A DNA stretch of 64,000 nt from Lachnospiraceae bacterium. Lineage in GTDB: Bacteria; Bacillota; Clostridia; Lachnospirales; Lachnospiraceae. Shown here one piece after another: positions 1 to 64,000 of the stretch. The stretch lies in assembly GCA_017542245.1 (NCBI GenBank), contig JAFXXN010000078.1, forward strand, positions 248,001 to 312,000. The letters are read 5' to 3'. Under the pieces are notes generated by a model, which saw only the letters and a program-made list of their open reading frames with translations, made no database searches and was not told the origin of the DNA. The position numbers were made by a program, and so were the translations under genes. Position 1 is the first letter of the stretch. Every line of letters starts with the position of its first letter.

Positions 1-9
1 GGTGATTTC

Positions 10-2595
10 ATGAATATTAACAAGTTTACACAAAAGTCCGTAGAGGCTATTCAGTTAAGTGAGAAACTGGCCTATGATTATGGAAATTCGGAGATAGATC
101 AGGAGCATCTGGCGATGGCGCTTGTTTCTATTGATGAAAGCCTGATCGCGGGACTTATCGAAAGAATGGGTATTAATTTAAATGCCTATCGATATGGAAT
201 TGAAACACTTTTGAATAAAAAAGTGAAAATTACCGGGAATGCAACAGTTACTATAAGTAAAGTAATGAATCAGGTTCTTACCGGAGCAGAAGATGAAGCA
301 AAGGCTATGGGCGATTCCTATGTATCGGTTGAACATTTGTTTTTGAGACTGATTAGAGAGTCGACCGGGGATTTAAAGAAATTCTTTAAGGAAAACGGAA
401 TAAACAGAGAGAGCTTTCTTCAGATACTGTCACAAGTTAGGGGAAATCAGACGGTTCAGACAGATAATCCTGAAGCGACATATGATACTTTAAAGAAATA
501 TGGAACGGACCTGGTTGAACGTGCAAAGGCCGGTAAGCTTGATCCTGTTATCGGCAGGGACAGTGAAATACGTAACGTTATACGTATTCTTTCACGTAAG
601 ACAAAGAATAATCCTGTTCTTATAGGTGAACCCGGTGTCGGAAAGACTGCTGTAGTAGAAGGACTTGCTCAGCGTATAGTTGCTCAGGACGTTCCGGAAA
701 CTTTGAAAGATAAGACAATATTTGCACTTGATATGGGTGCACTTGTTGCCGGAGCAAAGTATAGGGGAGAGTTTGAGGAAAGACTCAAAGCGGTACTTGA
801 TGAAGTAAAGAAATCGGACGGAAGGATAATCCTTTTTATAGATGAAATACATACCATAGTTGGAGCAGGTGCTTCAGAGGGTTCGATGGATGCAGGAAAT
901 ATGCTAAAACCTATGCTTGCGCGTGGTGAACTTCACTGTATAGGAGCAACTACTCTTGATGAACACAGAAAGTATATTGAAAAGGATGCGGCACTTGAAA
1001 GGCGTTTTCAGCCTGTAATGGTAGACCAGCCTACAGTTGAAGACACTATTTCAATCCTGCGAGGTATAAAGGAGAGGTATGAACTTTTCCACGGTGTAAA
1101 GATCTCTGATTCTGCGCTGGTAGCGGCAGCAGTACTGTCCGATAGATATATTTCCGACAGATTCCTTCCCGATAAGGCAATTGACCTTGTAGATGAAGCC
1201 TGCGCGATGATAAAGACTGAACTTGATTCCATGCCTGCGGAGCTCGATGAACAAAGACGAAAGATAATGCAGCTTGAAATCGAGGAAGCGGCATTAAAGA
1301 AAGAGGATGATTCATTAAGTGCTGACAGACTTGAAGTATTAAGAGAAGAACTCCAGAGACAGCGTGAGGAGTTTATGCAGCTCAAGACCAAATGGGAGAA
1401 TGAGAAGAGCGAAGTAGATAAGGTTACAAAAGTTAAGGAAGAAATAGATGCACTTAACCGTGACATAGCTCAGGCTGAAAGAGAGTATAACCTGGAAAAG
1501 GCAGCTGAACTGAAATACGGAAAGCTTCCTGAACTTCAAAAGAAATTAAAAGAACTTGAACAGGCAAAGAACGGCAGAGAAAATGAACTTGTGCATGAAT
1601 CCGTTGAGGAAGATGAGATAGCAAGGATTATTTCCAGATGGACCGGAATACCGGTATCAAAACTTTCTGAGTCGGAGAGACAGAAGACCTTAAAGCTTGA
1701 TGAACAGCTTCATAAACGTGTTATCGGTCAGGATGATGCAGTTGAGAAGGTGACTGAAGCTATTATACGTTCAAAGGCAGGTATAAAGGATCCTTCGAAA
1801 CCTATAGGTTCATTTTTGTTCCTGGGACCTACAGGAGTCGGTAAAACAGAGCTTGCAAAAGCATTGGCGGAAAGTCTGTTTGATGATGAAAGCAATATAG
1901 TGAGAATTGATATGAGTGAATATATGGAGAAATTCTCAGTATCGCGACTCATCGGAGCACCTCCCGGATATGTTGGATATGATGAAGGCGGACAGCTTAC
2001 AGAAGCAGTAAGGAGAAAACCGTACAGCGTAGTTCTTTTCGATGAGATTGAAAAAGCACATCCGGATGTATTCAACATCCTTCTTCAATGCCTGGATGAC
2101 GGCCGTATAACTGATTCTTTCGGGAAGACAGTGGATTTTAAAAACACTATCATTATACTTACATCAAATATCGGTTCACAGTATCTTCTTGAAGGAATAA
2201 ATGATAACGGTGAAATAAGCGAAGAAGCAGAAAATATGGTTATGGATGAATTAAGAGCATCTTTCAGACCGGAATTCTTAAACCGTCTGGATGAAATAAT
2301 CTGCTTCAAGCCGTTAACTAAAACCAATATTTCTTCTATTATCGGGCTTTTGGTCAAGGATATAAACAGAAGACTGGCCGACAGAGAGCTTTCAATCGAG
2401 ATTACCGATGAAGCATGTTCTTTTATAGCAGATAACGGATTTGATCCGGTATACGGAGCAAGACCTCTTAAGAGGTTTATACAGAAAAATGTTGAGACCT
2501 TGGCAGCAAGGCTTATTCTTGAAGGCAATGCAGGAAGAGGAGACACTATAGTTATCGATCTCGATAACGGAGCGTTGATTGCCCGAAGAAAGTAA
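10..2595 (+). CDS. clpB: ATP-dependent disaggregase ClpB
   Basis: Hsp100 AAA+ chaperone that extracts polypeptides from aggregates with DnaK/DnaJ/GrpE in the cytoplasm. The 861 residues match the usual ClpB length. An N-terminal Clp repeat domain (about 1-145) is followed by a first AAA+ module with Walker A GEPGVGKT at 206-213. A long charged coiled-coil middle domain (about 400-530) separates ClpB from shorter-middled ClpC. The linker motif [10 protein letters not shown] comes next, then a second AAA+ module with Walker A GPTGVGKT at 606-613 and the C-terminal D2-small domain. No ClpP-binding loop was recognised. The start ATG follows a GGTGAT ribosome site at the window edge, so upstream regulation (CIRCE, CtsR) cannot be seen. 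A strong terminator follows, so it is the last gene of its transcript. Confidence 0.96.
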
Positions 2596-2605
2596 ATGTT
2601 TTAGG

Positions 2606-2640
2606 TGGCACCTGATATTCAGGTGCCATTTTCGATTTTA
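2606..2640 (+). terminator. Rho-independent terminator after clpB
   Basis: A perfect 10-bp stem, TGGCACCTGA (2606-2615) with TCAGGTGCCA (2619-2628), has a 3-nt TAT gap (the loop opens further in practice) and is followed by a T-rich tract. It separates clpB from the following two-component genes. Confidence 0.93.
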
Positions 2641-2648
2641 AAAGGTAC

Positions 2649-2677
2649 TTGCTTCGAAATTTGAAGTATGATAAAAT
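2649..2677 (+). promoter_or_regulatory. Sigma-A promoter for the LytTR/GHKL genes
   Basis: TTGCTT (2649-2654) and TAAAAT (2672-2677) are separated by 17 bp, about 60 bp before the response regulator start. Position after the clpB terminator supports an independent transcript. Confidence 0.55.
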
Positions 2678-2735
2678 ATAAAAAAATTATAAACTGGTGT
2701 TGATTACGGAAGTACTCTGAAGAAGGATATGCGAT

Positions 2736-3437
2736 ATGAGAATAGCAGTATGTGATGATGAGGAAAGATTTCTGGAAGATATAAAAAATCGGATTTATAC
2801 AATATATAACAGCCTGGATGTAATCGTGGACTGCTATGATAATGGTCGGAATTTATTAAAAAATTTCGAAAAACAACCGTATGAACTGGTTTTTCTTGAT
2901 ATTGAAATGCCGGAGATGGATGGGATCACACTGGCAAAAAAATTACGGGAACTGAGCAGGGAACTTAATATTGTTTTTCTTACCGGGCATGTAGAATATG
3001 CTCTTCAAGGTTACGAAGTTAACGCATTAAGATATCTTACAAAACCTGTCAGGGCGGATAAACTTCTTGAAGTTCTGAGATATGTTTCGGATAAACTGAT
3101 CAAAAAACGTGTTATAAAAGTTAGGCTTGACGGCGAAGACAGATTTATAGATGTTAACGATATACTTTATTTTGAAGCTCAGAACCAGTATATTATGATC
3201 TATACTTTGGTAGGAGACTTTCTTGTAAGATATAATATTTCAGATTTTGAAAATGAACTTAGTAAAGATGGATTTTTCAGAACACATAGAAGCTATCTGG
3301 TATCTTTGGGTAAGGTAAAGAAGATTGGAAAAGCTGAAGTTGTTATGGAAGGAGAAAAGGCCGTACCTGTAAGCAGAGGAAATATAAAGAACCTTAAAGA
3401 AGCACTTTATGCTTATATTGAAAAATCCGCGTTTTAA
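2736..3437 (+). CDS. LytTR-family response regulator
   Basis: AgrA/LytR-type transcription factor of 233 residues. The receiver domain (about 1-120) has acidic-pocket residues D7/D8, phospho-acceptor D55 in LDIEMPEMDG and the conserved K in LTKPV. The C-terminal LytTR DNA-binding domain (about 130-230) contains FEAQNQYIMIY and FFRTHRSYLV, which are hallmarks of the fold. The GHKL sensor gene 56 bp downstream is the obvious cognate kinase. Likely targets are the adjacent exporter genes; a LytTR-like direct repeat lies at 5001-5030. The signal is unknown, and no peptide precursor (AgrD/ComC-like) was found nearby. Confidence 0.93.
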   Translation: MRIAVCDDEERFLEDIKNRIYTIYNSLDVIVDCYDNGRNLLKNFEKQPYELVFLDIEMPEMDGITLAKKLRELSRELNIVFLTGHVEYALQGYEVNALRYLTKPVRADKLLEVLRYVSDKLIKKRVIKVRLDGEDRFIDVNDILYFEAQNQYIMIYTLVGDFLVRYNISDFENELSKDGFFRTHRSYLVSLGKVKKIGKAEVVMEGEKAVPVSRGNIKNLKEALYAYIEKSAF

Positions 3438-3493
3438 ATTTTGAAAAGTGAGGGAAGAGAACCGAAAACTTATTCCGGAAGGAAATATTAAGT

Positions 3494-4945
3494 ATGGAAA
3501 CAATACAGTACAGTTGGGGACTGATATTTTACAATTTGTTATTTAATTTTATTAGTGTTGTCTCCATGTCTCTGAATATTTTAAGTGTAACGCTGATAAA
3601 AAACTGTTTTTTGGGTGGAAATCTTAAATTTAATAAAAAAACCGTATACAGAGCTTTTTCAATTGTTCCTGCATTTATGCTTTTTTCGGTGATTGAGATA
3701 ATTATCTATCTTGTTTCCTGCGGATGGGACTTTAGCAAACCTGTAGAAGTAAATGCTGACAGTAATTTATGGAGCATACTTGTTAAGCTGCTTATCTTTG
3801 GAGTTGTTTTTTTTACATCATTCGTATTATATGATAAAAAAAGATTCCTTCATTCGATTGGACTCTATCTGTCAATAGTTATCATAGAATTCTATTTTCA
3901 GGGGCTGGTCATGTATTCGGTAGCTTATTTTTCTGAAAGCCCGTATAAAACAGTAGCGTCCATTGCAGAGCTGAAAGTCGGAGATGATTATGTATATACG
4001 TTTATATTACTATATTTTGTAATTATTCTGTGTATTTTCCTGATCATGTATTACGGTTTTTATGCAAAAAGAAAATATATTTACATATCATGGGGGTATA
4101 GGATATTCTTCATATTCTGGATACTTATCATAGGCATCATACCGATGATTCCAATTTCCAAAGAAGATGAAGGCGGTATGTACAGAATGATGGGGTATGC
4201 CATCGGGATAATGATACCTCTTCTGATACTCGGAGTTCCGTTGTTTATTATAGCTATGGTATCCAGACGGTTTGCGGTAGAGAAAACAGAATTACAGGAA
4301 AAATATATCGATAATGAATTGGAATATATCAATCAGTATAAGAGAAACCAGAGTGAGACAAGGGCATTCCGTCATGATATAGTAAACAATCTGTCACTGC
4401 TGTCCATGCTTATGGAAAACGGTAAAACAGATGAGGCGAAAGAGCATCTTGAATCACTTTTGGGAAATATAAAAGCTCTTTCTCCAAAATACAATACCGG
4501 AGATGAAATGCTGGATTGTATAGTGACAATGAAAGCGTCGGTAATGGAAGAAAAAGGCATTGCTTTTACTATGGATGGAGTGGCCGACGGTGGATTAAAT
4601 ATGAAACCGGTGGATATATGCTCACTTTTTTCCAATGCTCTTGATAATGCTATAGACGCATGTATAAAGATACCGCAGGATAAAGAAAGAAAAGTATTGT
4701 TTGAAATTAAACGAACAGGAACCTTCTTTAATATAAGAATAGAAAATTCAATAACCGATTCTGTAAAAGGCTTAACAGAAAGGCTTTTTGAGGAATGGGA
4801 TCGGTTTACAACAAAAGAAAACAAAAATTTACACGGATACGGTTCGCGGAATATGAAACAGATAGTTTCTAATTACGACGGAATGATAAAGGCGGAAATT
4901 GCAGATTTGCGATTTATACTGACAATTATGATTCCGCGAAAATAA
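3494..4945 (+). CDS. GHKL sensor histidine kinase (AgrC-like)
   Basis: Membrane sensor kinase of 483 residues. The N-terminal ~260 residues form about seven hydrophobic helices with short loops, as in AgrC-type receptors. A cytoplasmic dimerisation helix carries the phospho-acceptor H294 in FRHDIVNN, the typical GHKL variant. The ATPase domain has the N box SNALDNAIDACI and a glycine-rich end (GYGSRNMKQIV). The ribosome site GGAAGG precedes the ATG. It pairs with the LytTR regulator immediately upstream. The ligand is unknown. Confidence 0.92.
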   Translation: METIQYSWGLIFYNLLFNFISVVSMSLNILSVTLIKNCFLGGNLKFNKKTVYRAFSIVPAFMLFSVIEIIIYLVSCGWDFSKPVEVNADSNLWSILVKLLIFGVVFFTSFVLYDKKRFLHSIGLYLSIVIIEFYFQGLVMYSVAYFSESPYKTVASIAELKVGDDYVYTFILLYFVIILCIFLIMYYGFYAKRKYIYISWGYRIFFIFWILIIGIIPMIPISKEDEGGMYRMMGYAIGIMIPLLILGVPLFIIAMVSRRFAVEKTELQEKYIDNELEYINQYKRNQSETRAFRHDIVNNLSLLSMLMENGKTDEAKEHLESLLGNIKALSPKYNTGDEMLDCIVTMKASVMEEKGIAFTMDGVADGGLNMKPVDICSLFSNALDNAIDACIKIPQDKERKVLFEIKRTGTFFNIRIENSITDSVKGLTERLFEEWDRFTTKENKNLHGYGSRNMKQIVSNYDGMIKAEIADLRFILTIMIPRK

Positions 4946-5000
4946 CAAAATTGTGACATTTACTTTTTCTGTGATTGAGCTAAAGAATTTTCCATCTGCG

Positions 5001-5030
5001 ACAATTTTTATACATTTCACAACACTTTTT
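5001..5030 (+). promoter_or_regulatory. Candidate LytTR binding site (direct repeat)
   Basis: ACAATTTTT (5001-5009) and ACACTTTTT (5022-5030) are imperfect 9-bp direct repeats separated by 12 bp, i.e. two helical turns. This is the spacing of known AgrA/LytTR sites. It lies between the GHKL kinase and the exporter genes. The -10 downstream is not obvious (TAAAAT at 5044-5049 or TATAAC at 5054-5059). This is inference from architecture, and the bases match the AgrA consensus only partly. Confidence 0.35.
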
Positions 5031-5090
5031 TCCCCTCTTTTAATAAAATAGGTTATAACTCATAATGTCAGAAGGAAAGAGGGTGGTTTT

Positions 5091-5636
5091 ATTTTTGCCG
5101 AATCATATGCAAGAGGATGTAAAATATACTATATTAAAGAAAAAAAGCTGGATGCGGTTTTTTCTGATGAATATTTTCCATATCCTGACAATAAGAACGA
5201 GTTAAAAGAAGAGTGCCGAGAGTACTTAAAGAAAAAAGGTATTATATATACGGTATATTTCAAAAAGAAACTGATCGGCCTGTATGTATTCAGATGTGAA
5301 AATATGGATCTTATACTCGTTCATAAGATAACATATAATATGGAAGATATTGTCCGAGCAGAAGTGGAAAAGACGGTAAAGCTTCTTATACATATGAAGG
5401 TCGTAAACCGAAGATTTGATAAGGCTGTTTGGAACGAAGAGATTATTGATAAGAATTATGTTAAGACGAATAATTCTTTAAAAATATTATTTGCAATGAT
5501 TATATTTATAAATATAGTTACACTTACAGCTAACATAATATCCGGAGGACCATGGCTGACCAGCCTTGGATTAAGCCTCGTACTTGCTTCGTGTACACTG
5601 ACAATGATCGGATTCAGAGCACAGTTTGGAAAATAA
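5091..5636 (+). CDS. Unknown protein with C-terminal membrane hairpin; non-canonical start
   Basis: Not recognised as a known family. The first in-frame ATG is at 5304, but the same frame is open from 5052 and reads as convincing protein upstream of it (for example ARGCKIYYIKEKKLDAVF and KKKGIIYTVYFKKKLIGLYV). Real coding therefore probably begins near 5091. No ATG, GTG or TTG is in frame there. An ATT at 5091 sits 7 nt after a good ribosome site (AGGAAAGAGGG, 5073-5083), giving about 181 residues. GTG 5083 and TTG 5095 are in another frame that stops at about 5207, so a sequencing error or frameshift is the alternative. The C-terminal ~45 residues form two transmembrane helices. It lies between the GHKL sensor and a NatAB-type exporter. 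Confidence 0.6.
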   Translation: MFAESYARGCKIYYIKEKKLDAVFSDEYFPYPDNKNELKEECREYLKKKGIIYTVYFKKKLIGLYVFRCENMDLILVHKITYNMEDIVRAEVEKTVKLLIHMKVVNRRFDKAVWNEEIIDKNYVKTNNSLKILFAMIIFINIVTLTANIISGGPWLTSLGLSLVLASCTLTMIGFRAQFGK

Positions 5637-5700
5637 TACTGCTTATACAGGTTAACAGCCGTATATTATAACTTTGAAATCATTATAGGAGGATAAATAA

Positions 5701-6474
5701 GTGATACAGATTAATGAATTAACCAAAATTTATAAGCTTTCCGCAAAAAAGATGCAGGAGCTTAAAACTAAGCAAAATACCAAAATAGCTGTCAACAATG
5801 TTTCGTTGGAAGCAAAACCGGGTGAGATATATGGCCTTTTAGGTCCTAACGGTGCCGGAAAGACAACTACTCTCAGATGTGTAGCTACGTTGTTAAAACC
5901 TACCAAGGGAGATATAAAGGTATGTGGTTTTGACTCGGTGAAGGAAGGCAGTAAAGTCAGAGACAGCATAGCATTTCTTACAAATGAAATTAAACTTGAT
6001 CCGAATTTCTCTGCGGATTACATGTTTAAGTTTTTCGGCAGACTTCACGGAATGAGTGAACAGCAGATTTTAGATCGACAGAAGGAACTGTTTACCGTTT
6101 TCGGAATCAATGATTTTAAGGATAAAAAGATAGAAGAGCTTTCAACAGGTATGAAACAGAAAGCAGCTATAGCTGTGAGCCTTGTACATGATCCGAAGGT
6201 GGTTATTTTCGATGAGCCTACATCCGGTCTTGATATAGTTACGGCAAGGAGTGTTACGGATTACCTGAAATATTTAAGAGATCAGGGCAAGACGGTTATC
6301 GTTTCAACACACATCATGAGTGAAGCTGAAAAGCTGAGTGACCGAATCGGTGTTATTATCAATGGACAGAAAGTAGCTGAGGGAACCTTAAAGGAGATAA
6401 TCCAAAATAATGAAGCAACCGATCTTGAAGATGCTTTCTTCAAGCTGTACAGTAAGTATAATCCTGAAGGATAA
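5701..6474 (+). CDS. natA: NatA-type ABC transporter ATP-binding protein
   Basis: ABC ATPase of 257 residues with Walker A GPNGAGKT (48-55), signature LSTGMKQKAA, Walker B VVIFDEP and the H-loop in STHIMSEAEKLSD. The sequence style is that of NatA-like exporters (Na+ or drug/antimicrobial export). The start is GTG at 5701, preceded by a strong AGGAGG ribosome site. It is followed 62 bp later by the membrane partner. Co-location with a LytTR/GHKL pair suggests inducible export or detoxification; the substrate is not determinable. Confidence 0.88.
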   Translation: MIQINELTKIYKLSAKKMQELKTKQNTKIAVNNVSLEAKPGEIYGLLGPNGAGKTTTLRCVATLLKPTKGDIKVCGFDSVKEGSKVRDSIAFLTNEIKLDPNFSADYMFKFFGRLHGMSEQQILDRQKELFTVFGINDFKDKKIEELSTGMKQKAAIAVSLVHDPKVVIFDEPTSGLDIVTARSVTDYLKYLRDQGKTVIVSTHIMSEAEKLSDRIGVIINGQKVAEGTLKEIIQNNEATDLEDAFFKLYSKYNPEG

Positions 6475-6536
6475 TGACATAGAAAAACCTGTGCTTAAAA
6501 TTGATAATACGAATTTGATAAATATCGGAGGAAAAA

Positions 6537-7772
6537 ATGAACGGAATTTCTATAATATTAAAAAAGGAATTAAAAAGAGTATTTGGCGATAAAAAGCTTG
6601 TGTTCAGCTTATTTATCCTGCCTGCGATCATTATGGTTGCATTGTATGGACTGATGGGCTTCATGATGGGTGCTATGAGCAGCGATATTGATGAACATGA
6701 AAATATAGTCTATGTTGTTAATGCTGATGAAAAACTTAAGGGTATAATTTCCAGTAAATTTATGAACGGTAATGATGTAAGGGAATTGAATGAGAATGAG
6801 TTCAGGGAAAAGGAAGCAGATATAAGAAATGAAATTTTAAATAATCAGTCCCAGCTTATCGTTTATGTTGAACCTGATTTTACAAATAAATTCAATTCTT
6901 ACAAAAAAGAAGGAGATGCAATACCTTCAATCAAGTTATATTATAATTCTACAGAAAACTATTCAAATAATACATATGGAATGTTTGTTTCGGTAGTACT
7001 TGATGAGTATAAAACAAAACTTATTTCAGAAAGAATAGATAACCTTGAAATCCTTAATGTATATGATGTTAAGGAAGAGCTTATTGAAAAAGAAGCTAAG
7101 GCCAAGGGAAAATTTATATCTATGATGCTTCCTTATATGATGGTAATTATGCTCTTTGCGGGAGCAATGAGTGTTGGAGTTGATGCCATTGCGGGTGAGA
7201 AGGAAAGAGGAACCATGGCCAGCATGCTGCTTTCTCCTGTTAAGCGCAGCTCCATTGTTGCCGGAAAAATTATCTCACTTATGATTCTTTCAGGCCTTTC
7301 GGCTATAGTATATGTTGTTTCCATGATGATAGCTATGCCTGTCATGAATGCTATGGGCGGAAGTGAAACGGAATTATCGGGAGCACTTAGCGGTCTTGAT
7401 CTTTCCATAGTTCAAGGACTTCAGTTATTGGCTATAATGCTTACACTTGTATTCCTGTTTGTATCAATTATTGCGTTGCTTGCAGTAAGGGCAAAGGATG
7501 TTAAGACAGCAAGTACTTATATTTCACCTGTATATATCGTAGTTATGGTTGCCGGAATGCTGACTATGTTCATGTCAGGAGCAGAAGTTCCCACAATCAG
7601 ATATGCAATCCCGGTTTACGGAGGAGCTATTGCAGTAAAAGATCTGTGTACCGGAGAGCTCACCGCTGTCAACTTCCTTGCAAGTATCGGTGGAGCAATT
7701 ATTGTAGCTATTATCTGTACGGTACTGATCACAAAATCGTTTAACGATGAAAAGGTTATGTTTAACGCATAA
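6537..7772 (+). CDS. natB: NatB-type ABC transporter permease
   Basis: ABC-2 family permease of 411 residues, the partner of the upstream ATPase. An N-terminal transmembrane helix (about 20-45) is followed by a large extracytoplasmic domain (about 50-190), then five or six helices from about residue 200. The segment DAIAGEKERGTMASMLLSPVKR is the typical ABC-2 cytoplasmic coupling motif. Ribosome site GGAGGAAA precedes the ATG. A terminator at 7804-7832 ends the transcript. Confidence 0.88.
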   Translation: MNGISIILKKELKRVFGDKKLVFSLFILPAIIMVALYGLMGFMMGAMSSDIDEHENIVYVVNADEKLKGIISSKFMNGNDVRELNENEFREKEADIRNEILNNQSQLIVYVEPDFTNKFNSYKKEGDAIPSIKLYYNSTENYSNNTYGMFVSVVLDEYKTKLISERIDNLEILNVYDVKEELIEKEAKAKGKFISMMLPYMMVIMLFAGAMSVGVDAIAGEKERGTMASMLLSPVKRSSIVAGKIISLMILSGLSAIVYVVSMMIAMPVMNAMGGSETELSGALSGLDLSIVQGLQLLAIMLTLVFLFVSIIALLAVRAKDVKTASTYISPVYIVVMVAGMLTMFMSGAEVPTIRYAIPVYGGAIAVKDLCTGELTAVNFLASIGGAIIVAIICTVLITKSFNDEKVMFNA

Positions 7773-7803
7773 ATATAACAAAATGGACATCATTTATAAA
7801 ATT

Positions 7804-7832
7804 GGGCGGGAATGTCATTCCTGCCTTTTTTT
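7804..7832 (+). terminator. Rho-independent terminator after natB
   Basis: The stem arms GGGCGGGAAT and ATTCCTGCC pair with one G-T wobble and are followed by seven T residues (7826-7832). Confidence 0.88.
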
Positions 7833-7913
7833 GCGATAAGCGAATGCCATTGGCTAAGGCTGCTTATAAATTTTGACTAAGCCGGATGTTGGGAATAGAC
7901 AAATAAAAAAGTC

Positions 7914-7956
7914 TTGACAAATGTATAAACATGAGTATAATAGTGTATATTATACA
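7914..7956 (+). promoter_or_regulatory. argC promoter with operator-like palindrome
   Basis: TTGACA (7914-7919) and TATAAT (7936-7941) have a 16-bp spacer. The palindrome TGTATATTATACA (7944-7956) lies just after the -10 and resembles paired ArgR half-sites (TGTAT/ATACA), though its spacing is 1 bp short of the consensus. The block TTGACAAATGTATAAA recurs at the end of argC before argJ, suggesting shared regulation by an ArgR/AhrC repressor (inferred). Confidence 0.7.
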
Positions 7957-7978
7957 TTTTTTGTGAAAGGGTTTAAAG

Positions 7979-8935
7979 ATGAAGAAGATATTTATTGATG
8001 GAGCAGAAGGTACTACCGGACTTAAGATTTATGAAAGGTTTAAGGACAGAACAGATATAGAGATATTAAAAATAGACAGCGCACTTAGAAAAGATGAGAA
8101 TGAGATTAAGAAATTTATCAATAATTCGGATATAACATTCCTTTGTCTTCCTGATGCTGCTGCAATAGATGCAGTTAAACTTGTAGAAAATCCTAATACT
8201 GTAATTATTGATACATCAACAGCTCACAGAACAGCTGAAGGATGGACTTACGGATTTCCGGAACTTTCTGCTGAGCAGAGAAATCTTATAGCATCTTCAA
8301 AGAGAATTGCGAATCCGGGATGTTACGCGACAGGATTTATAAGTTTGATATATCCTCTTATCAATGCGGGACTTATTTCGAAAGATTATCCTGTCTCATG
8401 TTTCGCTGTATCGGGATATTCAGGAGGGGGAAAGAAGCTTATAGCTCAGTATGAGGATCCTGAAAGAGATAAAAAGTTCGGTTCAGCCAGAATGTACGGA
8501 TGGGGACAGAATCATAAACATCTAAAGGAGATGCAGGTTATTACCGGGATTGAAAAAGAGCCTCTGTTTTCGCCGCTGACTACGGATTACTATAGCGGTA
8601 TGGTTGTTCAGATTCCGTTATTTACAGACCTTATGACACGTAAGGTATCTATTGATGAAGTAAGAGATATTTTTGCTGAACATTATAAAGGACAGAAACT
8701 GATAAAGGTTATTCCGATCGGTGCCGAAGCAGAGAAAGGAAACGTAATCTTTTCAGACGAAATGGCAGATAGAGATGACCTGTGTATTTATGTTACCGGA
8801 AACAATGACAGGATAGTTGTTGCAAGCAGTTTTGACAATTTGGGAAAGGGTGCATCCGGTGCCGCTATACAGAACATGAACATAGTTATGGGTATAGATG
8901 AAACTACAGGACTTGTATGGGAAAATATTACTTGA
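7979..8935 (+). CDS. argC: N-acetyl-gamma-glutamyl-phosphate reductase
   Basis: Third step of arginine biosynthesis: NADPH-dependent reduction of N-acetylglutamyl-phosphate to the semialdehyde. At 318 residues it belongs to the shorter ArgC type. An N-terminal Rossmann segment (DGAEGTTGLKIYERF) is followed by the catalytic cysteine C115 in ANPGCYATG and the substrate segment VSGYSGGGKK. The ribosome site AAAGGG precedes the ATG. It heads the arg cluster. Its stop codon overlaps the -35 element of the argJ promoter. Confidence 0.93.
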   Translation: MKKIFIDGAEGTTGLKIYERFKDRTDIEILKIDSALRKDENEIKKFINNSDITFLCLPDAAAIDAVKLVENPNTVIIDTSTAHRTAEGWTYGFPELSAEQRNLIASSKRIANPGCYATGFISLIYPLINAGLISKDYPVSCFAVSGYSGGGKKLIAQYEDPERDKKFGSARMYGWGQNHKHLKEMQVITGIEKEPLFSPLTTDYYSGMVVQIPLFTDLMTRKVSIDEVRDIFAEHYKGQKLIKVIPIGAEAEKGNVIFSDEMADRDDLCIYVTGNNDRIVVASSFDNLGKGASGAAIQNMNIVMGIDETTGLVWENIT

Positions 8936-8961
8936 CAAATGTATAAATATTAGTGTATCAT
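8932..8961 (+). promoter_or_regulatory. argJ promoter, near copy of the argC promoter
   Basis: TTGACA (8932-8937) overlaps the argC stop codon, and TATCAT (8956-8961) follows after 18 bp. The 16-bp block TTGACAAATGTATAAA is identical to that before argC. Adjacent ATCAT/ATGAT and ATTCA sequences may belong to an ArgR operator, but the consensus match is weak. Confidence 0.6.
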
Positions 8962-9100
8962 CGTATGATATTCATTAAAATATACTTTTACTATGTATTA
9001 AATATTTATGTAAAATGATATATTGAATTATCATAGGTCAGAATATATTCTTTTAAAAGCGAAAATCTGGTTTATATGATATCCGCGGAAAGGCTTAAAT

Positions 9101-10327
9101 ATGATGAATAAAACAGATGGCGGAGTGACCGCTGCTTTAGGATTTAAAGCTGCATGCTGTGCAGCTGAGATAAAATATAAAAACCGTACTGATATGGCTA
9201 TGGTGTATTCGGATATCCCGTGCGAATGTGCAGGAACATTTACCAGCAATGTAGTAAAGGCTGCATGTGTACAGTGGGATCAGAAGATTGTATATTCCGG
9301 AAAACCTATGCAGGCAGTTGTTTGTAATTCCGGTATTGCAAACGCATGTACCGGACAGGAGGGCTGGGATGCGTGTGAAAGTACTGCTAAGGCAGTAGAA
9401 TCAGAGCTTGGTATTGATTTTGAATCTGTAGCGGTTGCATCTACAGGTGTTATAGGTATGCAGTTACCTGTTGAAAAACTGGTTAACGGTGTAACTGAGA
9501 TGAGTAAAACGCTTTCAGACAGTATAGAGGCAGGTACTGCTGCATCTAAAGCTATCATGACAACCGATACAATAAATAAGGAAATAGCAGTTACGTTTGA
9601 TATTGATGGAAAAACAGTCACATTAGGCGGTATGAGCAAGGGCTCAGGCATGATTCATCCTAATATGTGTACTATGCTCGGATTTTTAACTACGGATATT
9701 AATATTGAAAAGAAATTACTTCAGGAAGCTCTTAGTGATGTAGTAAAGGACACCTTTAATATGATAACGGTAGACGGTGATACTTCTACAAACGATACAT
9801 TACTTATTATGGCTAACGGTTTAGCTGAAAATGAGAAGATTTCTGAAAAGAATGATGCATACAAGGAGTTTTACGATGCACTTTTCTATGTTTGCAGATT
9901 TCTTGCAAGGACAATGGCAGGAGACGGAGAAGGAGCTACAAAGCTTTTTGAAGCGAAGGTTATAAATGCAAAGTCCAAGGATGATGCAAGGACGCTTTCA
10001 AGAGCAATTGTAGGATCAAATCTTTCTAAGGCTGCCATCTACGGATGCGACGCAAATTTCGGACGATTCCTTTGTGCAATGGGATATTCCGGAGCACAGT
10101 TTGACCAAAATGATGTAGAATTGTTTTTTGAAAGTGATGCCGGAAGAATGCAGGTATTTGACAAAGGAACTCCGCTTGAATTTGATGAAGAACAAGCCAA
10201 GAGGATTCTGGCAGCTAAAGAAGTTACCGTTTTTGTTGATATGCATGAGGGTGAAGCCGAGGCAACAGCCTGGGGCTGTGATCTTACATATGATTATGTA
10301 AAGATTAATGCAGATTACAGAAGTTAA
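9101..10327 (+). CDS. argJ: Bifunctional ornithine acetyltransferase / N-acetylglutamate synthase
   Basis: ArgJ transfers acetyl from N-acetylornithine to glutamate, closing the cyclic arginine pathway. It may also make N-acetylglutamate from acetyl-CoA. The 408 residues match the family. The precursor self-cleaves before a conserved threonine; here this is T191 in KGSGMIHPNMCTML. The residue before the cleavage site is Cys190, where many family members have Ala. The C-terminus (LTYDYVKINADYRS) is canonical. ATG 9101 is followed by a second ATG at 9104, and either could be used. It has its own promoter overlapping the end of argC. Confidence 0.94.
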   Translation: MMNKTDGGVTAALGFKAACCAAEIKYKNRTDMAMVYSDIPCECAGTFTSNVVKAACVQWDQKIVYSGKPMQAVVCNSGIANACTGQEGWDACESTAKAVESELGIDFESVAVASTGVIGMQLPVEKLVNGVTEMSKTLSDSIEAGTAASKAIMTTDTINKEIAVTFDIDGKTVTLGGMSKGSGMIHPNMCTMLGFLTTDINIEKKLLQEALSDVVKDTFNMITVDGDTSTNDTLLIMANGLAENEKISEKNDAYKEFYDALFYVCRFLARTMAGDGEGATKLFEAKVINAKSKDDARTLSRAIVGSNLSKAAIYGCDANFGRFLCAMGYSGAQFDQNDVELFFESDAGRMQVFDKGTPLEFDEEQAKRILAAKEVTVFVDMHEGEAEATAWGCDLTYDYVKINADYRS

Positions 10328-10380
10328 AAAAGATTTGCGGTGGGTTGCATATTGGATGCAATGTTGATTATATCAATATT

Positions 10381-10445
10381 GAAGATGCGGAACATCGTTT
10401 TGTTACCCGGGAAACTCTGAAAGCGTTTTCGAGGTGACATTGACA
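10381..10445 (+). repeat. Dispersed ~65-bp intergenic repeat, copy A
   Basis: Copy A of a repeat found five times in the window (also near 15009, 31178, 47141 and 49627). It contains two potential hairpins, GATGCGGAACATC and around AACTCTGAAAGCGTTTTC. The conserved tail is GCGTTTTCGAGGTGACATT followed by GACA. It lies in the 154-bp gap between argJ and argB and ends 36 bp before the argB start. Its function is unknown. Confidence 0.8.
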
Positions 10446-10481
10446 CAATTATAAGAAAAAAGATATTGCGAGGAATAAGAA

Positions 10482-11345
10482 ATGGGAAATGAGAACGTAT
10501 TAACAAACAGTCAAAGAGCTGAAGTGCTGGTACATGCACTTCCTTATATCCAGAAGTACAACGACAAAATAGTAGTTGTAAAGTATGGCGGAAATGCTAT
10601 GATAAATGAGGATCTGAAGAATGCGGTTATGGGAGATATCGTGCTTCTTAACCTCATTGGTATGAAAGTTGTACTTGTACATGGCGGCGGTCCTGAGATT
10701 ACCGAGACCCTTAATGCTGTAGGTAAAAAGACAGAGTTTGTTAACGGGCTCAGAGTTACAGATGCCGAGACTGCCGAAATCGCAATGATGGTTCTTGCAG
10801 GAAAGATTAACAAAAGTCTTGTTAACCGTATTAACAAATTCGGTGCAAAGGCATTAGGTCTCTGCGGACTTGATTCTCAGATGATAAGAGCGGAAAAGCT
10901 TGATGAAAAGCTTGGCTTTGTCGGAAAGATAACACATATCAACGAGGATCCTATTCTTGATGTACTGAATATGGGATATATACCTGTTATTGCAACAGTA
11001 GGTTATGACGATGACGGAAATGTTTACAATATAAATGCAGATACAGCAGCTGCAAGAATTGCCGGAAAACTGAGAGCGGAAGCACTTATCTCTATGACCG
11101 ATATAGACGGTATATTAAGAGATAAAGATGATCCTTCTTCACTCATTCATGAGATTAATGCCAGCGAAGCTCCGCAACTTATGAGAGAAGGTATAGTATC
11201 CGGTGGTATGATACCCAAGGTTGAGTGCTGTATCGAAGCTATCAGACGTGGAGTAAAGAAAGTATTTATCATAAATGGTAAGATACCTCATTCAATACTT
11301 ATTGAAACAATGACTGATGAAGGTATCGGAACTATGTTTGTATGA
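10482..11345 (+). CDS. argB: Acetylglutamate kinase
   Basis: Phosphorylates N-acetylglutamate, the second arginine step and the usual site of arginine feedback. The 287 residues have the amino-acid kinase fold. The N-terminal KYGGNAM segment binds phosphate, HGGGPEI forms the glycine loop, and the C-terminal nucleotide-binding region includes TDIDGIL and SGGMIPKVE. The N-terminal helix before the fold (TNSQRAEVLVHALPYIQKY) is typical of hexameric, arginine-inhibited enzymes (family knowledge). Ribosome site GCGAGGAA precedes the ATG. Repeat copy A lies just upstream. Confidence 0.95.
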   Translation: MGNENVLTNSQRAEVLVHALPYIQKYNDKIVVVKYGGNAMINEDLKNAVMGDIVLLNLIGMKVVLVHGGGPEITETLNAVGKKTEFVNGLRVTDAETAEIAMMVLAGKINKSLVNRINKFGAKALGLCGLDSQMIRAEKLDEKLGFVGKITHINEDPILDVLNMGYIPVIATVGYDDDGNVYNINADTAAARIAGKLRAEALISMTDIDGILRDKDDPSSLIHEINASEAPQLMREGIVSGGMIPKVECCIEAIRRGVKKVFIINGKIPHSILIETMTDEGIGTMFV

Positions 11346-11381
11346 TTAAGTCACTGATGAAAGTATTTAATTTATATGATT

Positions 11382-11815
11382 AAGCCTTCCCCTTGAGGGG
11401 AAGGTGCCCCGAAGGGGCGGATGAGGTGTCAATGATAAAGAATCATAATCCTATGTTAACGTCATATTCTCAGAAACTAAGACGAGATATGACAAAAGAA
11501 GAAAGACATTTATGGTTTGACTATCTTAAATCCTTACCTATTACCATTAATCGTCAAAAAATTATTGGAAAATATATTGTAGATTTTTACTGTGCAAAAG
11601 CAAAAACAGTTATAGAATTAGATGGATCTCAACATTTTGAAAAAGATGGTAAAGAAAAAGATATTGAGAGAGATGGTTTTTTAAAATCTCAAGGTATAAA
11701 CGTATTAAGATATTCAAATTATGATGTGAATTATAATTTTGAAACAGTATGTCAAGATATATACAATCACCTCATCAGTCAGCTTCGCTGACAGCTTCCC
11801 CTCAAGGGGAAGCCT
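11382..11815 (+). mobile_element. DUF559 nuclease element with structured inverted ends
   Basis: A ~434-bp unit between argB and argD. The left end (11382-11428) holds hairpin CCTTCCCC-TTGA-GGGGAAGG, hairpin GCCCC-GAA-GGGGC (11406-11418), then GATGAGGTG (11420-11428). The right end is its inverted counterpart: CACCTCATC (11768-11776), hairpin GTCAGC-TTC-GCTGAC (11778-11792) and hairpin CTTCCCCT-CA-AGGGGAAG (11795-11812). The outer hairpin and the GATGAGGTG box are conserved in sequence. The inner hairpin is conserved only in shape. Between them lies one DUF559 nuclease gene, whose ribosome site is the GAGGTG of the left end and whose stop codon lies in the right inner hairpin. No clear target duplication was seen, so the mobile nature is inferred. 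Confidence 0.65.
11432..11791 (+). CDS. DUF559 (Vsr-like PD-(D/E)XK) endonuclease-domain protein
   Basis: Small nuclease-fold protein of about 119 residues. The conserved motifs are LRRDMTKEERHLWF near the N-terminus, the QKIIGKYIVDFYC strand, VIELDGSQHF (the acidic/QH active-site strand) and the arginine-rich GINVLRYSNYDV. These place it in DUF559, related to the very-short-patch repair endonuclease fold. ATG 11432 is preferred over 11393 because the earlier start would translate the left-end hairpins; GAGGTG (11423-11428) gives a close ribosome site. It is inserted in the arg operon with inverted structured ends, so it more likely belongs to a mobile unit than to arginine metabolism. Confidence 0.85.
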   Translation: MIKNHNPMLTSYSQKLRRDMTKEERHLWFDYLKSLPITINRQKIIGKYIVDFYCAKAKTVIELDGSQHFEKDGKEKDIERDGFLKSQGINVLRYSNYDVNYNFETVCQDIYNHLISQLR

Positions 11816-11847
11816 ATAGATTACACAATGAAAAGAAAGGTTTATAT

Positions 11848-13149
11848 ATGAATATAAAAAATAATGACAAAGAATACATAGCCAACACCTACGGGCGTTT
11901 TGACTTAGAGCTCGTTAAAGGCAAGGGTTCTCTTTTATATGATGAAAATGATAAAGAATATATAGATTTAGGTACAGGTATCGCAGTAAATATATTTGGT
12001 GCCGGAGATGAAGAGTGGAAGCAGGCTGTTATTGATCAGCTTAATCTTATCCCTCATACATCAAATCTTTACTACAGTGTACCTCAGGTAAAGTTAGCAA
12101 AACTCCTTTGTGAGAAAACCGGTATGAAGAAAGTCTTCTTCGGTAACTCCGGTGCAGAAGCTAACGAGTGTATGATAAAGGTTATCAGGAAATATGCATC
12201 TGACAAGTATGGTGATGAAAGAAATATCATCATTACACTGATTAACAGTTTCCATGGCAGGACAGTTACAACATTGTCAGCTACGGGTCAGGATGTATTC
12301 CACAAGAGTTTCGGACCTTTTACAGGTGGTTTTCTTTATACACCGGCAAATGATTTTGCAGCATTAAAGGCTCTTTGTGAGGAAAATAAAGGCAAAGTAG
12401 CCGGTATCATGTTGGAGCTTGTACAGGGTGAAGGTGGTGTTATCGCACTTACTCCTGACTTTGTAAGAAAAGTTGAAGCATATTGCAAGGAAAATGATAT
12501 ACTTCTCGGTATTGACGAAGTACAGACAGGTAACGGACGTACCGGTAAGCTTTACGCATTCATGAATTACGGTATAACTCCTGATGTAGTTTCTACTGCA
12601 AAGGGTGTAGCCGGCGGACTTCCTTTAGGTGCTTGTCTCATAGGTGAAAAGTGTAAGGACACAATGGGTGCCGGTTCACATGGCTCAACATTTGGTGGAA
12701 ACCCTGTGGTGACAGCCGGTGCATATAACATTCTTTCGAGAGTAGATGATAATTTACTAAACGGTGTTAAGGAGAAGTCAAAGCTTATCATAGAAAAACT
12801 TACATTCCTTAAGCTGGATGATGATATGAATCCTGTCGGACTTTTTAATGAATGTGATGCAGATTCAAAGACCGCTGATGGCAAAACTATTGAAGATGTT
12901 ATAAAGAATTATCAGTTTGGTATTTGGCCTTCATTCCGTAAAGGTATCGTATCAGTTTCAGGTATGGGATTAATGCTTGGTATTCAGACTGAGAAGGAAG
13001 CTAAGACTATCGTTAATAAGGCTATTGAAAAAGGTACGATTGCTCTTACTACAAAAACTAAAGTAAGACTTCTTCCGGCTTTGAACATTCCTAACGACTT
13101 ACTTGAAAAAGGACTTGAAACTATTCTTTCTTCTATCGAGGAAGTTTGA
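11848..13149 (+). CDS. argD: Acetylornithine aminotransferase
   Basis: PLP enzyme converting N-acetylglutamate semialdehyde to N-acetylornithine. The class-III aminotransferase features are FGNSGAEANECMIK, INSFHGRTV, IDEVQTGNGRTG and the PLP lysine K252 in VVSTAKGVAGGLPLG. It has 433 residues, slightly long for ArgD because of an extra segment near 320-370. The start at 11848 follows AGAAAGG. The longer open frame to 11749 runs through the right end of the DUF559 element and is rejected. The element separates it from argB, so expression depends on read-through or a promoter within the insert. Confidence 0.93.
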   Translation: MNIKNNDKEYIANTYGRFDLELVKGKGSLLYDENDKEYIDLGTGIAVNIFGAGDEEWKQAVIDQLNLIPHTSNLYYSVPQVKLAKLLCEKTGMKKVFFGNSGAEANECMIKVIRKYASDKYGDERNIIITLINSFHGRTVTTLSATGQDVFHKSFGPFTGGFLYTPANDFAALKALCEENKGKVAGIMLELVQGEGGVIALTPDFVRKVEAYCKENDILLGIDEVQTGNGRTGKLYAFMNYGITPDVVSTAKGVAGGLPLGACLIGEKCKDTMGAGSHGSTFGGNPVVTAGAYNILSRVDDNLLNGVKEKSKLIIEKLTFLKLDDDMNPVGLFNECDADSKTADGKTIEDVIKNYQFGIWPSFRKGIVSVSGMGLMLGIQTEKEAKTIVNKAIEKGTIALTTKTKVRLLPALNIPNDLLEKGLETILSSIEEV

Positions 13150-13151
13150 TT

Positions 13152-13466
13152 ATGAAGATAGACATAAAACCTAATGAGCCTTGGTATCATGGTACAAATC
13201 TCATCTTAAATGAATTAAGAACCGGTAGTACCATTACACAATGGAGAGAATTGGCAGAAGGGTTTTCACATCAGCCCTCACGCCTGTCTTATGATGATGA
13301 CGGTAAGATATATCATAATGGTAAGGAAAAAGGGTATCTGTATATTATTGATGAACCTATAGAGGTTGGAGTTGATATATACAACCATCCAAGGACAGTA
13401 ATGGATGAAAATGCGGAGTTCCTGACTAAGAGACCGTTGAAGCTAAAACTGATTTGTGAACTATAA
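13152..13466 (+). CDS. Small ADP-ribosyltransferase-fold-like protein
   Basis: A 104-residue protein with no certain family assignment. An N-terminal WYHGTN motif, a mid-protein YLYIIDEPIEVGVDIYNHP strand region and a late ENAEFLTKRPL segment resemble the compact Arr/Tpt1-like ADP-ribosyltransferase fold (H-Y-E/Q pattern). ATG 13152 starts 2 bp after the argD stop and is preferred to TTG 13146; GAGGAA gives a ribosome site. The position between argD and argF implies co-transcription with arginine genes. Substrate and function are unknown. Confidence 0.6.
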   Translation: MKIDIKPNEPWYHGTNLILNELRTGSTITQWRELAEGFSHQPSRLSYDDDGKIYHNGKEKGYLYIIDEPIEVGVDIYNHPRTVMDENAEFLTKRPLKLKLICEL

Positions 13467-13504
13467 AAATGTAGATAAAATGAAGTGTAGAAAGGGGTAG
13501 AAAA

Positions 13505-14413
13505 ATGAAACATTTACTTAAATTACAGGACTTAACAGCTGATGAACTTACCAGTATCTTAAACCTGGCCGATCAGTTAAAATATGAAAAAAAGCATAAT
13601 ATTGCGCATGAGCATTTAAAGGGACAGACTCTTGGAATGATTTTTACAAAATCATCAACCCGTACTCGTGTATCTTTTGAAGTAGGTATGTATCAGCTTG
13701 GCGGTACAGCACTTTTCCTTAGTGATAAGGACATCCAGCTTGGCCGTGGAGAGCCGATCAAGGATACGGCTCGAGTTCTTTCACGTATGCTTGACGGAAT
13801 CATGATCCGTACATTTGCTCAATCTGATGTTGAAGATCTGGCTACTTATGGTTCTATCCCGATCATCAACGGACTTACCGATTACTGTCATCCATGCCAG
13901 GTGCTTGCAGACCTTATGACTATAAGGGAATATAAGCAGAGCCTTAAGGGACTTAAGTTTACATTCATCGGTGATGGCAACAATATGGCAAACTCCATTA
14001 TAGCAGGCGGCATACTTTCAGGCATGAAGGTAGCTATCGGCTGTCCTGACAATCATCAGCCTGATGCAAAGCTTGTAGAGTGGGCACATCAGAATGGTGA
14101 CCTTGAGATAACAAGCGATATTATGAAGGCAGCAGAGGGCGCTGATGTAGTTTATACAGATGTTTGGGCATCCATGGGTCAGGAAGGCGAGGCAGAGCAG
14201 CGTAGGAAGGATTTTGCAGGCTATCAGGTAAATGACAGGCTTATGAACGTTACAAATAACGCTATGGTACTCCATTGTCTGCCCGCACATCGTGGTGAAG
14301 AGATTACCGACGAAGTATTTGAGACTCATGCAAATGAAATCTTCGATGAGGCTGAGAACCGTCTTCACGCAGAGAAGGCGGTTATGGTTAAACTGATGAA
14401 GAAGGGAAAATAA
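13505..14413 (+). CDS. argF: Ornithine carbamoyltransferase
   Basis: Makes citrulline from ornithine and carbamoyl phosphate. The 302 residues carry the carbamoyl-phosphate motif STRTR (51-55), FLSDKDIQLGRGE, the HPCQ motif in DYCHPCQVLADLMT, and the ornithine-binding HCLPAHRGEEI. Ribosome site AAAGGGG precedes the ATG. The arg-operon setting favours the anabolic enzyme over the catabolic (arginine deiminase) paralogue. argG, argH and carAB are not in the window. Confidence 0.95.
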   Translation: MKHLLKLQDLTADELTSILNLADQLKYEKKHNIAHEHLKGQTLGMIFTKSSTRTRVSFEVGMYQLGGTALFLSDKDIQLGRGEPIKDTARVLSRMLDGIMIRTFAQSDVEDLATYGSIPIINGLTDYCHPCQVLADLMTIREYKQSLKGLKFTFIGDGNNMANSIIAGGILSGMKVAIGCPDNHQPDAKLVEWAHQNGDLEITSDIMKAAEGADVVYTDVWASMGQEGEAEQRRKDFAGYQVNDRLMNVTNNAMVLHCLPAHRGEEITDEVFETHANEIFDEAENRLHAEKAVMVKLMKKGK

Positions 14414-14418
14414 AAAAT

Positions 14419-14919
14419 ATGAGAAAAGTATTCTCAATATTGGTTTCAAATACTTCCGGTGTACTGAGCCGTGTATCCGGCCTGTTTTCAAGACGTGGGT
14501 ACAATATAAAGAGCTTAACTGTAGCTGAGACAGAGAATCCTGAGTTTTCAAGGATGACAGTTGTTGCTGACGGTGACGAACGTATTCTTGAACAGATTAA
14601 AAACCAACTTTATAAACTTGAAGATGTTAAGGATATCATTGAGCTTAAAAGCAGGGAAGCAGTATGCCGTGAGCTTATGATCATAAAGATCGGAGTTACT
14701 ACCGAACAAAGAAATAACCTTGTAGCCATAGCAGATATATTCAGAGCTAAGGTAGTGGATGTTTCTGTTGATTCTATGATGTTGGAACTTACCGGAAATC
14801 AGGATAAACTGGATTCATTCATAAGGATGTTAAAAGATTACACCATTATAGAAATGGTTCGTACAGGTGTTACCGGACTCATGCGTGCTGATTATGAGGC
14901 ATACTGTGATAATGTCTGA
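14419..14919 (+). CDS. ilvN: Acetolactate synthase regulatory (small) subunit
   Basis: The 166 residues match IlvH/IlvN. The N-terminal ACT domain begins KVFSILVSNTSGVLSRVSGLFSRRGYNI with the typical valine-binding pattern (LSR-V-GLFSRRGYNI), followed by the C-terminal ALS_ss domain (SREAVCRELMIIKI and LMRADYE). It would tune the catalytic IlvB subunit in branched-chain amino-acid synthesis. It starts 5 bp after argF with only a weak ribosome site, implying translational coupling to arginine genes. No ilvB is in the window, which is unusual. Confidence 0.93.
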   Translation: MRKVFSILVSNTSGVLSRVSGLFSRRGYNIKSLTVAETENPEFSRMTVVADGDERILEQIKNQLYKLEDVKDIIELKSREAVCRELMIIKIGVTTEQRNNLVAIADIFRAKVVDVSVDSMMLELTGNQDKLDSFIRMLKDYTIIEMVRTGVTGLMRADYEAYCDNV

Positions 14920-14963
14920 AAAAAATTTTTTAATCAATATTTTGAGAATTAGTAAAAAACTTC

Positions 14964-14992
14964 TTTACATATCTGAAAAAGAGTATTATTAT
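14964..14992 (+). promoter_or_regulatory. Candidate promoter for mrp
   Basis: TTTACA (14964-14969) and TATTAT (14987-14992) have a 17-bp spacer, about 90 bp before the mrp start and just upstream of repeat copy B. Confidence 0.5.
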
Positions 14993-15008
14993 ATCATAAC
15001 GATACAAT

Positions 15009-15052
15009 CGAAACGCTGAAGGGCTGAAGGCGTTTTCGAGGTAATATTGACA
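15009..15052 (+). repeat. Dispersed intergenic repeat, partial copy B
   Basis: Only the 3' half of the repeat is clear. A GAAACGCTGAAG segment precedes GGCGTTTTCGAGGTAATATT and GACA. It ends 29 bp before the mrp start, so it would lie in the 5' untranslated region. AAACGC and GCGTTT can pair around a 13-nt centre. Confidence 0.7.
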
Positions 15053-15081
15053 ATTTACAGCAAATAGGAGATTTTAAGAAG

Positions 15082-15927
15082 ATGAGTGACGGATGTACAC
15101 ATGATTGTTCAACCTGTAATGTTGACTGTGAATCAAAGAAGGTTGACTTAAGAGCATATCTGAACAAAAACAGCAAAGTTAAGAAGGTTATCGGTGTTGT
15201 CAGTGGAAAAGGCGGAGTAGGAAAGAGCTTTGTTACTTCATACCTTTCAGTACTTATGAAAAGACGTGGATACAGTGTAGGTATTCTTGATGCTGATGTT
15301 ACAGGACCTTCAATCCCTGCGGCATTTAATATCCATGAGAAAGCATTGGGTACGGATCTTGGTATTATGCCTGCTATTACAAGTAAGGGAATTCAACTGA
15401 TCTCAGTAAACATGATGCTTGAAAAAGAGGATACTCCGGTTATATGGAGAGGTCCTGTGATTGCAGGCGTTGTAAAACAGTTTTGGTCAGATGTATTTTG
15501 GAATAATATAGATGTTATGTTTGTAGATATGCCTCCCGGAACAGGAGATGTACCGTTAACAGTTTTCCAGAGCCTTCCTGTTGATGGACTGATTGTTGTT
15601 ACAAGTCCTCAGGAACTTGTATCGGTAATAGTTTCAAAGGCCGTAAACATGGCTAATGAGATGCATATTCCGATTCTGGGACTTGTAGAGAACTATAGTT
15701 ATGTGGAGTGTCCTACATGTAAAGAAAAGATAGAAGTATTCGGAGAAAGCCATGCAGAAGAGACCGCTAAAAAATTCGGGCTTACTCTTCTCGGAAAACT
15801 TCCTTTGAATCCTGCTATTGCCAAAGCAGTAGATGGCGGAGCTATTGAAGAACTGGAAGGTACATGGCTTGACTCCGCAGCCGATTATATTGAAAATCAG
15901 GTTCTTGATGATTCTGAAGAAGAGTAA
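15082..15927 (+). CDS. mrp: Mrp/NBP35-family P-loop ATPase (Fe-S carrier)
   Basis: A cytoplasmic ATPase of 281 residues thought to carry or transfer iron-sulfur clusters. A cysteine-rich N-terminus (CTHDCSTCNVDC, residues 5-16) resembles the NBP35-type cluster site. The deviant Walker A is GKGGVGKS (42-49), followed by DADVTGPSIP and DMPPGTGDVPLT. CPTC in the C-terminal half is the conserved CXXC pair that bridges a cluster in the dimer. Ribosome site AGGAG precedes the ATG. It is monocistronic, with its own promoter and a terminator at 15982-16009. Confidence 0.92.
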   Translation: MSDGCTHDCSTCNVDCESKKVDLRAYLNKNSKVKKVIGVVSGKGGVGKSFVTSYLSVLMKRRGYSVGILDADVTGPSIPAAFNIHEKALGTDLGIMPAITSKGIQLISVNMMLEKEDTPVIWRGPVIAGVVKQFWSDVFWNNIDVMFVDMPPGTGDVPLTVFQSLPVDGLIVVTSPQELVSVIVSKAVNMANEMHIPILGLVENYSYVECPTCKEKIEVFGESHAEETAKKFGLTLLGKLPLNPAIAKAVDGGAIEELEGTWLDSAADYIENQVLDDSEEE

Positions 15928-15981
15928 ATTTACTTTTGACTGCTTTGGTATAAGAGACGCTTATTAGTTTGGTATTAGAAA

Positions 15982-16009
15982 ACCTGTCGGATAACCCGAC
16001 AGGTTTTTT
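15982..16009. terminator. Bidirectional terminator between mrp and the - strand membrane protein gene
   Basis: ACCTGTCGG (15982-15990) and CCGACAGGT (15996-16004) form a perfect 9-bp stem. T residues follow on the + strand, and AAAA on the other side serves the - strand. It ends both convergent transcripts. Confidence 0.92.
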
Positions 16010-16652
16010 ACATAGATTTAAACAGTAATATCAGAAAACAGATTACATCCGCAACTACCAAAATCCCAAATACTTTTAATATGACAGGCTTTATGGTTTC
16101 TTTATGCTTAAAAGCTATGATCCCGAATATGATAAGTGCCAGACTCATAACGAATAAGATTATTTTTTCAATTGCGGTAGATTTATAATCGAGAACAAAA
16201 CAATGATCCAGTCCATATGGATAAGTGACATAGGTTTCGGTTCCGTTATCAAGCAGGAGATTCTGGAACTTGTATGCTGCATCCTCTATTTCATAATACC
16301 ATTTTGCACGGTAGCTTTTTGAGAGAGAGTCTATTTCAACTCCCTGAAGATCTAGGGCAAATCCTGTTCCACTGCTGAAATTTTTGTTATACCAGTCAAG
16401 GGAAGCTTTTACAACATATCCGTTAATATTTCCTTCGTTATCTTCATCATATGCCAAAAAATAATGATCGGTTCCTGTAGGAATTATATAAAACAGCTTA
16501 TGATTTACCTCTAGGGCTTCATATGCATAAACAACACTTACCGTGTGCCTGTCTTCTGTATTAAAAAGATCGAGGATGTCTATAAAAAAATATACCATAC
16601 ATATGGCAACAATAATGATTGCAAATATACTTTTTATTTTTGACTTATTCAT
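16008..16652 (-). CDS. Membrane protein of unknown function
   Basis: No family recognised. The 214 residues include an N-terminal helix (about 5-26), an extracytoplasmic domain (about 30-155) rich in aromatic and acidic residues, and two C-terminal helices (about 160-180 and 190-212). The outside domain has no recognisable catalytic motif. It is convergent with mrp and divergent from rpsT, so it is a single-gene unit. The promoter is not clear. Confidence 0.7.
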   Translation of the reverse strand: MNKSKIKSIFAIIIVAICMVYFFIDILDLFNTEDRHTVSVVYAYEALEVNHKLFYIIPTGTDHYFLAYDEDNEGNINGYVVKASLDWYNKNFSSGTGFALDLQGVEIDSLSKSYRAKWYYEIEDAAYKFQNLLLDNGTETYVTYPYGLDHCFVLDYKSTAIEKIILFVMSLALIIFGIIAFKHKETIKPVILKVFGILVVADVICFLILLFKSM

Positions 16653-16825
16653 AGCTTTAACTTCTCTTAGTAATATTTTGTTTTTTTATTTATAGATTTT
16701 GATAATTATACTTTAAGTCATGCAATACATGTCCTATTTTACATCAAAAAAAATCTTTCTGCAAGGACTTTGTAGGTATCTATCAATATATACTATATAT
16801 CATATAAAATTTTTTCAAAAAGTTG

Positions 16826-16853
16826 TTGACATTTTGAAAACATCTGATAAAAT
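16826..16853 (+). promoter_or_regulatory. rpsT promoter
   Basis: TTGACA (16826-16831) and TAAAAT (16848-16853) have a 16-bp spacer. The transcript would start near 16860, giving a leader of about 75 nt that contains the hairpin at 16869-16897. Confidence 0.75.
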
Positions 16854-16868
16854 TATAGAGTATGTGTG

Positions 16869-16897
16869 CGGTGAAACGTCCGTGTCCGGATTCACCG
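16869..16897 (+). promoter_or_regulatory. rpsT leader hairpin
   Basis: CGGTGAA (16869-16875) pairs with TTCACCG (16891-16897), and the inner TCCG (16879-16882) pairs with CGGA (16887-16890). This gives 11 bp with a single 3-nt ACG bulge and a TGTC loop. It lies in the 5' leader about 25 nt before the ribosome site and has no T-tract, so it is not a terminator. It is a candidate S20 autoregulatory site (inference). Confidence 0.5.
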
Positions 16898-16936
16898 GCT
16901 TATGTCATCAATATTCCATATTAGGAGGTGAGTTCA

Positions 16937-17200
16937 TTGGCAAATATTAAGTCTGCAAAGAAAAGAATCAAGGTTATCGAGACAAAGACCTTAAGAAATA
17001 AGATGGTTAAGTCCAAGGCTAAGACATTATCAAAGAAGGTTCTTGCTGCTGTGGCTGCCGGCGACAAAGAACAGGCTTTAGTAAGCTTCAAAGAAGCTGC
17101 TTCATATCTTGACAAGTCAGGTGCTAAGGGTGTATACCACAAGAAGACAGTTGCACGTAAGGTTGCTAACCTTCAGAAGGCTGTTAATTCACTTAACTAA
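16937..17200 (+). CDS. rpsT: Small ribosomal subunit protein S20
   Basis: S20 binds 16S rRNA in the 30S body. The 87-residue basic helical protein begins ANIKSAKKRIKV after the initiator, as in the family. The start is TTG at 16937: it gives the conserved N-terminus and lies 8 nt after AGGAGG (16923-16928). The GTG at 16928 overlaps the ribosome site and is rejected. A TTG start on an S20 gene is consistent with reduced initiation and autogenous control, as known in E. coli. A terminator follows at 17219-17250. Confidence 0.95.
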   Translation: MANIKSAKKRIKVIETKTLRNKMVKSKAKTLSKKVLAAVAAGDKEQALVSFKEAASYLDKSGAKGVYHKKTVARKVANLQKAVNSLN

Positions 17201-17218
17201 AGATAATCTTAAAATAAC

Positions 17219-17250
17219 CCCCTCGGTTCATATGAATCGAGGGGATTTTA
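17219..17250. terminator. Bidirectional terminator between rpsT and lepA
   Basis: CCCCTCGGTTCA (17219-17230) pairs with TGAATCGAGGGG (17233-17244) with one wobble. TTTT follows on the + strand, and AAAATAAC on the other side provides a T-run for lepA. Confidence 0.9.
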
Positions 17251-17257
17251 TTATGTT

Positions 17258-19066
17258 TTATTCCTCATCAAGTTTCAGTACACTCATGAAGGCAGCCTGA
17301 GGGATTTCCACGTTTCCAAATGTACGCATCCTCTTCTTGCCTTCCTTCTGTTTTTCCAAAAGCTTTTTCTTTCTTGTAATGTCTCCGCCGTAGCACTTTG
17401 CCAAAACATCCTTTCTCATGGCCTTTACGGTCTCTCTGGCTATGATCTTGCTGCCAATGGCTGCCTGAATGGGTATTTCAAACAATTGTCTCGGGATATT
17501 GTCCTTAAGCTTCTCACACATCTTTCTTGCACGTTCATATGCATTATCTGCATGTATAATGAAAGAAAGAGCATCAACCTCTTCACGGTTTACCAGCATA
17601 TCAAGCTTAACTAACTTTGACGGTACGTAACCTTTTAACTCGTAATCAAATGAAGCATAACCTTTAGAACGTGATTTCAGCGCGTCAAAAAAGTCATATA
17701 TTATCTCATTTAGCGGAAGCTCATACTTTAACAGTGCACGGGTTTCCTCCATATATTCCATTCCTTTATATATTCCGCGCCTCTCCTGGCAGAGTTTCAT
17801 AATAGCTCCGACGAATTCCGTTGTCACCATTATTTCGGCATCTACAAAAGGCTCTTCCATATGTTCTATCTCGGAAGGATCGGGCATATTGGTAGGATTG
17901 GTAAGATCAAACATCTCACCATTTGTCTTATATACCTTATAAATAACGCTGGGCGCAGTTGTTACAAGATCAAGATTATATTCTCTTTCAAGACGTTCCT
18001 GTATTATTTCCAGATGAAGAAGACCCAGGAAACCACATCTGAAACCGAATCCCAAAGCAACGGATGTTTCGGGTTCAAATTGCAAAGAAGCATCATTAAG
18101 CTGAAGCTTCTCCAAAGCGTCACGAAGATCGGGATACTTAGCACCGTCAGCCGGGTACATTCCACAGTATACCATCGGAAGTACTTTTTTATATCCCGGT
18201 AATGCCTCATCACACGGCCTATCTGCTATAGTTACGGTATCACCGACACGGGTATCCTTCACATTCTTTAATGAAGCTGTAACATAACCTACCATTCCGG
18301 CAGACAGTTCTTCGCAAGGGATGAACTGCCCCGGTCCAAAGATACCTATCTCAACTACTTCAGCTTCAGCTCCCGTAGCCATCATCCTGATCCGGTCGCC
18401 TTTCTTTACGGTTCCTTCCATCAGTCTGATAAAGACTATTACTCCTTTGTAAGAATCATACACAGAATCGAATATCAGCGCCTTTAATGGTGCTGAAGGA
18501 TCTCCTTTGGGAGCGGGAAGCTTTTTTACTATATCTTCAAGAACTTCTTCTATATTGATACCGTTCTTGGCTGAGATCAGAGGAGCATCCTGAGCTTCAA
18601 TGCCTATTACATCCTCAATCTCATTTATAACTCTCTGAGGTTCTGCACTTGGAAGATCTATCTTGTTTATTACCGGGAATACTTCAAGGTTATGATCAAG
18701 TGCCATATAAACATTTGCCAAAGTCTGTGCCTCTATTCCCTGAGCTGCATCGACTACGAGAACTGCACCTTCACAAGCCGCAAGGCTTCGAGAAACCTCG
18801 TAATTAAAGTCAACATGGCCCGGAGTATCTATGAGATTAAAAATATACTCTTCACCATCCTGGGCTTTATATACGGTTCTTACTGTCTGTGCCTTTATGG
18901 TTATTCCTCTTTCACGCTCCAGGTCCATATTGTCAAGAACCTGATCGCTCATCTCCCTTAAAGTCAAGAGGCCGGTCTTTTCAATTATCCTGTCGGCAAG
19001 CGTTGATTTGCCGTGATCTATATGTGCTATTATACAAAAATTTCTTATTTTACTCTGATCTACCAT
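17258..19066 (-). CDS. lepA: Elongation factor 4 (LepA)
   Basis: Translational GTPase of 602 residues that acts on 30S assembly and/or stalled ribosomes. G1 is AHIDHGKST (15-23), G2 [11 protein letters not shown]3 DTPGHVDF and G4 NKID. Then come the EF-G-like domains II, III and V, and the LepA-specific C-terminal domain ([36 protein letters not shown] in segments; [18 protein letters not shown]). It reads towards rpsT and ends at a shared terminator. In many Firmicutes lepA lies near rpsT; here the two are convergent. Confidence 0.97.
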
Positions 19067-19129
19067 ATTTTTACGATCTCCGCCGTTCTATCTGTTTACT
19101 TTTTCCATCAATAATTTTCAACATTTAGC

Positions 19130-19158
19130 ATTATACTTTTAAGTAGATATAATGTCAA
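19130..19158 (-). promoter_or_regulatory. lepA promoter (- strand)
   Basis: Reading the - strand, TTGACA (19158-19153) and TATAAT (19135-19130) are perfect boxes with a 17-bp spacer, about 65 bp before the lepA start. Confidence 0.85.
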
Positions 19159-19223
19159 TAGTGTCAGACTCAAAACTGTACATATATTAATAAAGATGCC
19201 ATACAAATCATATAAAACAATTG

Positions 19224-19252
19224 TTGACAAGTCATATGATGAAGAGTAAAAT
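19224..19252 (+). promoter_or_regulatory. Promoter for the transcobalamin-like/ECF operon
   Basis: TTGACA (19224-19229) and TAAAAT (19247-19252) have a 17-bp spacer. The leader of about 60 nt contains no recognisable cobalamin riboswitch (no B12-box-like sequence found). Confidence 0.7.
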
Positions 19253-19315
19253 ATTATTTGTTGTTTGTTTATAAATATTTTAGGCATTATACATCAGTTT
19301 TTATAAGAGAAAAAT

Positions 19316-21091
19316 ATGAAAAGAAAGATTATTGTAGGAATTTTATATATTTTGTTAACCGTGATCCTTTGCGGGGGTGTTTTATCCTTTGCAAAGGATT
19401 CTTCTTTTGAAGGTATTCCGTCATCGGAAAATGAAAGACTGGAGTTTACAAAGGAGATAATAAACAGCGTAGTTTCACACAATATTGAAAATGCATCATT
19501 AAATAACATAAATGAATATATAGGCAAAATACTTTCGGAGGGAGTCGGCGGTACGGCGGACTGGTATGTTCTGGCTCTTTCACAATACGGCAGTTTTGAT
19601 TTTACAAAATACAGACAGGCACTTGAAAAATACCTGGAAGAGAAGGATATTAAAAGTGCAACGACCAGACTTAAATTTGCCCTGTTGCTTCTTGCTACGG
19701 GAGGTGATGAGGCATATATAGAAAAATGCCTTAATGATGAAACTGTCGGCGGGCAGGGCATCATGAGCTATGTATATGGACTTCACCTGATAAATAACGG
19801 ACGTGAAGGGAAAATTAACAGAAGTTCCATAATAGAACAGCTGAAAAATATGAGGCATCCGGATAACGGATGGTCTGTTACAGGTGATTACGGGGATGTA
19901 GATGTAACTGCCATGGTACTTCAGGCTTTGGCTCCAAGTTATTTAGATGGAGGGACACTTAGTACAGTCGAAAAAGAGAACGTAAAAGATCTTGTGGAAA
20001 ACGGTATCGCTTTCTTATCTGAAAGACAGCTTGAAGACGGCGATTTTCAGAGCTTTGGTGTAAGAAATGCCGAGAGTACCGCGCAGGTGATAACGGCACT
20101 TTCAGCATTTGGGATCGATGCGGCAAAAGACGAAAGATTTATAAAAAACAACCATTCCGCACTTGATGGGTTAATGATGTATTATCTGAAGGACGGAAGT
20201 TTTTCACATAAGCTGAATGCGGAAGCAAATCCTAATGCTACGGTACAGAGCTTTTACTCTCTTGTTGCTTATGTAAGGATGTTTGACGGGAGAGGATCGC
20301 TTTTTGTTTTAGATAAAAATGAAGAGATACCGGTAACAGATGATAAAAAAGACGATACACATGATAAAGAGTCAGGGAACACCGGAACAGATAACAGCGA
20401 AAATGATAAGAAAGAGACCGAGGATTTAGAAAAAGATATAATGGAAGCCGAAAATGAAGAGGGCAAAAATTCAGAAAACGAGATAAGGATAGATAAAACA
20501 GAATCATCTTCGGTTAAGGGCAGCTATAAAAAATATGTTATAGGCGGGTTGATTATTCTAGCTGCTATAATCTGCATTATCTTGAGCATATTGAAAAAGC
20601 ATATTAAAAACCATATATTTGTATTAATACTTACTTTGGCCGGGATTCTTTTTGTTATACTAACGGATTTTTCATCGGTCGATACTTATTACTCTGATAC
20701 AGGGAAAAAGGATGATACGTTCGGAATGGTTACCATGTCCATCAGGTGTGACATTCTTAACGGAAAAAATACGGACGAACATATACCAAAAGACGGATGC
20801 ATTCTTGATACAACAGAATTTGAAATATCGCGGGGAGATACTGCATATGATGTACTCCTTGAAGCAGCGAAGAAATATTCAATAAGCGTTGAACATGAGG
20901 GCAGCAGTGAACTGGCATATATTTCAGGTATCAATTTCCTTTATGAACATGATTTTGGAGATCTTTCCGGATGGGTTTACAAGGTTAACGGAGAGCTTCC
21001 TTCTGTTGGATGTGCAGGATATGTATTAAAGGATAAGGATGTTATAGAATGGTGTTATACACTTGATCTTGGAAATGATACTATGAAATAG
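19316..21091 (+). CDS. Surface protein: prenyltransferase-like barrel plus DUF4430 (transcobalamin-like) domain
   Basis: A 591-residue envelope protein. The N-terminus has a signal peptide/anchor (about 5-24). Residues ~60-330 contain repeats of the terpenoid-cyclase/prenyltransferase alpha-alpha type (NGWSVTGDYGDVDVTAMVLQ, DGDFQSFGVRNAESTAQVI, DGSFSHKLNAEANPNATVQ in turn). An acidic, low-complexity linker (~335-400) follows, then two transmembrane helices (~406-425 and ~431-450) and a DUF4430 domain (~470-588; WVYKVNGELPSVGCAGYVL). The order barrel then DUF4430 is that of animal intrinsic factor and transcobalamin. The next two genes encode an ECF transporter module, so capture of a corrinoid or similar ligand is plausible, but the ligand is inferred. 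Confidence 0.8.
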   Translation: MKRKIIVGILYILLTVILCGGVLSFAKDSSFEGIPSSENERLEFTKEIINSVVSHNIENASLNNINEYIGKILSEGVGGTADWYVLALSQYGSFDFTKYRQALEKYLEEKDIKSATTRLKFALLLLATGGDEAYIEKCLNDETVGGQGIMSYVYGLHLINNGREGKINRSSIIEQLKNMRHPDNGWSVTGDYGDVDVTAMVLQALAPSYLDGGTLSTVEKENVKDLVENGIAFLSERQLEDGDFQSFGVRNAESTAQVITALSAFGIDAAKDERFIKNNHSALDGLMMYYLKDGSFSHKLNAEANPNATVQSFYSLVAYVRMFDGRGSLFVLDKNEEIPVTDDKKDDTHDKESGNTGTDNSENDKKETEDLEKDIMEAENEEGKNSENEIRIDKTESSSVKGSYKKYVIGGLIILAAIICIILSILKKHIKNHIFVLILTLAGILFVILTDFSSVDTYYSDTGKKDDTFGMVTMSIRCDILNGKNTDEHIPKDGCILDTTEFEISRGDTAYDVLLEAAKKYSISVEHEGSSELAYISGINFLYEHDFGDLSGWVYKVNGELPSVGCAGYVLKDKDVIEWCYTLDLGNDTMK

Positions 21092-21137
21092 AAACCGGGA
21101 TTTAAATATTTTTAAACTTAGCATTAGGGAGAAAACT

Positions 21138-22016
21138 ATGCGGGAATTTGAGGAGTATAATCCGATAACGGTAACAATTTACTATATGTCGCTGGTATGT
21201 ATATCCATGTTTACCATGAACCCTATACTGCATATATTATCCTTTACTGCCGGATTAATTCATTTTTCAATGTCAAAGGCAGAGCATAAGATGTCGGCAC
21301 ATATATTTTTTATACTAATAGGTCTTATACTTTCTATCATCCGACCGATATTTTCACATAACGGCGCAACGGTCCTTTTTGTTGTAAATGATAATCCGAT
21401 AACTAAAGAGGCCTTTATATACGGAATCAACTCAGCAGTAATGGTTGTAGGAGTTTTGTATCTGTTCAGAGTCTTTTCAACTGTGATGACAAGTGACAGA
21501 CTTCTCTATCTTTTTGGCAGTCTGTCCCCGAAGATGGCGCTGGTTCTGTCAATGGGCTTAAGATACATGCCTATGCTGAGAAATCAAAGAAGAATAACTG
21601 CAAATGCGCAAACGGCACTCGGAATAAACAAGGATGACAATGCTATCGACAGGATAAAGGCAAGAATGAACGTTTTTTCCGCTACGCTTTCCTGGGGATT
21701 GGAGAATGGTATAATAACGGCTGATAGTATGGCTGCCAGAGGATACGGCGAGAAAAAAAGGATAAGATTTACTCTGTTTACTTTTTCAAAACAGGACTTT
21801 ATAATAATTTCTTTAACGATCATATTTACGGGCTTTATTCTCGCAATGCTTGGGAAAGGAGCTTTCGATACAACGTTTTATCCTCTGTTTAAAATGGCAG
21901 AACCGGATATTTTTGCCATACTTGGTTATACAGCATACGGAATACTTCTTATGATTCCGGTGATTTATAAGATTGTGGGGAATATACGATGGAAATTATT
22001 GATGTCAGAAATCTGA
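21138..22016 (+). CDS. ecfT: ECF transporter transmembrane (T) component
   Basis: CbiQ/EcfT-like protein of 292 residues with about five or six transmembrane helices. The coupling-helix signature is present in the form SMAARGYGEKKRIRF; EcfT proteins have a conserved Ala-Arg-Gly. It couples the ATPases to a substrate-binding S component. It starts 46 bp after the DUF4430 gene and overlaps the ATPase gene by 28 bp, so all three are one operon. No S component gene lies within the operon. Confidence 0.88.
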   Translation: MREFEEYNPITVTIYYMSLVCISMFTMNPILHILSFTAGLIHFSMSKAEHKMSAHIFFILIGLILSIIRPIFSHNGATVLFVVNDNPITKEAFIYGINSAVMVVGVLYLFRVFSTVMTSDRLLYLFGSLSPKMALVLSMGLRYMPMLRNQRRITANAQTALGINKDDNAIDRIKARMNVFSATLSWGLENGIITADSMAARGYGEKKRIRFTLFTFSKQDFIIISLTIIFTGFILAMLGKGAFDTTFYPLFKMAEPDIFAILGYTAYGILLMIPVIYKIVGNIRWKLLMSEI

Positions 22017-23644
22017 CATTTAAATATTCAAATGGTACAGAACCTGTAATTAATAAAATCAGCTTTACTGTCAGTGAGGGTGATTTTGTTGTGCTGTGCG
22101 GTGAAACGGGCAGTGGCAAATCCACCCTTTTAAGACTTCTGAAAAAGGAACTGAATCCTAACGGAGAAAGAACAGGGGAGATATATCTTGACGGTAAAAG
22201 GATACTTACGGATGAAGATGATAAGAAAGAAATAGATCCGGTACGTATCGGCTTTGTTATGCAAAACCCTAAAGAACAGACTGTTACCGATAAAGTCTGG
22301 CATGAACTTGCATTCGGTTTGGAAAACATGGGGCTTAACAGAGAGGTGATGGCCGCAAAAGTAGCCGAGACAGCCGGCTATTTTGGAATAGAGGACTGGT
22401 ATGAAAAAAATGTGAATGAACTGTCAGGCGGACAGCTGCAGCTTCTGAATTTGGCTTCGGTCATGGTTATGAACCCGGATATTCTTATTCTGGATGAGCC
22501 TTCGGCACAGCTGGATCCTGTTTCTGCTTCAGAATTTTTTGCAACTGTACAGAAACTTAATATGGATTTTGCCTTAACGGTAATAATCGCGGAACATAGG
22601 CTGGAAGAACTTGTTCCCATGTGTAACAGGCTTATGGTGATGGAACATGGTGAAATAAAAGCTTACGGAAAGCCTAAGGAAGTTATAGGCAATATAGAAA
22701 AAAATGACGAAGTATTCGATTCACTTCCTGCGGCATACAGACTGTATTCTGAACTTGGAGAAAAAAGTAATCCTGACATCTTACCGTTAACGGTTAGAGA
22801 AGGCAGAATGCTTGTAAAACAATATACCGGTTTTTCAGAAAAAACGGAAGTGAATAGTTTTCAAGCTAAGCTTCCCGAAAAAAAGGCAAAAAGAGAACCG
22901 GCATTGGAACTTGATAATGTTTTTTTCAGGTTCAAACGTGAAACTCCGGATGTGTTAAAAAATTTAAGCCTCAAGGTATATAGCGGAGAAATATTCTGTA
23001 TACTGGGCGGAAACGGATCCGGAAAAACAACTGCACTGAATGTATCAGCCGGTTTATTAAAACCTTACAGCGGTTCAGTGAAGATATTTGGAAAGAAAAT
23101 TAAAGAATATAAAAACGGAAGTCTGTATAATAAATGTCTTTCCATGCTTCCGCAGGATGTGCAGACGGTTTTCTTATATAATACCGTAAAAGAGGAGATA
23201 GAAAACATGAAGGGTTCGGGAAAGCTTGAAGGCTTCCCGTATGATATTGGAAAATTAGCTGATAAACATCCATACGATCTGTCAGGAGGGGAACAGCAGA
23301 TAGCGGCACTTGCAAAGGCTTATGTAACCGAACCGAAAATTCTTCTTCTTGATGAGCCTACAAAAGGACTGGATGCTTACAGAAAAAGAGAATTTTCAGA
23401 AATGCTGAAAAAACTGAAAGAGCAAGGCATCACATGTATTGTTGTTACACATGATGTTGAACTTGCCGCCATTATAGCCGACAGATGTGCAATGTTCTTC
23501 AGAGGAGAGGCAGTATCGGTCGGCGAACCTCATGATTTTTTCTCGGGAAATAATTATTATACTACATTGGCTGTAAGGCTGAGCCGGGGAATATGTGTTC
23601 CGGAGATAACTGTAAAAGAACTGGCAGAAAAAATTAGAAAATGA
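21989..23644 (+). CDS. ECF transporter double ATPase (fused A and A' components)
   Basis: Two ABC ATPase domains in one 551-residue chain. Domain 1 has Walker A GETGSGKST (38-46), signature LSGGQLQLLN and Walker B ILILDEPS. Domain 2 has Walker A GGNGSGKT (340-347), signature LSGGEQQIAALA, Walker B ILLLDEPT and H-loop VVTHDVE. Both sites look competent. Fused EcfAA' chains are known in Firmicutes. The ATG lies inside the 3' end of ecfT, indicating translational coupling. It powers the transporter built with the upstream T component. Confidence 0.9.
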   Translation: MEIIDVRNLTFKYSNGTEPVINKISFTVSEGDFVVLCGETGSGKSTLLRLLKKELNPNGERTGEIYLDGKRILTDEDDKKEIDPVRIGFVMQNPKEQTVTDKVWHELAFGLENMGLNREVMAAKVAETAGYFGIEDWYEKNVNELSGGQLQLLNLASVMVMNPDILILDEPSAQLDPVSASEFFATVQKLNMDFALTVIIAEHRLEELVPMCNRLMVMEHGEIKAYGKPKEVIGNIEKNDEVFDSLPAAYRLYSELGEKSNPDILPLTVREGRMLVKQYTGFSEKTEVNSFQAKLPEKKAKREPALELDNVFFRFKRETPDVLKNLSLKVYSGEIFCILGGNGSGKTTALNVSAGLLKPYSGSVKIFGKKIKEYKNGSLYNKCLSMLPQDVQTVFLYNTVKEEIENMKGSGKLEGFPYDIGKLADKHPYDLSGGEQQIAALAKAYVTEPKILLLDEPTKGLDAYRKREFSEMLKKLKEQGITCIVVTHDVELAAIIADRCAMFFRGEAVSVGEPHDFFSGNNYYTTLAVRLSRGICVPEITVKELAEKIRK

Positions 23645-23762
23645 AAGATTTTGATAATTATTCGCAGAAAATGATAGGAAAAAGAGCAATTATTATCTAT
23701 TAAATATTTGGGGGTTATGGTATTATTATGTTATGAAATAAATGTATACGGAGGTTTTACAA

Positions 23763-24845
23763 ATGAAAAAACAGTGGCCATTAGACACAGCATTATCATT
23801 CGATCCATATTTTGGAGAGCCTAATCGTGATGGGGACCAGGGTTATGAATTACTTCCTGATGGAAAAGTGCTTATACACATTAAAGCACCGAATGCAAAA
23901 GAAGTGGTTATTGATCAGTTTGGAACTATTCACAAATTTGAGAAGATCAATGATGAAATCTGGGAAATAACTGCTGATCTCGGAAGAGGTTTTAAGTATT
24001 TCTTTATCAAGATTGACGGGAATGAAGTAATAAATCCTTATCTGCCCATAGGATACGGATGCTGCCGTCCGATGAATTTCCTTGATATCCCGGTAGAAGG
24101 GGAAGAGGACTGGGATACTCTTGAAGGTATTCCTCATGGAGGTGTGACCCGAAGATATTTCCCTTCATCGGTAACAGGCAAACTTGAGATCTGTATGGTA
24201 TATACACCGGCTAACTATGACCCTGCAAAAAAATATCCTGTTCTTTACCTTCAGCACGGATATGGTGAAAATGAAACCGGATGGGTTTATCAGGGACATG
24301 CGGCACGTATTGCCGATAAGCTTATATATGAAGGCAAAATGACAGAGATGATCATTGTAATGGCATGCGGTATGACACAGTTTAAAGAGCCGCAGATGAG
24401 ATTCCATGCATTCTGCGAGGTTATCTTAAATGACCTTATCCCTTATATCGAGTCAACATATAATGTATTTACCGATAAGTGGCACAGAGCTATGGCAGGC
24501 TTAAGCATGGGAAGTTACCAGACAAGTATGGTGACTATGAGTAATCCCGATTTGTTCTCTTATGTAGGTGTATTCAGCGGGTTTATGAGTTTCCCGAGGC
24601 CTGACGGACAGAAAGAGCCTCATCTTGCTCTTCTTGACGATACAGAGAAATTCAATTCCAGTTTTAAAGTATTCTACCGGGCAATGGGAACCGAAGATAA
24701 TTATTTCGACAGCTTTGCCAAAGATGATAAGATGCTTGAAGGAAAGCCCCTAAATATTACAAGAGAGACATTCCCGGGAGGACATGACTGGAGTGTGTGG
24801 AGACGCTGTATACATTCCTTCTTCCCAAGAATTTTCAAGGACTGA
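23763..24845 (+). CDS. Esterase of the esterase D / CE1-like family with N-terminal E-set domain
   Basis: Cytoplasmic alpha/beta hydrolase of 360 residues, without a signal peptide. Residues ~1-115 form an E-set/CBM48-like domain (KVLIHIKAPNAKEVVIDQF). The C-terminal catalytic domain resembles enterochelin, feruloyl and acetyl-xylan esterases. It has YLQHGYGENETGW (oxyanion region), nucleophile S248 in AGLSMGSYQT and a catalytic His in GGHDWSVWRR. The start at 23763 follows GGAGG (23750-23754); an upstream in-frame ATG (23742) lacks a ribosome site. Removal of feruloyl or acetyl groups from imported plant oligosaccharides is likely, but the substrate is unproven. Confidence 0.85.
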   Translation: MKKQWPLDTALSFDPYFGEPNRDGDQGYELLPDGKVLIHIKAPNAKEVVIDQFGTIHKFEKINDEIWEITADLGRGFKYFFIKIDGNEVINPYLPIGYGCCRPMNFLDIPVEGEEDWDTLEGIPHGGVTRRYFPSSVTGKLEICMVYTPANYDPAKKYPVLYLQHGYGENETGWVYQGHAARIADKLIYEGKMTEMIIVMACGMTQFKEPQMRFHAFCEVILNDLIPYIESTYNVFTDKWHRAMAGLSMGSYQTSMVTMSNPDLFSYVGVFSGFMSFPRPDGQKEPHLALLDDTEKFNSSFKVFYRAMGTEDNYFDSFAKDDKMLEGKPLNITRETFPGGHDWSVWRRCIHSFFPRIFKD

Positions 24846-24866
24846 TAATTGAATAAACATATAAAT

Positions 24867-24896
24867 GCGGCATTCTTTTAATGAGGTGCCGCTTTT
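24867..24896 (+). terminator. Terminator after the esterase gene
   Basis: GCGGCA (24867-24872) and TGCCGC (24887-24892) form a stem with a 14-nt loop, followed by TTTT and an AT-rich stretch. Confidence 0.7.
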
Positions 24897-24912
24897 ATAT
24901 TTAAACTTCTTC

Positions 24913-24941
24913 TTTACAGTAAGCTGAAGCTATGATAAAAT
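24913..24941 (+). promoter_or_regulatory. hydE promoter
   Basis: TTTACA (24913-24918) and TAAAAT (24936-24941, with a preceding TG) have a 17-bp spacer, about 65 bp before the hydE start. Confidence 0.65.
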
Positions 24942-25005
24942 CAAAGGTCGAGGATTAATGAACCTGATTGAAACAAAAAACAGAAAAATCTGAAAGGAAC
25001 AGCAG

Positions 25006-26067
25006 ATGGGAAACGGATTTAAAAATTCTGTAGATGAGATAAAAAACAATAAAGATATAACATATGAACAGCTAAAAACAGTGCTTGAGTGTAATGATAA
25101 AGATGATGAGGAATACCTGTTTGAGAAAGCCCGTGAAACGGCAGATAAGGTGTTTCAGAAGGAAATATATCTGCGCGGACTTATTGAATTTACTAATTAC
25201 TGTAAAAATGACTGTTATTACTGCGGCATAAGATGCAGTAACAAAAATGCCGACAGATACAGACTGACAGATGATAAGATCCTCGAATGCTGTGATATTG
25301 GTTACGAATTAGGCTATAAAACATTTGTACTGCAGGGTGGAGAAGATCCGTTTTTTACGGACGAAAAGATCTGTAATCTGGTAAGAAGGATAAAACAGAA
25401 ATATCCGGCGTGTGCGGTTACACTTTCTATAGGCGAGAAATCCTATGAAAGCTATAAAAGCTATTTTGATGCAGGAGCAGACAGGTATCTGCTCCGACAT
25501 GAGACAGCAAATGAAGAGCATTACGGAAAACTGCATCCCGCTACACTTTCAGGGGCAAACAGAAAACAGTGCCTTAAGAATCTCAAAGAAATCGGATTTC
25601 AGGTGGGATGCGGAATAATGGTTGGAACACCATATCAGACATTGGAACATATTTATGAAGATATGCGTTTTATGCTGGAACTCAAGCCTCACATGATAGG
25701 CATCGGACCTTTTATCGCCCATAAGGATACTCCGTTTAAAGACGAACCGAACGGCAGTGTAAAGGAAACCATTCTACTGCTTGCGATATTAAGACTTTTG
25801 TTTCCTAATGTCCTTCTACCTGCAACGACTGCTCTCGGAACAGCAGATGCGCTCGGCAGGGAAAAAGGAATACTTGCGGGAGCAAATGTGATCATGCCGA
25901 ATCTTTCACCGGCGAATGTTCGAGGAAAATACCTTCTTTATGACGGGAAGATATGCACAGGAGAAGAGGCGGCAGAATGTAATATCTGCTTAAAGAACAG
26001 AATAGAAAGAATAGGATACCATGTGGCTGACAGCCGCGGAGATTATCCCGGATGGAGAGACAGATGA
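25006..26067 (+). CDS. hydE: [FeFe]-hydrogenase H-cluster maturase HydE (radical SAM)
   Basis: Radical SAM enzyme that helps build the dithiolate ligand of the [FeFe]-hydrogenase active site with HydF and HydG. The 353 residues carry the [4Fe-4S] motif C66-X3-C70-X2-C73 in NYCKNDCYYCGIRCSNKN, the GGED motif (LQGGEDPFF) and the C-terminal PNLSPANVRGKYLLYDGK typical of HydE. It is close to BioB/PylB relatives, but CYYCGIR and the C-terminus favour HydE. Ribosome site AAAGGAAC precedes the ATG. It is alone here: hydF, hydG and hydrogenase genes are not in the window. It overlaps the next gene by ATGA. Confidence 0.9.
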   Translation: MGNGFKNSVDEIKNNKDITYEQLKTVLECNDKDDEEYLFEKARETADKVFQKEIYLRGLIEFTNYCKNDCYYCGIRCSNKNADRYRLTDDKILECCDIGYELGYKTFVLQGGEDPFFTDEKICNLVRRIKQKYPACAVTLSIGEKSYESYKSYFDAGADRYLLRHETANEEHYGKLHPATLSGANRKQCLKNLKEIGFQVGCGIMVGTPYQTLEHIYEDMRFMLELKPHMIGIGPFIAHKDTPFKDEPNGSVKETILLLAILRLLFPNVLLPATTALGTADALGREKGILAGANVIMPNLSPANVRGKYLLYDGKICTGEEAAECNICLKNRIERIGYHVADSRGDYPGWRDR

Positions 26068-26765
26068 GTTTTGTAGAATTTGAACATGTAAAAAAAGTAT
26101 ATCATATGGGCGAAGTTGACATAGAGGCACTGCGCGATGTTAACCTTAAAGTTGAAAAAGGGGAGTTTGCAGTGATAGTCGGTGCCAGCGGAGCCGGGAA
26201 GACCACAATTTTAAACATCCTCGGAGGGATGGATACCGCTACTTCAGGAAGGGTAGTTCTTGACGGAGAAGATATTTCGACGGCATCGACTAAGAAACTG
26301 ACTACTTACAGAAGGTATGATATAGGTTTTGTATTCCAGTTTTATAATCTGGTACAGAATCTTACAGCACTTGAAAATGTTGAACTTGCTTCTCAGATAT
26401 GCAAGGATCCTGTAGATGCCATGACAGTTTTGGAACAGGTCGGACTTAAAGACCGTGCCTTAAATTTTCCTGCCCAGTTATCGGGAGGGGAGCAGCAGAG
26501 AGTGGCTATAGCACGTGCTCTGGCTAAAAATCCCAAGCTTCTCTTATGTGACGAACCAACCGGAGCGCTGGACTATAATACGGGCAAAATGGTACTAAAG
26601 CTTTTGCAGGACACTTGCCGGAAAGACGGTATGACGGTTATCGTTATTACCCACAATCAGGCACTGACAGCTATGGCTGACCGAATTATAACCGTAAAGA
26701 GCGGTATGGTGACTGACATGAGAAAAAACGAAAATATTGTTCCGGTTGAGAATATTGACTGGTGA
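26064..26765 (+). CDS. MacB/LolD-type ABC transporter ATP-binding protein
   Basis: ABC ATPase of about 233 residues with Walker [10 protein letters not shown] (40-48), signature [15 protein letters not shown], Walker [13 protein letters not shown] and H-loop VITHN. The pattern is that of the MacB/LolD/BceA group that works with FtsX-fold permeases. The start at 26064 (ATGA overlap with the hydE stop) is preferred to ATG 26052. Its partner permease starts 12 bp downstream. Mechanotransmission or export of a peptide or antibiotic is the usual role; the substrate is unknown. Confidence 0.9.
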
Positions 26766-26777
26766 TAGGAGCGATTA

Positions 26778-29381
26778 ATGAACAGAAATATGTGGCGGAC
26801 GACTTTAAGGGAGATCCGCTCCAGTTTAGCCAGATATCTTGCCATATTTGCCATCATTGCACTGGGAGTGGGATTTTTCTCAGGACTTAAAGTTTCACAG
26901 GAAGCTTTTCTTGATGCGGGTGACAGATTTATAAAAGAAAATAACATGTTCGATTACAGGCTGGTTTCTACCATCGGACTTACAGATGAAGATGTAAAAG
27001 AAGCGGAAAAGCTGCCCGGTGTTGAATATGCTGTACCTGCATATCAGGCAGAAGCCATAATATATGACGGATTAAAAGAATCTGTTTCAAGATTTCACAG
27101 TATAGATTATAAAATAAACACGCTAAGCCTTAAAAGCGGACGTATGCCCGAAAAAACAGGTGAGATATTGGCTGACGGAAGATATTTTTCTTCAGCTGAT
27201 ATAGGAAAAAAGATAACCATTTCGGATAACAACCGTCCTGAGGATTTGGACAAATTTATCATAAAAGAGTATGAGATAGTAGGAACAGCTTTTACTCCAA
27301 TATATCTTAATTATGAAAGAGGAACCACATCGGTCGGGAACGGCACCGTTACCAGCTTTTTCTATGTGATTTCCGACTGTTTCAATATGGAAGCATATAC
27401 TGATATATATGTTACCATGCAGGAAAAATATGAAATATATTCGGATGAGTATAGAGAATTTATAGATTCAGGAAAATCAGTTTTTGAAAGTTTCTTGGAA
27501 GAACGTGCCGATATCAGATATAAGGCGCTTTATTCCGATGCTGAGAAAGAGATAAACGATAATAAACAGAAGCTTGACGATGCCCTGCAGCAGTTCCTTC
27601 AGGGAGGCGGGCTTTTAGAAATCGGAAAAGAAGAGCTTGAAGAAAAACAGCAGGAATACAATAACGCAAAGCAGATGATTGAGGATGCGGAAAAAAAGCT
27701 GGCAGAATTTAAAGCTCCATCTACGTTTATACTTACCAGAGATGAAAATATAGGATATGTCTGCTTTGAAAACGATTCAGGAATAGTAGACGGAGTGGCA
27801 GTCGTATTTCCCGTTTTCTTCTTCCTGGTAGCCGCATTGGTCTGCGTAACCACCATGAGCAGGATGATAGAAGAGCAGCGTACGCAGATAGGCGTATTGA
27901 AAGCTTTGGGTTACAGCAGCATTGTCATCATGGGAAAGTATATTATATATTCAGGCAGTGCGGCCATAACAGGGTGTATAGGTGGTTTCTTCCTCGGATG
28001 TAAAGTATTTCCGTCAATTATATGGAAAGTATACGGGCTTCTATACGGATTCAGTGATATAAGATATATATTCAATGTCAAACTGTTTCTTATTTCATTG
28101 GCAGTTTCACTACTATGTTCTGTCGGAACAACCTGGATATCCTGCAAGAAGGATCTGAGGATGATGGCAGCTCAGCTTATGCGTCCCAAGTCGCCTAAAA
28201 GCGGTAAAAGGATTTTTTTGGAGAGAATAACAGGTTTGTGGAAAAAAATTCCTTTCCTTCATAAAGTATCACTTAGAAATATATTCAGATATCGCGGAAG
28301 ATTTATCATGATGATGCTGGGAATAGGAGGGTGCACGGGATTACTTGTTACCGGCTACGGTTTAAGTGATTCAATAACGGAAATAGCTGACGAACAGTAT
28401 ACACGGATAATGATATATGATGAGCTCATAACCTATTCGGAGGTAATGGATGATGATGCTATCGTAGAATTTAAGGAGAAATTTAACGGGAAGATTGAAT
28501 CTTTTATGCCAATATATCAGACTTCTGTAGATCCTGTCGATACCGGTGCGTACAGATCGTTGAGCCTTACGGTATTTGCAAGTGAGGAGGGTTGGACGGA
28601 TGTAATCCTTCTTCATGATCAAACCGGAAAACAGCTGGATTTCCCCGGAATCGGAGAAGTAATCCTTACATCCAATGTCGCTAAAGCAAACTCGGTAAAA
28701 GTCGGAGATAAAATAACCTTCAGGGATTCTGATTTTAACGAGTTTCAACTGAAGATTACGGGAATATGTGAGAACTATTTTAATTCATATGCTTATATCA
28801 GCAGAGAAACCTATGAAAATGAACTTGAAAAGACAACTCCTTTCAAGTCGGCTTTCGTATGTATAAAAGACGGAAATGATATTCATGAGGCGGCAGCAGC
28901 TTTTATGGATGATGAGAATGTAAGTGCAGTTTCAGTAAATGCCGATACACGTGAAATGTTCTCAAAGATGATGCAGACAATGAATTATATAGTCATCCTT
29001 GTTATCAGCTGTGCTGCAGCCCTTGCATTCATCGTACTGTATAACCTTACAAACATCAATATTACAGAACGTATACGCGAGATAGCGACTATCAAGGTAC
29101 TTGGATTCTATTCGGGAGAAACGGCAGCATATGTGTTTAGGGAAAACATAGCACTTACAGCCATGGGAGCCGTTTTTGGACTTCCGCTGGGATTTGCGCT
29201 GCAGCGTTATGTAATGTCTCAGATAAAGATAGACATGGTAACTTTTGATATCCACATAAACGGAATAACTTATGTATATGCTATTTTGTATACAATGGCA
29301 TTCGCACTGTTTGTATCAGGTGTAATGTATTTCAAGCTTGCAAAAATAAATATGGCGGAATCATTAAAATCCGTTGAATGA
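26778..29381 (+). CDS. FtsX-like ABC permease with coiled-coil extracytoplasmic region
   Basis: An 867-residue permease with two FtsX domains. There is one N-terminal helix (about 15-35), a large outside domain, a three-helix bundle (about 330-450), a further helix near 515-535, a second outside domain and three C-terminal helices (about 735-855). Residues ~255-310 form a charged coiled coil (EINDNKQKLDDALQQFL and EELEEKQQEYNNAKQMI). Ribosome site AGGAG precedes the ATG. It pairs with the upstream MacB-type ATPase. It ends 11 bp from the convergent MATE gene with no visible terminator between them. Confidence 0.88.
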   Translation: MNRNMWRTTLREIRSSLARYLAIFAIIALGVGFFSGLKVSQEAFLDAGDRFIKENNMFDYRLVSTIGLTDEDVKEAEKLPGVEYAVPAYQAEAIIYDGLKESVSRFHSIDYKINTLSLKSGRMPEKTGEILADGRYFSSADIGKKITISDNNRPEDLDKFIIKEYEIVGTAFTPIYLNYERGTTSVGNGTVTSFFYVISDCFNMEAYTDIYVTMQEKYEIYSDEYREFIDSGKSVFESFLEERADIRYKALYSDAEKEINDNKQKLDDALQQFLQGGGLLEIGKEELEEKQQEYNNAKQMIEDAEKKLAEFKAPSTFILTRDENIGYVCFENDSGIVDGVAVVFPVFFFLVAALVCVTTMSRMIEEQRTQIGVLKALGYSSIVIMGKYIIYSGSAAITGCIGGFFLGCKVFPSIIWKVYGLLYGFSDIRYIFNVKLFLISLAVSLLCSVGTTWISCKKDLRMMAAQLMRPKSPKSGKRIFLERITGLWKKIPFLHKVSLRNIFRYRGRFIMMMLGIGGCTGLLVTGYGLSDSITEIADEQYTRIMIYDELITYSEVMDDDAIVEFKEKFNGKIESFMPIYQTSVDPVDTGAYRSLSLTVFASEEGWTDVILLHDQTGKQLDFPGIGEVILTSNVAKANSVKVGDKITFRDSDFNEFQLKITGICENYFNSYAYISRETYENELEKTTPFKSAFVCIKDGNDIHEAAAAFMDDENVSAVSVNADTREMFSKMMQTMNYIVILVISCAAALAFIVLYNLTNINITERIREIATIKVLGFYSGETAAYVFRENIALTAMGAVFGLPLGFALQRYVMSQIKIDMVTFDIHINGITYVYAILYTMAFALFVSGVMYFKLAKINMAESLKSVE

Positions 29382-29392
29382 CAGGTACCGCC

Positions 29393-31141
29393 TTAAATAT
29401 CAAGCATTAAGCTGTTTAATCCTAAAGAGTTAACATATTGAACCTTTTTAACCATCTTATAAGTCATTCTGATACCGATATGTTTTGAGAGATCACTGCT
29501 ATCCTGACGGTTTAATTCCATATATTTTGTAGGATCGAAATGCTTACAGTTATCACGGATACGGATCAACATATGATTTTCTTTTTTTACAAGACGTATG
29601 TCAATCCGGTTATCCTTACCTTCGACAAAACCGTGCTGGATAATGTTATTTGCCATTTCTTCAATACAGAGGGCTGTATACATGCTTTTCTTTTTTGGCA
29701 GTCCTTTGATACGACAAAACTCTTGGGCAGCAAGAGAGGCACTTGTTATGCCTGAGGCGTCAAATACCGAAAATTCCATGGCGTCTCCGGGCTTTGCACC
29801 AAAATCTTCAGGAAGAAACACATAGCTGTCAAGAGAAAACATAGGTTTGCCGCTTTTTATATGGACATATATCGTAATAAACAGGAGCGAGAGTACTTCT
29901 CCGATAAGATAATACCACCATACGCCGTTTTTCCCGACTGTGTTACCGAGAATAAGAACAACAGTTGCAGGAAAAACAAAATTCTGCAGAGCTGAAAAAA
30001 TCTCTGAAAAAAGAATATTACCTATTGCCTGATAATACTTTTTGAATGCAGCGTTTAAAGAACTGGGGATCAGGCTGACAGCAAACATTCTCAGACCGAA
30101 GATCGCATCATTTTCAGCATCGGGACTGGAGTCAATGAAAAGTCTTACAAGCGGAGTCGCAAATACTACGAAGATCAATGTAGCTGCCAGATTTATAAAG
30201 ATGGCGTAAACAGACTGTACTTTTACGATTTCTTTTAAGGAATGTTCATCTTCCTCTGTATACGAGATACTGGTAAGCATAAGAGAGACTTCGGAAATTC
30301 CTCCGCCTATACAATAACCCAGATTGGCTATGGTAGAAACAATGGAAAAAGCAGCTACCGCGGTATTCTGTCCGGCACTCATCATAACTTTGTTGACAGT
30401 AAATACCAGAAGTACCAGGCTTATCTGGTTTATTACAGTGGGGATACCTCCGCTAAAGACTTCGAGTAATGCTTTAAGTTTAATAAGCTTCTTATCAAAT
30501 TTGTAGATACATTTATGTGAAAAGAAATAGATACCGCCTATTATTATCGCGATATAGTAGCTGACTGTTGAAGCAAGCCCCATACCGAAAGTATCCTGCT
30601 TGAAGATATATACATTTAAAAGATCAAAGGCTATATCTGCAACAGTCATACAGAGAACTGCTACTACGAGTCTTATGCGTTCGCCTGACATCTGGAGAAA
30701 AGGAACAAGCATCTGTGCCGCTATGAAAGCGGGAGCGCCGATGATGAAACCTTTCAGGTAGTCCTTAGTGAGAGTGAATACGGGGGTACCCTCTTTTGCA
30801 CCGAGAAGAACGCAGAGCGGATCTAGAAAAATAAGCACCAATGCAACACCGACTGCCGAAAAAACAGCAGCGACGGTAACGGCGACGGTAAAATATGTAT
30901 TAAGCTGCTTATCATTTCCATTTCCCATAGCCTTGCTGCAGACTACCTGTATACCTGAAGAAAGCAGACTCCCGAATGCTGCAAAACCGAGGAGTACCGG
31001 ATTGGCCAAACCATATGCAGCTACGGCATCAACTCCCAGAAAGCGGCCGATCATGATACTATCTACAAGCAGACAGAGCGTAACGGCCATGGCTGAAACA
31101 ATTTGAGATATAAGAAGTTGTTTAAAAAGTTTATTTATCAT
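29393..31141 (-). CDS. MATE-family transporter fused to a C-terminal HATPase (RsbW-like) domain
   Basis: A 582-residue fusion. Residues ~1-440 are a 12-helix MATE exporter (QIVSAMAVTLCLLVDSIMIGRFLGVDAVAAYGLANP at the N-terminus shows the family style in its motifs SIMIGRFLG and YGLANP). Residues ~450-582 are a GHKL ATPase of the serine-kinase/anti-sigma type: N box ALCIEEMANNIIQHG and G1 box IRIRDNCKHFDP. The final glycine-rich lid is weak (KHIGIRMTYKMV). This suggests that transport is coupled to, or signals through, a cytoplasmic nucleotide-binding regulator. The ribosome site on the - strand is AAGGGA. Repeat copy C lies just upstream of it, in the opposite orientation to this gene. Confidence 0.88.
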   Translation of the reverse strand: MINKLFKQLLISQIVSAMAVTLCLLVDSIMIGRFLGVDAVAAYGLANPVLLGFAAFGSLLSSGIQVVCSKAMGNGNDKQLNTYFTVAVTVAAVFSAVGVALVLIFLDPLCVLLGAKEGTPVFTLTKDYLKGFIIGAPAFIAAQMLVPFLQMSGERIRLVVAVLCMTVADIAFDLLNVYIFKQDTFGMGLASTVSYYIAIIIGGIYFFSHKCIYKFDKKLIKLKALLEVFSGGIPTVINQISLVLLVFTVNKVMMSAGQNTAVAAFSIVSTIANLGYCIGGGISEVSLMLTSISYTEEDEHSLKEIVKVQSVYAIFINLAATLIFVVFATPLVRLFIDSSPDAENDAIFGLRMFAVSLIPSSLNAAFKKYYQAIGNILFSEIFSALQNFVFPATVVLILGNTVGKNGVWWYYLIGEVLSLLFITIYVHIKSGKPMFSLDSYVFLPEDFGAKPGDAMEFSVFDASGITSASLAAQEFCRIKGLPKKKSMYTALCIEEMANNIIQHGFVEGKDNRIDIRLVKKENHMLIRIRDNCKHFDPTKYMELNRQDSSDLSKHIGIRMTYKMVKKVQYVNSLGLNSLMLDI

Positions 31142-31177
31142 AAAGTATTCCCTTAAATTTCAAAAAATATGAACATA

Positions 31178-31250
31178 ACAAAACAGAAGATGCGGAGCAT
31201 CGTTTTGTTACCGAGGAAACGCTAGATGCGTTTTCGAGGTGACATTGACA
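31178..31250 (+). repeat. Dispersed intergenic repeat, copy C (most complete)
   Basis: The unit includes an outer stem, TAACAAAA (about 31175) with TTTTGTTA (31203-31210), around GATGCGGAGCATC. A second hairpin follows, AAACGC (31217-31222) with GCGTTT (31228-31233), then the tail TTCGAGGTGACATTGACA. It is in the 323-bp gap between the MATE fusion and the DUF3737 gene. The rest of that gap is AT-rich and holds the promoter at 31392-31419. Confidence 0.8.
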
Positions 31251-31391
31251 TGCAATCCTAAAAGTCCATGACAAGGATTATAACTCAAAAGAAGTTTAAA
31301 ATCAAGAGATTTATAGGTTACGTAATAGTTAAAAATATGTAAATGAGAAATTAGAATTTCATAAAATCAGGTTCTTGTAAAATATAATACA

Positions 31392-31419
31392 TTGAAAATA
31401 AATATACTTATGCTATCAT
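31392..31419 (+). promoter_or_regulatory. Promoter for the DUF3737/C-S lyase genes
   Basis: TTGAAA (31392-31397) and TATCAT (31414-31419) have a 16-bp spacer, about 45 bp before the DUF3737 start. Confidence 0.6.
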
Positions 31420-31464
31420 TTATACTTGGTAACAGAAAAAAGCTAAAGTCAGAAAGGTATTGTA

Positions 31465-32355
31465 ATGAAAGAAAATTTTGAACTGCTTAAAGATGGTTTT
31501 TTTACAGGAGAGAGAGCTCTTTACGGAAAAAAAGATCTTAAGGTTGAGGACAGCGTTTTTGATGACGGGGAATCACCATTAAAGGAATGCAGAAACATAG
31601 AGCTGTCATGCTGCCTATTCAGATGGAAATACCCTTTATGGTATTGCGAAGGGGTATATGCCGATAACTGCACATGGTTTGATATGGCGAGAGCCGGAGT
31701 ATGGTATTCAAAGGATATTGTTATAAAGAATACTTCTTTTCAGGCTCCTAAGAATTTCAGGCGATGTGAAGGAATTACACTTGAAAATGTAACTTTTCAT
31801 AATGCATCGGAGACATTGTGGAGCTGCAGTGATATTAAACTAAATAATGTAAACGTTTCGCAGGCACCGTATTTTGCCATGAACAGTAAAAACATGGAGA
31901 TATCCGGGCTTACCCTTGACGGAAACTATTCTTTTGACGGCAGTGAGAATGTAGTTATAAGAAATTCAAGATTACTGACCAAAGATGCATTTTGGAACAG
32001 CAAAAATATTACTGTTTACGATTCATTTATTTCAGGTGAATACCTTGGCTGGAATTCAGAAAACATTACACTTGTAAACTGTACTATAGAAAGTCTGCAG
32101 GGGATGTGTTATATAAGCGGACTGAAGATGAAAAACTGCAAACTTATAAATACTACACTGGCATTTGAATATTCAGATGTTGAAGCGGAGATTACCGGAA
32201 AGATAAACAGTGTGTTTAACCCTAAAAGCGGAACCATCACAGCAACGCAAATAGATGAACTGATAGTTGAAAAAGATAAGGTCGATCCCAAAAAGACGTT
32301 GATCAAATGCAGTAACATAATCAAAGAGTCGGACAAGCCGGAGTGGATAAAATGA
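31465..32355 (+). CDS. DUF3737 family protein (right-handed beta-helix)
   Basis: A 296-residue protein of the DUF3737 family, whose biochemical role is unknown. It shows many short imperfect repeats of about 20 residues with N-rich turns (CRNIELSCCLFRWK, CEGITLENVTFHNA, SKNITVYDSFISGE, SENITLVNCTIES), the pattern of a parallel beta-helix. It is rich in Trp and Cys, and there is no signal peptide. The stop overlaps the start of the C-S lyase gene (ATGA), so the two proteins are translationally coupled and probably work together. Confidence 0.85.
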   Translation: MKENFELLKDGFFTGERALYGKKDLKVEDSVFDDGESPLKECRNIELSCCLFRWKYPLWYCEGVYADNCTWFDMARAGVWYSKDIVIKNTSFQAPKNFRRCEGITLENVTFHNASETLWSCSDIKLNNVNVSQAPYFAMNSKNMEISGLTLDGNYSFDGSENVVIRNSRLLTKDAFWNSKNITVYDSFISGEYLGWNSENITLVNCTIESLQGMCYISGLKMKNCKLINTTLAFEYSDVEAEITGKINSVFNPKSGTITATQIDELIVEKDKVDPKKTLIKCSNIIKESDKPEWIK

Positions 32356-33521
32356 AATATGATTTTGATACCGTATATGACAGAAAACATACAGGAAGCA
32401 TGAAGTGGTCCGTACCTGAAGGAACTATCCCCATGTGGGTAGCGGATATGGATTTTAAGACTGCACCCGAGATAACCGAAGCACTTAAAAAACGTGCTGA
32501 ACATGGAATCTTTGGATATACTGAAATAAGTGATGACTGGTATGATGCATATATCGGATGGTGGGAAAGACGGCATGGGTTTAAAATGAACCCATACAGG
32601 CTTATGTTCTGTACCGGAGTGGTTGCTGCCATCTCAAGTATCGTACGTAAGCTTACCACGCCGAATGAAAATGTACTTATCCAGACCCCTGTTTACAATA
32701 TCTTTTTTAACAGCATAGTTAATAACGGCTGCAGAGTACTTGAAAATAAGCTGATCTATAAAGACGGGGAATATAATGTTGATTTTGAAGATCTTGAAGC
32801 AAAGCTTTCAGATCCGCAGACAACGCTTATGATATTATGTAACCCCCATAATCCTATCGGAAAGATCTGGGATAAAGAGACATTGAGCAGAATAGGAAAT
32901 CTTTGTAAGGAAAACAAGGTAACGGTTATTTCGGATGAGATACACTGTGATGTAACAGTTCCGGGGAAAAGCTACATCCCTTTTGCGAGCGTTTCGGAAA
33001 TCTGCAGGGATATAAGCATTACCTGTATTTCTCCTACAAAGACATTTAATCTTGCCGGACTTCAGACAGCAGCCATATATGTACCGGACAGGTTCCTTCA
33101 TCATAAGGTATGGAGGGGCATAAATACGGATGAAGTCGCAGAACCTAACTGTTTTGCGGCCTTGGCACCCATAGCTGCATTTAATGAAGGTGAGGCATGG
33201 GCGGATGAGATGAATTCATATGTGGCGGAAAACAGAAAGACAGCCGAGGATTTTTTAAGCAAAAACGTTCCGTTTGTAAAAACTGTAAAAGGCGAGGCCA
33301 CATACCTTCTTTGGATAGATATAAGCGCTGCGGGTAACAGTGATTTTGTATCAAAGTATCTGAAAAATAATTCCGGATTGAAAATAACTTCCGGTACGGA
33401 ATACGGTAGTAACGGCGAAGGCTTTGTACGTATGAATCTTGCATGTCCGAGAATACTCCTTATGGAGGGATTAAAGCGATTTGGCGAAGGTCTTAATACT
33501 ATGTATAAGCTTAAAACTTGA
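32352..33521 (+). CDS. patB: PLP-dependent C-S lyase (PatB/MalY family)
   Basis: Fold-type I aminotransferase-like enzyme of 389 residues that cleaves cystathionine or related thioethers to a thiol, pyruvate and ammonia. The motifs are PMWVADMDFKTAP (family hallmark), CNPHNPIGKIW, ISDEIHCDVTVPG and PLP lysine K230 in ISPTKTFNLAGLQ. The C-terminal arginine region is FVRMNLACPR. ATG 32352 overlaps the DUF3737 stop; an upstream ATG at 32343 is less likely. Likely role: methionine/cysteine metabolism. Confidence 0.9.
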   Translation: MKYDFDTVYDRKHTGSMKWSVPEGTIPMWVADMDFKTAPEITEALKKRAEHGIFGYTEISDDWYDAYIGWWERRHGFKMNPYRLMFCTGVVAAISSIVRKLTTPNENVLIQTPVYNIFFNSIVNNGCRVLENKLIYKDGEYNVDFEDLEAKLSDPQTTLMILCNPHNPIGKIWDKETLSRIGNLCKENKVTVISDEIHCDVTVPGKSYIPFASVSEICRDISITCISPTKTFNLAGLQTAAIYVPDRFLHHKVWRGINTDEVAEPNCFAALAPIAAFNEGEAWADEMNSYVAENRKTAEDFLSKNVPFVKTVKGEATYLLWIDISAAGNSDFVSKYLKNNSGLKITSGTEYGSNGEGFVRMNLACPRILLMEGLKRFGEGLNTMYKLKT

Positions 33522-33548
33522 CTTTAAAAAGGAGAAAATGCTATAATC

Positions 33549-34508
33549 ATGAGAGCAGAGAGTTTATCTGAAAGACAAAATGATATTATCTGCATCGGAA
33601 TGGCACTTGTGGATTCCATAATAAAAGGATTTGATCCGGAGCCGGTTTCAGCTTCGGGTTTCAGAGCGGTATCAGGTACACTTAATGTGGGCGGTGAAGC
33701 TGTAAATGAGGCAATCGCTGCTTCAAAGCTAGGAATGAAAACTGCCATTCTATGTGCTCTGGGATATGATACAGCAGGTGAGATGATACTTCAGGAGCTG
33801 AAGAAAAACAGGGTGAACACAGAGCTTGTACTTCGTCCCGAAGGACACAGCACGCCTGTTACCACTATGTTTGTAAATGATGACGGAACCAGAAAATCTA
33901 TTACAAATCAGGCGCATCGTTATAATTTTCACCCTGAAGAGCATTTAAAAATATTGTCCAAGACACGTGCGATCATACTCGGTTCGATGTTCCGTGCACC
34001 GTTTGACACACCGGAGATAATATATAAATTTGTAACGGCAGCAGCTGCTGCCGGAGTAATGATAGTAGCGGATACCAAACTTCCAAATTTTAAAAAGATC
34101 AGTCTGGATGATATCAGAGAGTCTTTACCATATATAGATTATATTACTCCGAATGAGGATGAATCGGCATATTTTACTAAAAAAACCGATCCGGAAGAAG
34201 CAGCGGAAGTGTTTTTAGGTTTCGGAGTTAAAAATGTGATCATAAAACTCGGCGGTAAAGGCTGTTTTTTTATGAACGGCGAAACAAAACTCAGATTACC
34301 GGCACTGAATATAAATGCTGTAGACGCAACAGGAGCCGGCGATAATTTCGCTGCAGGATTTACAGCTGAGATATTAAACGGGAAAAGTAATAAAGAAGCT
34401 CTTATTTTTGCTACCGGCTGCGGTGCCGTGTGCACAACGGCAGTAGGTGCCGGAACAGCTTTAAAGTCTAAGGAACAGGTTTACAGATTTATAGAAGAAC
34501 ACAGCTGA
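33549..34508 (+). CDS. PfkB-family carbohydrate kinase
   Basis: Sugar or nucleoside kinase of 319 residues. The N-terminal IICIGMALVDSI strand is followed by the substrate-binding NVGGEAVNEAIAASKLG and the C-terminal PfkB signature DATGAGDNFAAGF with catalytic base D265. Substrate specificity (fructose, ribose, 2-keto-3-deoxygluconate or other) is not determinable. A TTGACT/TATAAT pair with an 18-bp spacer (33519-33546) abuts the start codon; if used, it would give an almost leaderless mRNA. A ribosome site GGAG lies 14 nt upstream, which is rather far. Confidence 0.88.
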   Translation: MRAESLSERQNDIICIGMALVDSIIKGFDPEPVSASGFRAVSGTLNVGGEAVNEAIAASKLGMKTAILCALGYDTAGEMILQELKKNRVNTELVLRPEGHSTPVTTMFVNDDGTRKSITNQAHRYNFHPEEHLKILSKTRAIILGSMFRAPFDTPEIIYKFVTAAAAAGVMIVADTKLPNFKKISLDDIRESLPYIDYITPNEDESAYFTKKTDPEEAAEVFLGFGVKNVIIKLGGKGCFFMNGETKLRLPALNINAVDATGAGDNFAAGFTAEILNGKSNKEALIFATGCGAVCTTAVGAGTALKSKEQVYRFIEEHS

Positions 34509-34558
34509 TTCTTTTGGATAAAGAGTCTTTTATTTTGTTTATTCAAGGAGAAATACAT

Positions 34559-35629
34559 ATGGCAAAGGTTATAGCGGGAATGTCGGGCGGAGTAGACAGC
34601 GCCGTGGCAGCATATCTGTTGAAACAGCAGGGCTATGATGTAGTCGGGGTTACCCTTCGTACCTGGCTGTCAGAAACAGGAGAAGAAGGAAGATGCTGTG
34701 AGATAGATGATGCAAGAGAAATAGCATTAAAGCTTGGTATACCGTTTTACCCTTTAAACTGCATAGATGAATTCAAAAAAAGTGTGATAGATCCTTTTAT
34801 AACATGTTATTTAAAGGGAAGAACCCCGAATCCGTGTATAGAATGTAACAGGTTCGTTAAATGGGAACGCCTATTATACTACACGAAAGTGCTTAAGACC
34901 GATTATGTTGCGACAGGTCATTATGCATCTGTAGTAAAAAAGGATAATGGAAGATACACAGTGAAAAAGGCTGTCCATCAGGAAAAGGATCAGACTTATA
35001 TGCTATATAAGCTGACTCAGGAACAACTGTCGAAAACTCTTATGCCATTGGGCAGCTTTTCGAAGAGTGAAGTAAGAAAGATTGCAGCAGAAGCAGGTAT
35101 CCATGTTGCTGAAAAGCCGGATTCACAGGAGATATGTTTTGTTCCGGATGGGGACTATGCTTCATATATAAGAAAAATGTGTACTGATGAAAAAATATGT
35201 GAAGGAGATTTTGTAGACGAGCAGGGGAGGGTGATCGGTAGGCATAAAGGTATAATCCATTATACTGTGGGTCAAAGGAAAGGACTTGGACTCCCCTTAG
35301 GCTATCCTGCATATGTAAAAAGTATAGATCCGGTGAAAAATCAGGTAATCATTTCGGAAGAGGAAGCCCTGTTCAGCAATGAAGTCATATGTAATGAACT
35401 TAATTTTTTGAGTATTCCGGGAATTGAAAAGGGCGAAACGATTAAGTGCCGGGCAAAAATCAGGTATCATCATAAGGCTCAGGAAGCTATCCTTATAAGA
35501 ATAGATGATGAAAATATAAAGATTATATTTGAAAGCCCCGTCAAGGCCGCAACTCCCGGACAGTCTGCGGTATTTTACGATGATGATGACTGTGTGATAG
35601 GAGGAGGAATAATAAGTGCTCAGCTATAA
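34559..35629 (+). CDS. mnmA: tRNA-specific 2-thiouridylase MnmA
   Basis: Adenylates and thiolates U34 of tRNA-Lys/Glu/Gln. The 356 residues carry the PP-loop SGGVDS (9-14), the first catalytic cysteine in TPNPCIECNRFVKW, the second in PDSQEICFVPDGDY and the C-terminal GQRKGLGL segment. The start at 34559 follows AAGGAG (34545-34550). The longer frame from 34514 adds a hydrophobic leader not found in the family. It overlaps folC by 14 bp. Confidence 0.95.
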   Translation: MAKVIAGMSGGVDSAVAAYLLKQQGYDVVGVTLRTWLSETGEEGRCCEIDDAREIALKLGIPFYPLNCIDEFKKSVIDPFITCYLKGRTPNPCIECNRFVKWERLLYYTKVLKTDYVATGHYASVVKKDNGRYTVKKAVHQEKDQTYMLYKLTQEQLSKTLMPLGSFSKSEVRKIAAEAGIHVAEKPDSQEICFVPDGDYASYIRKMCTDEKICEGDFVDEQGRVIGRHKGIIHYTVGQRKGLGLPLGYPAYVKSIDPVKNQVIISEEEALFSNEVICNELNFLSIPGIEKGETIKCRAKIRYHHKAQEAILIRIDDENIKIIFESPVKAATPGQSAVFYDDDDCVIGGGIISAQL

Positions 35630-36971
35630 TGAGGCTATCAGTTATATTGGGAGTATTCCATGGACTAAAAGAAAACCCGGATTACACAGAATGCGTATAT
35701 TGATGGATATGCTCGGAAATCCGCAGGACAGATTAAAGTTTATCCATGTTGCCGGAACAAACGGCAAAGGTTCTGCCTGCGCTATGCTTGCATCGGTTTT
35801 CAAAGAAGCAGGATACAGAACAGGTCTGTTCACATCCCCACATCTTATAAAATACAATGAACGCATGAAGATTAACGGAGCGGATATAGACGATGAGGAA
35901 TTCGCAAGGCTGATATCTGATGTTTCCGAGGCAGCCGGGAAAATGGAAGAGGGACCGTCTGAATTTGAGATTCTGACGGCAGCAGGTTTTTTATGGTTTT
36001 ATGAGAAGAAATGCGATATAGTTATTTTGGAAGTCGGTCTTGGCGGAGAACTGGACAGTACAAATGTTATAAGCGCAAAGGAACTGGCACTTATAATGCC
36101 TATAGGATATGACCATACAGCCATATTAGGGGATGATATAAAGAATATAGCCGGTGCCAAGGCGGGGATTATCACGGAAAATGTCGATGTTGTAATGGCT
36201 TTTCAAAATAATCCTGCAGAAATTTCAGAAAAAAAAGAGGTTACCCCGGATAGTTTGAAAATAGAATCTGTTATCAGAAACAGATGCGCAAAGAAGAATG
36301 CTTTCCTGCATGTACCCGACGCAAAAGACTTTGAACTTATATCTTCGGATATTGAAGGACAGATTTTTAAAAATGCTTATACTGATGCTCCGGTTTTCTT
36401 GAGGCTTTCCGGAGCATATCAAAGGCAAAATGCTCTTGCCGTACTTGAGGCGATAAAAGTTATTAAATCTAAGGATAATGGTTTTGTGATCGAAGAACAG
36501 CATATACTGGACGGATTAAGAAACGTAAAATGGAATGCCCGGTTTGAAGTGCTTAACAGAAATCCTGTATTTATTTTGGACGGTGCTCATAACGATCATG
36601 GTATAAAAGCGGCGGTAAAGAGTCTTAAAGACATTTACCCGGATAAAAAGATAATATACATTCTCGGTATATTAAGTGACAAAAATATTGAAGAAATGTT
36701 AGAGGAACTTTATACAAATGCGGAAAGGTTCATTACTCTTACTCCTGATTCAGGCAGAGCACTAAGTGGAGATATTTTGGCCGAAAGAATAAGAGAGGCG
36801 GGCTTTGAAGCAGAAAGCTTAAACAATACGGAAGAGGCTATAATACGGGCTTTAGAATTATGTATGAACAGAAAAAATGATTTTAATGATCCTGCTGATG
36901 AGGGGGTAATCTGTTCGTTGGGTTCCCTGTATCTGGCAGGGGAGATAAGAAATTATTTTATGAAAGAATGA
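35616..36971 (+). CDS. folC: Folylpolyglutamate synthase / dihydrofolate synthase
   Basis: Adds glutamates to folates (and possibly makes dihydrofolate). The 451-residue Mur-ligase-fold protein has ATP loop GTNGKGS (47-53), LFTSPHLIKYNERMKING, the Mg-site segment LEVGLGGELDSTN and DGAHNDHG. The start is GTG 35616 inside the end of mnmA, preceded by GGAGGAGG. It supplies polyglutamylated cofactor for the C1-THF genes that follow. Confidence 0.93.
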   Translation: MLSYNEAISYIGSIPWTKRKPGLHRMRILMDMLGNPQDRLKFIHVAGTNGKGSACAMLASVFKEAGYRTGLFTSPHLIKYNERMKINGADIDDEEFARLISDVSEAAGKMEEGPSEFEILTAAGFLWFYEKKCDIVILEVGLGGELDSTNVISAKELALIMPIGYDHTAILGDDIKNIAGAKAGIITENVDVVMAFQNNPAEISEKKEVTPDSLKIESVIRNRCAKKNAFLHVPDAKDFELISSDIEGQIFKNAYTDAPVFLRLSGAYQRQNALAVLEAIKVIKSKDNGFVIEEQHILDGLRNVKWNARFEVLNRNPVFILDGAHNDHGIKAAVKSLKDIYPDKKIIYILGILSDKNIEEMLEELYTNAERFITLTPDSGRALSGDILAERIREAGFEAESLNNTEEAIIRALELCMNRKNDFNDPADEGVICSLGSLYLAGEIRNYFMKE

Positions 36972-36974
36972 GTA

Positions 36975-37004
36975 TTGACTTTATAATCCTTAAAAGGATA
37001 TAAT
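36975..37004 (+). promoter_or_regulatory. fhs promoter and structured leader
   Basis: TTGACT (36975-36980) and TATAAT (36999-37004) have an 18-bp spacer. The ~95-nt leader contains a possible hairpin (AAAGC with GCTTT, and TTCAA with TTGAA inside) and GAACC-TAC-CGGTTC. It does not match the THF or ZTP riboswitch consensus as far as can be judged by eye. Confidence 0.6.
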
Positions 37005-37105
37005 ATATGATGTTAAGGTCAATTGTCCAAAAGCTATTCAAACTTGCTTGAAAAGGCTTTGAGACATTCAAAATACAGAACCTACCGGTTCGGAAAGAGG
37101 CACAT

Positions 37106-38800
37106 ATGTATAAATCAGATATTGAGATTGCACAGGAAAATGAGATGCTCCCTATTGATGAGATAGCAAAAAAAGCCGGAATTGATGAGAAATATGTTGA
37201 GCATTACGGAAAATATAAGGCAAAAATAGATCTGAGCCTGCTTAAGGAGAGTACAAAACCTGACGGGAAACTAATACTTGTTACCGCTATCACACCGACT
37301 CCGGCAGGAGAGGGAAAGACTACGACCACAGTAGGACTTGCCGACGGACTTCAGAAAATCGGTAAGAATGTGGTAGTGGCATTAAGAGAGCCTTCACTCG
37401 GACCGGTATTCGGAATAAAAGGCGGAGCAGCAGGCGGAGGATATGCCCAGGTTGTTCCCATGGAGGATATCAATCTGCATTTTACAGGTGATATGCATGC
37501 TATCGGAGCTGCCAACAACCTGCTTGCAGCAATGCTCGACAATCATATTTATCAGGGCAATGCCTTAAGGATCGATCCGAGACGTATTACATGGAGAAGA
37601 TGTGTTGACATGAATGACAGACAGCTTCGATTTGTAGTTGACGGCCTTGGCGGAAAAGTAAACGGAAATCCGAGAGAAGACGGCTATGATATCACTGTTG
37701 CTTCAGAAATAATGGCTATACTTTGTCTTGCTTCGGATATAACAGACTTAAAGAAGAGGATAGCAAGGATAATCGTAGGATATAATTATGACGGAGAGCC
37801 TGTAACTGCAGGTGAACTTCATGCTGAAGGAGCGATGACGGCTTTACTTAAAGATGCATTAAAGCCTAACCTTGTACAGACCTTAGAGCATTGTCCTTCG
37901 TTTGTACACGGCGGCCCTTTTGCCAATATCGCACACGGATGCAACTCTGTTGTAGCAACACGTATGGCCTTAAAACTCGGAGACTATGTGGTTACCGAGG
38001 CCGGTTTCGGTGCAGATCTGGGCGCAGAAAAGTTCCTGGATATAAAGTGTCGTTTTGCTGGATTAAAGCCGAATGCCGTAGTGGTTGTTGCAACGGTACG
38101 TGCACTTAAAAATCACGGCGGAGTACCTAAGGCAGAGTTAAATAATGAGAACCTTGAAGCTCTTGAAAAAGGTATGCCAAACCTTTTACAGCATGTTGAA
38201 AACATAACCAAAGTTTATAAACTTCCATGTGTTGTAGCAATTAATGCGTTCCCTACTGATACGGAAGCTGAACTAGAGCTTGTTAGAAAGAAATGCAGCG
38301 AATTAGGATGTAATGTAGCGCTCTCAAAAGTATGGGAAAAAGGCGGTGAAGGCGGTATAGAGCTTGCAGAAGAAGTTGTACGCCTGTGTAACAGTACTGA
38401 CAGTGACGGAGAACTCTTAAACAAGAATTTCTCATTCAGTTATGATCTTAACCTGAGTATTGAAGAAAAGATAGAGAGTATTGCAAGAAAAGTTTATCAT
38501 GCTGACGGAGTAGTATTTACCGCTCAGGCTAAAAAAGATATAGATAATCTTACAAAAATCGGATTCTCGGATGTACCCATCTGTGTTGCTAAGACTCAGT
38601 ACAGTTTTTCGGATGATGCTAAGCTGCTCGGAGCACCGAAAGGATTTGAGATTACGGTTCGCTCACTAAAGATTTCGGCAGGTGCAGGTTTTATCGTAGC
38701 ACTTACCGGTGATATAATGACCATGCCGGGTTTGCCAAAGGTTCCGGCAGCAGAGAAAATAGATGTTGATGAGACTGGAAAGATTTCAGGTCTCTTCTGA
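37106..38800 (+). CDS. fhs: Formate-tetrahydrofolate ligase
   Basis: ATP-dependent synthesis of 10-formyl-THF from formate. The 564 residues match the family, with the phosphate loop [12 protein letters not shown] (64-74), [22 protein letters not shown] (split here as [13 protein letters not shown] and AGGGYAQV), and [18 protein letters not shown]. It is the entry point of a C1 branch, followed by fchA and 5-formyl-THF cyclo-ligase. Ribosome site AAAGAGG precedes the ATG. The Wood-Ljungdahl genes proper (acsB, cooS) are not seen, so the role is probably anabolic C1 supply. Confidence 0.96.
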
Positions 38801-38825
38801 TAAAAGAAAAAGGCAGGAAATAAAA

Positions 38826-39473
38826 GTGGCTGAAGATTTTTTAGATGGAAATTTAACCATAAACAGTTTTCTTGAAAAACTTGGAAGCAAAGAGGCGGTA
38901 CCCGGAGGTGGAGGAGCAGCTGCTCTCTCTGCTTCTATAGGTATAAGCCTGTGCAAGATGGCAGCAAATCTGACTGTGGGAAAGAAAAAATATGCAGACG
39001 TAGAAGAGAGAATGTATGAGATAATCTCAGAATGCGATAAACTTAAGGAAGAATTTATTATTCTTATTCAGAAGGATGCTGAAGGATTTCTTCCTCTTTC
39101 AAAAGCATACGGTTTGCCTGCAGAGACGGAAGAACAAAAAAAATTCAAGGAAGAAACATTAGAAAGGGAGTTAGTGGCTGCAGCTGCAGTTCCGTTCGAA
39201 ATAATGGAAAAATGTGCTGAGGCTATTGCTCTATGTGCTGAAGTAGCTGAAAAAGGAAGCAGACTTGTGGTAAGCGATGCCGCATGTGCTGTTAACACCT
39301 GTAATTCAGCTTTAAAATGTGCATCATTAAATGTATATATTAATACCAAATATATGAAAGATACTGTCAAGGCTTGTGAAATGAACAGAAAAGCTGACAG
39401 TATAATAGCCGGATGTGATGAGATTGCGGAAAATGTGTTTAATAAAGTAGTTGAATCATTGAAAGGAAAGTAA
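38826..39473 (+). CDS. fchA: Methenyl-THF cyclohydrolase (FchA / formiminotransferase-cyclodeaminase family)
   Basis: All-alpha protein of 215 residues of the formimino-THF cyclodeaminase/methenyl-THF cyclohydrolase family. The signature is SKEAVPGGGGAAALSASIGISL, followed by KMAANLTVGKKKY. It interconverts 10-formyl- and 5,10-methenyl-THF. GTG at 38826 is favoured as start; the open frame to 38763 overlaps fhs by 38 bp with no ribosome site. It is flanked by fhs and cyclo-ligase. It complements the FolD at 52231, which lacks cyclohydrolase residues. Confidence 0.88.
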   Translation: MAEDFLDGNLTINSFLEKLGSKEAVPGGGGAAALSASIGISLCKMAANLTVGKKKYADVEERMYEIISECDKLKEEFIILIQKDAEGFLPLSKAYGLPAETEEQKKFKEETLERELVAAAAVPFEIMEKCAEAIALCAEVAEKGSRLVVSDAACAVNTCNSALKCASLNVYINTKYMKDTVKACEMNRKADSIIAGCDEIAENVFNKVVESLKGK

Positions 39474-39481
39474 TTCCATAT

Positions 39482-40057
39482 ATGGATAAAAAAGAATTGC
39501 GTAAACGGATGAAATGTTTACGCGACAGCATCAGTGCTCAAAAAAGATCTGATCTTTCAAAAAAAATTGCTGACAGAATTTTTAATGATTGTCAGTATGC
39601 TGAATCTCAGAATATTCTTATTTATGTATCTATCGGAAGCGAAGCGGAAACATATCCTATAATAGAGGATGCTATGAAAAGATGTAAAAGAGTGGCAGTT
39701 CCGCGGATAGATATCACAGGTTCCGGAAATAAGCTTATGAACTTCTATGAAATAAAATGTTTAGAGGACTTAGAACCGGGCTTTTATGGAATTCCTGAAC
39801 CAAAGAAAAAATATACGATACCTTTTGAACCGGATAAAGCTATTGTTATAATGCCGGGACTGGTATTTGACAAAAATCTTAACCGCATAGGATATGGCGG
39901 AGGATATTATGACAGATACTTAGCAGGTGATATCGGGAAAAATTATATGAGATTTGGTATAGCATTTGATTTTCAGATAACAGAAGAAAGAATAGATACG
40001 GACAGATATGATGTAACATTACATAAGATATTTACGGAAAACGAAATATACGGATAA
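39482..40057 (+). CDS. 5-formyltetrahydrofolate cyclo-ligase
   Basis: ATP-dependent return of 5-formyl-THF to 5,10-methenyl-THF. The 191 residues show KKELRKRMK at the N-terminus, the substrate segment GIPEPK and the C-terminal MPGLVFDKNLNRIGYGGGYYDRYL, diagnostic of the MTHFS/YgfA family. It ends the fhs-fchA operon; a terminator follows. Confidence 0.93.
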   Translation: MDKKELRKRMKCLRDSISAQKRSDLSKKIADRIFNDCQYAESQNILIYVSIGSEAETYPIIEDAMKRCKRVAVPRIDITGSGNKLMNFYEIKCLEDLEPGFYGIPEPKKKYTIPFEPDKAIVIMPGLVFDKNLNRIGYGGGYYDRYLAGDIGKNYMRFGIAFDFQITEERIDTDRYDVTLHKIFTENEIYG

Positions 40058-40060
40058 AAA

Positions 40061-40092
40061 AATTCCGACACTTTTCAGTGTCGGAATTTTTT
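40061..40092. terminator. Bidirectional terminator overlapping the end of the chemoreceptor gene
   Basis: AATTCCGACACT (40061-40072) and AGTGTCGGAATT (40077-40088) form a perfect 12-bp stem with a TTTC loop, flanked by A and T runs. It ends the C1 operon on + and the MCP gene on -. The last codons and stop of the MCP gene lie inside the right arm and loop. Confidence 0.95.
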
Positions 40093-41775
40093 AATTATAG
40101 TATTAATTTTTTCTGAATCCGAGATGTTTTCTACAAGCAGTTCATCGGAAAGAGAAGTAGCTTTATATATTGCCTGGTTCTTCTCAGAAATGTCGGTGAT
40201 CCTTTCGGCCGCATAATTAACAGTTTTGTTGATACCTTCAATGTTTTCTGAAATCTCTTGAACCGAATGTCCGAGTTCCGTGGCCATATCGGTTATGATA
40301 TCCATTCTATTACCGAAAGCTTTTGCGTCCGCCGCATAGTGATTACCGACTTCGGAAAGCTCAGTAAAACTAGGAATAACATTCTCATCAATAAAGAGAA
40401 GCATATGATTAAGACTGTCAGCCATCTGCTTAACGTAATCACTTACTTCAGAGATAATAACGTTAATATTATTTACAGTATCGGTGGACTGAGCGGCAAG
40501 ACCGCCAATCTCACTGGCAACAACCGCAAACCCACGGCCCTGTTCACCTGCGCGTGCTGCCTCAATGGCTGCATTAAGTGAAAGCATAGCGGTCTGAGTG
40601 GAGATATTTCTTATGGAAGCGGTCATTTCCTGAATCTTATCTACAGCGTTTGAGTTAGCAAGAGCGGTAAGAGTACGTTCTTTAAGCTCTTCATATATAT
40701 GCTTGGTCTCATCTATGGAATTGTCAGAAGAAACTTTAAGTTCTCCTGCGCGTTTAATAATCTCGCCTGCAAGCTGTGTGCCGGAAGCCGCCTGATCTTC
40801 AATAGTAGCGGTTTTTTCACGTATACAGTTGATGCTTGAATCTATCTGGCCGGTTGAAGCTGAGGTAACCTGCATGTCAGCAACAAGTTTGTTAGTTGTA
40901 GTGGAATTAACCTTAGACTGCCTTGTGATTTCAGAGGAAAGATCCTGAATCTTGGAAGCACTGTTATGAACTGTATTAGATACTTCTGAAAGCTCAAACA
41001 GAATATTTGATAATTCATTACGGATCTTATGCATGTTAATGGCAACCTCACCGCATTCGTCTTTTCGACGTAAAAGATTCTGGGTTATCTTATCATCCTT
41101 AAGATCAAGGTTACCAAGTTTCTGGGACATTTTCACAAGCTGTTTGAAAGGTCTGGTTATGAAACTTAACACAATAACAGCTATCAGTATAAGTAAAACA
41201 TTTGTAATAAGAGCAGCTATCAGGATGGCTTTCTGAGCATCGTCGATTGTTTCATCAACATCCGATTTATCCAGAGTGATAACAAGAATTGAATGATCGA
41301 TATCGGAGATATGGAAGGAAGCAAGTTTTCTTGTTCCTCTGAAGAGATAATCAACAACATCTGCAGCACGGTAGAAATTATTACCTATATCGGCAACTAG
41401 ACCCTGTACAACGGTATTTTCAACAGGTGAACCTATCTTTGAATCATCCGGGTGATAAAGGATGATTCCGCTGCTGTCTACGAGGTATGCATAACCGGAA
41501 CGATATCCTTTTATTGAAATTGAACCGACAAGGTCTTTGTATTCTGATTTATCAAGAGGTTTTCCGCCATTTTCCTTCAGCTTGTCGTCAACGATGATGC
41601 CGTACGAAATAGCAAGGTTCAGCATATTGTTAGAAATGGAATCGGTATAAAGACTGTCGGACAGCTTATTGGCAACTATCCTAAGTGTACCCGACGTAAC
41701 AATTATACAGCATAAAATTAATAACGTAATCTTATGTAGAAGTCCGAAGCCTTTTTTTCCCTGTCTTATCTTCAA
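40075..41775 (-). CDS. Methyl-accepting chemotaxis protein with extracytoplasmic Cache-like domain
   Basis: Chemoreceptor of 566 residues. One helix near the N-terminus (about 10-32) is followed by an outside sensor domain (about 35-180) with Cache features ([20 protein letters not shown], in part [14 protein letters not shown]), a second helix (about 185-210) and a HAMP domain. The cytoplasmic signalling helices contain a hairpin tip of the form [26 protein letters not shown] (conserved sub-motif [11 protein letters not shown]). TTG 41775 is chosen as start because AAGGAGGG lies just before it; the longer frame from TTG 41796 would translate that ribosome site. No other che genes are in the window. 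Confidence 0.9.
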
Positions 41776-41810
41776 TGCTGCTCCCTCCTTTGTCAATGCT
41801 TATTATTAAT

Positions 41811-41839
41811 ATCTTACCATAACTTATTACATAAGACAA
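41811..41839 (-). promoter_or_regulatory. Chemoreceptor promoter (- strand)
   Basis: On the - strand, TTGTCT (41839-41834) and TAAGAT (41816-41811) have a 17-bp spacer, 36 bp before the TTG start. Confidence 0.55.
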
Positions 41840-41887
41840 GAAGAATCTTAAACAGGGTGCAGTTTTTTAATCATTTCTTTTTTTAAG

Positions 41888-41916
41888 TTGAATGTTTGAC
41901 ATGGTGATGATATAAT
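41888..41916 (+). promoter_or_regulatory. GH3 gene promoter
   Basis: TTGAAT (41888-41893) and TATAAT (41911-41916) have a 17-bp spacer, about 75 bp before the chosen start. Confidence 0.65.
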
Positions 41917-41991
41917 AAAACGAAGATGCAAAAACTAAATGTTTCAGTAAAATTTATAGCTGACATGTTTTACAGATTTTTGGGAGGGTAT

Positions 41992-44433
41992 ATGAAGCTT
42001 ACGGAACTTGAAAGGAAAAATGCGGGCAAAGTCAGAGGTTTACAGGCTGAATGTACAGTTTTATTAAAGAAAAACGGAGATTTTCCGCTTGAAAAACCCT
42101 GCAGGATAGCTTTGTACGGAAACGGAGCAAGAAATACATTAAGAGGTGGAACAGGATCTGGAGAAGTATATTCCCATTTTACAGTTTCGATTGAGAAGGC
42201 TCTTGAAAAAGAAGGCTTTATCATAACAACAAAAAAATGGCTGGATGCCTATGATCATGTTGCAAAACAGAGCAGAAAAGCTTTTGTGCAGGAGATAAAA
42301 GAAAGAGCAAAGAAAAAGCACATAAATCCTGTTTTTGAGGGTATGGGAGCTGTCATGCCTGAACCGGAATACAACATTCCTTTAGACGGCTACGGGGAGG
42401 CTGCTGTATATGTTCTCTCCAGAATCTGCGGGGAAGGCAACGACCGGGTTGCCGAAAAAGGGGATATCCTGCTTACAGATACTGAAAAAAAGACTATACT
42501 TGAACTTAACAGGAAATTCGAAAAGTTTATGCTGGTCTTAAATGTCGGAGGACCTGTTGATCTTTCGGAAGTATCAGATGTTGATAACATACTTCTTCTT
42601 TCACAGTTAGGAGCACTTACGGGTTATGCTTTTTCTGATATAATCCTTGGAAAGAAAAATCCTTCGGGTAAATTGGCTACTTCATGGGTTTCATGGGCCG
42701 ATTATCCTGAATTGTTTGAGTTTGGTGACGCGGATGACACAAAATACAAAGAAGGAATATATGTCGGATACAGATATTTCAATACTGTTGGCACCAAAGT
42801 ATTATTCCCGTTCGGATACGGGCTTTCATTTACCGATTTTAACATAAGGTTCAAGGAAGCTGAGACAGAAGGTGAAAAAGTAACCGTAAACTTTATTGTT
42901 GAAAATATTGGTAATTATACGGGAAAAGAAGTTGTTCAGTTATATGTCTCAAAACCTTCAGGAAAGCTTGATCAGCCCTCATCGGAACTTGCAGGGTGGG
43001 TTAAGACGGAGAAAATTGCTCCCCAAAAGTTTGCTGAGGCTGAAATTACGTTTAATCTGTCTGACATTGCAAGCTTTGATACTGAAAGCAGCAGTTATAT
43101 CCTTGAAAAAGGTGACTATATACTTAAATACGGAGCCGACAGCATTAATATCGTTCCATGTGCCGTTATAAAGCTAACGGAAGATACTGTTGTAAGGAAA
43201 GTTAAGAATATTTCGGGAACACCTGACTTTAAAGATTTTATCCCCAAGAAGAAAAAAGACGGGGAGACTAAGAACTCTGAAGGGACAGATACTGCTATAC
43301 CCATATTGAATGTAAAATTCAGCTCTGTTATTAAGGAGAGTCCTGAGTATGATATCGAGCCTGAAATATCAGATGAAGTAAAGAAGCTTTCAGATGAAGA
43401 TCTTGTTTATCTGAACATAGGCGCTTTTTTCGGAGGAGGAGTAGGAGGCAGTGTAATAGGTAATGCAGGCCGGCTGGTTGCAGGGGCAGCAGGAGAGACT
43501 ACGGAGAAATTACGTAATAAAGGAATTCCGTCACTATCCATGGCTGACGGACCTGCCGGAGTACGCATCAGTCAAAAGTACTGGGTAGATGAGAACGGAG
43601 CACATTCTGTAGGCAATACTCTGCTTGAAGGACTTTCGGATTTTCTTCCCAAAAGTGAAGCCATCATGGCTAAGCTGTTTAGTTCAAATAAGCCTAAAAA
43701 GGGAGTTAAGGTAGAGACACATTATGCTACTGCTATTCCTATAGGAACAGCTCTTGCTCAAAGCTGGAATCTTAAGCTTTTAGAAAGATGCGGAGATATA
43801 GTGGGAAGTGAGATGCAAGAGTTTGGGGTACATCTGTGGCTTGCTCCTGCGATGAATATTCATAGAAATATCCTATGCGGAAGAAACTTTGAGTATTATT
43901 CGGAAGATCCTCTGATCAGCGGAAAAATGGCGGCGGCCATAACTAAGGGAGTTCAGAAACATAGCGGCTGTGGTGTAACAATAAAACATTTCTGTGTAAA
44001 TAATCAGGAGTATAATCGTTTTTACAGCAACAGCCAGGTTAGTGAAAGAGCTTTAAGAGAAATATATCTGAAAGGTTATGAGCTCTGTATAAGAGATTCT
44101 CAGCCCGCATCTGTCATGTCATCTTATAACCTGCTCAATGATGTTCATACAAATGAGCGCAGGGATCTTTTAGAAAATATATTAAGAGATGAATTTGGAT
44201 TTAAAGGTGTTGTTATGACGGATTGGCTTATCGGTATGGTTCCGAACTACGGATCAAAACATCCAAAGTCATCCGCCGCGAAAATAGCGGCTGCAGGCGG
44301 AGAAATAGTTATGCCGGGCAGTAAGGAAGATTATAATGAGATGATGACAGCATTAAAAGACGGATCACTTACAAGAAAACAGCTTGAGATAAATGGTACC
44401 AGATTGATAAGACTTATCCGGTCATTACGTTAG
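41992..44433 (+). CDS. Glycoside hydrolase family 3 beta-glucosidase with permuted domain order
   Basis: Intracellular (no signal peptide) GH3 enzyme of 813 residues whose domains are in reverse order. The alpha/beta sandwich comes first (about 20-270), followed by a fibronectin-III-like domain (about 285-380) and a linker. The TIM barrel is last (about 465-810: LAPAMNIHRNILCGRNFEYYSEDP in part NIHRNILCGRNFEYYSEDP, then IKHFCVNNQE). The catalytic nucleophile is D744 in GVVMTDW. This layout is known from Ruminococcus albus and Butyrivibrio fibrisolvens beta-glucosidases. ATG 41992 follows GGGAGGG. Likely cleaves cellobiose or other beta-glucosides; the exact sugar is not determinable. Confidence 0.9.
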   Translation: MKLTELERKNAGKVRGLQAECTVLLKKNGDFPLEKPCRIALYGNGARNTLRGGTGSGEVYSHFTVSIEKALEKEGFIITTKKWLDAYDHVAKQSRKAFVQEIKERAKKKHINPVFEGMGAVMPEPEYNIPLDGYGEAAVYVLSRICGEGNDRVAEKGDILLTDTEKKTILELNRKFEKFMLVLNVGGPVDLSEVSDVDNILLLSQLGALTGYAFSDIILGKKNPSGKLATSWVSWADYPELFEFGDADDTKYKEGIYVGYRYFNTVGTKVLFPFGYGLSFTDFNIRFKEAETEGEKVTVNFIVENIGNYTGKEVVQLYVSKPSGKLDQPSSELAGWVKTEKIAPQKFAEAEITFNLSDIASFDTESSSYILEKGDYILKYGADSINIVPCAVIKLTEDTVVRKVKNISGTPDFKDFIPKKKKDGETKNSEGTDTAIPILNVKFSSVIKESPEYDIEPEISDEVKKLSDEDLVYLNIGAFFGGGVGGSVIGNAGRLVAGAAGETTEKLRNKGIPSLSMADGPAGVRISQKYWVDENGAHSVGNTLLEGLSDFLPKSEAIMAKLFSSNKPKKGVKVETHYATAIPIGTALAQSWNLKLLERCGDIVGSEMQEFGVHLWLAPAMNIHRNILCGRNFEYYSEDPLISGKMAAAITKGVQKHSGCGVTIKHFCVNNQEYNRFYSNSQVSERALREIYLKGYELCIRDSQPASVMSSYNLLNDVHTNERRDLLENILRDEFGFKGVVMTDWLIGMVPNYGSKHPKSSAAKIAAAGGEIVMPGSKEDYNEMMTALKDGSLTRKQLEINGTRLIRLIRSLR

Positions 44434-44435
44434 TG

Positions 44436-44464
44436 TTGTCAAATGTCAGTTTTTTTGCTATAAT
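44436..44464 (+). promoter_or_regulatory. Promoter for the GGDEF-EAL gene
   Basis: TTGTCA (44436-44441) and TATAAT (44459-44464) have a 17-bp spacer, about 50 bp before the start codon. Confidence 0.75.
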
Positions 44465-44516
44465 GAATAAGATATTTGTATAAAGTGTTTTTTCAGTCAG
44501 GGCAGATGGTGAATCT

Positions 44517-47120
44517 ATGGAAAACGAAAATGAAATAATCAGGCACGTTGCACGGGCACTTGCGGGACGTTATGAAGTTATTTATTTTGTTGATATCGAA
44601 ACAAATGAATATTCGGAATTTACTTCATCGGAACAGTATTCAAAACTGAATGTAGGAGCCGTTGGTACGGATTTCTTTGCCGCAACTCAGGAAAACATGA
44701 AACGTGATATTTTCCCTGATGATCTTCCTATGATGGCAAAGAGTATGGAAAAGGCAAGCCTTTTAAGTAATCTTGCGGAAAAAGGGAAGATAATAATAAA
44801 TTACAGGCTGATGCTTGACGGACGTCCTCAGCATATGACTCTCATAGTGGTGTCTATTAAGGATGATAAAAACCATATCATTGTTGCCGTAGAAAACGTT
44901 GACGATATAAAGCAAAAAGAGCTTGCATTTGAAAGAGTCATCGGTTCGACGATGGATATGGCAAATAAGGATGCACTGACAGGCGTAAAGAATAAACATT
45001 CTTATGTTCAGCAGGAAATGCTAATGGATGACCGCATAGCCGGTGATGATGAATTTAAGTTTTCTGTGGTAGTTTGTGATATTAACGGATTAAAACAGGT
45101 GAACGATGAATTAGGTCATAATGCAGGCGATGACTATATAAGGAATGCAAGTTCTTTAATCTGTAAAACATTTGCTCATAGCCCGGTATTTCGTATAGGC
45201 GGTGACGAATTCGTAGTTGTGCTTACCGGAAGCGACTATGAGGAAAGACATAAACTTATTTCACATTTTGGTACCATTATTGCTGAAAACAGGGAAAAAG
45301 GTCTTGTAACTTTGGCTTTTGGAATGTCTGATTATAAACCAAAGAAAGATAACAGACTTCAGGATGTTTTCGAGAGAGCGGATAAGCTTATGTATGAAAA
45401 CAAGAAGTGTTTCAAACAGGGAATGGGTATAGAAGATGCCATAAGTCCGGAAGAAGCGGCCTTAAGTTTTTACTCCCTTTATGAAAAACTTGTTTCGGCA
45501 ATGACAGAAATCGGTAAAATAGATGTACCGCTTATAGAGAAAACGCTTGTTGAAATAGCAGAGATGCTCAGACTGTCAAAAGGGATAACCAGGGTATACA
45601 AGAATCCCCAGGAGGAAATGAGCGGCGGAGGGGAAACTCTATGCGCTTTTGATAAAGGGATAGAGGATGTACCGATAAGTACGCTGAGAGTTGTGACCAG
45701 TGTTATGTCGATTGTAACGGTGACAGTATATATGTCTCCCGATGAGAAGCCGCTTTCGGAAGAAGAAAAATGGCGGGTTGAGCTCGTAATGCGTACGACA
45801 CTCAGCTTTGTAAGCAGAAACCGCTTAAAAGATATTGTTGAAGAACTCGCCTTTTATGATGAGAATGGTTATTCGAATCTAAGAACCTTCACACAGTATA
45901 TTATGAAGCTTATAAATGCGAAGAAAATATACGGACGTATGGCTTTTCGTTATAACCTTAGGAATTTTTCAATAATAAATCAGGAATTCGGCAGAGAAGC
46001 AGGCGACAAGATAATGAAGTTACATTATGACGCCATGAAAGAAATAATGGGAGAAGATTCGATTATCACAAGACTTGGCGGAGATAATTTTGTCGGCATA
46101 TGCCAGATTTCCAAACTTAAGTATGTTCAGGAGTTCCTGCATTTTACCAATGTCCAATTTGATGATAATTCAGTAAGTATTCAGACGAGAGCAGGAATTT
46201 TCTGTATTCCGGATGATTTTGAAGTGAAATCTCCGGGTGACATTTTGGCAAAAATCATAAATGCTTATACATTCGCCCGTGAGGGTGAAAAAAACACAAT
46301 TGTTTTATATGATGAGGCTATGCTTCAGAAAAGGCAGAAAAGCCTCATGATACAGCAGCTTCTGCCTGACGCTTTAAAAATGAGGGAATTTGAGGCATAT
46401 TATCAACCGAAGGTTAACATTTTTACCGGAAAACTTGTAGGGGCAGAGGCACTTTGCAGATGGTTCCATGGCGGGAAGATGGTTTTTCCGGATGATTTTA
46501 TACCAATGCTTGAAGAAACAAGTGATATCTGCAGACTTGATTTTTATATTCTTGAAAGAGTATGTGAAGATATGCGCAGATGGATTGACGAAGGCAGGCA
46601 GGTAGTACGCACTTCAGTGAATTTTTCAAGAAAACATATAATGAATCTGGGTCTTCCGGATGTTATAGAAGAAATTGTTGACAGATATGAGATTCCGCAT
46701 AATTATATTGAAATAGAGCTTACGGAGACAACTACGGATGTTGAGTTCGGTGATTTAAAACGTATAACTTGCAGATTACGTGAACTTGGATTCTGTATTA
46801 CGGTGGATGATTTCGGAAGCGGTTTCTCTTCTCTGAATCTTATAAAAGAAATTCCTTTGAATGTACTCAAAATTGATCGCAGCTTAGTACCTGTAGATAC
46901 ATTTAAAGAAGACAGTTCGCAGATGATTATGTTTAAGTATGTTGTATCTATGGCAAGAGAGCTCGGACTGGAATGCGTCGCCGAAGGAGTGGAAACAAAA
47001 GAACAGTTAAAGCTTTTAAAGGCCAACAAGTGTGAACTGGTTCAGGGCTACTACTTTGATAAGCCACTCCCGATAAAAGACTTTGAACAGAGACTTATAA
47101 AAGGTGAATATGATATCTGA
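44517..47120 (+). CDS. GGDEF-EAL c-di-GMP signalling protein with second degenerate GGDEF domain
   Basis: A soluble 867-residue protein. A PAS-like N-terminus (about 1-140) is followed by a GGDEF domain with intact active site GGDEF (228-232), a linker/GAF-like segment (~310-440), and a second GGDEF-like domain with altered motif GGDNF (521-525). The C-terminal EAL domain (EAL at 644-646) keeps the catalytic set: SVNFSRK, ELTETTTD, VDDFGSGFSSL, LKIDRS, AEGVET and QGYYFDKP. It may therefore both make and degrade c-di-GMP, with phosphodiesterase activity most secure. It opens a run of signalling genes to 52.1 kb. Confidence 0.93.
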   Translation: MENENEIIRHVARALAGRYEVIYFVDIETNEYSEFTSSEQYSKLNVGAVGTDFFAATQENMKRDIFPDDLPMMAKSMEKASLLSNLAEKGKIIINYRLMLDGRPQHMTLIVVSIKDDKNHIIVAVENVDDIKQKELAFERVIGSTMDMANKDALTGVKNKHSYVQQEMLMDDRIAGDDEFKFSVVVCDINGLKQVNDELGHNAGDDYIRNASSLICKTFAHSPVFRIGGDEFVVVLTGSDYEERHKLISHFGTIIAENREKGLVTLAFGMSDYKPKKDNRLQDVFERADKLMYENKKCFKQGMGIEDAISPEEAALSFYSLYEKLVSAMTEIGKIDVPLIEKTLVEIAEMLRLSKGITRVYKNPQEEMSGGGETLCAFDKGIEDVPISTLRVVTSVMSIVTVTVYMSPDEKPLSEEEKWRVELVMRTTLSFVSRNRLKDIVEELAFYDENGYSNLRTFTQYIMKLINAKKIYGRMAFRYNLRNFSIINQEFGREAGDKIMKLHYDAMKEIMGEDSIITRLGGDNFVGICQISKLKYVQEFLHFTNVQFDDNSVSIQTRAGIFCIPDDFEVKSPGDILAKIINAYTFAREGEKNTIVLYDEAMLQKRQKSLMIQQLLPDALKMREFEAYYQPKVNIFTGKLVGAEALCRWFHGGKMVFPDDFIPMLEETSDICRLDFYILERVCEDMRRWIDEGRQVVRTSVNFSRKHIMNLGLPDVIEEIVDRYEIPHNYIEIELTETTTDVEFGDLKRITCRLRELGFCITVDDFGSGFSSLNLIKEIPLNVLKIDRSLVPVDTFKEDSSQMIMFKYVVSMARELGLECVAEGVETKEQLKLLKANKCELVQGYYFDKPLPIKDFEQRLIKGEYDI

Positions 47121-47140
47121 AAGTTTAAGTCCCAAATAAA

Positions 47141-47202
47141 GGAGATACGAAGCATTATTTTGTTATCAAGGAAACGCTGAAAGCGCTTTCGAGGTTGTAT
47201 TG
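47141..47202 (+). repeat. Dispersed intergenic repeat, diverged copy D
   Basis: GGAGATACGAAGCATT is followed by ATTTTGTTATCAAGG, then the hairpin GAAACGCTGAAAGCGCTTTC and a GAGGTTGTATTGGC tail. It lies 21 bp after the GGDEF-EAL stop and 151 bp before the DUF5688 gene. Confidence 0.7.
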
Positions 47203-47353
47203 GCTATATTTTGTATTACCAACATAAAATTTGGGAGAAGAAGGGTATAAGTGAGAGAAGGAATATCAGTATATGTGATAGGCCTTCCCTCTTATTGTTT
47301 CAACGATAAGATCGGAAAAACAGAAAAAATTTGAAAGGCAGGATAAAAAACAT

Positions 47354-48256
47354 ATGGAAGATCAGGTATATCTTGAATATGTAAAAAGAATAGCTAATGA
47401 GTTCGGAAAAAGAGGAATGGTAGTTTATCTTCGTCAGATAGAACATGAAGGAAAGATTTTATACGGAGTACGCATTGTTGAAGATCCGAATTTCCCCGAC
47501 GAACTGATATTTTGGTTTGACGAACGATTTGTATCTGCCGATCCTCACAGTGTTGAGAAATATGTGGATGATGCTGTAGAGAAGATGGGAAAAAATGTTA
47601 GCCCCCTGATGCATGCTCATAATGTGCTTGCAGAAAGAAGTTATGAAAACATAAAAGATAAAATAGTTCCTGTTTTTATTAATAAAATGATTTATAAGAA
47701 ATTTATTGATACGGTACCGCACAGGGATCATCTTGATTTTACCATAACATATTGTTACAAGCATGGATCACAGATGGTTACCCTTAATAATGAACTTATT
47801 GCAGGGTACGGAATATCCGAGGAACAGCTTTATGTAGATTCGTTAAAAAATATACGTCCTCAGGATCCGGTTGATTTAAATGCGATTGTTTCTGATAAAC
47901 AGATTGAGTTATATGAAGAAGTTGTTGTACAAAAAGAAATGGATCAGGATATACCTTTGTATGTACTTTCTAATATGGATTTTGTAAACGGTTCGCACGT
48001 AATCCTGCGTCCCGACTACCTTGAGCACGTTTCTAAAAAGCTTCAAGGGGATTATTATGTATTTACCGGGCTGAATTTGTTTGTAATAGCAACTCCTGTT
48101 AGGAAGAACAAAATAGGTGTGGATAAGCTTAACGAGATTGCAAGGAAAGTATATAAGCATTATGAGAAACCTGAACTTGTTTACTCTGATAAGGTGTATT
48201 TTTATCGTTCGCTAAGCGGAAAACTTGTACCGGTGTACATGAAGCCTTCAGAATAA
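47354..48256 (+). CDS. DUF5688 family protein
   Basis: A 300-residue cytoplasmic protein resembling DUF5688, a family found mainly in Lachnospiraceae; its function is unknown. An N-terminal segment with DPNFPDELIFWFDERF is followed by helical and beta segments and the family-style PLYVLSNMDFVNGSHVIL region near 205-222. No signal peptide or catalytic motif is evident. It lies between two c-di-GMP genes, so a role in that signalling is possible but unproven. Ribosome site GGCAGGA is 10-15 nt upstream. Confidence 0.75.
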   Translation: MEDQVYLEYVKRIANEFGKRGMVVYLRQIEHEGKILYGVRIVEDPNFPDELIFWFDERFVSADPHSVEKYVDDAVEKMGKNVSPLMHAHNVLAERSYENIKDKIVPVFINKMIYKKFIDTVPHRDHLDFTITYCYKHGSQMVTLNNELIAGYGISEEQLYVDSLKNIRPQDPVDLNAIVSDKQIELYEEVVVQKEMDQDIPLYVLSNMDFVNGSHVILRPDYLEHVSKKLQGDYYVFTGLNLFVIATPVRKNKIGVDKLNEIARKVYKHYEKPELVYSDKVYFYRSLSGKLVPVYMKPSE

Positions 48257-48343
48257 TAACAAGGAGTTAGTTATCTGTGATTAAAAGATGCAATAGACCA
48301 TATTGGTAATTTTAATAAAATTTTAAGATATTGATAAATTTCA

Positions 48344-48372
48344 TTGTATTTTGAACCTAAAAATGCTATAAT
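48344..48372 (+). promoter_or_regulatory. Promoter for the membrane GGDEF gene
   Basis: TTGTAT (48344-48349) and TATAAT (48367-48372) have a 17-bp spacer, about 30 bp before the start; TGC before the -10 is near an extended -10. Confidence 0.65.
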
Positions 48373-48401
48373 GTATAAGGGGATATACATGGAGCGAGGT
48401 T

Positions 48402-49502
48402 ATGAATATAGTGAAAAACAGATCAATCATAGATAAGATAATGCACTTCCTTGTGCACAACAGTTTATTGTTTACTGTTGTAATAATGGGCCTGGTACAC
48501 GCTACATTGCTTTTGATCACATTGATCGCAGGTGCAACTACATTATGGTATTTTAACATATTAAGTGTTGTGGTATATGCATTTTGTACGGTACTGGGTA
48601 AAACCGGACATATTCTGCCGGTTTATATCAGTATATTTGTTGAAGTTTCGATATATGCTGTCATATCAGTGCTTAATATAGGGTGGGATTGTGGTTCTTA
48701 TTATTTTTTATTTTCCATAGTTCCTATAGTTATATTTTTTGGCTGTTATATATTCAAAGGGTCGAAAAGATGGATTATTGTTCTGATGCTGACAATGTTA
48801 TTCGCAACTTATATGGTTCTTTATATCGGATTCTGGGATACGAAACCGGTATACGAGGTATCTGAAACGATCAGGATGATACTTACTGTTTTTTCAGCGT
48901 TTGCAATGTACTTTTCTGTTGTGTTTTATATGGTAATGTATATTTATTCCAGTGAATCCGAGATGAACAATCTGGAAGAAAAAAACGTTAAGTTATCGGT
49001 TGATGCTCAGGCAGATGCTTTGACGGGCTTGCTTAACAGACGAGGTTTTCTGCCGATAGTTGACTCTCTTATGGAAAAAGGTAAAAAAAATCATTTCTGC
49101 TTAGCTTTTACAGATATTGATAATTTTAAAAGAATTAATGATTCTTTCGGACATGATTGCGGAGATGAGGTGTTAAGACATATTTCCGAGTTGATACAAA
49201 AGGAAATGATCGGATGTGATATATGCAGATGGGGCGGTGAGGAATTTATCATTCTGATGAAGAACTTTGATTTTAATACAGCAATTCAGAAAATGGAAAA
49301 TATTAGGCAAATGGTAGAGTCCACACCGACGACTTTCTACAATAAACGTGTTGCAACAACTATAACTATTGGTGTAGAGGAGTTCAGCGATATTTATAAT
49401 GAGCCGGAAGACATCATAAGGATTGCCGATGAGAGAATGTATTATGGTAAACAGCACGGAAAAAATATCGTAATCTTTGAGAGTGTTTCTAATGCAAATT
49501 AA
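48402..49502 (+). CDS. Membrane-bound diguanylate cyclase
   Basis: A 366-residue protein with about six transmembrane helices (about 20-185) of no named sensor family, and a C-terminal GGDEF domain with active-site motif GGEEF (278-282) and DALTGLLNRRGF. The inhibitory I-site RXXD upstream of the motif is replaced by IGCD, so product inhibition is probably absent. It should make c-di-GMP from GTP in response to a membrane signal. It ends at the terminator at 49564-49619. Confidence 0.92.
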   Translation: MNIVKNRSIIDKIMHFLVHNSLLFTVVIMGLVHATLLLITLIAGATTLWYFNILSVVVYAFCTVLGKTGHILPVYISIFVEVSIYAVISVLNIGWDCGSYYFLFSIVPIVIFFGCYIFKGSKRWIIVLMLTMLFATYMVLYIGFWDTKPVYEVSETIRMILTVFSAFAMYFSVVFYMVMYIYSSESEMNNLEEKNVKLSVDAQADALTGLLNRRGFLPIVDSLMEKGKKNHFCLAFTDIDNFKRINDSFGHDCGDEVLRHISELIQKEMIGCDICRWGGEEFIILMKNFDFNTAIQKMENIRQMVESTPTTFYNKRVATTITIGVEEFSDIYNEPEDIIRIADERMYYGKQHGKNIVIFESVSNAN

Positions 49503-49563
49503 GGAGCGATCAGCTGAACGTCTCTCTGAAATTTTGATCGAGATATTGGTTAATTAGGTTCAG

Positions 49564-49619
49564 AGGACGATTCTGAGGTTTGAATATATTTTATATTCGA
49601 CTGAAGGATCGTTCTTTTT
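49564..49619 (+). terminator. Terminator after the diguanylate cyclase gene
   Basis: AGGACGATTCT (49564-49574) pairs with AGGATCGTTCT (49605-49615) with two wobbles, closing a long loop that itself holds GAATATA and TATATTC complementary arms. TTTTT follows. Confidence 0.75.
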
Positions 49620-49626
49620 ACATGGT

Positions 49627-49700
49627 ATAACAAATTAAAAGATGTAGAGCATCATTTTGTTGCCGAGAAAATGATGAAGGCGTTTTCGGGGCGACATTAA
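49627..49700 (+). repeat. Dispersed intergenic repeat, copy E
   Basis: TAACAAAT (49627-49634) can pair with ATTTTGTTG (49654-49662) around GATG-TAGAG-CATC. It is followed by CCGAGAAAATGATGAAGGCG and TTTTCGGGGCGACATTAAC. It ends 25 bp before the hybrid kinase start, immediately after the preceding terminator, so it lies in the promoter or leader region of the kinase gene. Confidence 0.75.
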
Positions 49701-49725
49701 CTTGTAAGAAAAGAAGGGAAAATCT

Positions 49726-52095
49726 GTGGCTAAAAAGAACAACCTTTCAACAAAAATAATACTTATGGTGGAAGCAATTCTGCTTATTTCAAGTATTCTT
49801 TTCTGTGCAGTTTCTATATATAGGGAAAGAAACGGGATACGAAAAGCCATACAACAGAGAATGCTCGATATAGCTAATTGTGCATCGGGTTCAGTAAACG
49901 GAGATATTCTGGGAGCTTTAAAGGCAGAAGATGTCGGAAGTCCGGAATATAACAGTTTATACAATACACTGGCAGTATTTCGTGATAGTGTAGAACTGGA
50001 GTATGTATACAGTATTAAAGAAGCAGAGGATGGCAACTATATATTTACGATGGATCTTGATCTTTATACTCCTGCAAGCTTTGGAGACAGCGTAAAATAT
50101 ACAGAAGCACTTGACAGTGCCGGTAATGGAACGGCCGCAGTTGATGAGGTTCCTTATTCTGATGCATGGGGAAAATTTTACAGTGCATACAGTCCTGTTT
50201 TTGATTCTAAAGGGAATGTTGCCGGTATTATTGCGGTAGACTTTGCCGCAGACTGGTTTGAAGGCCAGCTTTCGGAACAGATGAGAGATACAGTGGTAAG
50301 TTATATGATTATTCTTCTGCTTTCGCTGTTAGTAGCTGCTATTCTTTCGTTCAGTACTGTAAGACCTTTTGTCAGAATGCAGGGAGAACTTCTTGAGGAA
50401 AAGGTTAGGGCTGAAAGTGCCAATATGGCAAAAAGTGATTTCCTGGCAAACATGTCTCATGAGATACGTACGCCTATTAATGCTGTAATGGGCATGAATG
50501 AGATGATACTCCGTGAGGGAAGGAAGGCACAGGAGATTAAGGATGGTACGACATCTTTTCAAATACGTGATTCTTTAAAGAATATTGTGATATATGCCGG
50601 TGATGTCGAGAACGCAAGCCATAATCTTTTGGCAATAGTAAATGATATTCTTGATTTCTCAAAGATTGAAGCCGGACGTATGGATCTTGTTGAAGCTCAT
50701 TATCAGTTAAGCTCACTTTTAGTGGATATAAGTAACATGGTCCATCTTAAGGCCCGTGATAAGAAACTTGATTTTGATATAGATGTTGACCGATCCCTTC
50801 CGGATGATCTTTGCGGTGACGAAACACGTGTAAGGCAGATTTTCACAAATCTTCTGAATAATGCCGTTAAATATACAGAGAATGGTTCTATAGGATTTAA
50901 TTTAAGAGGAGAAAAGAAGGACCGCGGTAATATTGTTCTGATCGCACAGATAAAGGATACGGGCATCGGAATAAGACAGGAGGATGTAGATAAGCTTTTT
51001 GTAAAGTTTGAACGTCTCGAAATGGAACGTAACAGTACTGTGGAGGGTACAGGCCTCGGTCTGGTTATTACAAAACGTCTTTTGGATATGATGGGCGGAA
51101 GCATATCTGTTGAGAGTGAATATGGCAGAGGGTCGGTTTTTACTGTCAGAATTCCTCAGAAAATTGTAGCAGATCTTCCGGTTGGAGATTTTCAGGCACG
51201 TTTTGAGGCAAATGTTCTGGAGGCCAAAGCATATCATGAATCATTCAGGGCACCAAAGGCACATATTCTGATCGTGGATGATACCAGGATGAACCTGACA
51301 GTAGTTACAAATCTGCTGAAGAATACAGGGATACAGATAGATACGGCTACAAGCGGCAAATCAGCTGTGGATATGTCGGAAAGATATTATTATGATCTTA
51401 TCCTGATGGACCAGAGGATGCCGGAGATGGATGGAACGGAGGCCATGCATCTTATCCGCGAAGCTGAAAACGGAAAAAGCCGTGAGGTACCGATTATATG
51501 CCTGACTGCAGATGCGGTTGTCGGAGCCAGAGAGAAGTATATGGCTGAGGGCTTCTCAGACTATCTTACTAAGCCTGTCGATAGTACAGCACTGGAAAAA
51601 ATGCTTATGAAATATCTTCCGGAAGATAAAGTTGAACGTATGCGAGAGGAAAAAAATAAATTCCCGGAAAAAACAGAGATTCACAATGATGAATTCGATT
51701 CATTACGAGCTATCGGTATAGAACCGGAGATAGGGCTTCGGTATTGTCAGAATGATAAGGAATTATATTTTGAAACACTAAAAGATTATGTTTCTTCTGA
51801 GGCTGAGAAGGCAGAGCTGTTAAAAAGATATTATTCTGAAAAAGACTGGCATAATTATATGATTTATGTACATTCTCTAAAAAGCAGTTCAAAACTGATT
51901 GGTGTTACTGACTTAGCTGAACTGGCAGCCGGATTGGAAGCTGCCGCAAATGCTGCTGACGCTGAAACAATATTCCGGGAGCATGACATTATGCTTAATC
52001 GTTATGAGGAAGTAACGAAAGTGATTAAGACGGTTATACCGGAAGATGCAGCTTCAGGATACGAAGGTGAAGTGATAGAGTTCTGGCCGGAGTAG
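49726..52095 (+). CDS. Hybrid sensor histidine kinase with receiver and HPt domains
   Basis: A complete phosphorelay protein of 789 residues. It has an N-terminal helix (about 8-30), an extracytoplasmic sensor domain (about 35-190) and a second helix (about 193-213). The HisKA domain has H245 in MSHEIRTPINAV. The HATPase domain has FTNLLNNAVKYT and DTGIGI and ends GTGLGL. The receiver has D562 in LMDQRMPEMDG, and the C-terminal HPt has H716 in VHSLKSSS. All phospho-sites look intact. The start is GTG 49726 after AAGGGAA. No output regulator is adjacent; link to the neighbouring c-di-GMP genes is inferred from position. Confidence 0.93.
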   Translation: MAKKNNLSTKIILMVEAILLISSILFCAVSIYRERNGIRKAIQQRMLDIANCASGSVNGDILGALKAEDVGSPEYNSLYNTLAVFRDSVELEYVYSIKEAEDGNYIFTMDLDLYTPASFGDSVKYTEALDSAGNGTAAVDEVPYSDAWGKFYSAYSPVFDSKGNVAGIIAVDFAADWFEGQLSEQMRDTVVSYMIILLLSLLVAAILSFSTVRPFVRMQGELLEEKVRAESANMAKSDFLANMSHEIRTPINAVMGMNEMILREGRKAQEIKDGTTSFQIRDSLKNIVIYAGDVENASHNLLAIVNDILDFSKIEAGRMDLVEAHYQLSSLLVDISNMVHLKARDKKLDFDIDVDRSLPDDLCGDETRVRQIFTNLLNNAVKYTENGSIGFNLRGEKKDRGNIVLIAQIKDTGIGIRQEDVDKLFVKFERLEMERNSTVEGTGLGLVITKRLLDMMGGSISVESEYGRGSVFTVRIPQKIVADLPVGDFQARFEANVLEAKAYHESFRAPKAHILIVDDTRMNLTVVTNLLKNTGIQIDTATSGKSAVDMSERYYYDLILMDQRMPEMDGTEAMHLIREAENGKSREVPIICLTADAVVGAREKYMAEGFSDYLTKPVDSTALEKMLMKYLPEDKVERMREEKNKFPEKTEIHNDEFDSLRAIGIEPEIGLRYCQNDKELYFETLKDYVSSEAEKAELLKRYYSEKDWHNYMIYVHSLKSSSKLIGVTDLAELAAGLEAAANAADAETIFREHDIMLNRYEEVTKVIKTVIPEDAASGYEGEVIEFWPE

Positions 52096-52230
52096 GAGGG
52101 AACACAGGATGGTTTTTCATTGTTTAGAAAAAATTTAATTGAACAGAAGCAAAAATTATGGTATGATATATCGGTATGATTATGTGAAGCATGCAAAAAT
52201 ATGCATTTTTTCGGTGTGAAAGGAGAAAAA

Positions 52231-53088
52231 ATGGCTGTTATTGTAAAAGGAGCGGATGTTGCCGGAAGTATAAAGGAGAACATTCGTGAAAGGATTATTG
52301 AACTCAATAATTTAGGTAAAAAGGCAAAACTGACCATGATCAGCGTTGGTGATGATCCGGCAAATGCTTCTTACGAGAGAGGGATTATAAAGGTTTTCAG
52401 TGAGCTTGGTATAGAGACAGAAAAAAAAGTACTTGATTCCAATATTGATCAGTGTGAATTTGACAGCGCCTTTACAGAGGTTAATGAAGATGCTGCAGTC
52501 AGCGGAATTTTGGTATTCAGACCATTGCCGAAGTCACTAAGCATAGAATTTGCAGCCAAAACAATTAACCCCTTAAAAGATATAGACTGTATGGGATATT
52601 ATAATCAGGCTTCACTGGCTATGGGACGAAAGGATTGTTACTATCCATGTACTGCTGAAGCGGTTATCAGATTCTTAAAATATGAAAAGATAGATCTGGC
52701 TTTTAAAAATGTTGTTATAATAGGCAGGAGCGTTGTGGTGGGAAGACCTCTGGTTTCCATGCTTATTTCAGAAAATGCTACTGTTACATGCTGTCATACA
52801 AAAACAAGAGATATTACGGACAGGCTGAGAAATGCGGATATTGTTGTAACGGCTGCGGGATCGCGAGGACTTTTAAAGGGTGAAATGTTAAAGGATGCCT
52901 CTAAAGACTGTTTCTGTATTGATGTTGGTATAAATATGCGGGAAGACGGAAAGGGTATATGCGGTGATATCGATTTTGAAAGCACTGAACCTGTGTGCGG
53001 CAAGATAACTACAGTTCCCGGCGGAGTCGGATCGGTAACGAGTACATTGCTGGCAGAACATACTGTCAGAGCTGCAGAAAGCCTGTAA
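52231..53088 (+). CDS. folD: Methylene-THF dehydrogenase FolD, cyclohydrolase residues altered
   Basis: FolD-fold protein of 285 residues, normally both 5,10-methylene-THF dehydrogenase and methenyl-THF cyclohydrolase. The NADP-binding part is intact (VIIGRSVVVGRPL, VPGGVGSVT). The catalytic Lys of the Y-X3-K motif (E. coli K54) is replaced: Y48-ERG-I52. The Gln of the VQLPLP motif (E. coli Q98) is F96 in ILVFRPLP. The Asp equivalent to D121 is kept (D119, KDID). Loss of K and Q should abolish cyclohydrolase activity while leaving dehydrogenase function, consistent with the separate FchA at 38826. The start at 52231 follows AAAGGAG. Confidence 0.92.
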   Translation: MAVIVKGADVAGSIKENIRERIIELNNLGKKAKLTMISVGDDPANASYERGIIKVFSELGIETEKKVLDSNIDQCEFDSAFTEVNEDAAVSGILVFRPLPKSLSIEFAAKTINPLKDIDCMGYYNQASLAMGRKDCYYPCTAEAVIRFLKYEKIDLAFKNVVIIGRSVVVGRPLVSMLISENATVTCCHTKTRDITDRLRNADIVVTAAGSRGLLKGEMLKDASKDCFCIDVGINMREDGKGICGDIDFESTEPVCGKITTVPGGVGSVTSTLLAEHTVRAAESL

Positions 53089-53186
53089 ATAATTTTCTGT
53101 ATTTCAAGCAGGAATTAACTGAATGTTTTAGGAATAAGATTTTTATATATTGGTTTCGGAATATATTATGTCAGGAGGTATCTGTA

Positions 53187-54725
53187 ATGAATTTTGAAGA
53201 CTTTAAGAAGAAGGCTGCAGACATAAAAAATGATATAGAACCTAAGGTAAAAGAAAAGGCAAAAAAAGCCGGAAAGGCTGTCTCTGATTTTGTGGATGAA
53301 CATATCACCGGCAATTCAACTGAAAAAAATGAGACCGTTGTAAACGATGAAGGCAATGAACAGACAGAACCGGTTAACTCTGAAGCAGAGCGTGTTAATG
53401 CCGATGTTCTGGAAAATGATGAGAATAAAAAAGAAGGATCTGCCGACAACGTTTTTGATTCATTAAAAAAGAAACGGAATAAAAGAAAGGCTAAGAGCGT
53501 AAAATATAAGAACGTGGATGACAGTTCAGATAAAAATACCGAAGAAGCCGGCGAACATGAAACAGAGGGTGATAATCAGACTGCATCCGAGACCGGAACA
53601 GATGTTGATCAGCCGACTGACAGTGCTTCTGTGGAAACTGCGACAGATGAGCCATGCAATACTGATGGGGAAGATGCTGAAGCAGGGGACACCGAGAAAC
53701 AGGATATTGAACATATCGAAGGTGAAGTAGTAGATTCCATGAAGGATAAATATAATCAGTTTGTCCAAAATGTTATGCCTAAAGTAAAGGACACTGCTTC
53801 TTTTGTCGGAAATAAGGTTAAGGATGCGGCTACGACTATTGGAAGCAAGGTGAAGGATGTTACAACAGATCTTACACCTAAGGTAAAGGATACAATTCAT
53901 GAAATCGGTCCCAAAGCCAAGCAAACCGTTGACAATATCGGACCTAAAGTAAAAGAAACAGCTCAGAATATCGGACCAAAGGTTAAGGAAACGGTAAAAC
54001 AGGTTGGCCCTAAAGTTTATGAAGGTGCAAAAAAGACCGGAGAAACCATAAGCTTCCAGGGATATCGCCTGAGAAAGACCATAGGAAAAAAAGTCAGAGG
54101 GTCAATCAAGGCAAAACTTGGCATTAAAGATGATGAGTTCGGTAACCCTGACGGGATAAAATACTACGAAGTAAAAAAGAAGAGTAAGAGTAAGCTGGTT
54201 GGCCATACCCGTACGGTTATGGCACACAGAAGAATGGTTCTTAAGCACTGTATTAAGGCCGGCATACCTCTTCAGGGACTTGTGCATGATCTTTCAAAAT
54301 ATTCCCCTTCGGAATTTTATTATGGTGTAAAGTTTTTCAAAGGGGACAGAAGTCCTAATGAAGGTGAGCGCGAGGATCATGGCTATTCATATGCATGGAT
54401 GCATCATAAAGGAAGAAATAAACATCATTTCGAATATTGGAATGATTATAATATTGAAGCAAATAAGGCACTTCCTGTTAAGATGCCTCTGAAATACGTG
54501 ATAGAGATGTTCTGCGACAGAGTTGCGGCTTCAAAAATCTATCTGAAAGATAACTACACAAATTTGAGCCCGTATGAGTATTTTGACAAGGGACGTTCAA
54601 GAAGAACAATACACCAGGAGACGAGTGATTTCTTGGAAAAACTTTTAAGAATGCTGGCTAAGAAGGGTGAGAATTATACATTCTTATATATCAAGTGGTA
54701 CATGAAACACCATGATACTTATTGA
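53187..54725 (+). CDS. Acidic 11-mer-repeat (LEA-like) protein with C-terminal DUF5662 domain
   Basis: A 512-residue protein. Residues ~1-195 are highly charged and low in complexity. Residues 196-283 consist of eight tandem 11-residue units of the type IGPKVKETAQN, which should form a long amphipathic helix as in group 3 LEA proteins. The C-terminal part (~325-512) matches DUF5662. It is rich in His/Asp/Trp (HDLSKYSPSEF, HHKGRNKHHFEYW) and may be metal-binding; its function is unknown. There is no signal peptide. ATG 53187 follows AGGAGG; the frame extending to 52995 overlaps folD and is rejected. Confidence 0.82.
   Translation: MNFEDFKKKAADIKNDIEPKVKEKAKKAGKAVSDFVDEHITGNSTEKNETVVNDEGNEQTEPVNSEAERVNADVLENDENKKEGSADNVFDSLKKKRNKRKAKSVKYKNVDDSSDKNTEEAGEHETEGDNQTASETGTDVDQPTDSASVETATDEPCNTDGEDAEAGDTEKQDIEHIEGEVVDSMKDKYNQFVQNVMPKVKDTASFVGNKVKDAATTIGSKVKDVTTDLTPKVKDTIHEIGPKAKQTVDNIGPKVKETAQNIGPKVKETVKQVGPKVYEGAKKTGETISFQGYRLRKTIGKKVRGSIKAKLGIKDDEFGNPDGIKYYEVKKKSKSKLVGHTRTVMAHRRMVLKHCIKAGIPLQGLVHDLSKYSPSEFYYGVKFFKGDRSPNEGEREDHGYSYAWMHHKGRNKHHFEYWNDYNIEANKALPVKMPLKYVIEMFCDRVAASKIYLKDNYTNLSPYEYFDKGRSRRTIHQETSDFLEKLLRMLAKKGENYTFLYIKWYMKHHDTY
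53772..54035 (+). repeat. Eight tandem 33-bp coding repeats (11-residue units)
   Basis: The period of 11 residues runs VMPKVKDTASF, VGNKVKDAATT, IGSKVKDVTTD, LTPKVKDTIHE, IGPKAKQTVDN, IGPKVKETAQN, IGPKVKETVKQ, VGPKVYEGAKK. The later units are the most alike, indicating recent unit duplication. Confidence 0.9.
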
Positions 54726-54767
54726 TAAAATATTTTTAGATGAAACGCATAAGGAAGGAACAAACCA

Positions 54768-57095
54768 ATGAATCTTATTAAGAACAGAGTTTTCTATGTT
54801 GACGGAGAACTTATAGAAGGAAATGAAGCCGGACTTAAGAAAATGGCTGACAAGGGTGTGAAGGCTGATTCTTCGCTGAGAAATAATACGCTTGGCTTTA
54901 GAATTATGAATAAGCATAATGTGAGCGGTGATACCGAAAAGTTTAAAATCAAATTTGACAAGATCACATCTCATGATATTACATATGTAGGTATCATTCA
55001 GACAGCAAGGGCCAGCGGCCTTAAGGAGTTTCCGCTTCCCTATGTTCTCACAAACTGTCATAATAGTCTCTGTGCTGTAGGAGGAACCATTAACGAGGAT
55101 GATCATATGTTTGGTCTTACTTCCGCTCAGAAGTACGGCGGAGTATATGTTCCGCCTCATCAGGCAGTTATTCACCAGTATGCAAGGGAAATGCTTGCAG
55201 GATGCGGCGATATGATACTGGGTTCAGATTCTCATACAAGGTATGGAGCACTCGGTACCATGGCTATCGGTGAAGGTGGCGGAGAACTTGCAAAACAGCT
55301 TCTCGGAAGGACATATGATGTTAACAGACCTGAAGTTATCTGTATTTATCTTACCGGAAAGCCTTCATACGGAGTAGGACCTCATGATGTGGCTCTTGCT
55401 CTTGTGGGTGCAACTTTTGATAATGGTTTTGTTAAGAATAAGATACTTGAGTTTGTCGGACCGGGAATAAAGAATTTAAGTGTAGATTTCCGTATCGGTG
55501 TTGACGTAATGACTACTGAGACCACGTGTCTGTCCTCTATATGGGAGACGGATGAGCAGGTGGAGGAATGGCTTGAGATACATGGAAGAAAGAATGCTTA
55601 TAAACAGTTAGGCATTGACGGCGCTGCAGAATATGACGGAGCAGTTGTTATAGATCTTTCAGAAATCAGGCCGATGATAGCTATGCCTTTCCATCCAAGT
55701 AAAGCATATGCTATCAGTGATGTTAAGGCTAATATCGGAGATTATTTAAGAGAATGTGAAGAGCGAGCAAGAGTAAGCTTTGGAGATAAGTGTGAGTATT
55801 CATTAAGTGACAAGATCATAGACGGAAAGCTTTATGTGGAACAGGGTATTATTGCCGGATGTGCAGGCGGTGGATTCGAGAATATCTGCGAAGCAGCTGA
55901 CATACTTAAGGGTGCTGATATCGGAAACGGAAAATTCTCATTGAGTGTATATCCTGCTTCAATGCCCGTATATGCCGAGCTTGTCAAGAACGGTGCGGTA
56001 GCCGATCTTATTGAAGCCGGAGCAGTAATTAAGACTGCATTCTGCGGACCTTGCTTTGGAGCCGGAGACACTCCCGCAAATAATGCTTTCAGCATCAGAC
56101 ACAGTACACGTAACTTCCCTAACCGCGAGGGTTCAAAGATACAGAATGGCCAGATTTCTTCAGTCGCACTTATGGATGCAAGATCAATCGCAGCTACCGC
56201 TGCAAATAAAGGTTTCCTTACAGGTGCAGATGAGCTTGAAGGTATTGATTTCAAGAAGCGTAAATATTTCTTTGATAAAACTATTTATGACAGAAGAGTT
56301 CTTGATTGTGTGGGAAAAGCAGATCCTGCTACAGAGATTCATTTTGGCCCTAATATTAAGGACTGGCCGAGAATGAACGCTCTATCGGATAACCTTCTTG
56401 TAAAGTGTGTCAGTGAAATCCATGATCCGGTTACAACAACGGATGAACTTATTCCTTCAGGTGAGACTTCATCTTTCAGATCCAACCCATTAGGGCTCGC
56501 TGAATTTACTCTTTCACGCCGTGATCCTGATTATGTAGGAGAGGCAAAGAAGATAAGAGCTGTTGAGAAAGACAGACAGATCAGGATGAACAGAGCTCAG
56601 GGCTTAAATACTGAAGTTTCAGAAATCGACCAGTACGGTTTTGCAAAGGATGCGGGAGAACTTAAAGCCGAATATGAGACTGTGTTTAAGAAATTAACCG
56701 AAAAGTTCGGAGTTGAAGAAAAGAATATAAGCGTAGGAAGTACTATTTTCTGTAATAAACCGGGTGACGGTTCTGCCCGTGAACAGGCTGCATCCTGTCA
56801 GAAGGTTTTAGGAGCATGGGCTAATATAGCATGCGAATATGCAACAAAACGTTATCGTTCAAATCTTATCAACTGGGGTATGCTTCCTTTCCTGTATGAT
56901 GGAAAAGAGATACATAAGGGAGATTATATATTTGTACCGGATATAAGAAAAGCTATCGAAGATAAGATTGAAGTTATTAAGGCATATATTATAGGAGACG
57001 ACATAAAGGAGGCTGAATTCAGACTCGGCTCGCTGAGCGATGATGAGAGAAAGATCATTCTTGACGGTTGTCTTATAAACTTCTATAAGAATTGA
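54768..57095 (+). CDS. Aconitase-family hydratase
   Basis: A 775-residue [4Fe-4S] (de)hydratase. The predicted cluster ligands are C365 in IAGCAGGGFEN and C426/C429 in CGPCFGAG. GSDSHTRYGALG is the active-site HT motif of the family. The C-terminal swivel domain contains SVGSTIFCNKPGDGSAREQAASCQKV (in part NKPGDGSAREQ). It lies 100 bp-scale upstream of isocitrate dehydrogenase, with one small gene between. It may therefore convert citrate to isocitrate for 2-oxoglutarate/glutamate synthesis, although it differs from standard AcnA/LeuC. Citrate synthase is not in the window. Confidence 0.85.
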   Translation: MNLIKNRVFYVDGELIEGNEAGLKKMADKGVKADSSLRNNTLGFRIMNKHNVSGDTEKFKIKFDKITSHDITYVGIIQTARASGLKEFPLPYVLTNCHNSLCAVGGTINEDDHMFGLTSAQKYGGVYVPPHQAVIHQYAREMLAGCGDMILGSDSHTRYGALGTMAIGEGGGELAKQLLGRTYDVNRPEVICIYLTGKPSYGVGPHDVALALVGATFDNGFVKNKILEFVGPGIKNLSVDFRIGVDVMTTETTCLSSIWETDEQVEEWLEIHGRKNAYKQLGIDGAAEYDGAVVIDLSEIRPMIAMPFHPSKAYAISDVKANIGDYLRECEERARVSFGDKCEYSLSDKIIDGKLYVEQGIIAGCAGGGFENICEAADILKGADIGNGKFSLSVYPASMPVYAELVKNGAVADLIEAGAVIKTAFCGPCFGAGDTPANNAFSIRHSTRNFPNREGSKIQNGQISSVALMDARSIAATAANKGFLTGADELEGIDFKKRKYFFDKTIYDRRVLDCVGKADPATEIHFGPNIKDWPRMNALSDNLLVKCVSEIHDPVTTTDELIPSGETSSFRSNPLGLAEFTLSRRDPDYVGEAKKIRAVEKDRQIRMNRAQGLNTEVSEIDQYGFAKDAGELKAEYETVFKKLTEKFGVEEKNISVGSTIFCNKPGDGSAREQAASCQKVLGAWANIACEYATKRYRSNLINWGMLPFLYDGKEIHKGDYIFVPDIRKAIEDKIEVIKAYIIGDDIKEAEFRLGSLSDDERKIILDGCLINFYKN

Positions 57096-57096
57096 T

Positions 57097-57684
57097 ATGA
57101 TAAAGATAAGATTAAAGAATCGTTCCTATGGGTTTATTTATTCGGAATCACTTCCGGATAACGGATATGAAGAGGTAAAAATACCCGTAGACCGAAAAAG
57201 GGTATCCATTACCGGAGATTATTTTGATATTGCGAATAATCATTGTGCCTGTGTCTGTACGATGAACATTGCATTGATCTTGAGAAAACATCGTATTGGA
57301 GATATAAGCAGATGCCGGCTTGGTAATGACAGGCTGAATATGTTCAAAGATATTCACAGTATAGTCGGAGACGGTCCGGTTTTTCTGTATAAACCAAAAC
57401 TGAACAGATATCTGAGATCAGTGGGTTCTAAGATACGTGCGGTTCCGATTACTGAACTTAAGGACATAGAGGATTGCATTGAGTCCAATATTCCCGTGGC
57501 TATGCTTGTTAATGCCGGAATCACTAACTGGCACTGGGTATTAGTTATCGGTATACGCAAATACTCTTCAGGAGATATTTACTTTAATATACTGGATGGA
57601 TGGAACAGACGGACAGACAGGTATCTGAAGTATAACGGAAGAGAAACATTTATAAGAGCCTTAAGGCCTGTTGCCAAGCGTTGA
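57097..57684 (+). CDS. Cysteine-peptidase-like (C39/papain fold) small protein
   Basis: A 195-residue protein with no close family recognised. It has the three-part layout of papain-like peptidases: C50 at the start of a helix in ANNHCACVCTMNIALIL, H146 in NWHWVLVIGI, and D167 in NILDGWN. It resembles C39-like domains in shape. There is no signal peptide, so it would act inside the cell. It starts 2 bp after the aconitase-like stop and 94 bp before icd, so it is probably co-transcribed with both. A role in processing or regulating them is speculation. Confidence 0.6.
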   Translation: MIKIRLKNRSYGFIYSESLPDNGYEEVKIPVDRKRVSITGDYFDIANNHCACVCTMNIALILRKHRIGDISRCRLGNDRLNMFKDIHSIVGDGPVFLYKPKLNRYLRSVGSKIRAVPITELKDIEDCIESNIPVAMLVNAGITNWHWVLVIGIRKYSSGDIYFNILDGWNRRTDRYLKYNGRETFIRALRPVAKR

Positions 57685-57778
57685 CTGTTCAGGGTTTGGC
57701 TATTGTGTGTAGAAATAAAAGATTATTGAAAATATTATATTATGAAAGGAAACTTGTAAAAGGCAGGATTTAAAGAGT

Positions 57779-58987
57779 ATGGAAAAAATCAGGATGACAA
57801 CTCCGCTGGTAGAGATGGATGGAGATGAAATGACCAGAGTAATATGGAAGATGATCAAGGATGAACTGCTCACTCCATATATTGACTTAAAGACGGAATA
57901 CTATGATCTTGGATTACCGGCAAGAGATGAGTCGGATGATCAGATAACCGTAGATTCAGCAAATGCCATAAAAAAATACGGTGTAGGAGTAAAATGCGCT
58001 ACCATAACTCCAAATGCTGCCAGAGTTGAGGAATATAAACTTAAAAAAATGTGGAAGAGTCCGAACGGAACAATCAGGGCAATCCTTGACGGAACCGTTT
58101 TCAGAGCACCGATCATCGTTAAAGGAATCGATCCATATGTTCCACATTGGAAAAAGCCTATAACTATTGCACGTCATGCTTACGGGGACATATATAAGGC
58201 AACTGAGATGAAGATTGATCGTCCCGGTAAAGCTGAACTGGTATTTACCGATGAAAACGGAAATGAGACCAGAGAGCTTATTCATGATTTTAAGGCTCCC
58301 GGAATCATTCAGGGCATCCATAACCTTGATGAATCAATAACCGGATTTGCTAAGAGCTGTTTCAATTTTGCACTTGATACTAAGCAGGATCTTTGGTTTG
58401 CTTCAAAAGATACAATTTCGAAGAAGTATGATCACAATTTTAAAGATATATTTGCAGATCTTTATGAGAATGAATATAAAGAAAAGTTTGAAGCAGCAGG
58501 CATAACATATTTCTATACTTTGATTGATGATGTTGTGGCCCGTGTTATCAAATCTGACGGCGGATTTATCTGGGCATGTAAGAACTATGACGGTGATGTT
58601 ATGAGCGACCTTCTGGCTACGGCATTCGGCTCACTCGGAATGATGACATCTGTCTTGGTTTCTCCTGACGGTAAGTATGAATATGAGGCAGCTCACGGAA
58701 CTGTTCAGCGGCATTATTATAAATATCTTAAGGGAGAGCCCACATCCACCAATTCTGTTGCTACTATTTTTGCATGGACCGGTGCTTTAAGAAAGCGCGG
58801 TGAACTCGATGGTATAAAAGAACTGTCAGATTTTGCCGACAAGCTTGAAAAAGCAACTGTTGCAACAATAGAGGGCGGTACAATGACCGGTGATCTTGCA
58901 CTTATCAGTAAGCTTTCCAATGTTAATAAGGTTAACACCTTAGAATTTATTAAGGCTATCAGAGCCGAATTGGATAAATTGATGTAA
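57779..58987 (+). CDS. icd: NADP-dependent isocitrate dehydrogenase (type II)
   Basis: The 402 residues are of the homodimeric eukaryote-like subfamily (start [17 protein letters not shown]). The substrate site is [20 protein letters not shown] (as KSPNGTIR). The metal-site Asp is in [26 protein letters not shown], and the nucleotide-site motif [11 protein letters not shown] favours NADP (R-H pair). It makes 2-oxoglutarate for glutamate; with the upstream aconitase-like hydratase it forms the oxidative half of an incomplete TCA pathway. The ribosome site is weak (AGGA far upstream; AAAGAG near). Confidence 0.95.
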
Positions 58988-59050
58988 TATCCCGTAACTG
59001 CAAAACAGGAACTTATAAAGTTACTATTTTAAAGGAAAAAGGAATTATAT

Positions 59051-59749
59051 ATGTTTGGGCAGAATATATTTGATGATTTGATGGGATTTCCTTTTCAGGG
59101 CGAGCTTATTCTGAGGATTCTGTTATCATGTTTGGCCGGCGCTATAATAGGATATGAAAGAAAAAAGAGAGAAAAGGCAGCCGGAATGCGTACTCATATT
59201 ATTGCAGCTATGGCCAGTGCTATTTTCTCAATATGCTCAAAATATTCTTATTTTGATATTTTGGAATATCAGGGTTTGAGCGTGGATGCATCACGTATTT
59301 CAGCAAATATAGTTACCGGAATATGCTTTCTTGGAGCAGGAGCAGTCTTTGTAAAAAGCAGAAGTGTTGTCGGTTTGACAACCGCTGCCGGGATATGGGC
59401 TGTTTCCGGAGTCGGGATGTGTTTCGGAAACGGTATGTATATTGTAGGTTTTGCTACAATGCTGATCATGGTGATCCTACAATATTCACTTCATAACAGA
59501 TTTGATCAGCTTGAAGGTTTTCAGCCGAAGGAGTGTACTGTGTTGCTCGAGGAAGGAGATAAGCATATGGATGAACTCCTCGGTGAATTAAGAAAAACGG
59601 ATCCGATGCTTAAGGTTATTCATATTTCCCGTGAATCTGAAAACCGTATTTTGCTAAAAATATATATACATCCTACAGATATGGAGATGTACACCGATAT
59701 TTGGAGTTTTATGAAGAGGTACAGTTATGTCATCTCGTGCGACGTATAA
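59051..59749 (+). CDS. MgtC/SapB family membrane protein
   Basis: A 232-residue membrane protein. The N-terminal MgtC domain (about 20-150) has four or five helices and signature residues RILLSCLAGAIIGYERKKREKAAGMRTH (in part GYERKKREKAAGMRTH). The cytoplasmic C-terminal ~75 residues look ACT-like. MgtC proteins affect Mg2+ and phosphate homeostasis; their exact role in commensals is unclear. It overlaps the next gene by 23 bp. Confidence 0.9.
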   Translation: MFGQNIFDDLMGFPFQGELILRILLSCLAGAIIGYERKKREKAAGMRTHIIAAMASAIFSICSKYSYFDILEYQGLSVDASRISANIVTGICFLGAGAVFVKSRSVVGLTTAAGIWAVSGVGMCFGNGMYIVGFATMLIMVILQYSLHNRFDQLEGFQPKECTVLLEEGDKHMDELLGELRKTDPMLKVIHISRESENRILLKIYIHPTDMEMYTDIWSFMKRYSYVISCDV

Positions 59750-60650
59750 TGTTCCATATGATATGAATGAAAGAGACAGACGAAAGAAGGCCTTTATCCG
59801 TAAAAGAAAACGGAAGAGGGTTTTAGTAGTGTTGTCTCTTTTTGCAATAGCCATAGGATTAGTTGCTGCGATTGTTGTGCTTCTCGTAAACATTATAAAG
59901 AAGAATTATGATGAACGTCAGATCAGGGAGACGTATGTTGATTATACCGGAGAATACAAGGATATTTGGCTGGTGGATAATTCTTTGGCCGGTAGAGAAA
60001 AAAAAGAGGCTTTCTTTGAGATAGAGGATGAACCGCAGGAAGAAAATGTCGTAGACTCAAGAACCGAAAAGTATAAAAATATTATCCCGGGAAGTAAGGG
60101 ACTGGTGATAGTCGATGCCGGTCATGGGGGGTATGACGGAGGCGCTGACGGTCACGGCCTGCAGGAAAAGGATGTTAATCTTAAAATTTCCTATTTGTTA
60201 AAGGATGAGTTGGAATTAAGGGGATATTCCGTTAAGCTTACAAGACCTGATGATGAATTTGTAGGACTTACCCAGAGAGCATCAATAGCAAATGCTCTTG
60301 ATAATCCTCTGTGTTTTGTGAGTATTCATCAAAATTCACTTGATGAATCTGAAGGATCGGCAAGTGGCATGGAGTCGTGGACATATGACAGAGAAGGCTG
60401 CGAGGAACTTGGAAATGCTATAGTTGAAGCTGCTTCACAGAAAACCGGAGCAAGAAACAGGGGAACACATTTTAGAAAAAATCTTGTTGTTACAAGCAAG
60501 ACTACAATGCCGGCTATAATTTTTGAATGCGGTTATCTGACGGATGCCGCAGAGGCTGAAAAACTTGCGGATGAAAACTATTGTATGCTGATAGTCGAAG
60601 GTATAGTTGACGGCATTGACAATTTTAGAGAAAGTTATTACGGACGTTAA
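59727..60650 (+). CDS. N-acetylmuramoyl-L-alanine amidase (Amidase_3)
   Basis: Zn-dependent cell-wall hydrolase of 307 residues. A basic cytoplasmic N-terminus and one helix (about 33-55) anchor it outside. A linker (about 60-125) precedes the Amidase_3 domain (about 128-302) with zinc ligand H in VDAGHGGYDGG, the second His in VSIHQNS and the catalytic Glu in FECGYLTD. It resembles CwlD/CwlC-type enzymes. Overlap with the MgtC-like gene suggests co-expression. Confidence 0.9.
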   Translation: MSSRATYNVPYDMNERDRRKKAFIRKRKRKRVLVVLSLFAIAIGLVAAIVVLLVNIIKKNYDERQIRETYVDYTGEYKDIWLVDNSLAGREKKEAFFEIEDEPQEENVVDSRTEKYKNIIPGSKGLVIVDAGHGGYDGGADGHGLQEKDVNLKISYLLKDELELRGYSVKLTRPDDEFVGLTQRASIANALDNPLCFVSIHQNSLDESEGSASGMESWTYDREGCEELGNAIVEAASQKTGARNRGTHFRKNLVVTSKTTMPAIIFECGYLTDAAEAEKLADENYCMLIVEGIVDGIDNFRESYYGR

Positions 60651-60688
60651 TTAATAGAATTTTCATAAATTTTTAAACAAAAGAGTTA

Positions 60689-60717
60689 TTTACTTTTATT
60701 ATCGGCAGTGCTATATT
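60689..60717 (+). promoter_or_regulatory. Candidate promoter for the COG0523 gene pair
   Basis: TTTACT (60689-60694) and TATATT (60712-60717) have a 17-bp spacer, about 80 bp before the first GTPase gene. No clear Zur-type palindrome was identified. Confidence 0.5.
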
Positions 60718-60799
60718 TTATGGATGGCATAAACATAGTATTGTTTATTGATAGAATATATATAAAGGAAAGGAAGACCGTTTAGGGTAAGGTGAGAAA

Positions 60800-61969
60800 A
60801 TGACGAAAGTTGATATTTTTTCAGGATTTTTAGGTGCAGGGAAAACTACACTGATCAAGAAGCTTATTGCAGAGGCTTTTAAAGGAGAAAAGATTGTTCT
60901 TATTGAAAACGAGTTTGGTGAGATAGGTATAGACGGGGGCTTTTTAAAGGATTCCGGTATACAGATTACCGAGATGAATTCAGGGTGTATCTGCTGTACG
61001 CTGGTAGGCGATTTTGGAATCGCTTTAAAGGATGTGATGAAACAGTTTACTCCCGACAGGATTATTATAGAGCCTTCAGGTGTAGGAAAGCTGTCCGATG
61101 TTATAAAGGCTATTCAGGATGTGGCTGAAGAGGCAGGCATTGCTGTAAATAATTTTGTTGCAGTTGTTGACGCCGGAAAATGTAAGATGTACATGAAGAA
61201 TTTTGGTGAGTTCTTCAATAATCAGATAGAATATGCCAAAACTATAATTTTAAGCCGTACACAGAATATAAGTGAGGAAAAACTTGCCGCTGCAGTAAGT
61301 CTTATCCGTGAACATAATGATAAAGCTGTTCTTATAACAACTCCTTGGGATGACCTTGATGGAGCAAAGATCTTAGAGGCTATGGAAGAAAAATCAAAAT
61401 TCGAAGATGATTTACTTGAAGCAGCCGGTATCTGTCCTGAGTGCGGTCACCATCATGAAGACGGGGAAGAGTGCTGCGGCCATGACCATCATCACCACCA
61501 CGACGATGACGATGACGAGGATGAGCATGAGCATCACCATCATCACCACCATGATGATGACGATGACGAAGAAGAGCACGAGCATCACCACCATGATGAC
61601 GACGATGATGAGGAGCACGAGCATCACCACCATCACCACCACCATGACGACGATGACGATGATGAGGAAGAACACGAGCATCATCACCATCATCATGCAG
61701 ATGAAGTGTTTACGAGCGTCGGCATAGAGACAACCAAAAAGTTTACCGAAGCCGGAATTAATGAGATATTAAAGAAACTTGATAATACCGAGGAATTCGG
61801 TATCATCCTCAGAGCTAAAGGTATTGTAGCTGCAGAAGAAGGTGAATGGATACATTTTGACTATGTTCCCGAGGAATCCGATATCAGGCGCGGCAGTGCT
61901 GATGTTATCGGAAAAATATGCGTTATCGGAAGTAAAATTAACGAAGATAATATAAAAGCACTGTTCTAA
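60800..61969 (+). CDS. COG0523 (CobW/ZNG1-type) GTPase with long His/Asp-rich insert
   Basis: G3E-family metallochaperone GTPase of 389 residues. Walker A is GFLGAGKT (9-16), the metal-binding CXCC motif is C63-I-C65-C66 and Walker B-like EPSG follows. The usual NKXD is replaced by SRTQ. Residues ~216-300 form a metal-binding-looking insert of alternating His and Asp/Glu blocks after a CXXC-HHH segment. The C-terminal CobW_C domain (~305-389) ends the chain. Zinc is the likeliest metal (inference). It is followed 23 bp later by a second COG0523-like gene. Confidence 0.9.
   Translation: MTKVDIFSGFLGAGKTTLIKKLIAEAFKGEKIVLIENEFGEIGIDGGFLKDSGIQITEMNSGCICCTLVGDFGIALKDVMKQFTPDRIIIEPSGVGKLSDVIKAIQDVAEEAGIAVNNFVAVVDAGKCKMYMKNFGEFFNNQIEYAKTIILSRTQNISEEKLAAAVSLIREHNDKAVLITTPWDDLDGAKILEAMEEKSKFEDDLLEAAGICPECGHHHEDGEECCGHDHHHHHDDDDDEDEHEHHHHHHHDDDDDEEEHEHHHHDDDDDEEHEHHHHHHHHDDDDDDEEEHEHHHHHHADEVFTSVGIETTKKFTEAGINEILKKLDNTEEFGIILRAKGIVAAEEGEWIHFDYVPEESDIRRGSADVIGKICVIGSKINEDNIKALF
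61480..61699 (+). repeat. Low-complexity coding repeat (His/Asp blocks)
   Basis: Four alternating blocks of CAY (His) and GAY/GAR (Asp/Glu) codons, each about 12-18 residues, with the recurrent core EHEHHHH and DDDDD. Similarity between blocks suggests expansion by slippage or unequal exchange. Confidence 0.9.
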
Positions 61970-61992
61970 AATGTTTATAGAGGATGAAACAT

Positions 61993-62952
61993 ATGGAAAT
62001 ACCTGTTTATATGATAAACGGTTTTTTGGAATCGGGGAAAACCAAATTTATTAAGACGACGCTCGAGGATCCGGAGTTTATTAACGGGGACAGGATACTT
62101 CTTATCGTGTGTGAAGAGGGCGAAGAGGAGTATGACGAAGCTAAGTTTAAACGCAAGAATATATTTACCGTATATATTGACAGCCGTGAAGAGTATACTC
62201 CGGAGAAACTTTTGGAACTGAATGCGGAGTATCATCCCGATAAGGTTATTATTGAAGTAAACGGTGTCTGGAATATGCAGGAGATACTGGGAATGAGCAT
62301 GCCCAACGGATGGATGATGGTACAGCTTATTACTATGGTGGATGCTTCAACCTTTATGAACTATATCAATAATATGCGGTCCCTGATAATGGAGCAGATA
62401 AAGTATTCGGATACTGTCATTCTTAACAGATGTAATGCTTCAATAAAGAAGACTGACGTAAGACGTATTATTAAACCGGTGAACAGGAAAGCACAGATTA
62501 TTTATGAGAGCGCCGATGGTACCGACATGAGCGGGGAGGAAGAGGATGAGCTTCCTTTCGACGTAAATGCGGATCCTATAGTTATCGAGGACGATGATTT
62601 CGGGCTTTGGTATCTGGATATTCTCGATTTCCCTAAGAAGTATAACGGAAAGAATATATGTTTTAAAGCGATGTTTTTTAGAGACGCCAAGATGCACAAG
62701 GATACTTTCGTTCCTGGAAGGTTTGCTATGCAGTGCTGTGCAAACGATATAGGATTTATAGGCTTTTCAGCGAGGATACCTTCATATTACGCAGATTTTC
62801 TTGCTGAACATAAGAACCGTGACTGGATTTATGTCGAGGCAGAAATCAGAATCGAGTTCAGGCGTGAGTATAAGGGCAAGGGGCCGGTTCTTTATGTCAA
62901 AAAGCTTGAGGATTCTATCCGCGCTGAAGAGGAGATTGTTTACTTTACATAA
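61993..62952 (+). CDS. COG0523-like GTPase fused to a DUF1980/TIGR03943-like C-terminal domain
   Basis: A 319-residue protein. The N-terminal G3E GTPase-like domain (about 1-180) has P-loop GFLESGKT (10-17) but no CXCC motif, and the NKXD position reads NRCN. The C-terminal domain (~200-319) contains FVPGRFAMQCCANDIGFIGF, resembling the conserved C-terminal region of YcgQ/TIGR03943 proteins (DUF1980), which are usually paired with a permease. This one has no membrane helix. ATG 61993 gives better ribosome-site spacing than 61984. It probably acts with the upstream GTPase in metal handling. Confidence 0.8.
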   Translation: MEIPVYMINGFLESGKTKFIKTTLEDPEFINGDRILLIVCEEGEEEYDEAKFKRKNIFTVYIDSREEYTPEKLLELNAEYHPDKVIIEVNGVWNMQEILGMSMPNGWMMVQLITMVDASTFMNYINNMRSLIMEQIKYSDTVILNRCNASIKKTDVRRIIKPVNRKAQIIYESADGTDMSGEEEDELPFDVNADPIVIEDDDFGLWYLDILDFPKKYNGKNICFKAMFFRDAKMHKDTFVPGRFAMQCCANDIGFIGFSARIPSYYADFLAEHKNRDWIYVEAEIRIEFRREYKGKGPVLYVKKLEDSIRAEEEIVYFT

Positions 62953-62976
62953 ACTTTTTACTGTCGAAAATTTTTC

Positions 62977-63005
62977 TTGACTATTTTTATAATAATTATT
63001 ATAAT
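62977..63005 (+). promoter_or_regulatory. yicC promoter
   Basis: TTGACT (62977-62982) and TATAAT (63000-63005) have a 17-bp spacer, 37 bp before the yicC start. Confidence 0.8.
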
Positions 63006-63042
63006 AAATTGGTTGCTTTAAAAACGAAAGGCGGAAAAATAT

Positions 63043-63921
63043 ATGCTGAAAAGTATGACCGGTTTTGGAAGATACGAGTCCGAAACACCGGAGAGGAAGA
63101 TTTCGGTAGAGATGAAGGCTGTAAACCACAGATATTGTGAAATCGGTCTGAAGATGCCGAAAAAGCTTAATTTCTTTGAGTCGGCCATCAGGAACCTTTT
63201 AAAAAATTATATTTCCAGAGGGAAGGTTGACGTCTTCATTACCTATGAGGACTTTACCGAAGGCAGGGAATGTATCAAATATAATGAAGATCTGGCAAAA
63301 AGTTATTTTGAACTTATAAAGAAGATGAGCAGTCAATTTGATATTGACGGTAACATAAATGCTTCGCAGCTTGCAAGATTCCCCGATGTTTTTGTTATCG
63401 AGGAACAGCAGGCAGATGAAGGTGAGTTGTGGAGTTTTATAGAGAATGCCATTAAACTTGCTGCCGAGAATTTTGTTAAAACCCGTATCATAGAAGGCGA
63501 GCATCTGAAGAACGATCTTTTCGGAAAGCTTGACGGTATGATCGGAATGATAGATTTTATAGAAAAGAGATCGCCCGAGGTTGTCGATGAATACAGAAAC
63601 CGTCTGTATGCTAAGGTAGAAGAGCTTTTGGGCAATACGAATATGGATCAGGGTATCTTGGCCACAGAGATTACTGTTTTTGCCGATAAGATATGTGTTG
63701 ACGAGGAAACGGTAAGATTGCGTGCTCATATCAACAATATGAAGAATACTCTGAATGAAGCTGAGAATGTTGGAAGAAAGCTTGACTTTATCGCACAGGA
63801 AATGAACCGTGAAGCCAACACGATACTTTCAAAGTCAAGCGATCTTGAGATTACCAATACAGCTATAAATCTTAAAACAGATATTGAAAAAGTAAGGGAA
63901 CAGATTCAAAATATTGAGTAA
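63043..63921 (+). CDS. yicC: YicC family endoribonuclease
   Basis: A 292-residue protein starting LKSMTGFGRYE, the family signature, with VEMKAVNHRYCEI and the C-terminal DUF1732 segment LDFIAQEMNREANTILSKS. E. coli YicC has been reported as an RNase acting on small RNAs (family knowledge). The ribosome site is weak (AAAGGCGG). In Clostridia it usually precedes remA and gmk, and another start codon follows at the window end. Confidence 0.93.
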   Translation: MLKSMTGFGRYESETPERKISVEMKAVNHRYCEIGLKMPKKLNFFESAIRNLLKNYISRGKVDVFITYEDFTEGRECIKYNEDLAKSYFELIKKMSSQFDIDGNINASQLARFPDVFVIEEQQADEGELWSFIENAIKLAAENFVKTRIIEGEHLKNDLFGKLDGMIGMIDFIEKRSPEVVDEYRNRLYAKVEELLGNTNMDQGILATEITVFADKICVDEETVRLRAHINNMKNTLNEAENVGRKLDFIAQEMNREANTILSKSSDLEITNTAINLKTDIEKVREQIQNIE

Positions 63922-63996
63922 TCGTAAGCCGGATGGATTATGAGTTGAATTTGAACAGACGGCAAATAATCCGTATAATATTAGGAGGAATTAATC

Positions 63997-64000
63997 ATGT
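63997..64000 (+). CDS. Start of the next gene (truncated by window end)
   Basis: An ATG at 63997 lies 8 nt after AGGAGG (63983-63988). Only the first codon is visible. By analogy with other Clostridia it could be remA (DUF370) or gmk, but the sequence does not show this. Confidence 0.4.

Follow-up and report, generated by a model that had tools for sequence, protein, structure and literature searches.

Short palindromic repeats litter bacterial chromosomes, and for one class of them, the GTAG REPs, RAYT is the known partner enzyme. As set out in extracts of PMC3116915 and PMC3733652, in these REP/REPIN systems with their RAYT (TnpA-REP) transposases, also called 'REPtrons', the gene lies between inverted palindromes or close to them, and each palindrome is closed by a short tag; copies without the gene, single and paired, are dispersed in intergenic DNA, and a genome has few enzyme genes and many repeats. 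A second group comprises the intrastrand triplex motifs (TM or TMECO, formerly PIT), which, in the extracts of Holder et al. 2015, are reported from E. coli and more than 260 bacteria. MG1655 carries 23 copies of A and B types, including five inverted pairs that are always A+B. The same extracts describe the repeats as a source of instability whose copies vary markedly among 56 strains, cite earlier work in which the E. coli repeats had no promoter or terminator activity, and state that transposase or integrase remnants were never found beside the repeats; no mobility gene was found for them.

The locus described here, in a window of 64,000 nucleotides of a Lachnospiraceae genome, resembles both. 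Like a REP, each of its palindromes carries an unpaired tag and recurs in the genome singly and in inverted pairs. However, the enzyme is a Vsr-fold PD-(D/E)XK nuclease of family DUF559 rather than an HUH/Y1 transposase, and the tag is GATGAGG, GGTGAGGG or GGATGGGG in DUF559 loci, and the box GATGAGGTG in the window, rather than GTAG or CGTC; DUF559 ends also often have two hairpins. Because enzyme and tag differ, the element is not a REP/RAYT member. The likeness to triplex repeats lies in the A and B types and inverted A+B pairs, found also in the window's genome, and in an inward end that fits the published triplex pattern exactly at 18 of 75 DUF559 loci (on both sides at 4). In contrast, many relatives, among them the window's, have stem and box separated by a second hairpin: the window ends miss the pattern CCCTCNCCC-loop-GGGNGAGGG-N3-GGGNGAGGG and read CCTTCCCC-TTGA-GGGGAAGG (the foot may also be GC), then the further hairpin and GATGAGGTG. 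MITEs and insertion sequences share inverted ends with and without an enzyme gene; here, however, there is no DDE transposase, the ends are hairpins rather than linear inverted repeats, and no target duplication was found. We know of no Vsr endonuclease or Vsr-like homing endonuclease (I-Bth0305I) that is packaged between hairpin ends with dispersed copies. Nothing that we saw in a search of the open-access PMC literature joins DUF559 to these repeats; the papers matching six box-like sequences include Holder et al. and a bacterial paper in which the sequence is part of a primer. None of the papers seen names a partner enzyme for the hairpin-plus-box repeats, the E. coli triplex repeats among them, and the sequence comparisons point to DUF559 as that partner. 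We read the element, with a probability of about 0.65, as a full-length representative of a widespread system of REP/RAYT-like repeats in which the Vsr-like nuclease DUF559 is the partner enzyme.

A DUF559 gene between inverted two-hairpin ends

The whole element occupies positions 11384-11813 of the window and consists of a DUF559 gene flanked by two inverted ends (Table 1). Read toward the gene, each end presents an outer hairpin, an inner hairpin and a GATGAGGTG box, and the arms at 11383-11406 and 11792-11815 are 92% complementary. Folded as single-stranded DNA, both ends adopt a two-hairpin structure in which the box stays unpaired (z -4.5 on the left, -5.0 on the right); shuffled sequences folded as well in 1/200 cases for the left end and 0/200 for the right. 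Within the window, the outer motif (two mismatches at most) occurs at these two places only, with 0.11 expected and two reached in 1/100 shuffles, and GATGAGGTG has 3 copies versus 0.47 expected, two of which belong to the element. The third, at 49164-49172, lacks the outer hairpin motif and is probably a chance occurrence. These coordinates, folds and arm matches agree with an earlier note, written from the sequence alone, that had described a DUF559 gene between inverted two-hairpin ends with a box. Its claim that the left end supplies the ribosome site and the right end the stop codon is likewise borne out: the left box doubles as ribosome site, GAGGTG lying three bases ahead of the ATG at 11432, and the stop TGA (11789-11791) falls inside the right inner hairpin.

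Table 1. Positions in the window of the element, its parts and its neighbours
Feature	Position	Strand	Description
Left end, A type	11384..11428	+	G plus outer hairpin 11385-11404, inner hairpin 11406-11418, unpaired box GATGAGGTG 11420-11428
Left outer stem CCTTCCCC/GGGGAAGG	11385-11392/11397-11404	+	
Left inner stem GCCCC/GGGGC	11406-11410/11414-11418	+	
DUF559 gene	11432..11791	+	119 aa; Vsr-fold PD-(D/E)XK nuclease; PF04480 profile match
Right end, B type, inverted	11768..11813	-	Outer hairpin 11813-11794, inner hairpin 11792-11778, box 11776-11768
Right outer stem GCTTCCCC/GGGGAAGC	11813-11806/11801-11794	-	
Right inner stem GTCAGC/GCTGAC	11792-11787/11783-11778	-	
argB (presumed), upstream neighbour	10482..11345	+	Anchor for junction comparison
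Imperfect duplication of argB 3' end	11337..11384 (region 11313-11384)	+	Direct repeats D8, D9; junction comparison
argD-like (presumed), downstream neighbour	11848..13149	+	ATG 11848 within the ORF listed as 11749-13149

The two ends represent two types, A on the left, in which the outermost pair of the outer stem is C-G followed by TG-CCCC, and B on the right, in which it is G-C followed by TG-TCAGC. Across 45 distinct contexts in the genus, the outermost pair was C-G in 24, G-C in 20 and G-T in 1, and the base just outside it was G in all 45. The inner stems are far more variable, with 25 distinct stems among 38 distinct ends of the genus loci; nonetheless, the two halves of one stem paired over at least 5 bases in 87% of cases, versus 25% for halves taken from different ends. 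The remark in the earlier note that the inner hairpins are alike in shape and not in sequence therefore holds well beyond the window. Since paired changes keep the inner stem and the foot of the outer stem intact, selection on the structure of the ends is well supported by these comparisons.

The window protein matches PF04480 with an E value of 8.6e-31 and 106.5 bits (family cut-off 20.6). Its fold and conserved acidic/histidine positions place it among the Vsr-fold PD-(D/E)XK nucleases, and the invariant residues of the DUF559 protein include D51, E62, D64 and H68. The Y1_Tnp profile found no match in it, and the NCBIfam vsr model matched one of three proteins tested, not the window's, at 18.1 bits against a cut-off of 97.85. 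Separately, ORFs of about 140-170 aa that recur in the window's family (L031-L034 and similar) match the last third of PF04480 weakly and perhaps represent another nuclease family. DUF559 is rare in phages, where 2/50,697 records match the window protein, and on plasmids, where 43/72,556 records match YcjD, a different query from that of the phage search.

The window's own genome (4.72 Mb in 203 contigs, with a listed completeness of 97% and contamination of 8.6%) has one full DUF559 gene, one weak partial match and 13 end motifs, the window's two and 11 elsewhere. Several of these form gene-less pairs. L005/L006 is an inward pair with 16 nt between the boxes that folds into a closed multi-hairpin structure (z -9.5); L004 and L007 are inward pairs with one partner altered in each; L008 and L013/L014 are outward pairs. 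Read by eye, each of the listed pairs combines one A-like with one B-like end. The searches proposed in the earlier note, for the ends with and without the gene and for non-autonomous copies, thus found both arrangements: gene-less ends occur singly and as inverted pairs, in this genome and in others.

The element lies between a gene that we take to be argB and one that is presumably argD-like. Full-length DUF559 is present in 4/24 genomes of the genus, namely the window genome (G000), G010, G018 and, with an internal TGA, G007. G000, G010 and G007 carry the element between argB and argD; in G018, the gene and its ends lie at another place. The element was absent from 13 further argB-argD junctions that read through to the next gene. 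Among these relatives, argB almost directly abuts argD in G003, and other repeats occupy the gap in G001 and G006. In G001 those hairpin repeats belong to a CGGCTCCGTTCCGCG-type family, in G006 to a GTCATCCTGAG...CAGAATGAC family; they are placed after argB in L036 (from 2362) and between argB and argD in L038 (reverse strand). Several repeat families may share this junction as a hot spot. An argB-end duplication adjoins the left end in G000 and is lacking in G010. Compared with G000, the element is 92% identical and argB 88% identical in G010, and 85% and 83%, respectively, in G007. Because element identity tracks argB identity, the window copy was probably inherited.

The earlier note had held that gene and ends fixed at argB-argD in all relatives, with no copies elsewhere, would speak against a mobile unit. 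The junctions vary instead: besides the 13 without the element and the displaced copy in G018, end motifs are dispersed in 12/24 genomes of the genus. They are present in 4/4 genomes with DUF559 and in 8/20 without (p 0.09), and genomes without the gene hold 168 of the 217 copies, versus 49 in those with it; among the former are G006 (listed as 100% complete, 24 copies), G019 (66%, 55 copies) and G003 (71%, 42 copies). With 8/20 DUF559-less genomes and 168/217 copies so placed, the ends are not tied to DUF559 within the genus. We only infer that loss of the enzyme after end expansion would explain this pattern.

Packaging and end copies across bacteria

Five aligned DUF559 proteins, used as the query against genome contigs, yielded 571 relatives. 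The best 80 were taken, and so lean toward the query's relatives; 5 lay too close to a contig end, leaving 75 testable loci. In most, a C-rich palindrome precedes a G-rich box that is directed toward the gene. Two of the forms are CCCTCTCCC-loop-GGGAGAGGG-TTGGGGTGAGGG and CCTTCCCCC-loop-GGGGGAAGG-TTGGGATGGGG; in a third, that of the window, GGATGAGG is preceded by two hairpins. With one fixed definition of an end, inward ends were present on both sides of 52/75 DUF559 loci, compared to 2/295 control ORFs on the same contigs (Fisher p 1.4e-42), and on at least one side of 68/75. The same definition, afterwards applied to a second sample of 30 new loci, found both ends at 25. A stricter motif was found at 35/75 DUF559 loci versus 1/316 control ORFs, with 184 copies in real sequence versus 0 in base-shuffled sequence; the 295 ORFs of the main test were kept at a larger distance from DUF559 than the 316 used here. 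An initial inverted-repeat test on 77 loci used cross-paired loci as control and was replaced by the control ORFs, since loci share the motif and such a control is inflated.

The 75 loci span ten named phylum-level groups. Ends on both sides were found at 41/57 loci of Pseudomonadota, 5/5 of Thermodesulfobacteriota, 1/4 of Chloroflexota and 1/2 of Melainabacteria, and at single loci of Nitrospirota, Omnitrophota, FCPU426 and Rokuibacteriota; the single loci of Spirochaetota and Bipolaricaulota have one end, and one further locus was unassigned to a group. The view that gene and ends form one unit, put forward in the earlier note for the window, is upheld by this recurrence across phyla. Outward-facing ends on both sides occur at 14/75 loci, perhaps because extra ends cluster there. 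The stop codon lies strictly within the right end at 12/58 loci and past its inner edge at 46/58, four of them far beyond. On a poorly resolved tree of 114 DUF559 proteins, 107 of which have an end class, end class changed 36 times versus 53.6 when shuffled (0/200 as low); by this measure, end class follows the enzyme tree. Enzyme identity and end sequence were not significantly correlated in a Mantel test (r 0.10, p 0.084).

End copies were counted with three patterns in 119 related genomes, the family of Xanthomonas sp. Leaf131 (G495), by statistics that ignore kinship. At least one pattern was present in 61/64 genomes with DUF559 versus 10/55 without (p 3e-19, kinship ignored), and the copies numbered 3125 versus 66. 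Of 60 genomes with more than 4 copies, 56 have DUF559, as do all 41 with more than 3 copies of the first pattern; for the window's two-hairpin type, one of the three, the proportions were 53/64 and 7/55. Y1_Tnp, the RAYT fold, was sought in the same genomes as a control for the first pattern and was present in 75/119. DUF559 predicted this pattern in both Y1_Tnp-positive (p 1.6e-8) and Y1_Tnp-negative (p 2.6e-4) genomes; within DUF559 strata, Y1_Tnp had no effect on it (p 0.53 and 1.0). Exceptions exist in both directions: G549 (21 ends) and G581 (17 ends) lack DUF559, and G550, G579 and G622 have it with none of the three patterns. In G549, G581 and the window-genus genome G006, which have many ends and no DUF559 match, the enzyme may have been lost or have diverged.

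In genomes whose retrieved DUF559 carries W ends, copies of the W type were enriched (p 0.0005); no such enrichment by matching end type was seen for D and T copies (p 0.77 and 0.14). Short inward pairs among the matches listed for G590, G524, G536 and G519 and at one place in G551 were D+T in 12/12 cases. However, the other D matches of G551 include, by eye, at least 7 inward D+D pairs outside that count, so D+T pairing is no general rule. At G605:C1:1482731-1483005 and G501:C28:10565-11212, ends are arrayed in tandem, with a period of about 60 bases in the first and 203 in the second; the arrays resemble REP clusters.

The DUF559 gene of E. coli is ycjD (b1289). Its GTG start is the end of a AATGAGGTG box, its stop sits in the imperfect hairpin CCCTCTCCC-TGAAA-GAGCGAGGG, and the clear repeat 167 nt past the stop is TMECO 9 of Holder et al. 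2015. With end-like sequence that is imperfect and a clear repeat that far off, the ycjD borders are degenerate. In each of two relatives of ycjD (L088 and L089), the downstream end fits the published triplex pattern exactly, and these sequences make DUF559 a candidate enzyme for the E. coli triplex repeats. ycjD was found in 3365/5426 E. coli genomes and a repeat-pair match in 4763/5426; among the matches listed, Nissle has 2 repeat-pair places and two K-12 derivatives have 7 each, which is suggestive only. According to the extract of PMC12817139, ycjD occupies the place of the eef operon of other lineages. In the loci compared here (L084, L085 and L086 versus L015), the ycjD element and this efflux gene cluster replace each other between sapF and fabI. 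At lldD-trmL of E. coli PF9285 (L230), a palindrome inside the repeat pair is a possible insertion. It resembles what we take to be two facing IS50 inside ends.

Movement and alternative explanations

Neither a target duplication nor a clean empty site was found at the argB-argD junctions of the genus or at five E. coli intergenic repeat sites. Where E. coli sites differ in presence and absence, a stretch has been replaced or has lost an internal part, and none of the differences is a clean insertion. At hrpB-mrcB, the pair is absent in Nissle, MLI114 and O169, where 12 nt replace the 114 of MG1655, so this is no simple insertion; the alx-sstT variant is an internal deletion, the fepB-entC variant misses 186 nt, flanks included, and tauD-hemB and lldD-trmL are replaced or internally deleted. 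At gcvP-ygfF, the listed strains without a full match also lack the ygfF side. No common rule emerged across the compared sites, and movement of the element is something we infer from sequence. The proposal in the earlier note of a mobile or REP/RAYT-like system with a Vsr-like nuclease accordingly stands in part: organisation, Vsr fold and gene-less ends agree with it, but that the nuclease moves anything is no more than a proposal. The window copy looks inherited, no target duplication was found, and the ends of the genus are untied from the gene.

The ends could be moved by another enzyme, for example a Y1/RAYT transposase, with DUF559 as a passenger caught between two of them. Y1_Tnp is indeed common in the Leaf131 family, some genomes, chiefly those of the window genus, have high end counts and no DUF559, and in Legionella, according to the extract of PMC12308824, one repeated segment holds a transposase together with DUF559, so that a helper enzyme is possible there. 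Nonetheless, Y1_Tnp has no predictive value for the first end pattern when DUF559 is taken into account, the position of DUF559 between such ends in many phyla would not be accounted for by a chance passenger, and the extracts of Holder et al. report no remnants of transposases or integrases close to the repeats of E. coli; we regard this explanation as improbable. The main alternative, to which we give slightly more weight while still judging it unlikely, is a homing-like selfish nuclease with the cut in the target: DUF559 would make a double-strand break in targets that resemble an empty site, repair would copy gene and ends, and short copies would reflect incomplete or aberrant repair. This does not predict that most copies are gene-less ends at unrelated sites, and the apparent selection on hairpin structure also speaks against it.

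DUF559 could also serve the cell as a nuclease in repair, restriction or defence, with ends that control its expression and scattered copies that serve as binding or regulatory sites. The Caulobacter DUF559 protein VsrA, required for the SOS response in cells lacking scmA, is proposed in the extract of PMC12907096 to be a Vsr-like repair enzyme linked to a methyltransferase, and the ribosome site in the left box and the stop in the right end of the window element would suit such control. However, the earlier work cited in the extracts of Holder et al. speaks against promoter or terminator activity of the E. coli repeats, and in the Leaf131 family, end copies range from 0 to more than 100 between species, whereas DUF559 has at most 5 matches per genome. 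This makes a host nuclease a doubtful explanation, and we rank it below both of the preceding ones. Hairpins rich in C and G are frequent in the intergenic DNA of bacteria, and terminator-like hairpins might cluster by chance beside short genes; the control ORFs (2/295 versus 52/75) and the shuffled strict motif (0 versus 184) refute this, and we give it next to no credence.

Proposed mechanism and significance

The reading that we prefer, a repeat system partnered by DUF559, is based on the gene packaged between ends, the dispersal of gene-less ends and the presence of DUF559 in nearly all end-rich genomes of one large family. We also count in its favour the part that VsrA, a DUF559 protein, plays in the SOS response of Caulobacter cells without scmA (PMC12907096). 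The geometry is that of REP/RAYT and the encoded protein has a Vsr fold, which suggests recognition, nicking and host repair. The protein would recognise the hairpin and box, probably in single-stranded DNA during replication or repair, and nick or cut the DNA either beside the box or at the hairpin's outer foot. Once freed, the pair of ends, with or without the gene, would be copied elsewhere with the aid of host repair, which would be needed because a PD-(D/E)XK enzyme hydrolyses DNA and, unlike HUH transposases, keeps no covalent link. Two-end copies without the gene would be non-autonomous, single ends would be remnants, and end-rich genomes without the gene would have lost it.

A broader proposal, which we hold tentatively and at a little under even odds, is that DUF559 defines a pan-bacterial class of mobile repeat elements with no relation to the HUH, DDE, serine or tyrosine systems. 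In this class, a Vsr-fold nuclease acting alone would recognise single-stranded DNA of the hairpin-plus-box kind and, by cut and repair, spread itself and gene-less derivatives; ycjD and the E. coli triplex repeats would be the best-placed model. E. coli K-12, in which one gene and 23 listed repeats would have to be followed, allows the question to be tested. If true, a family annotated as a 'domain of unknown function' would be a partner enzyme, giving DUF559/YcjD a function, a mobile system would be built on a hydrolytic Vsr-like nuclease, and the gain and loss of these repeats from strain to strain would be easier to understand.
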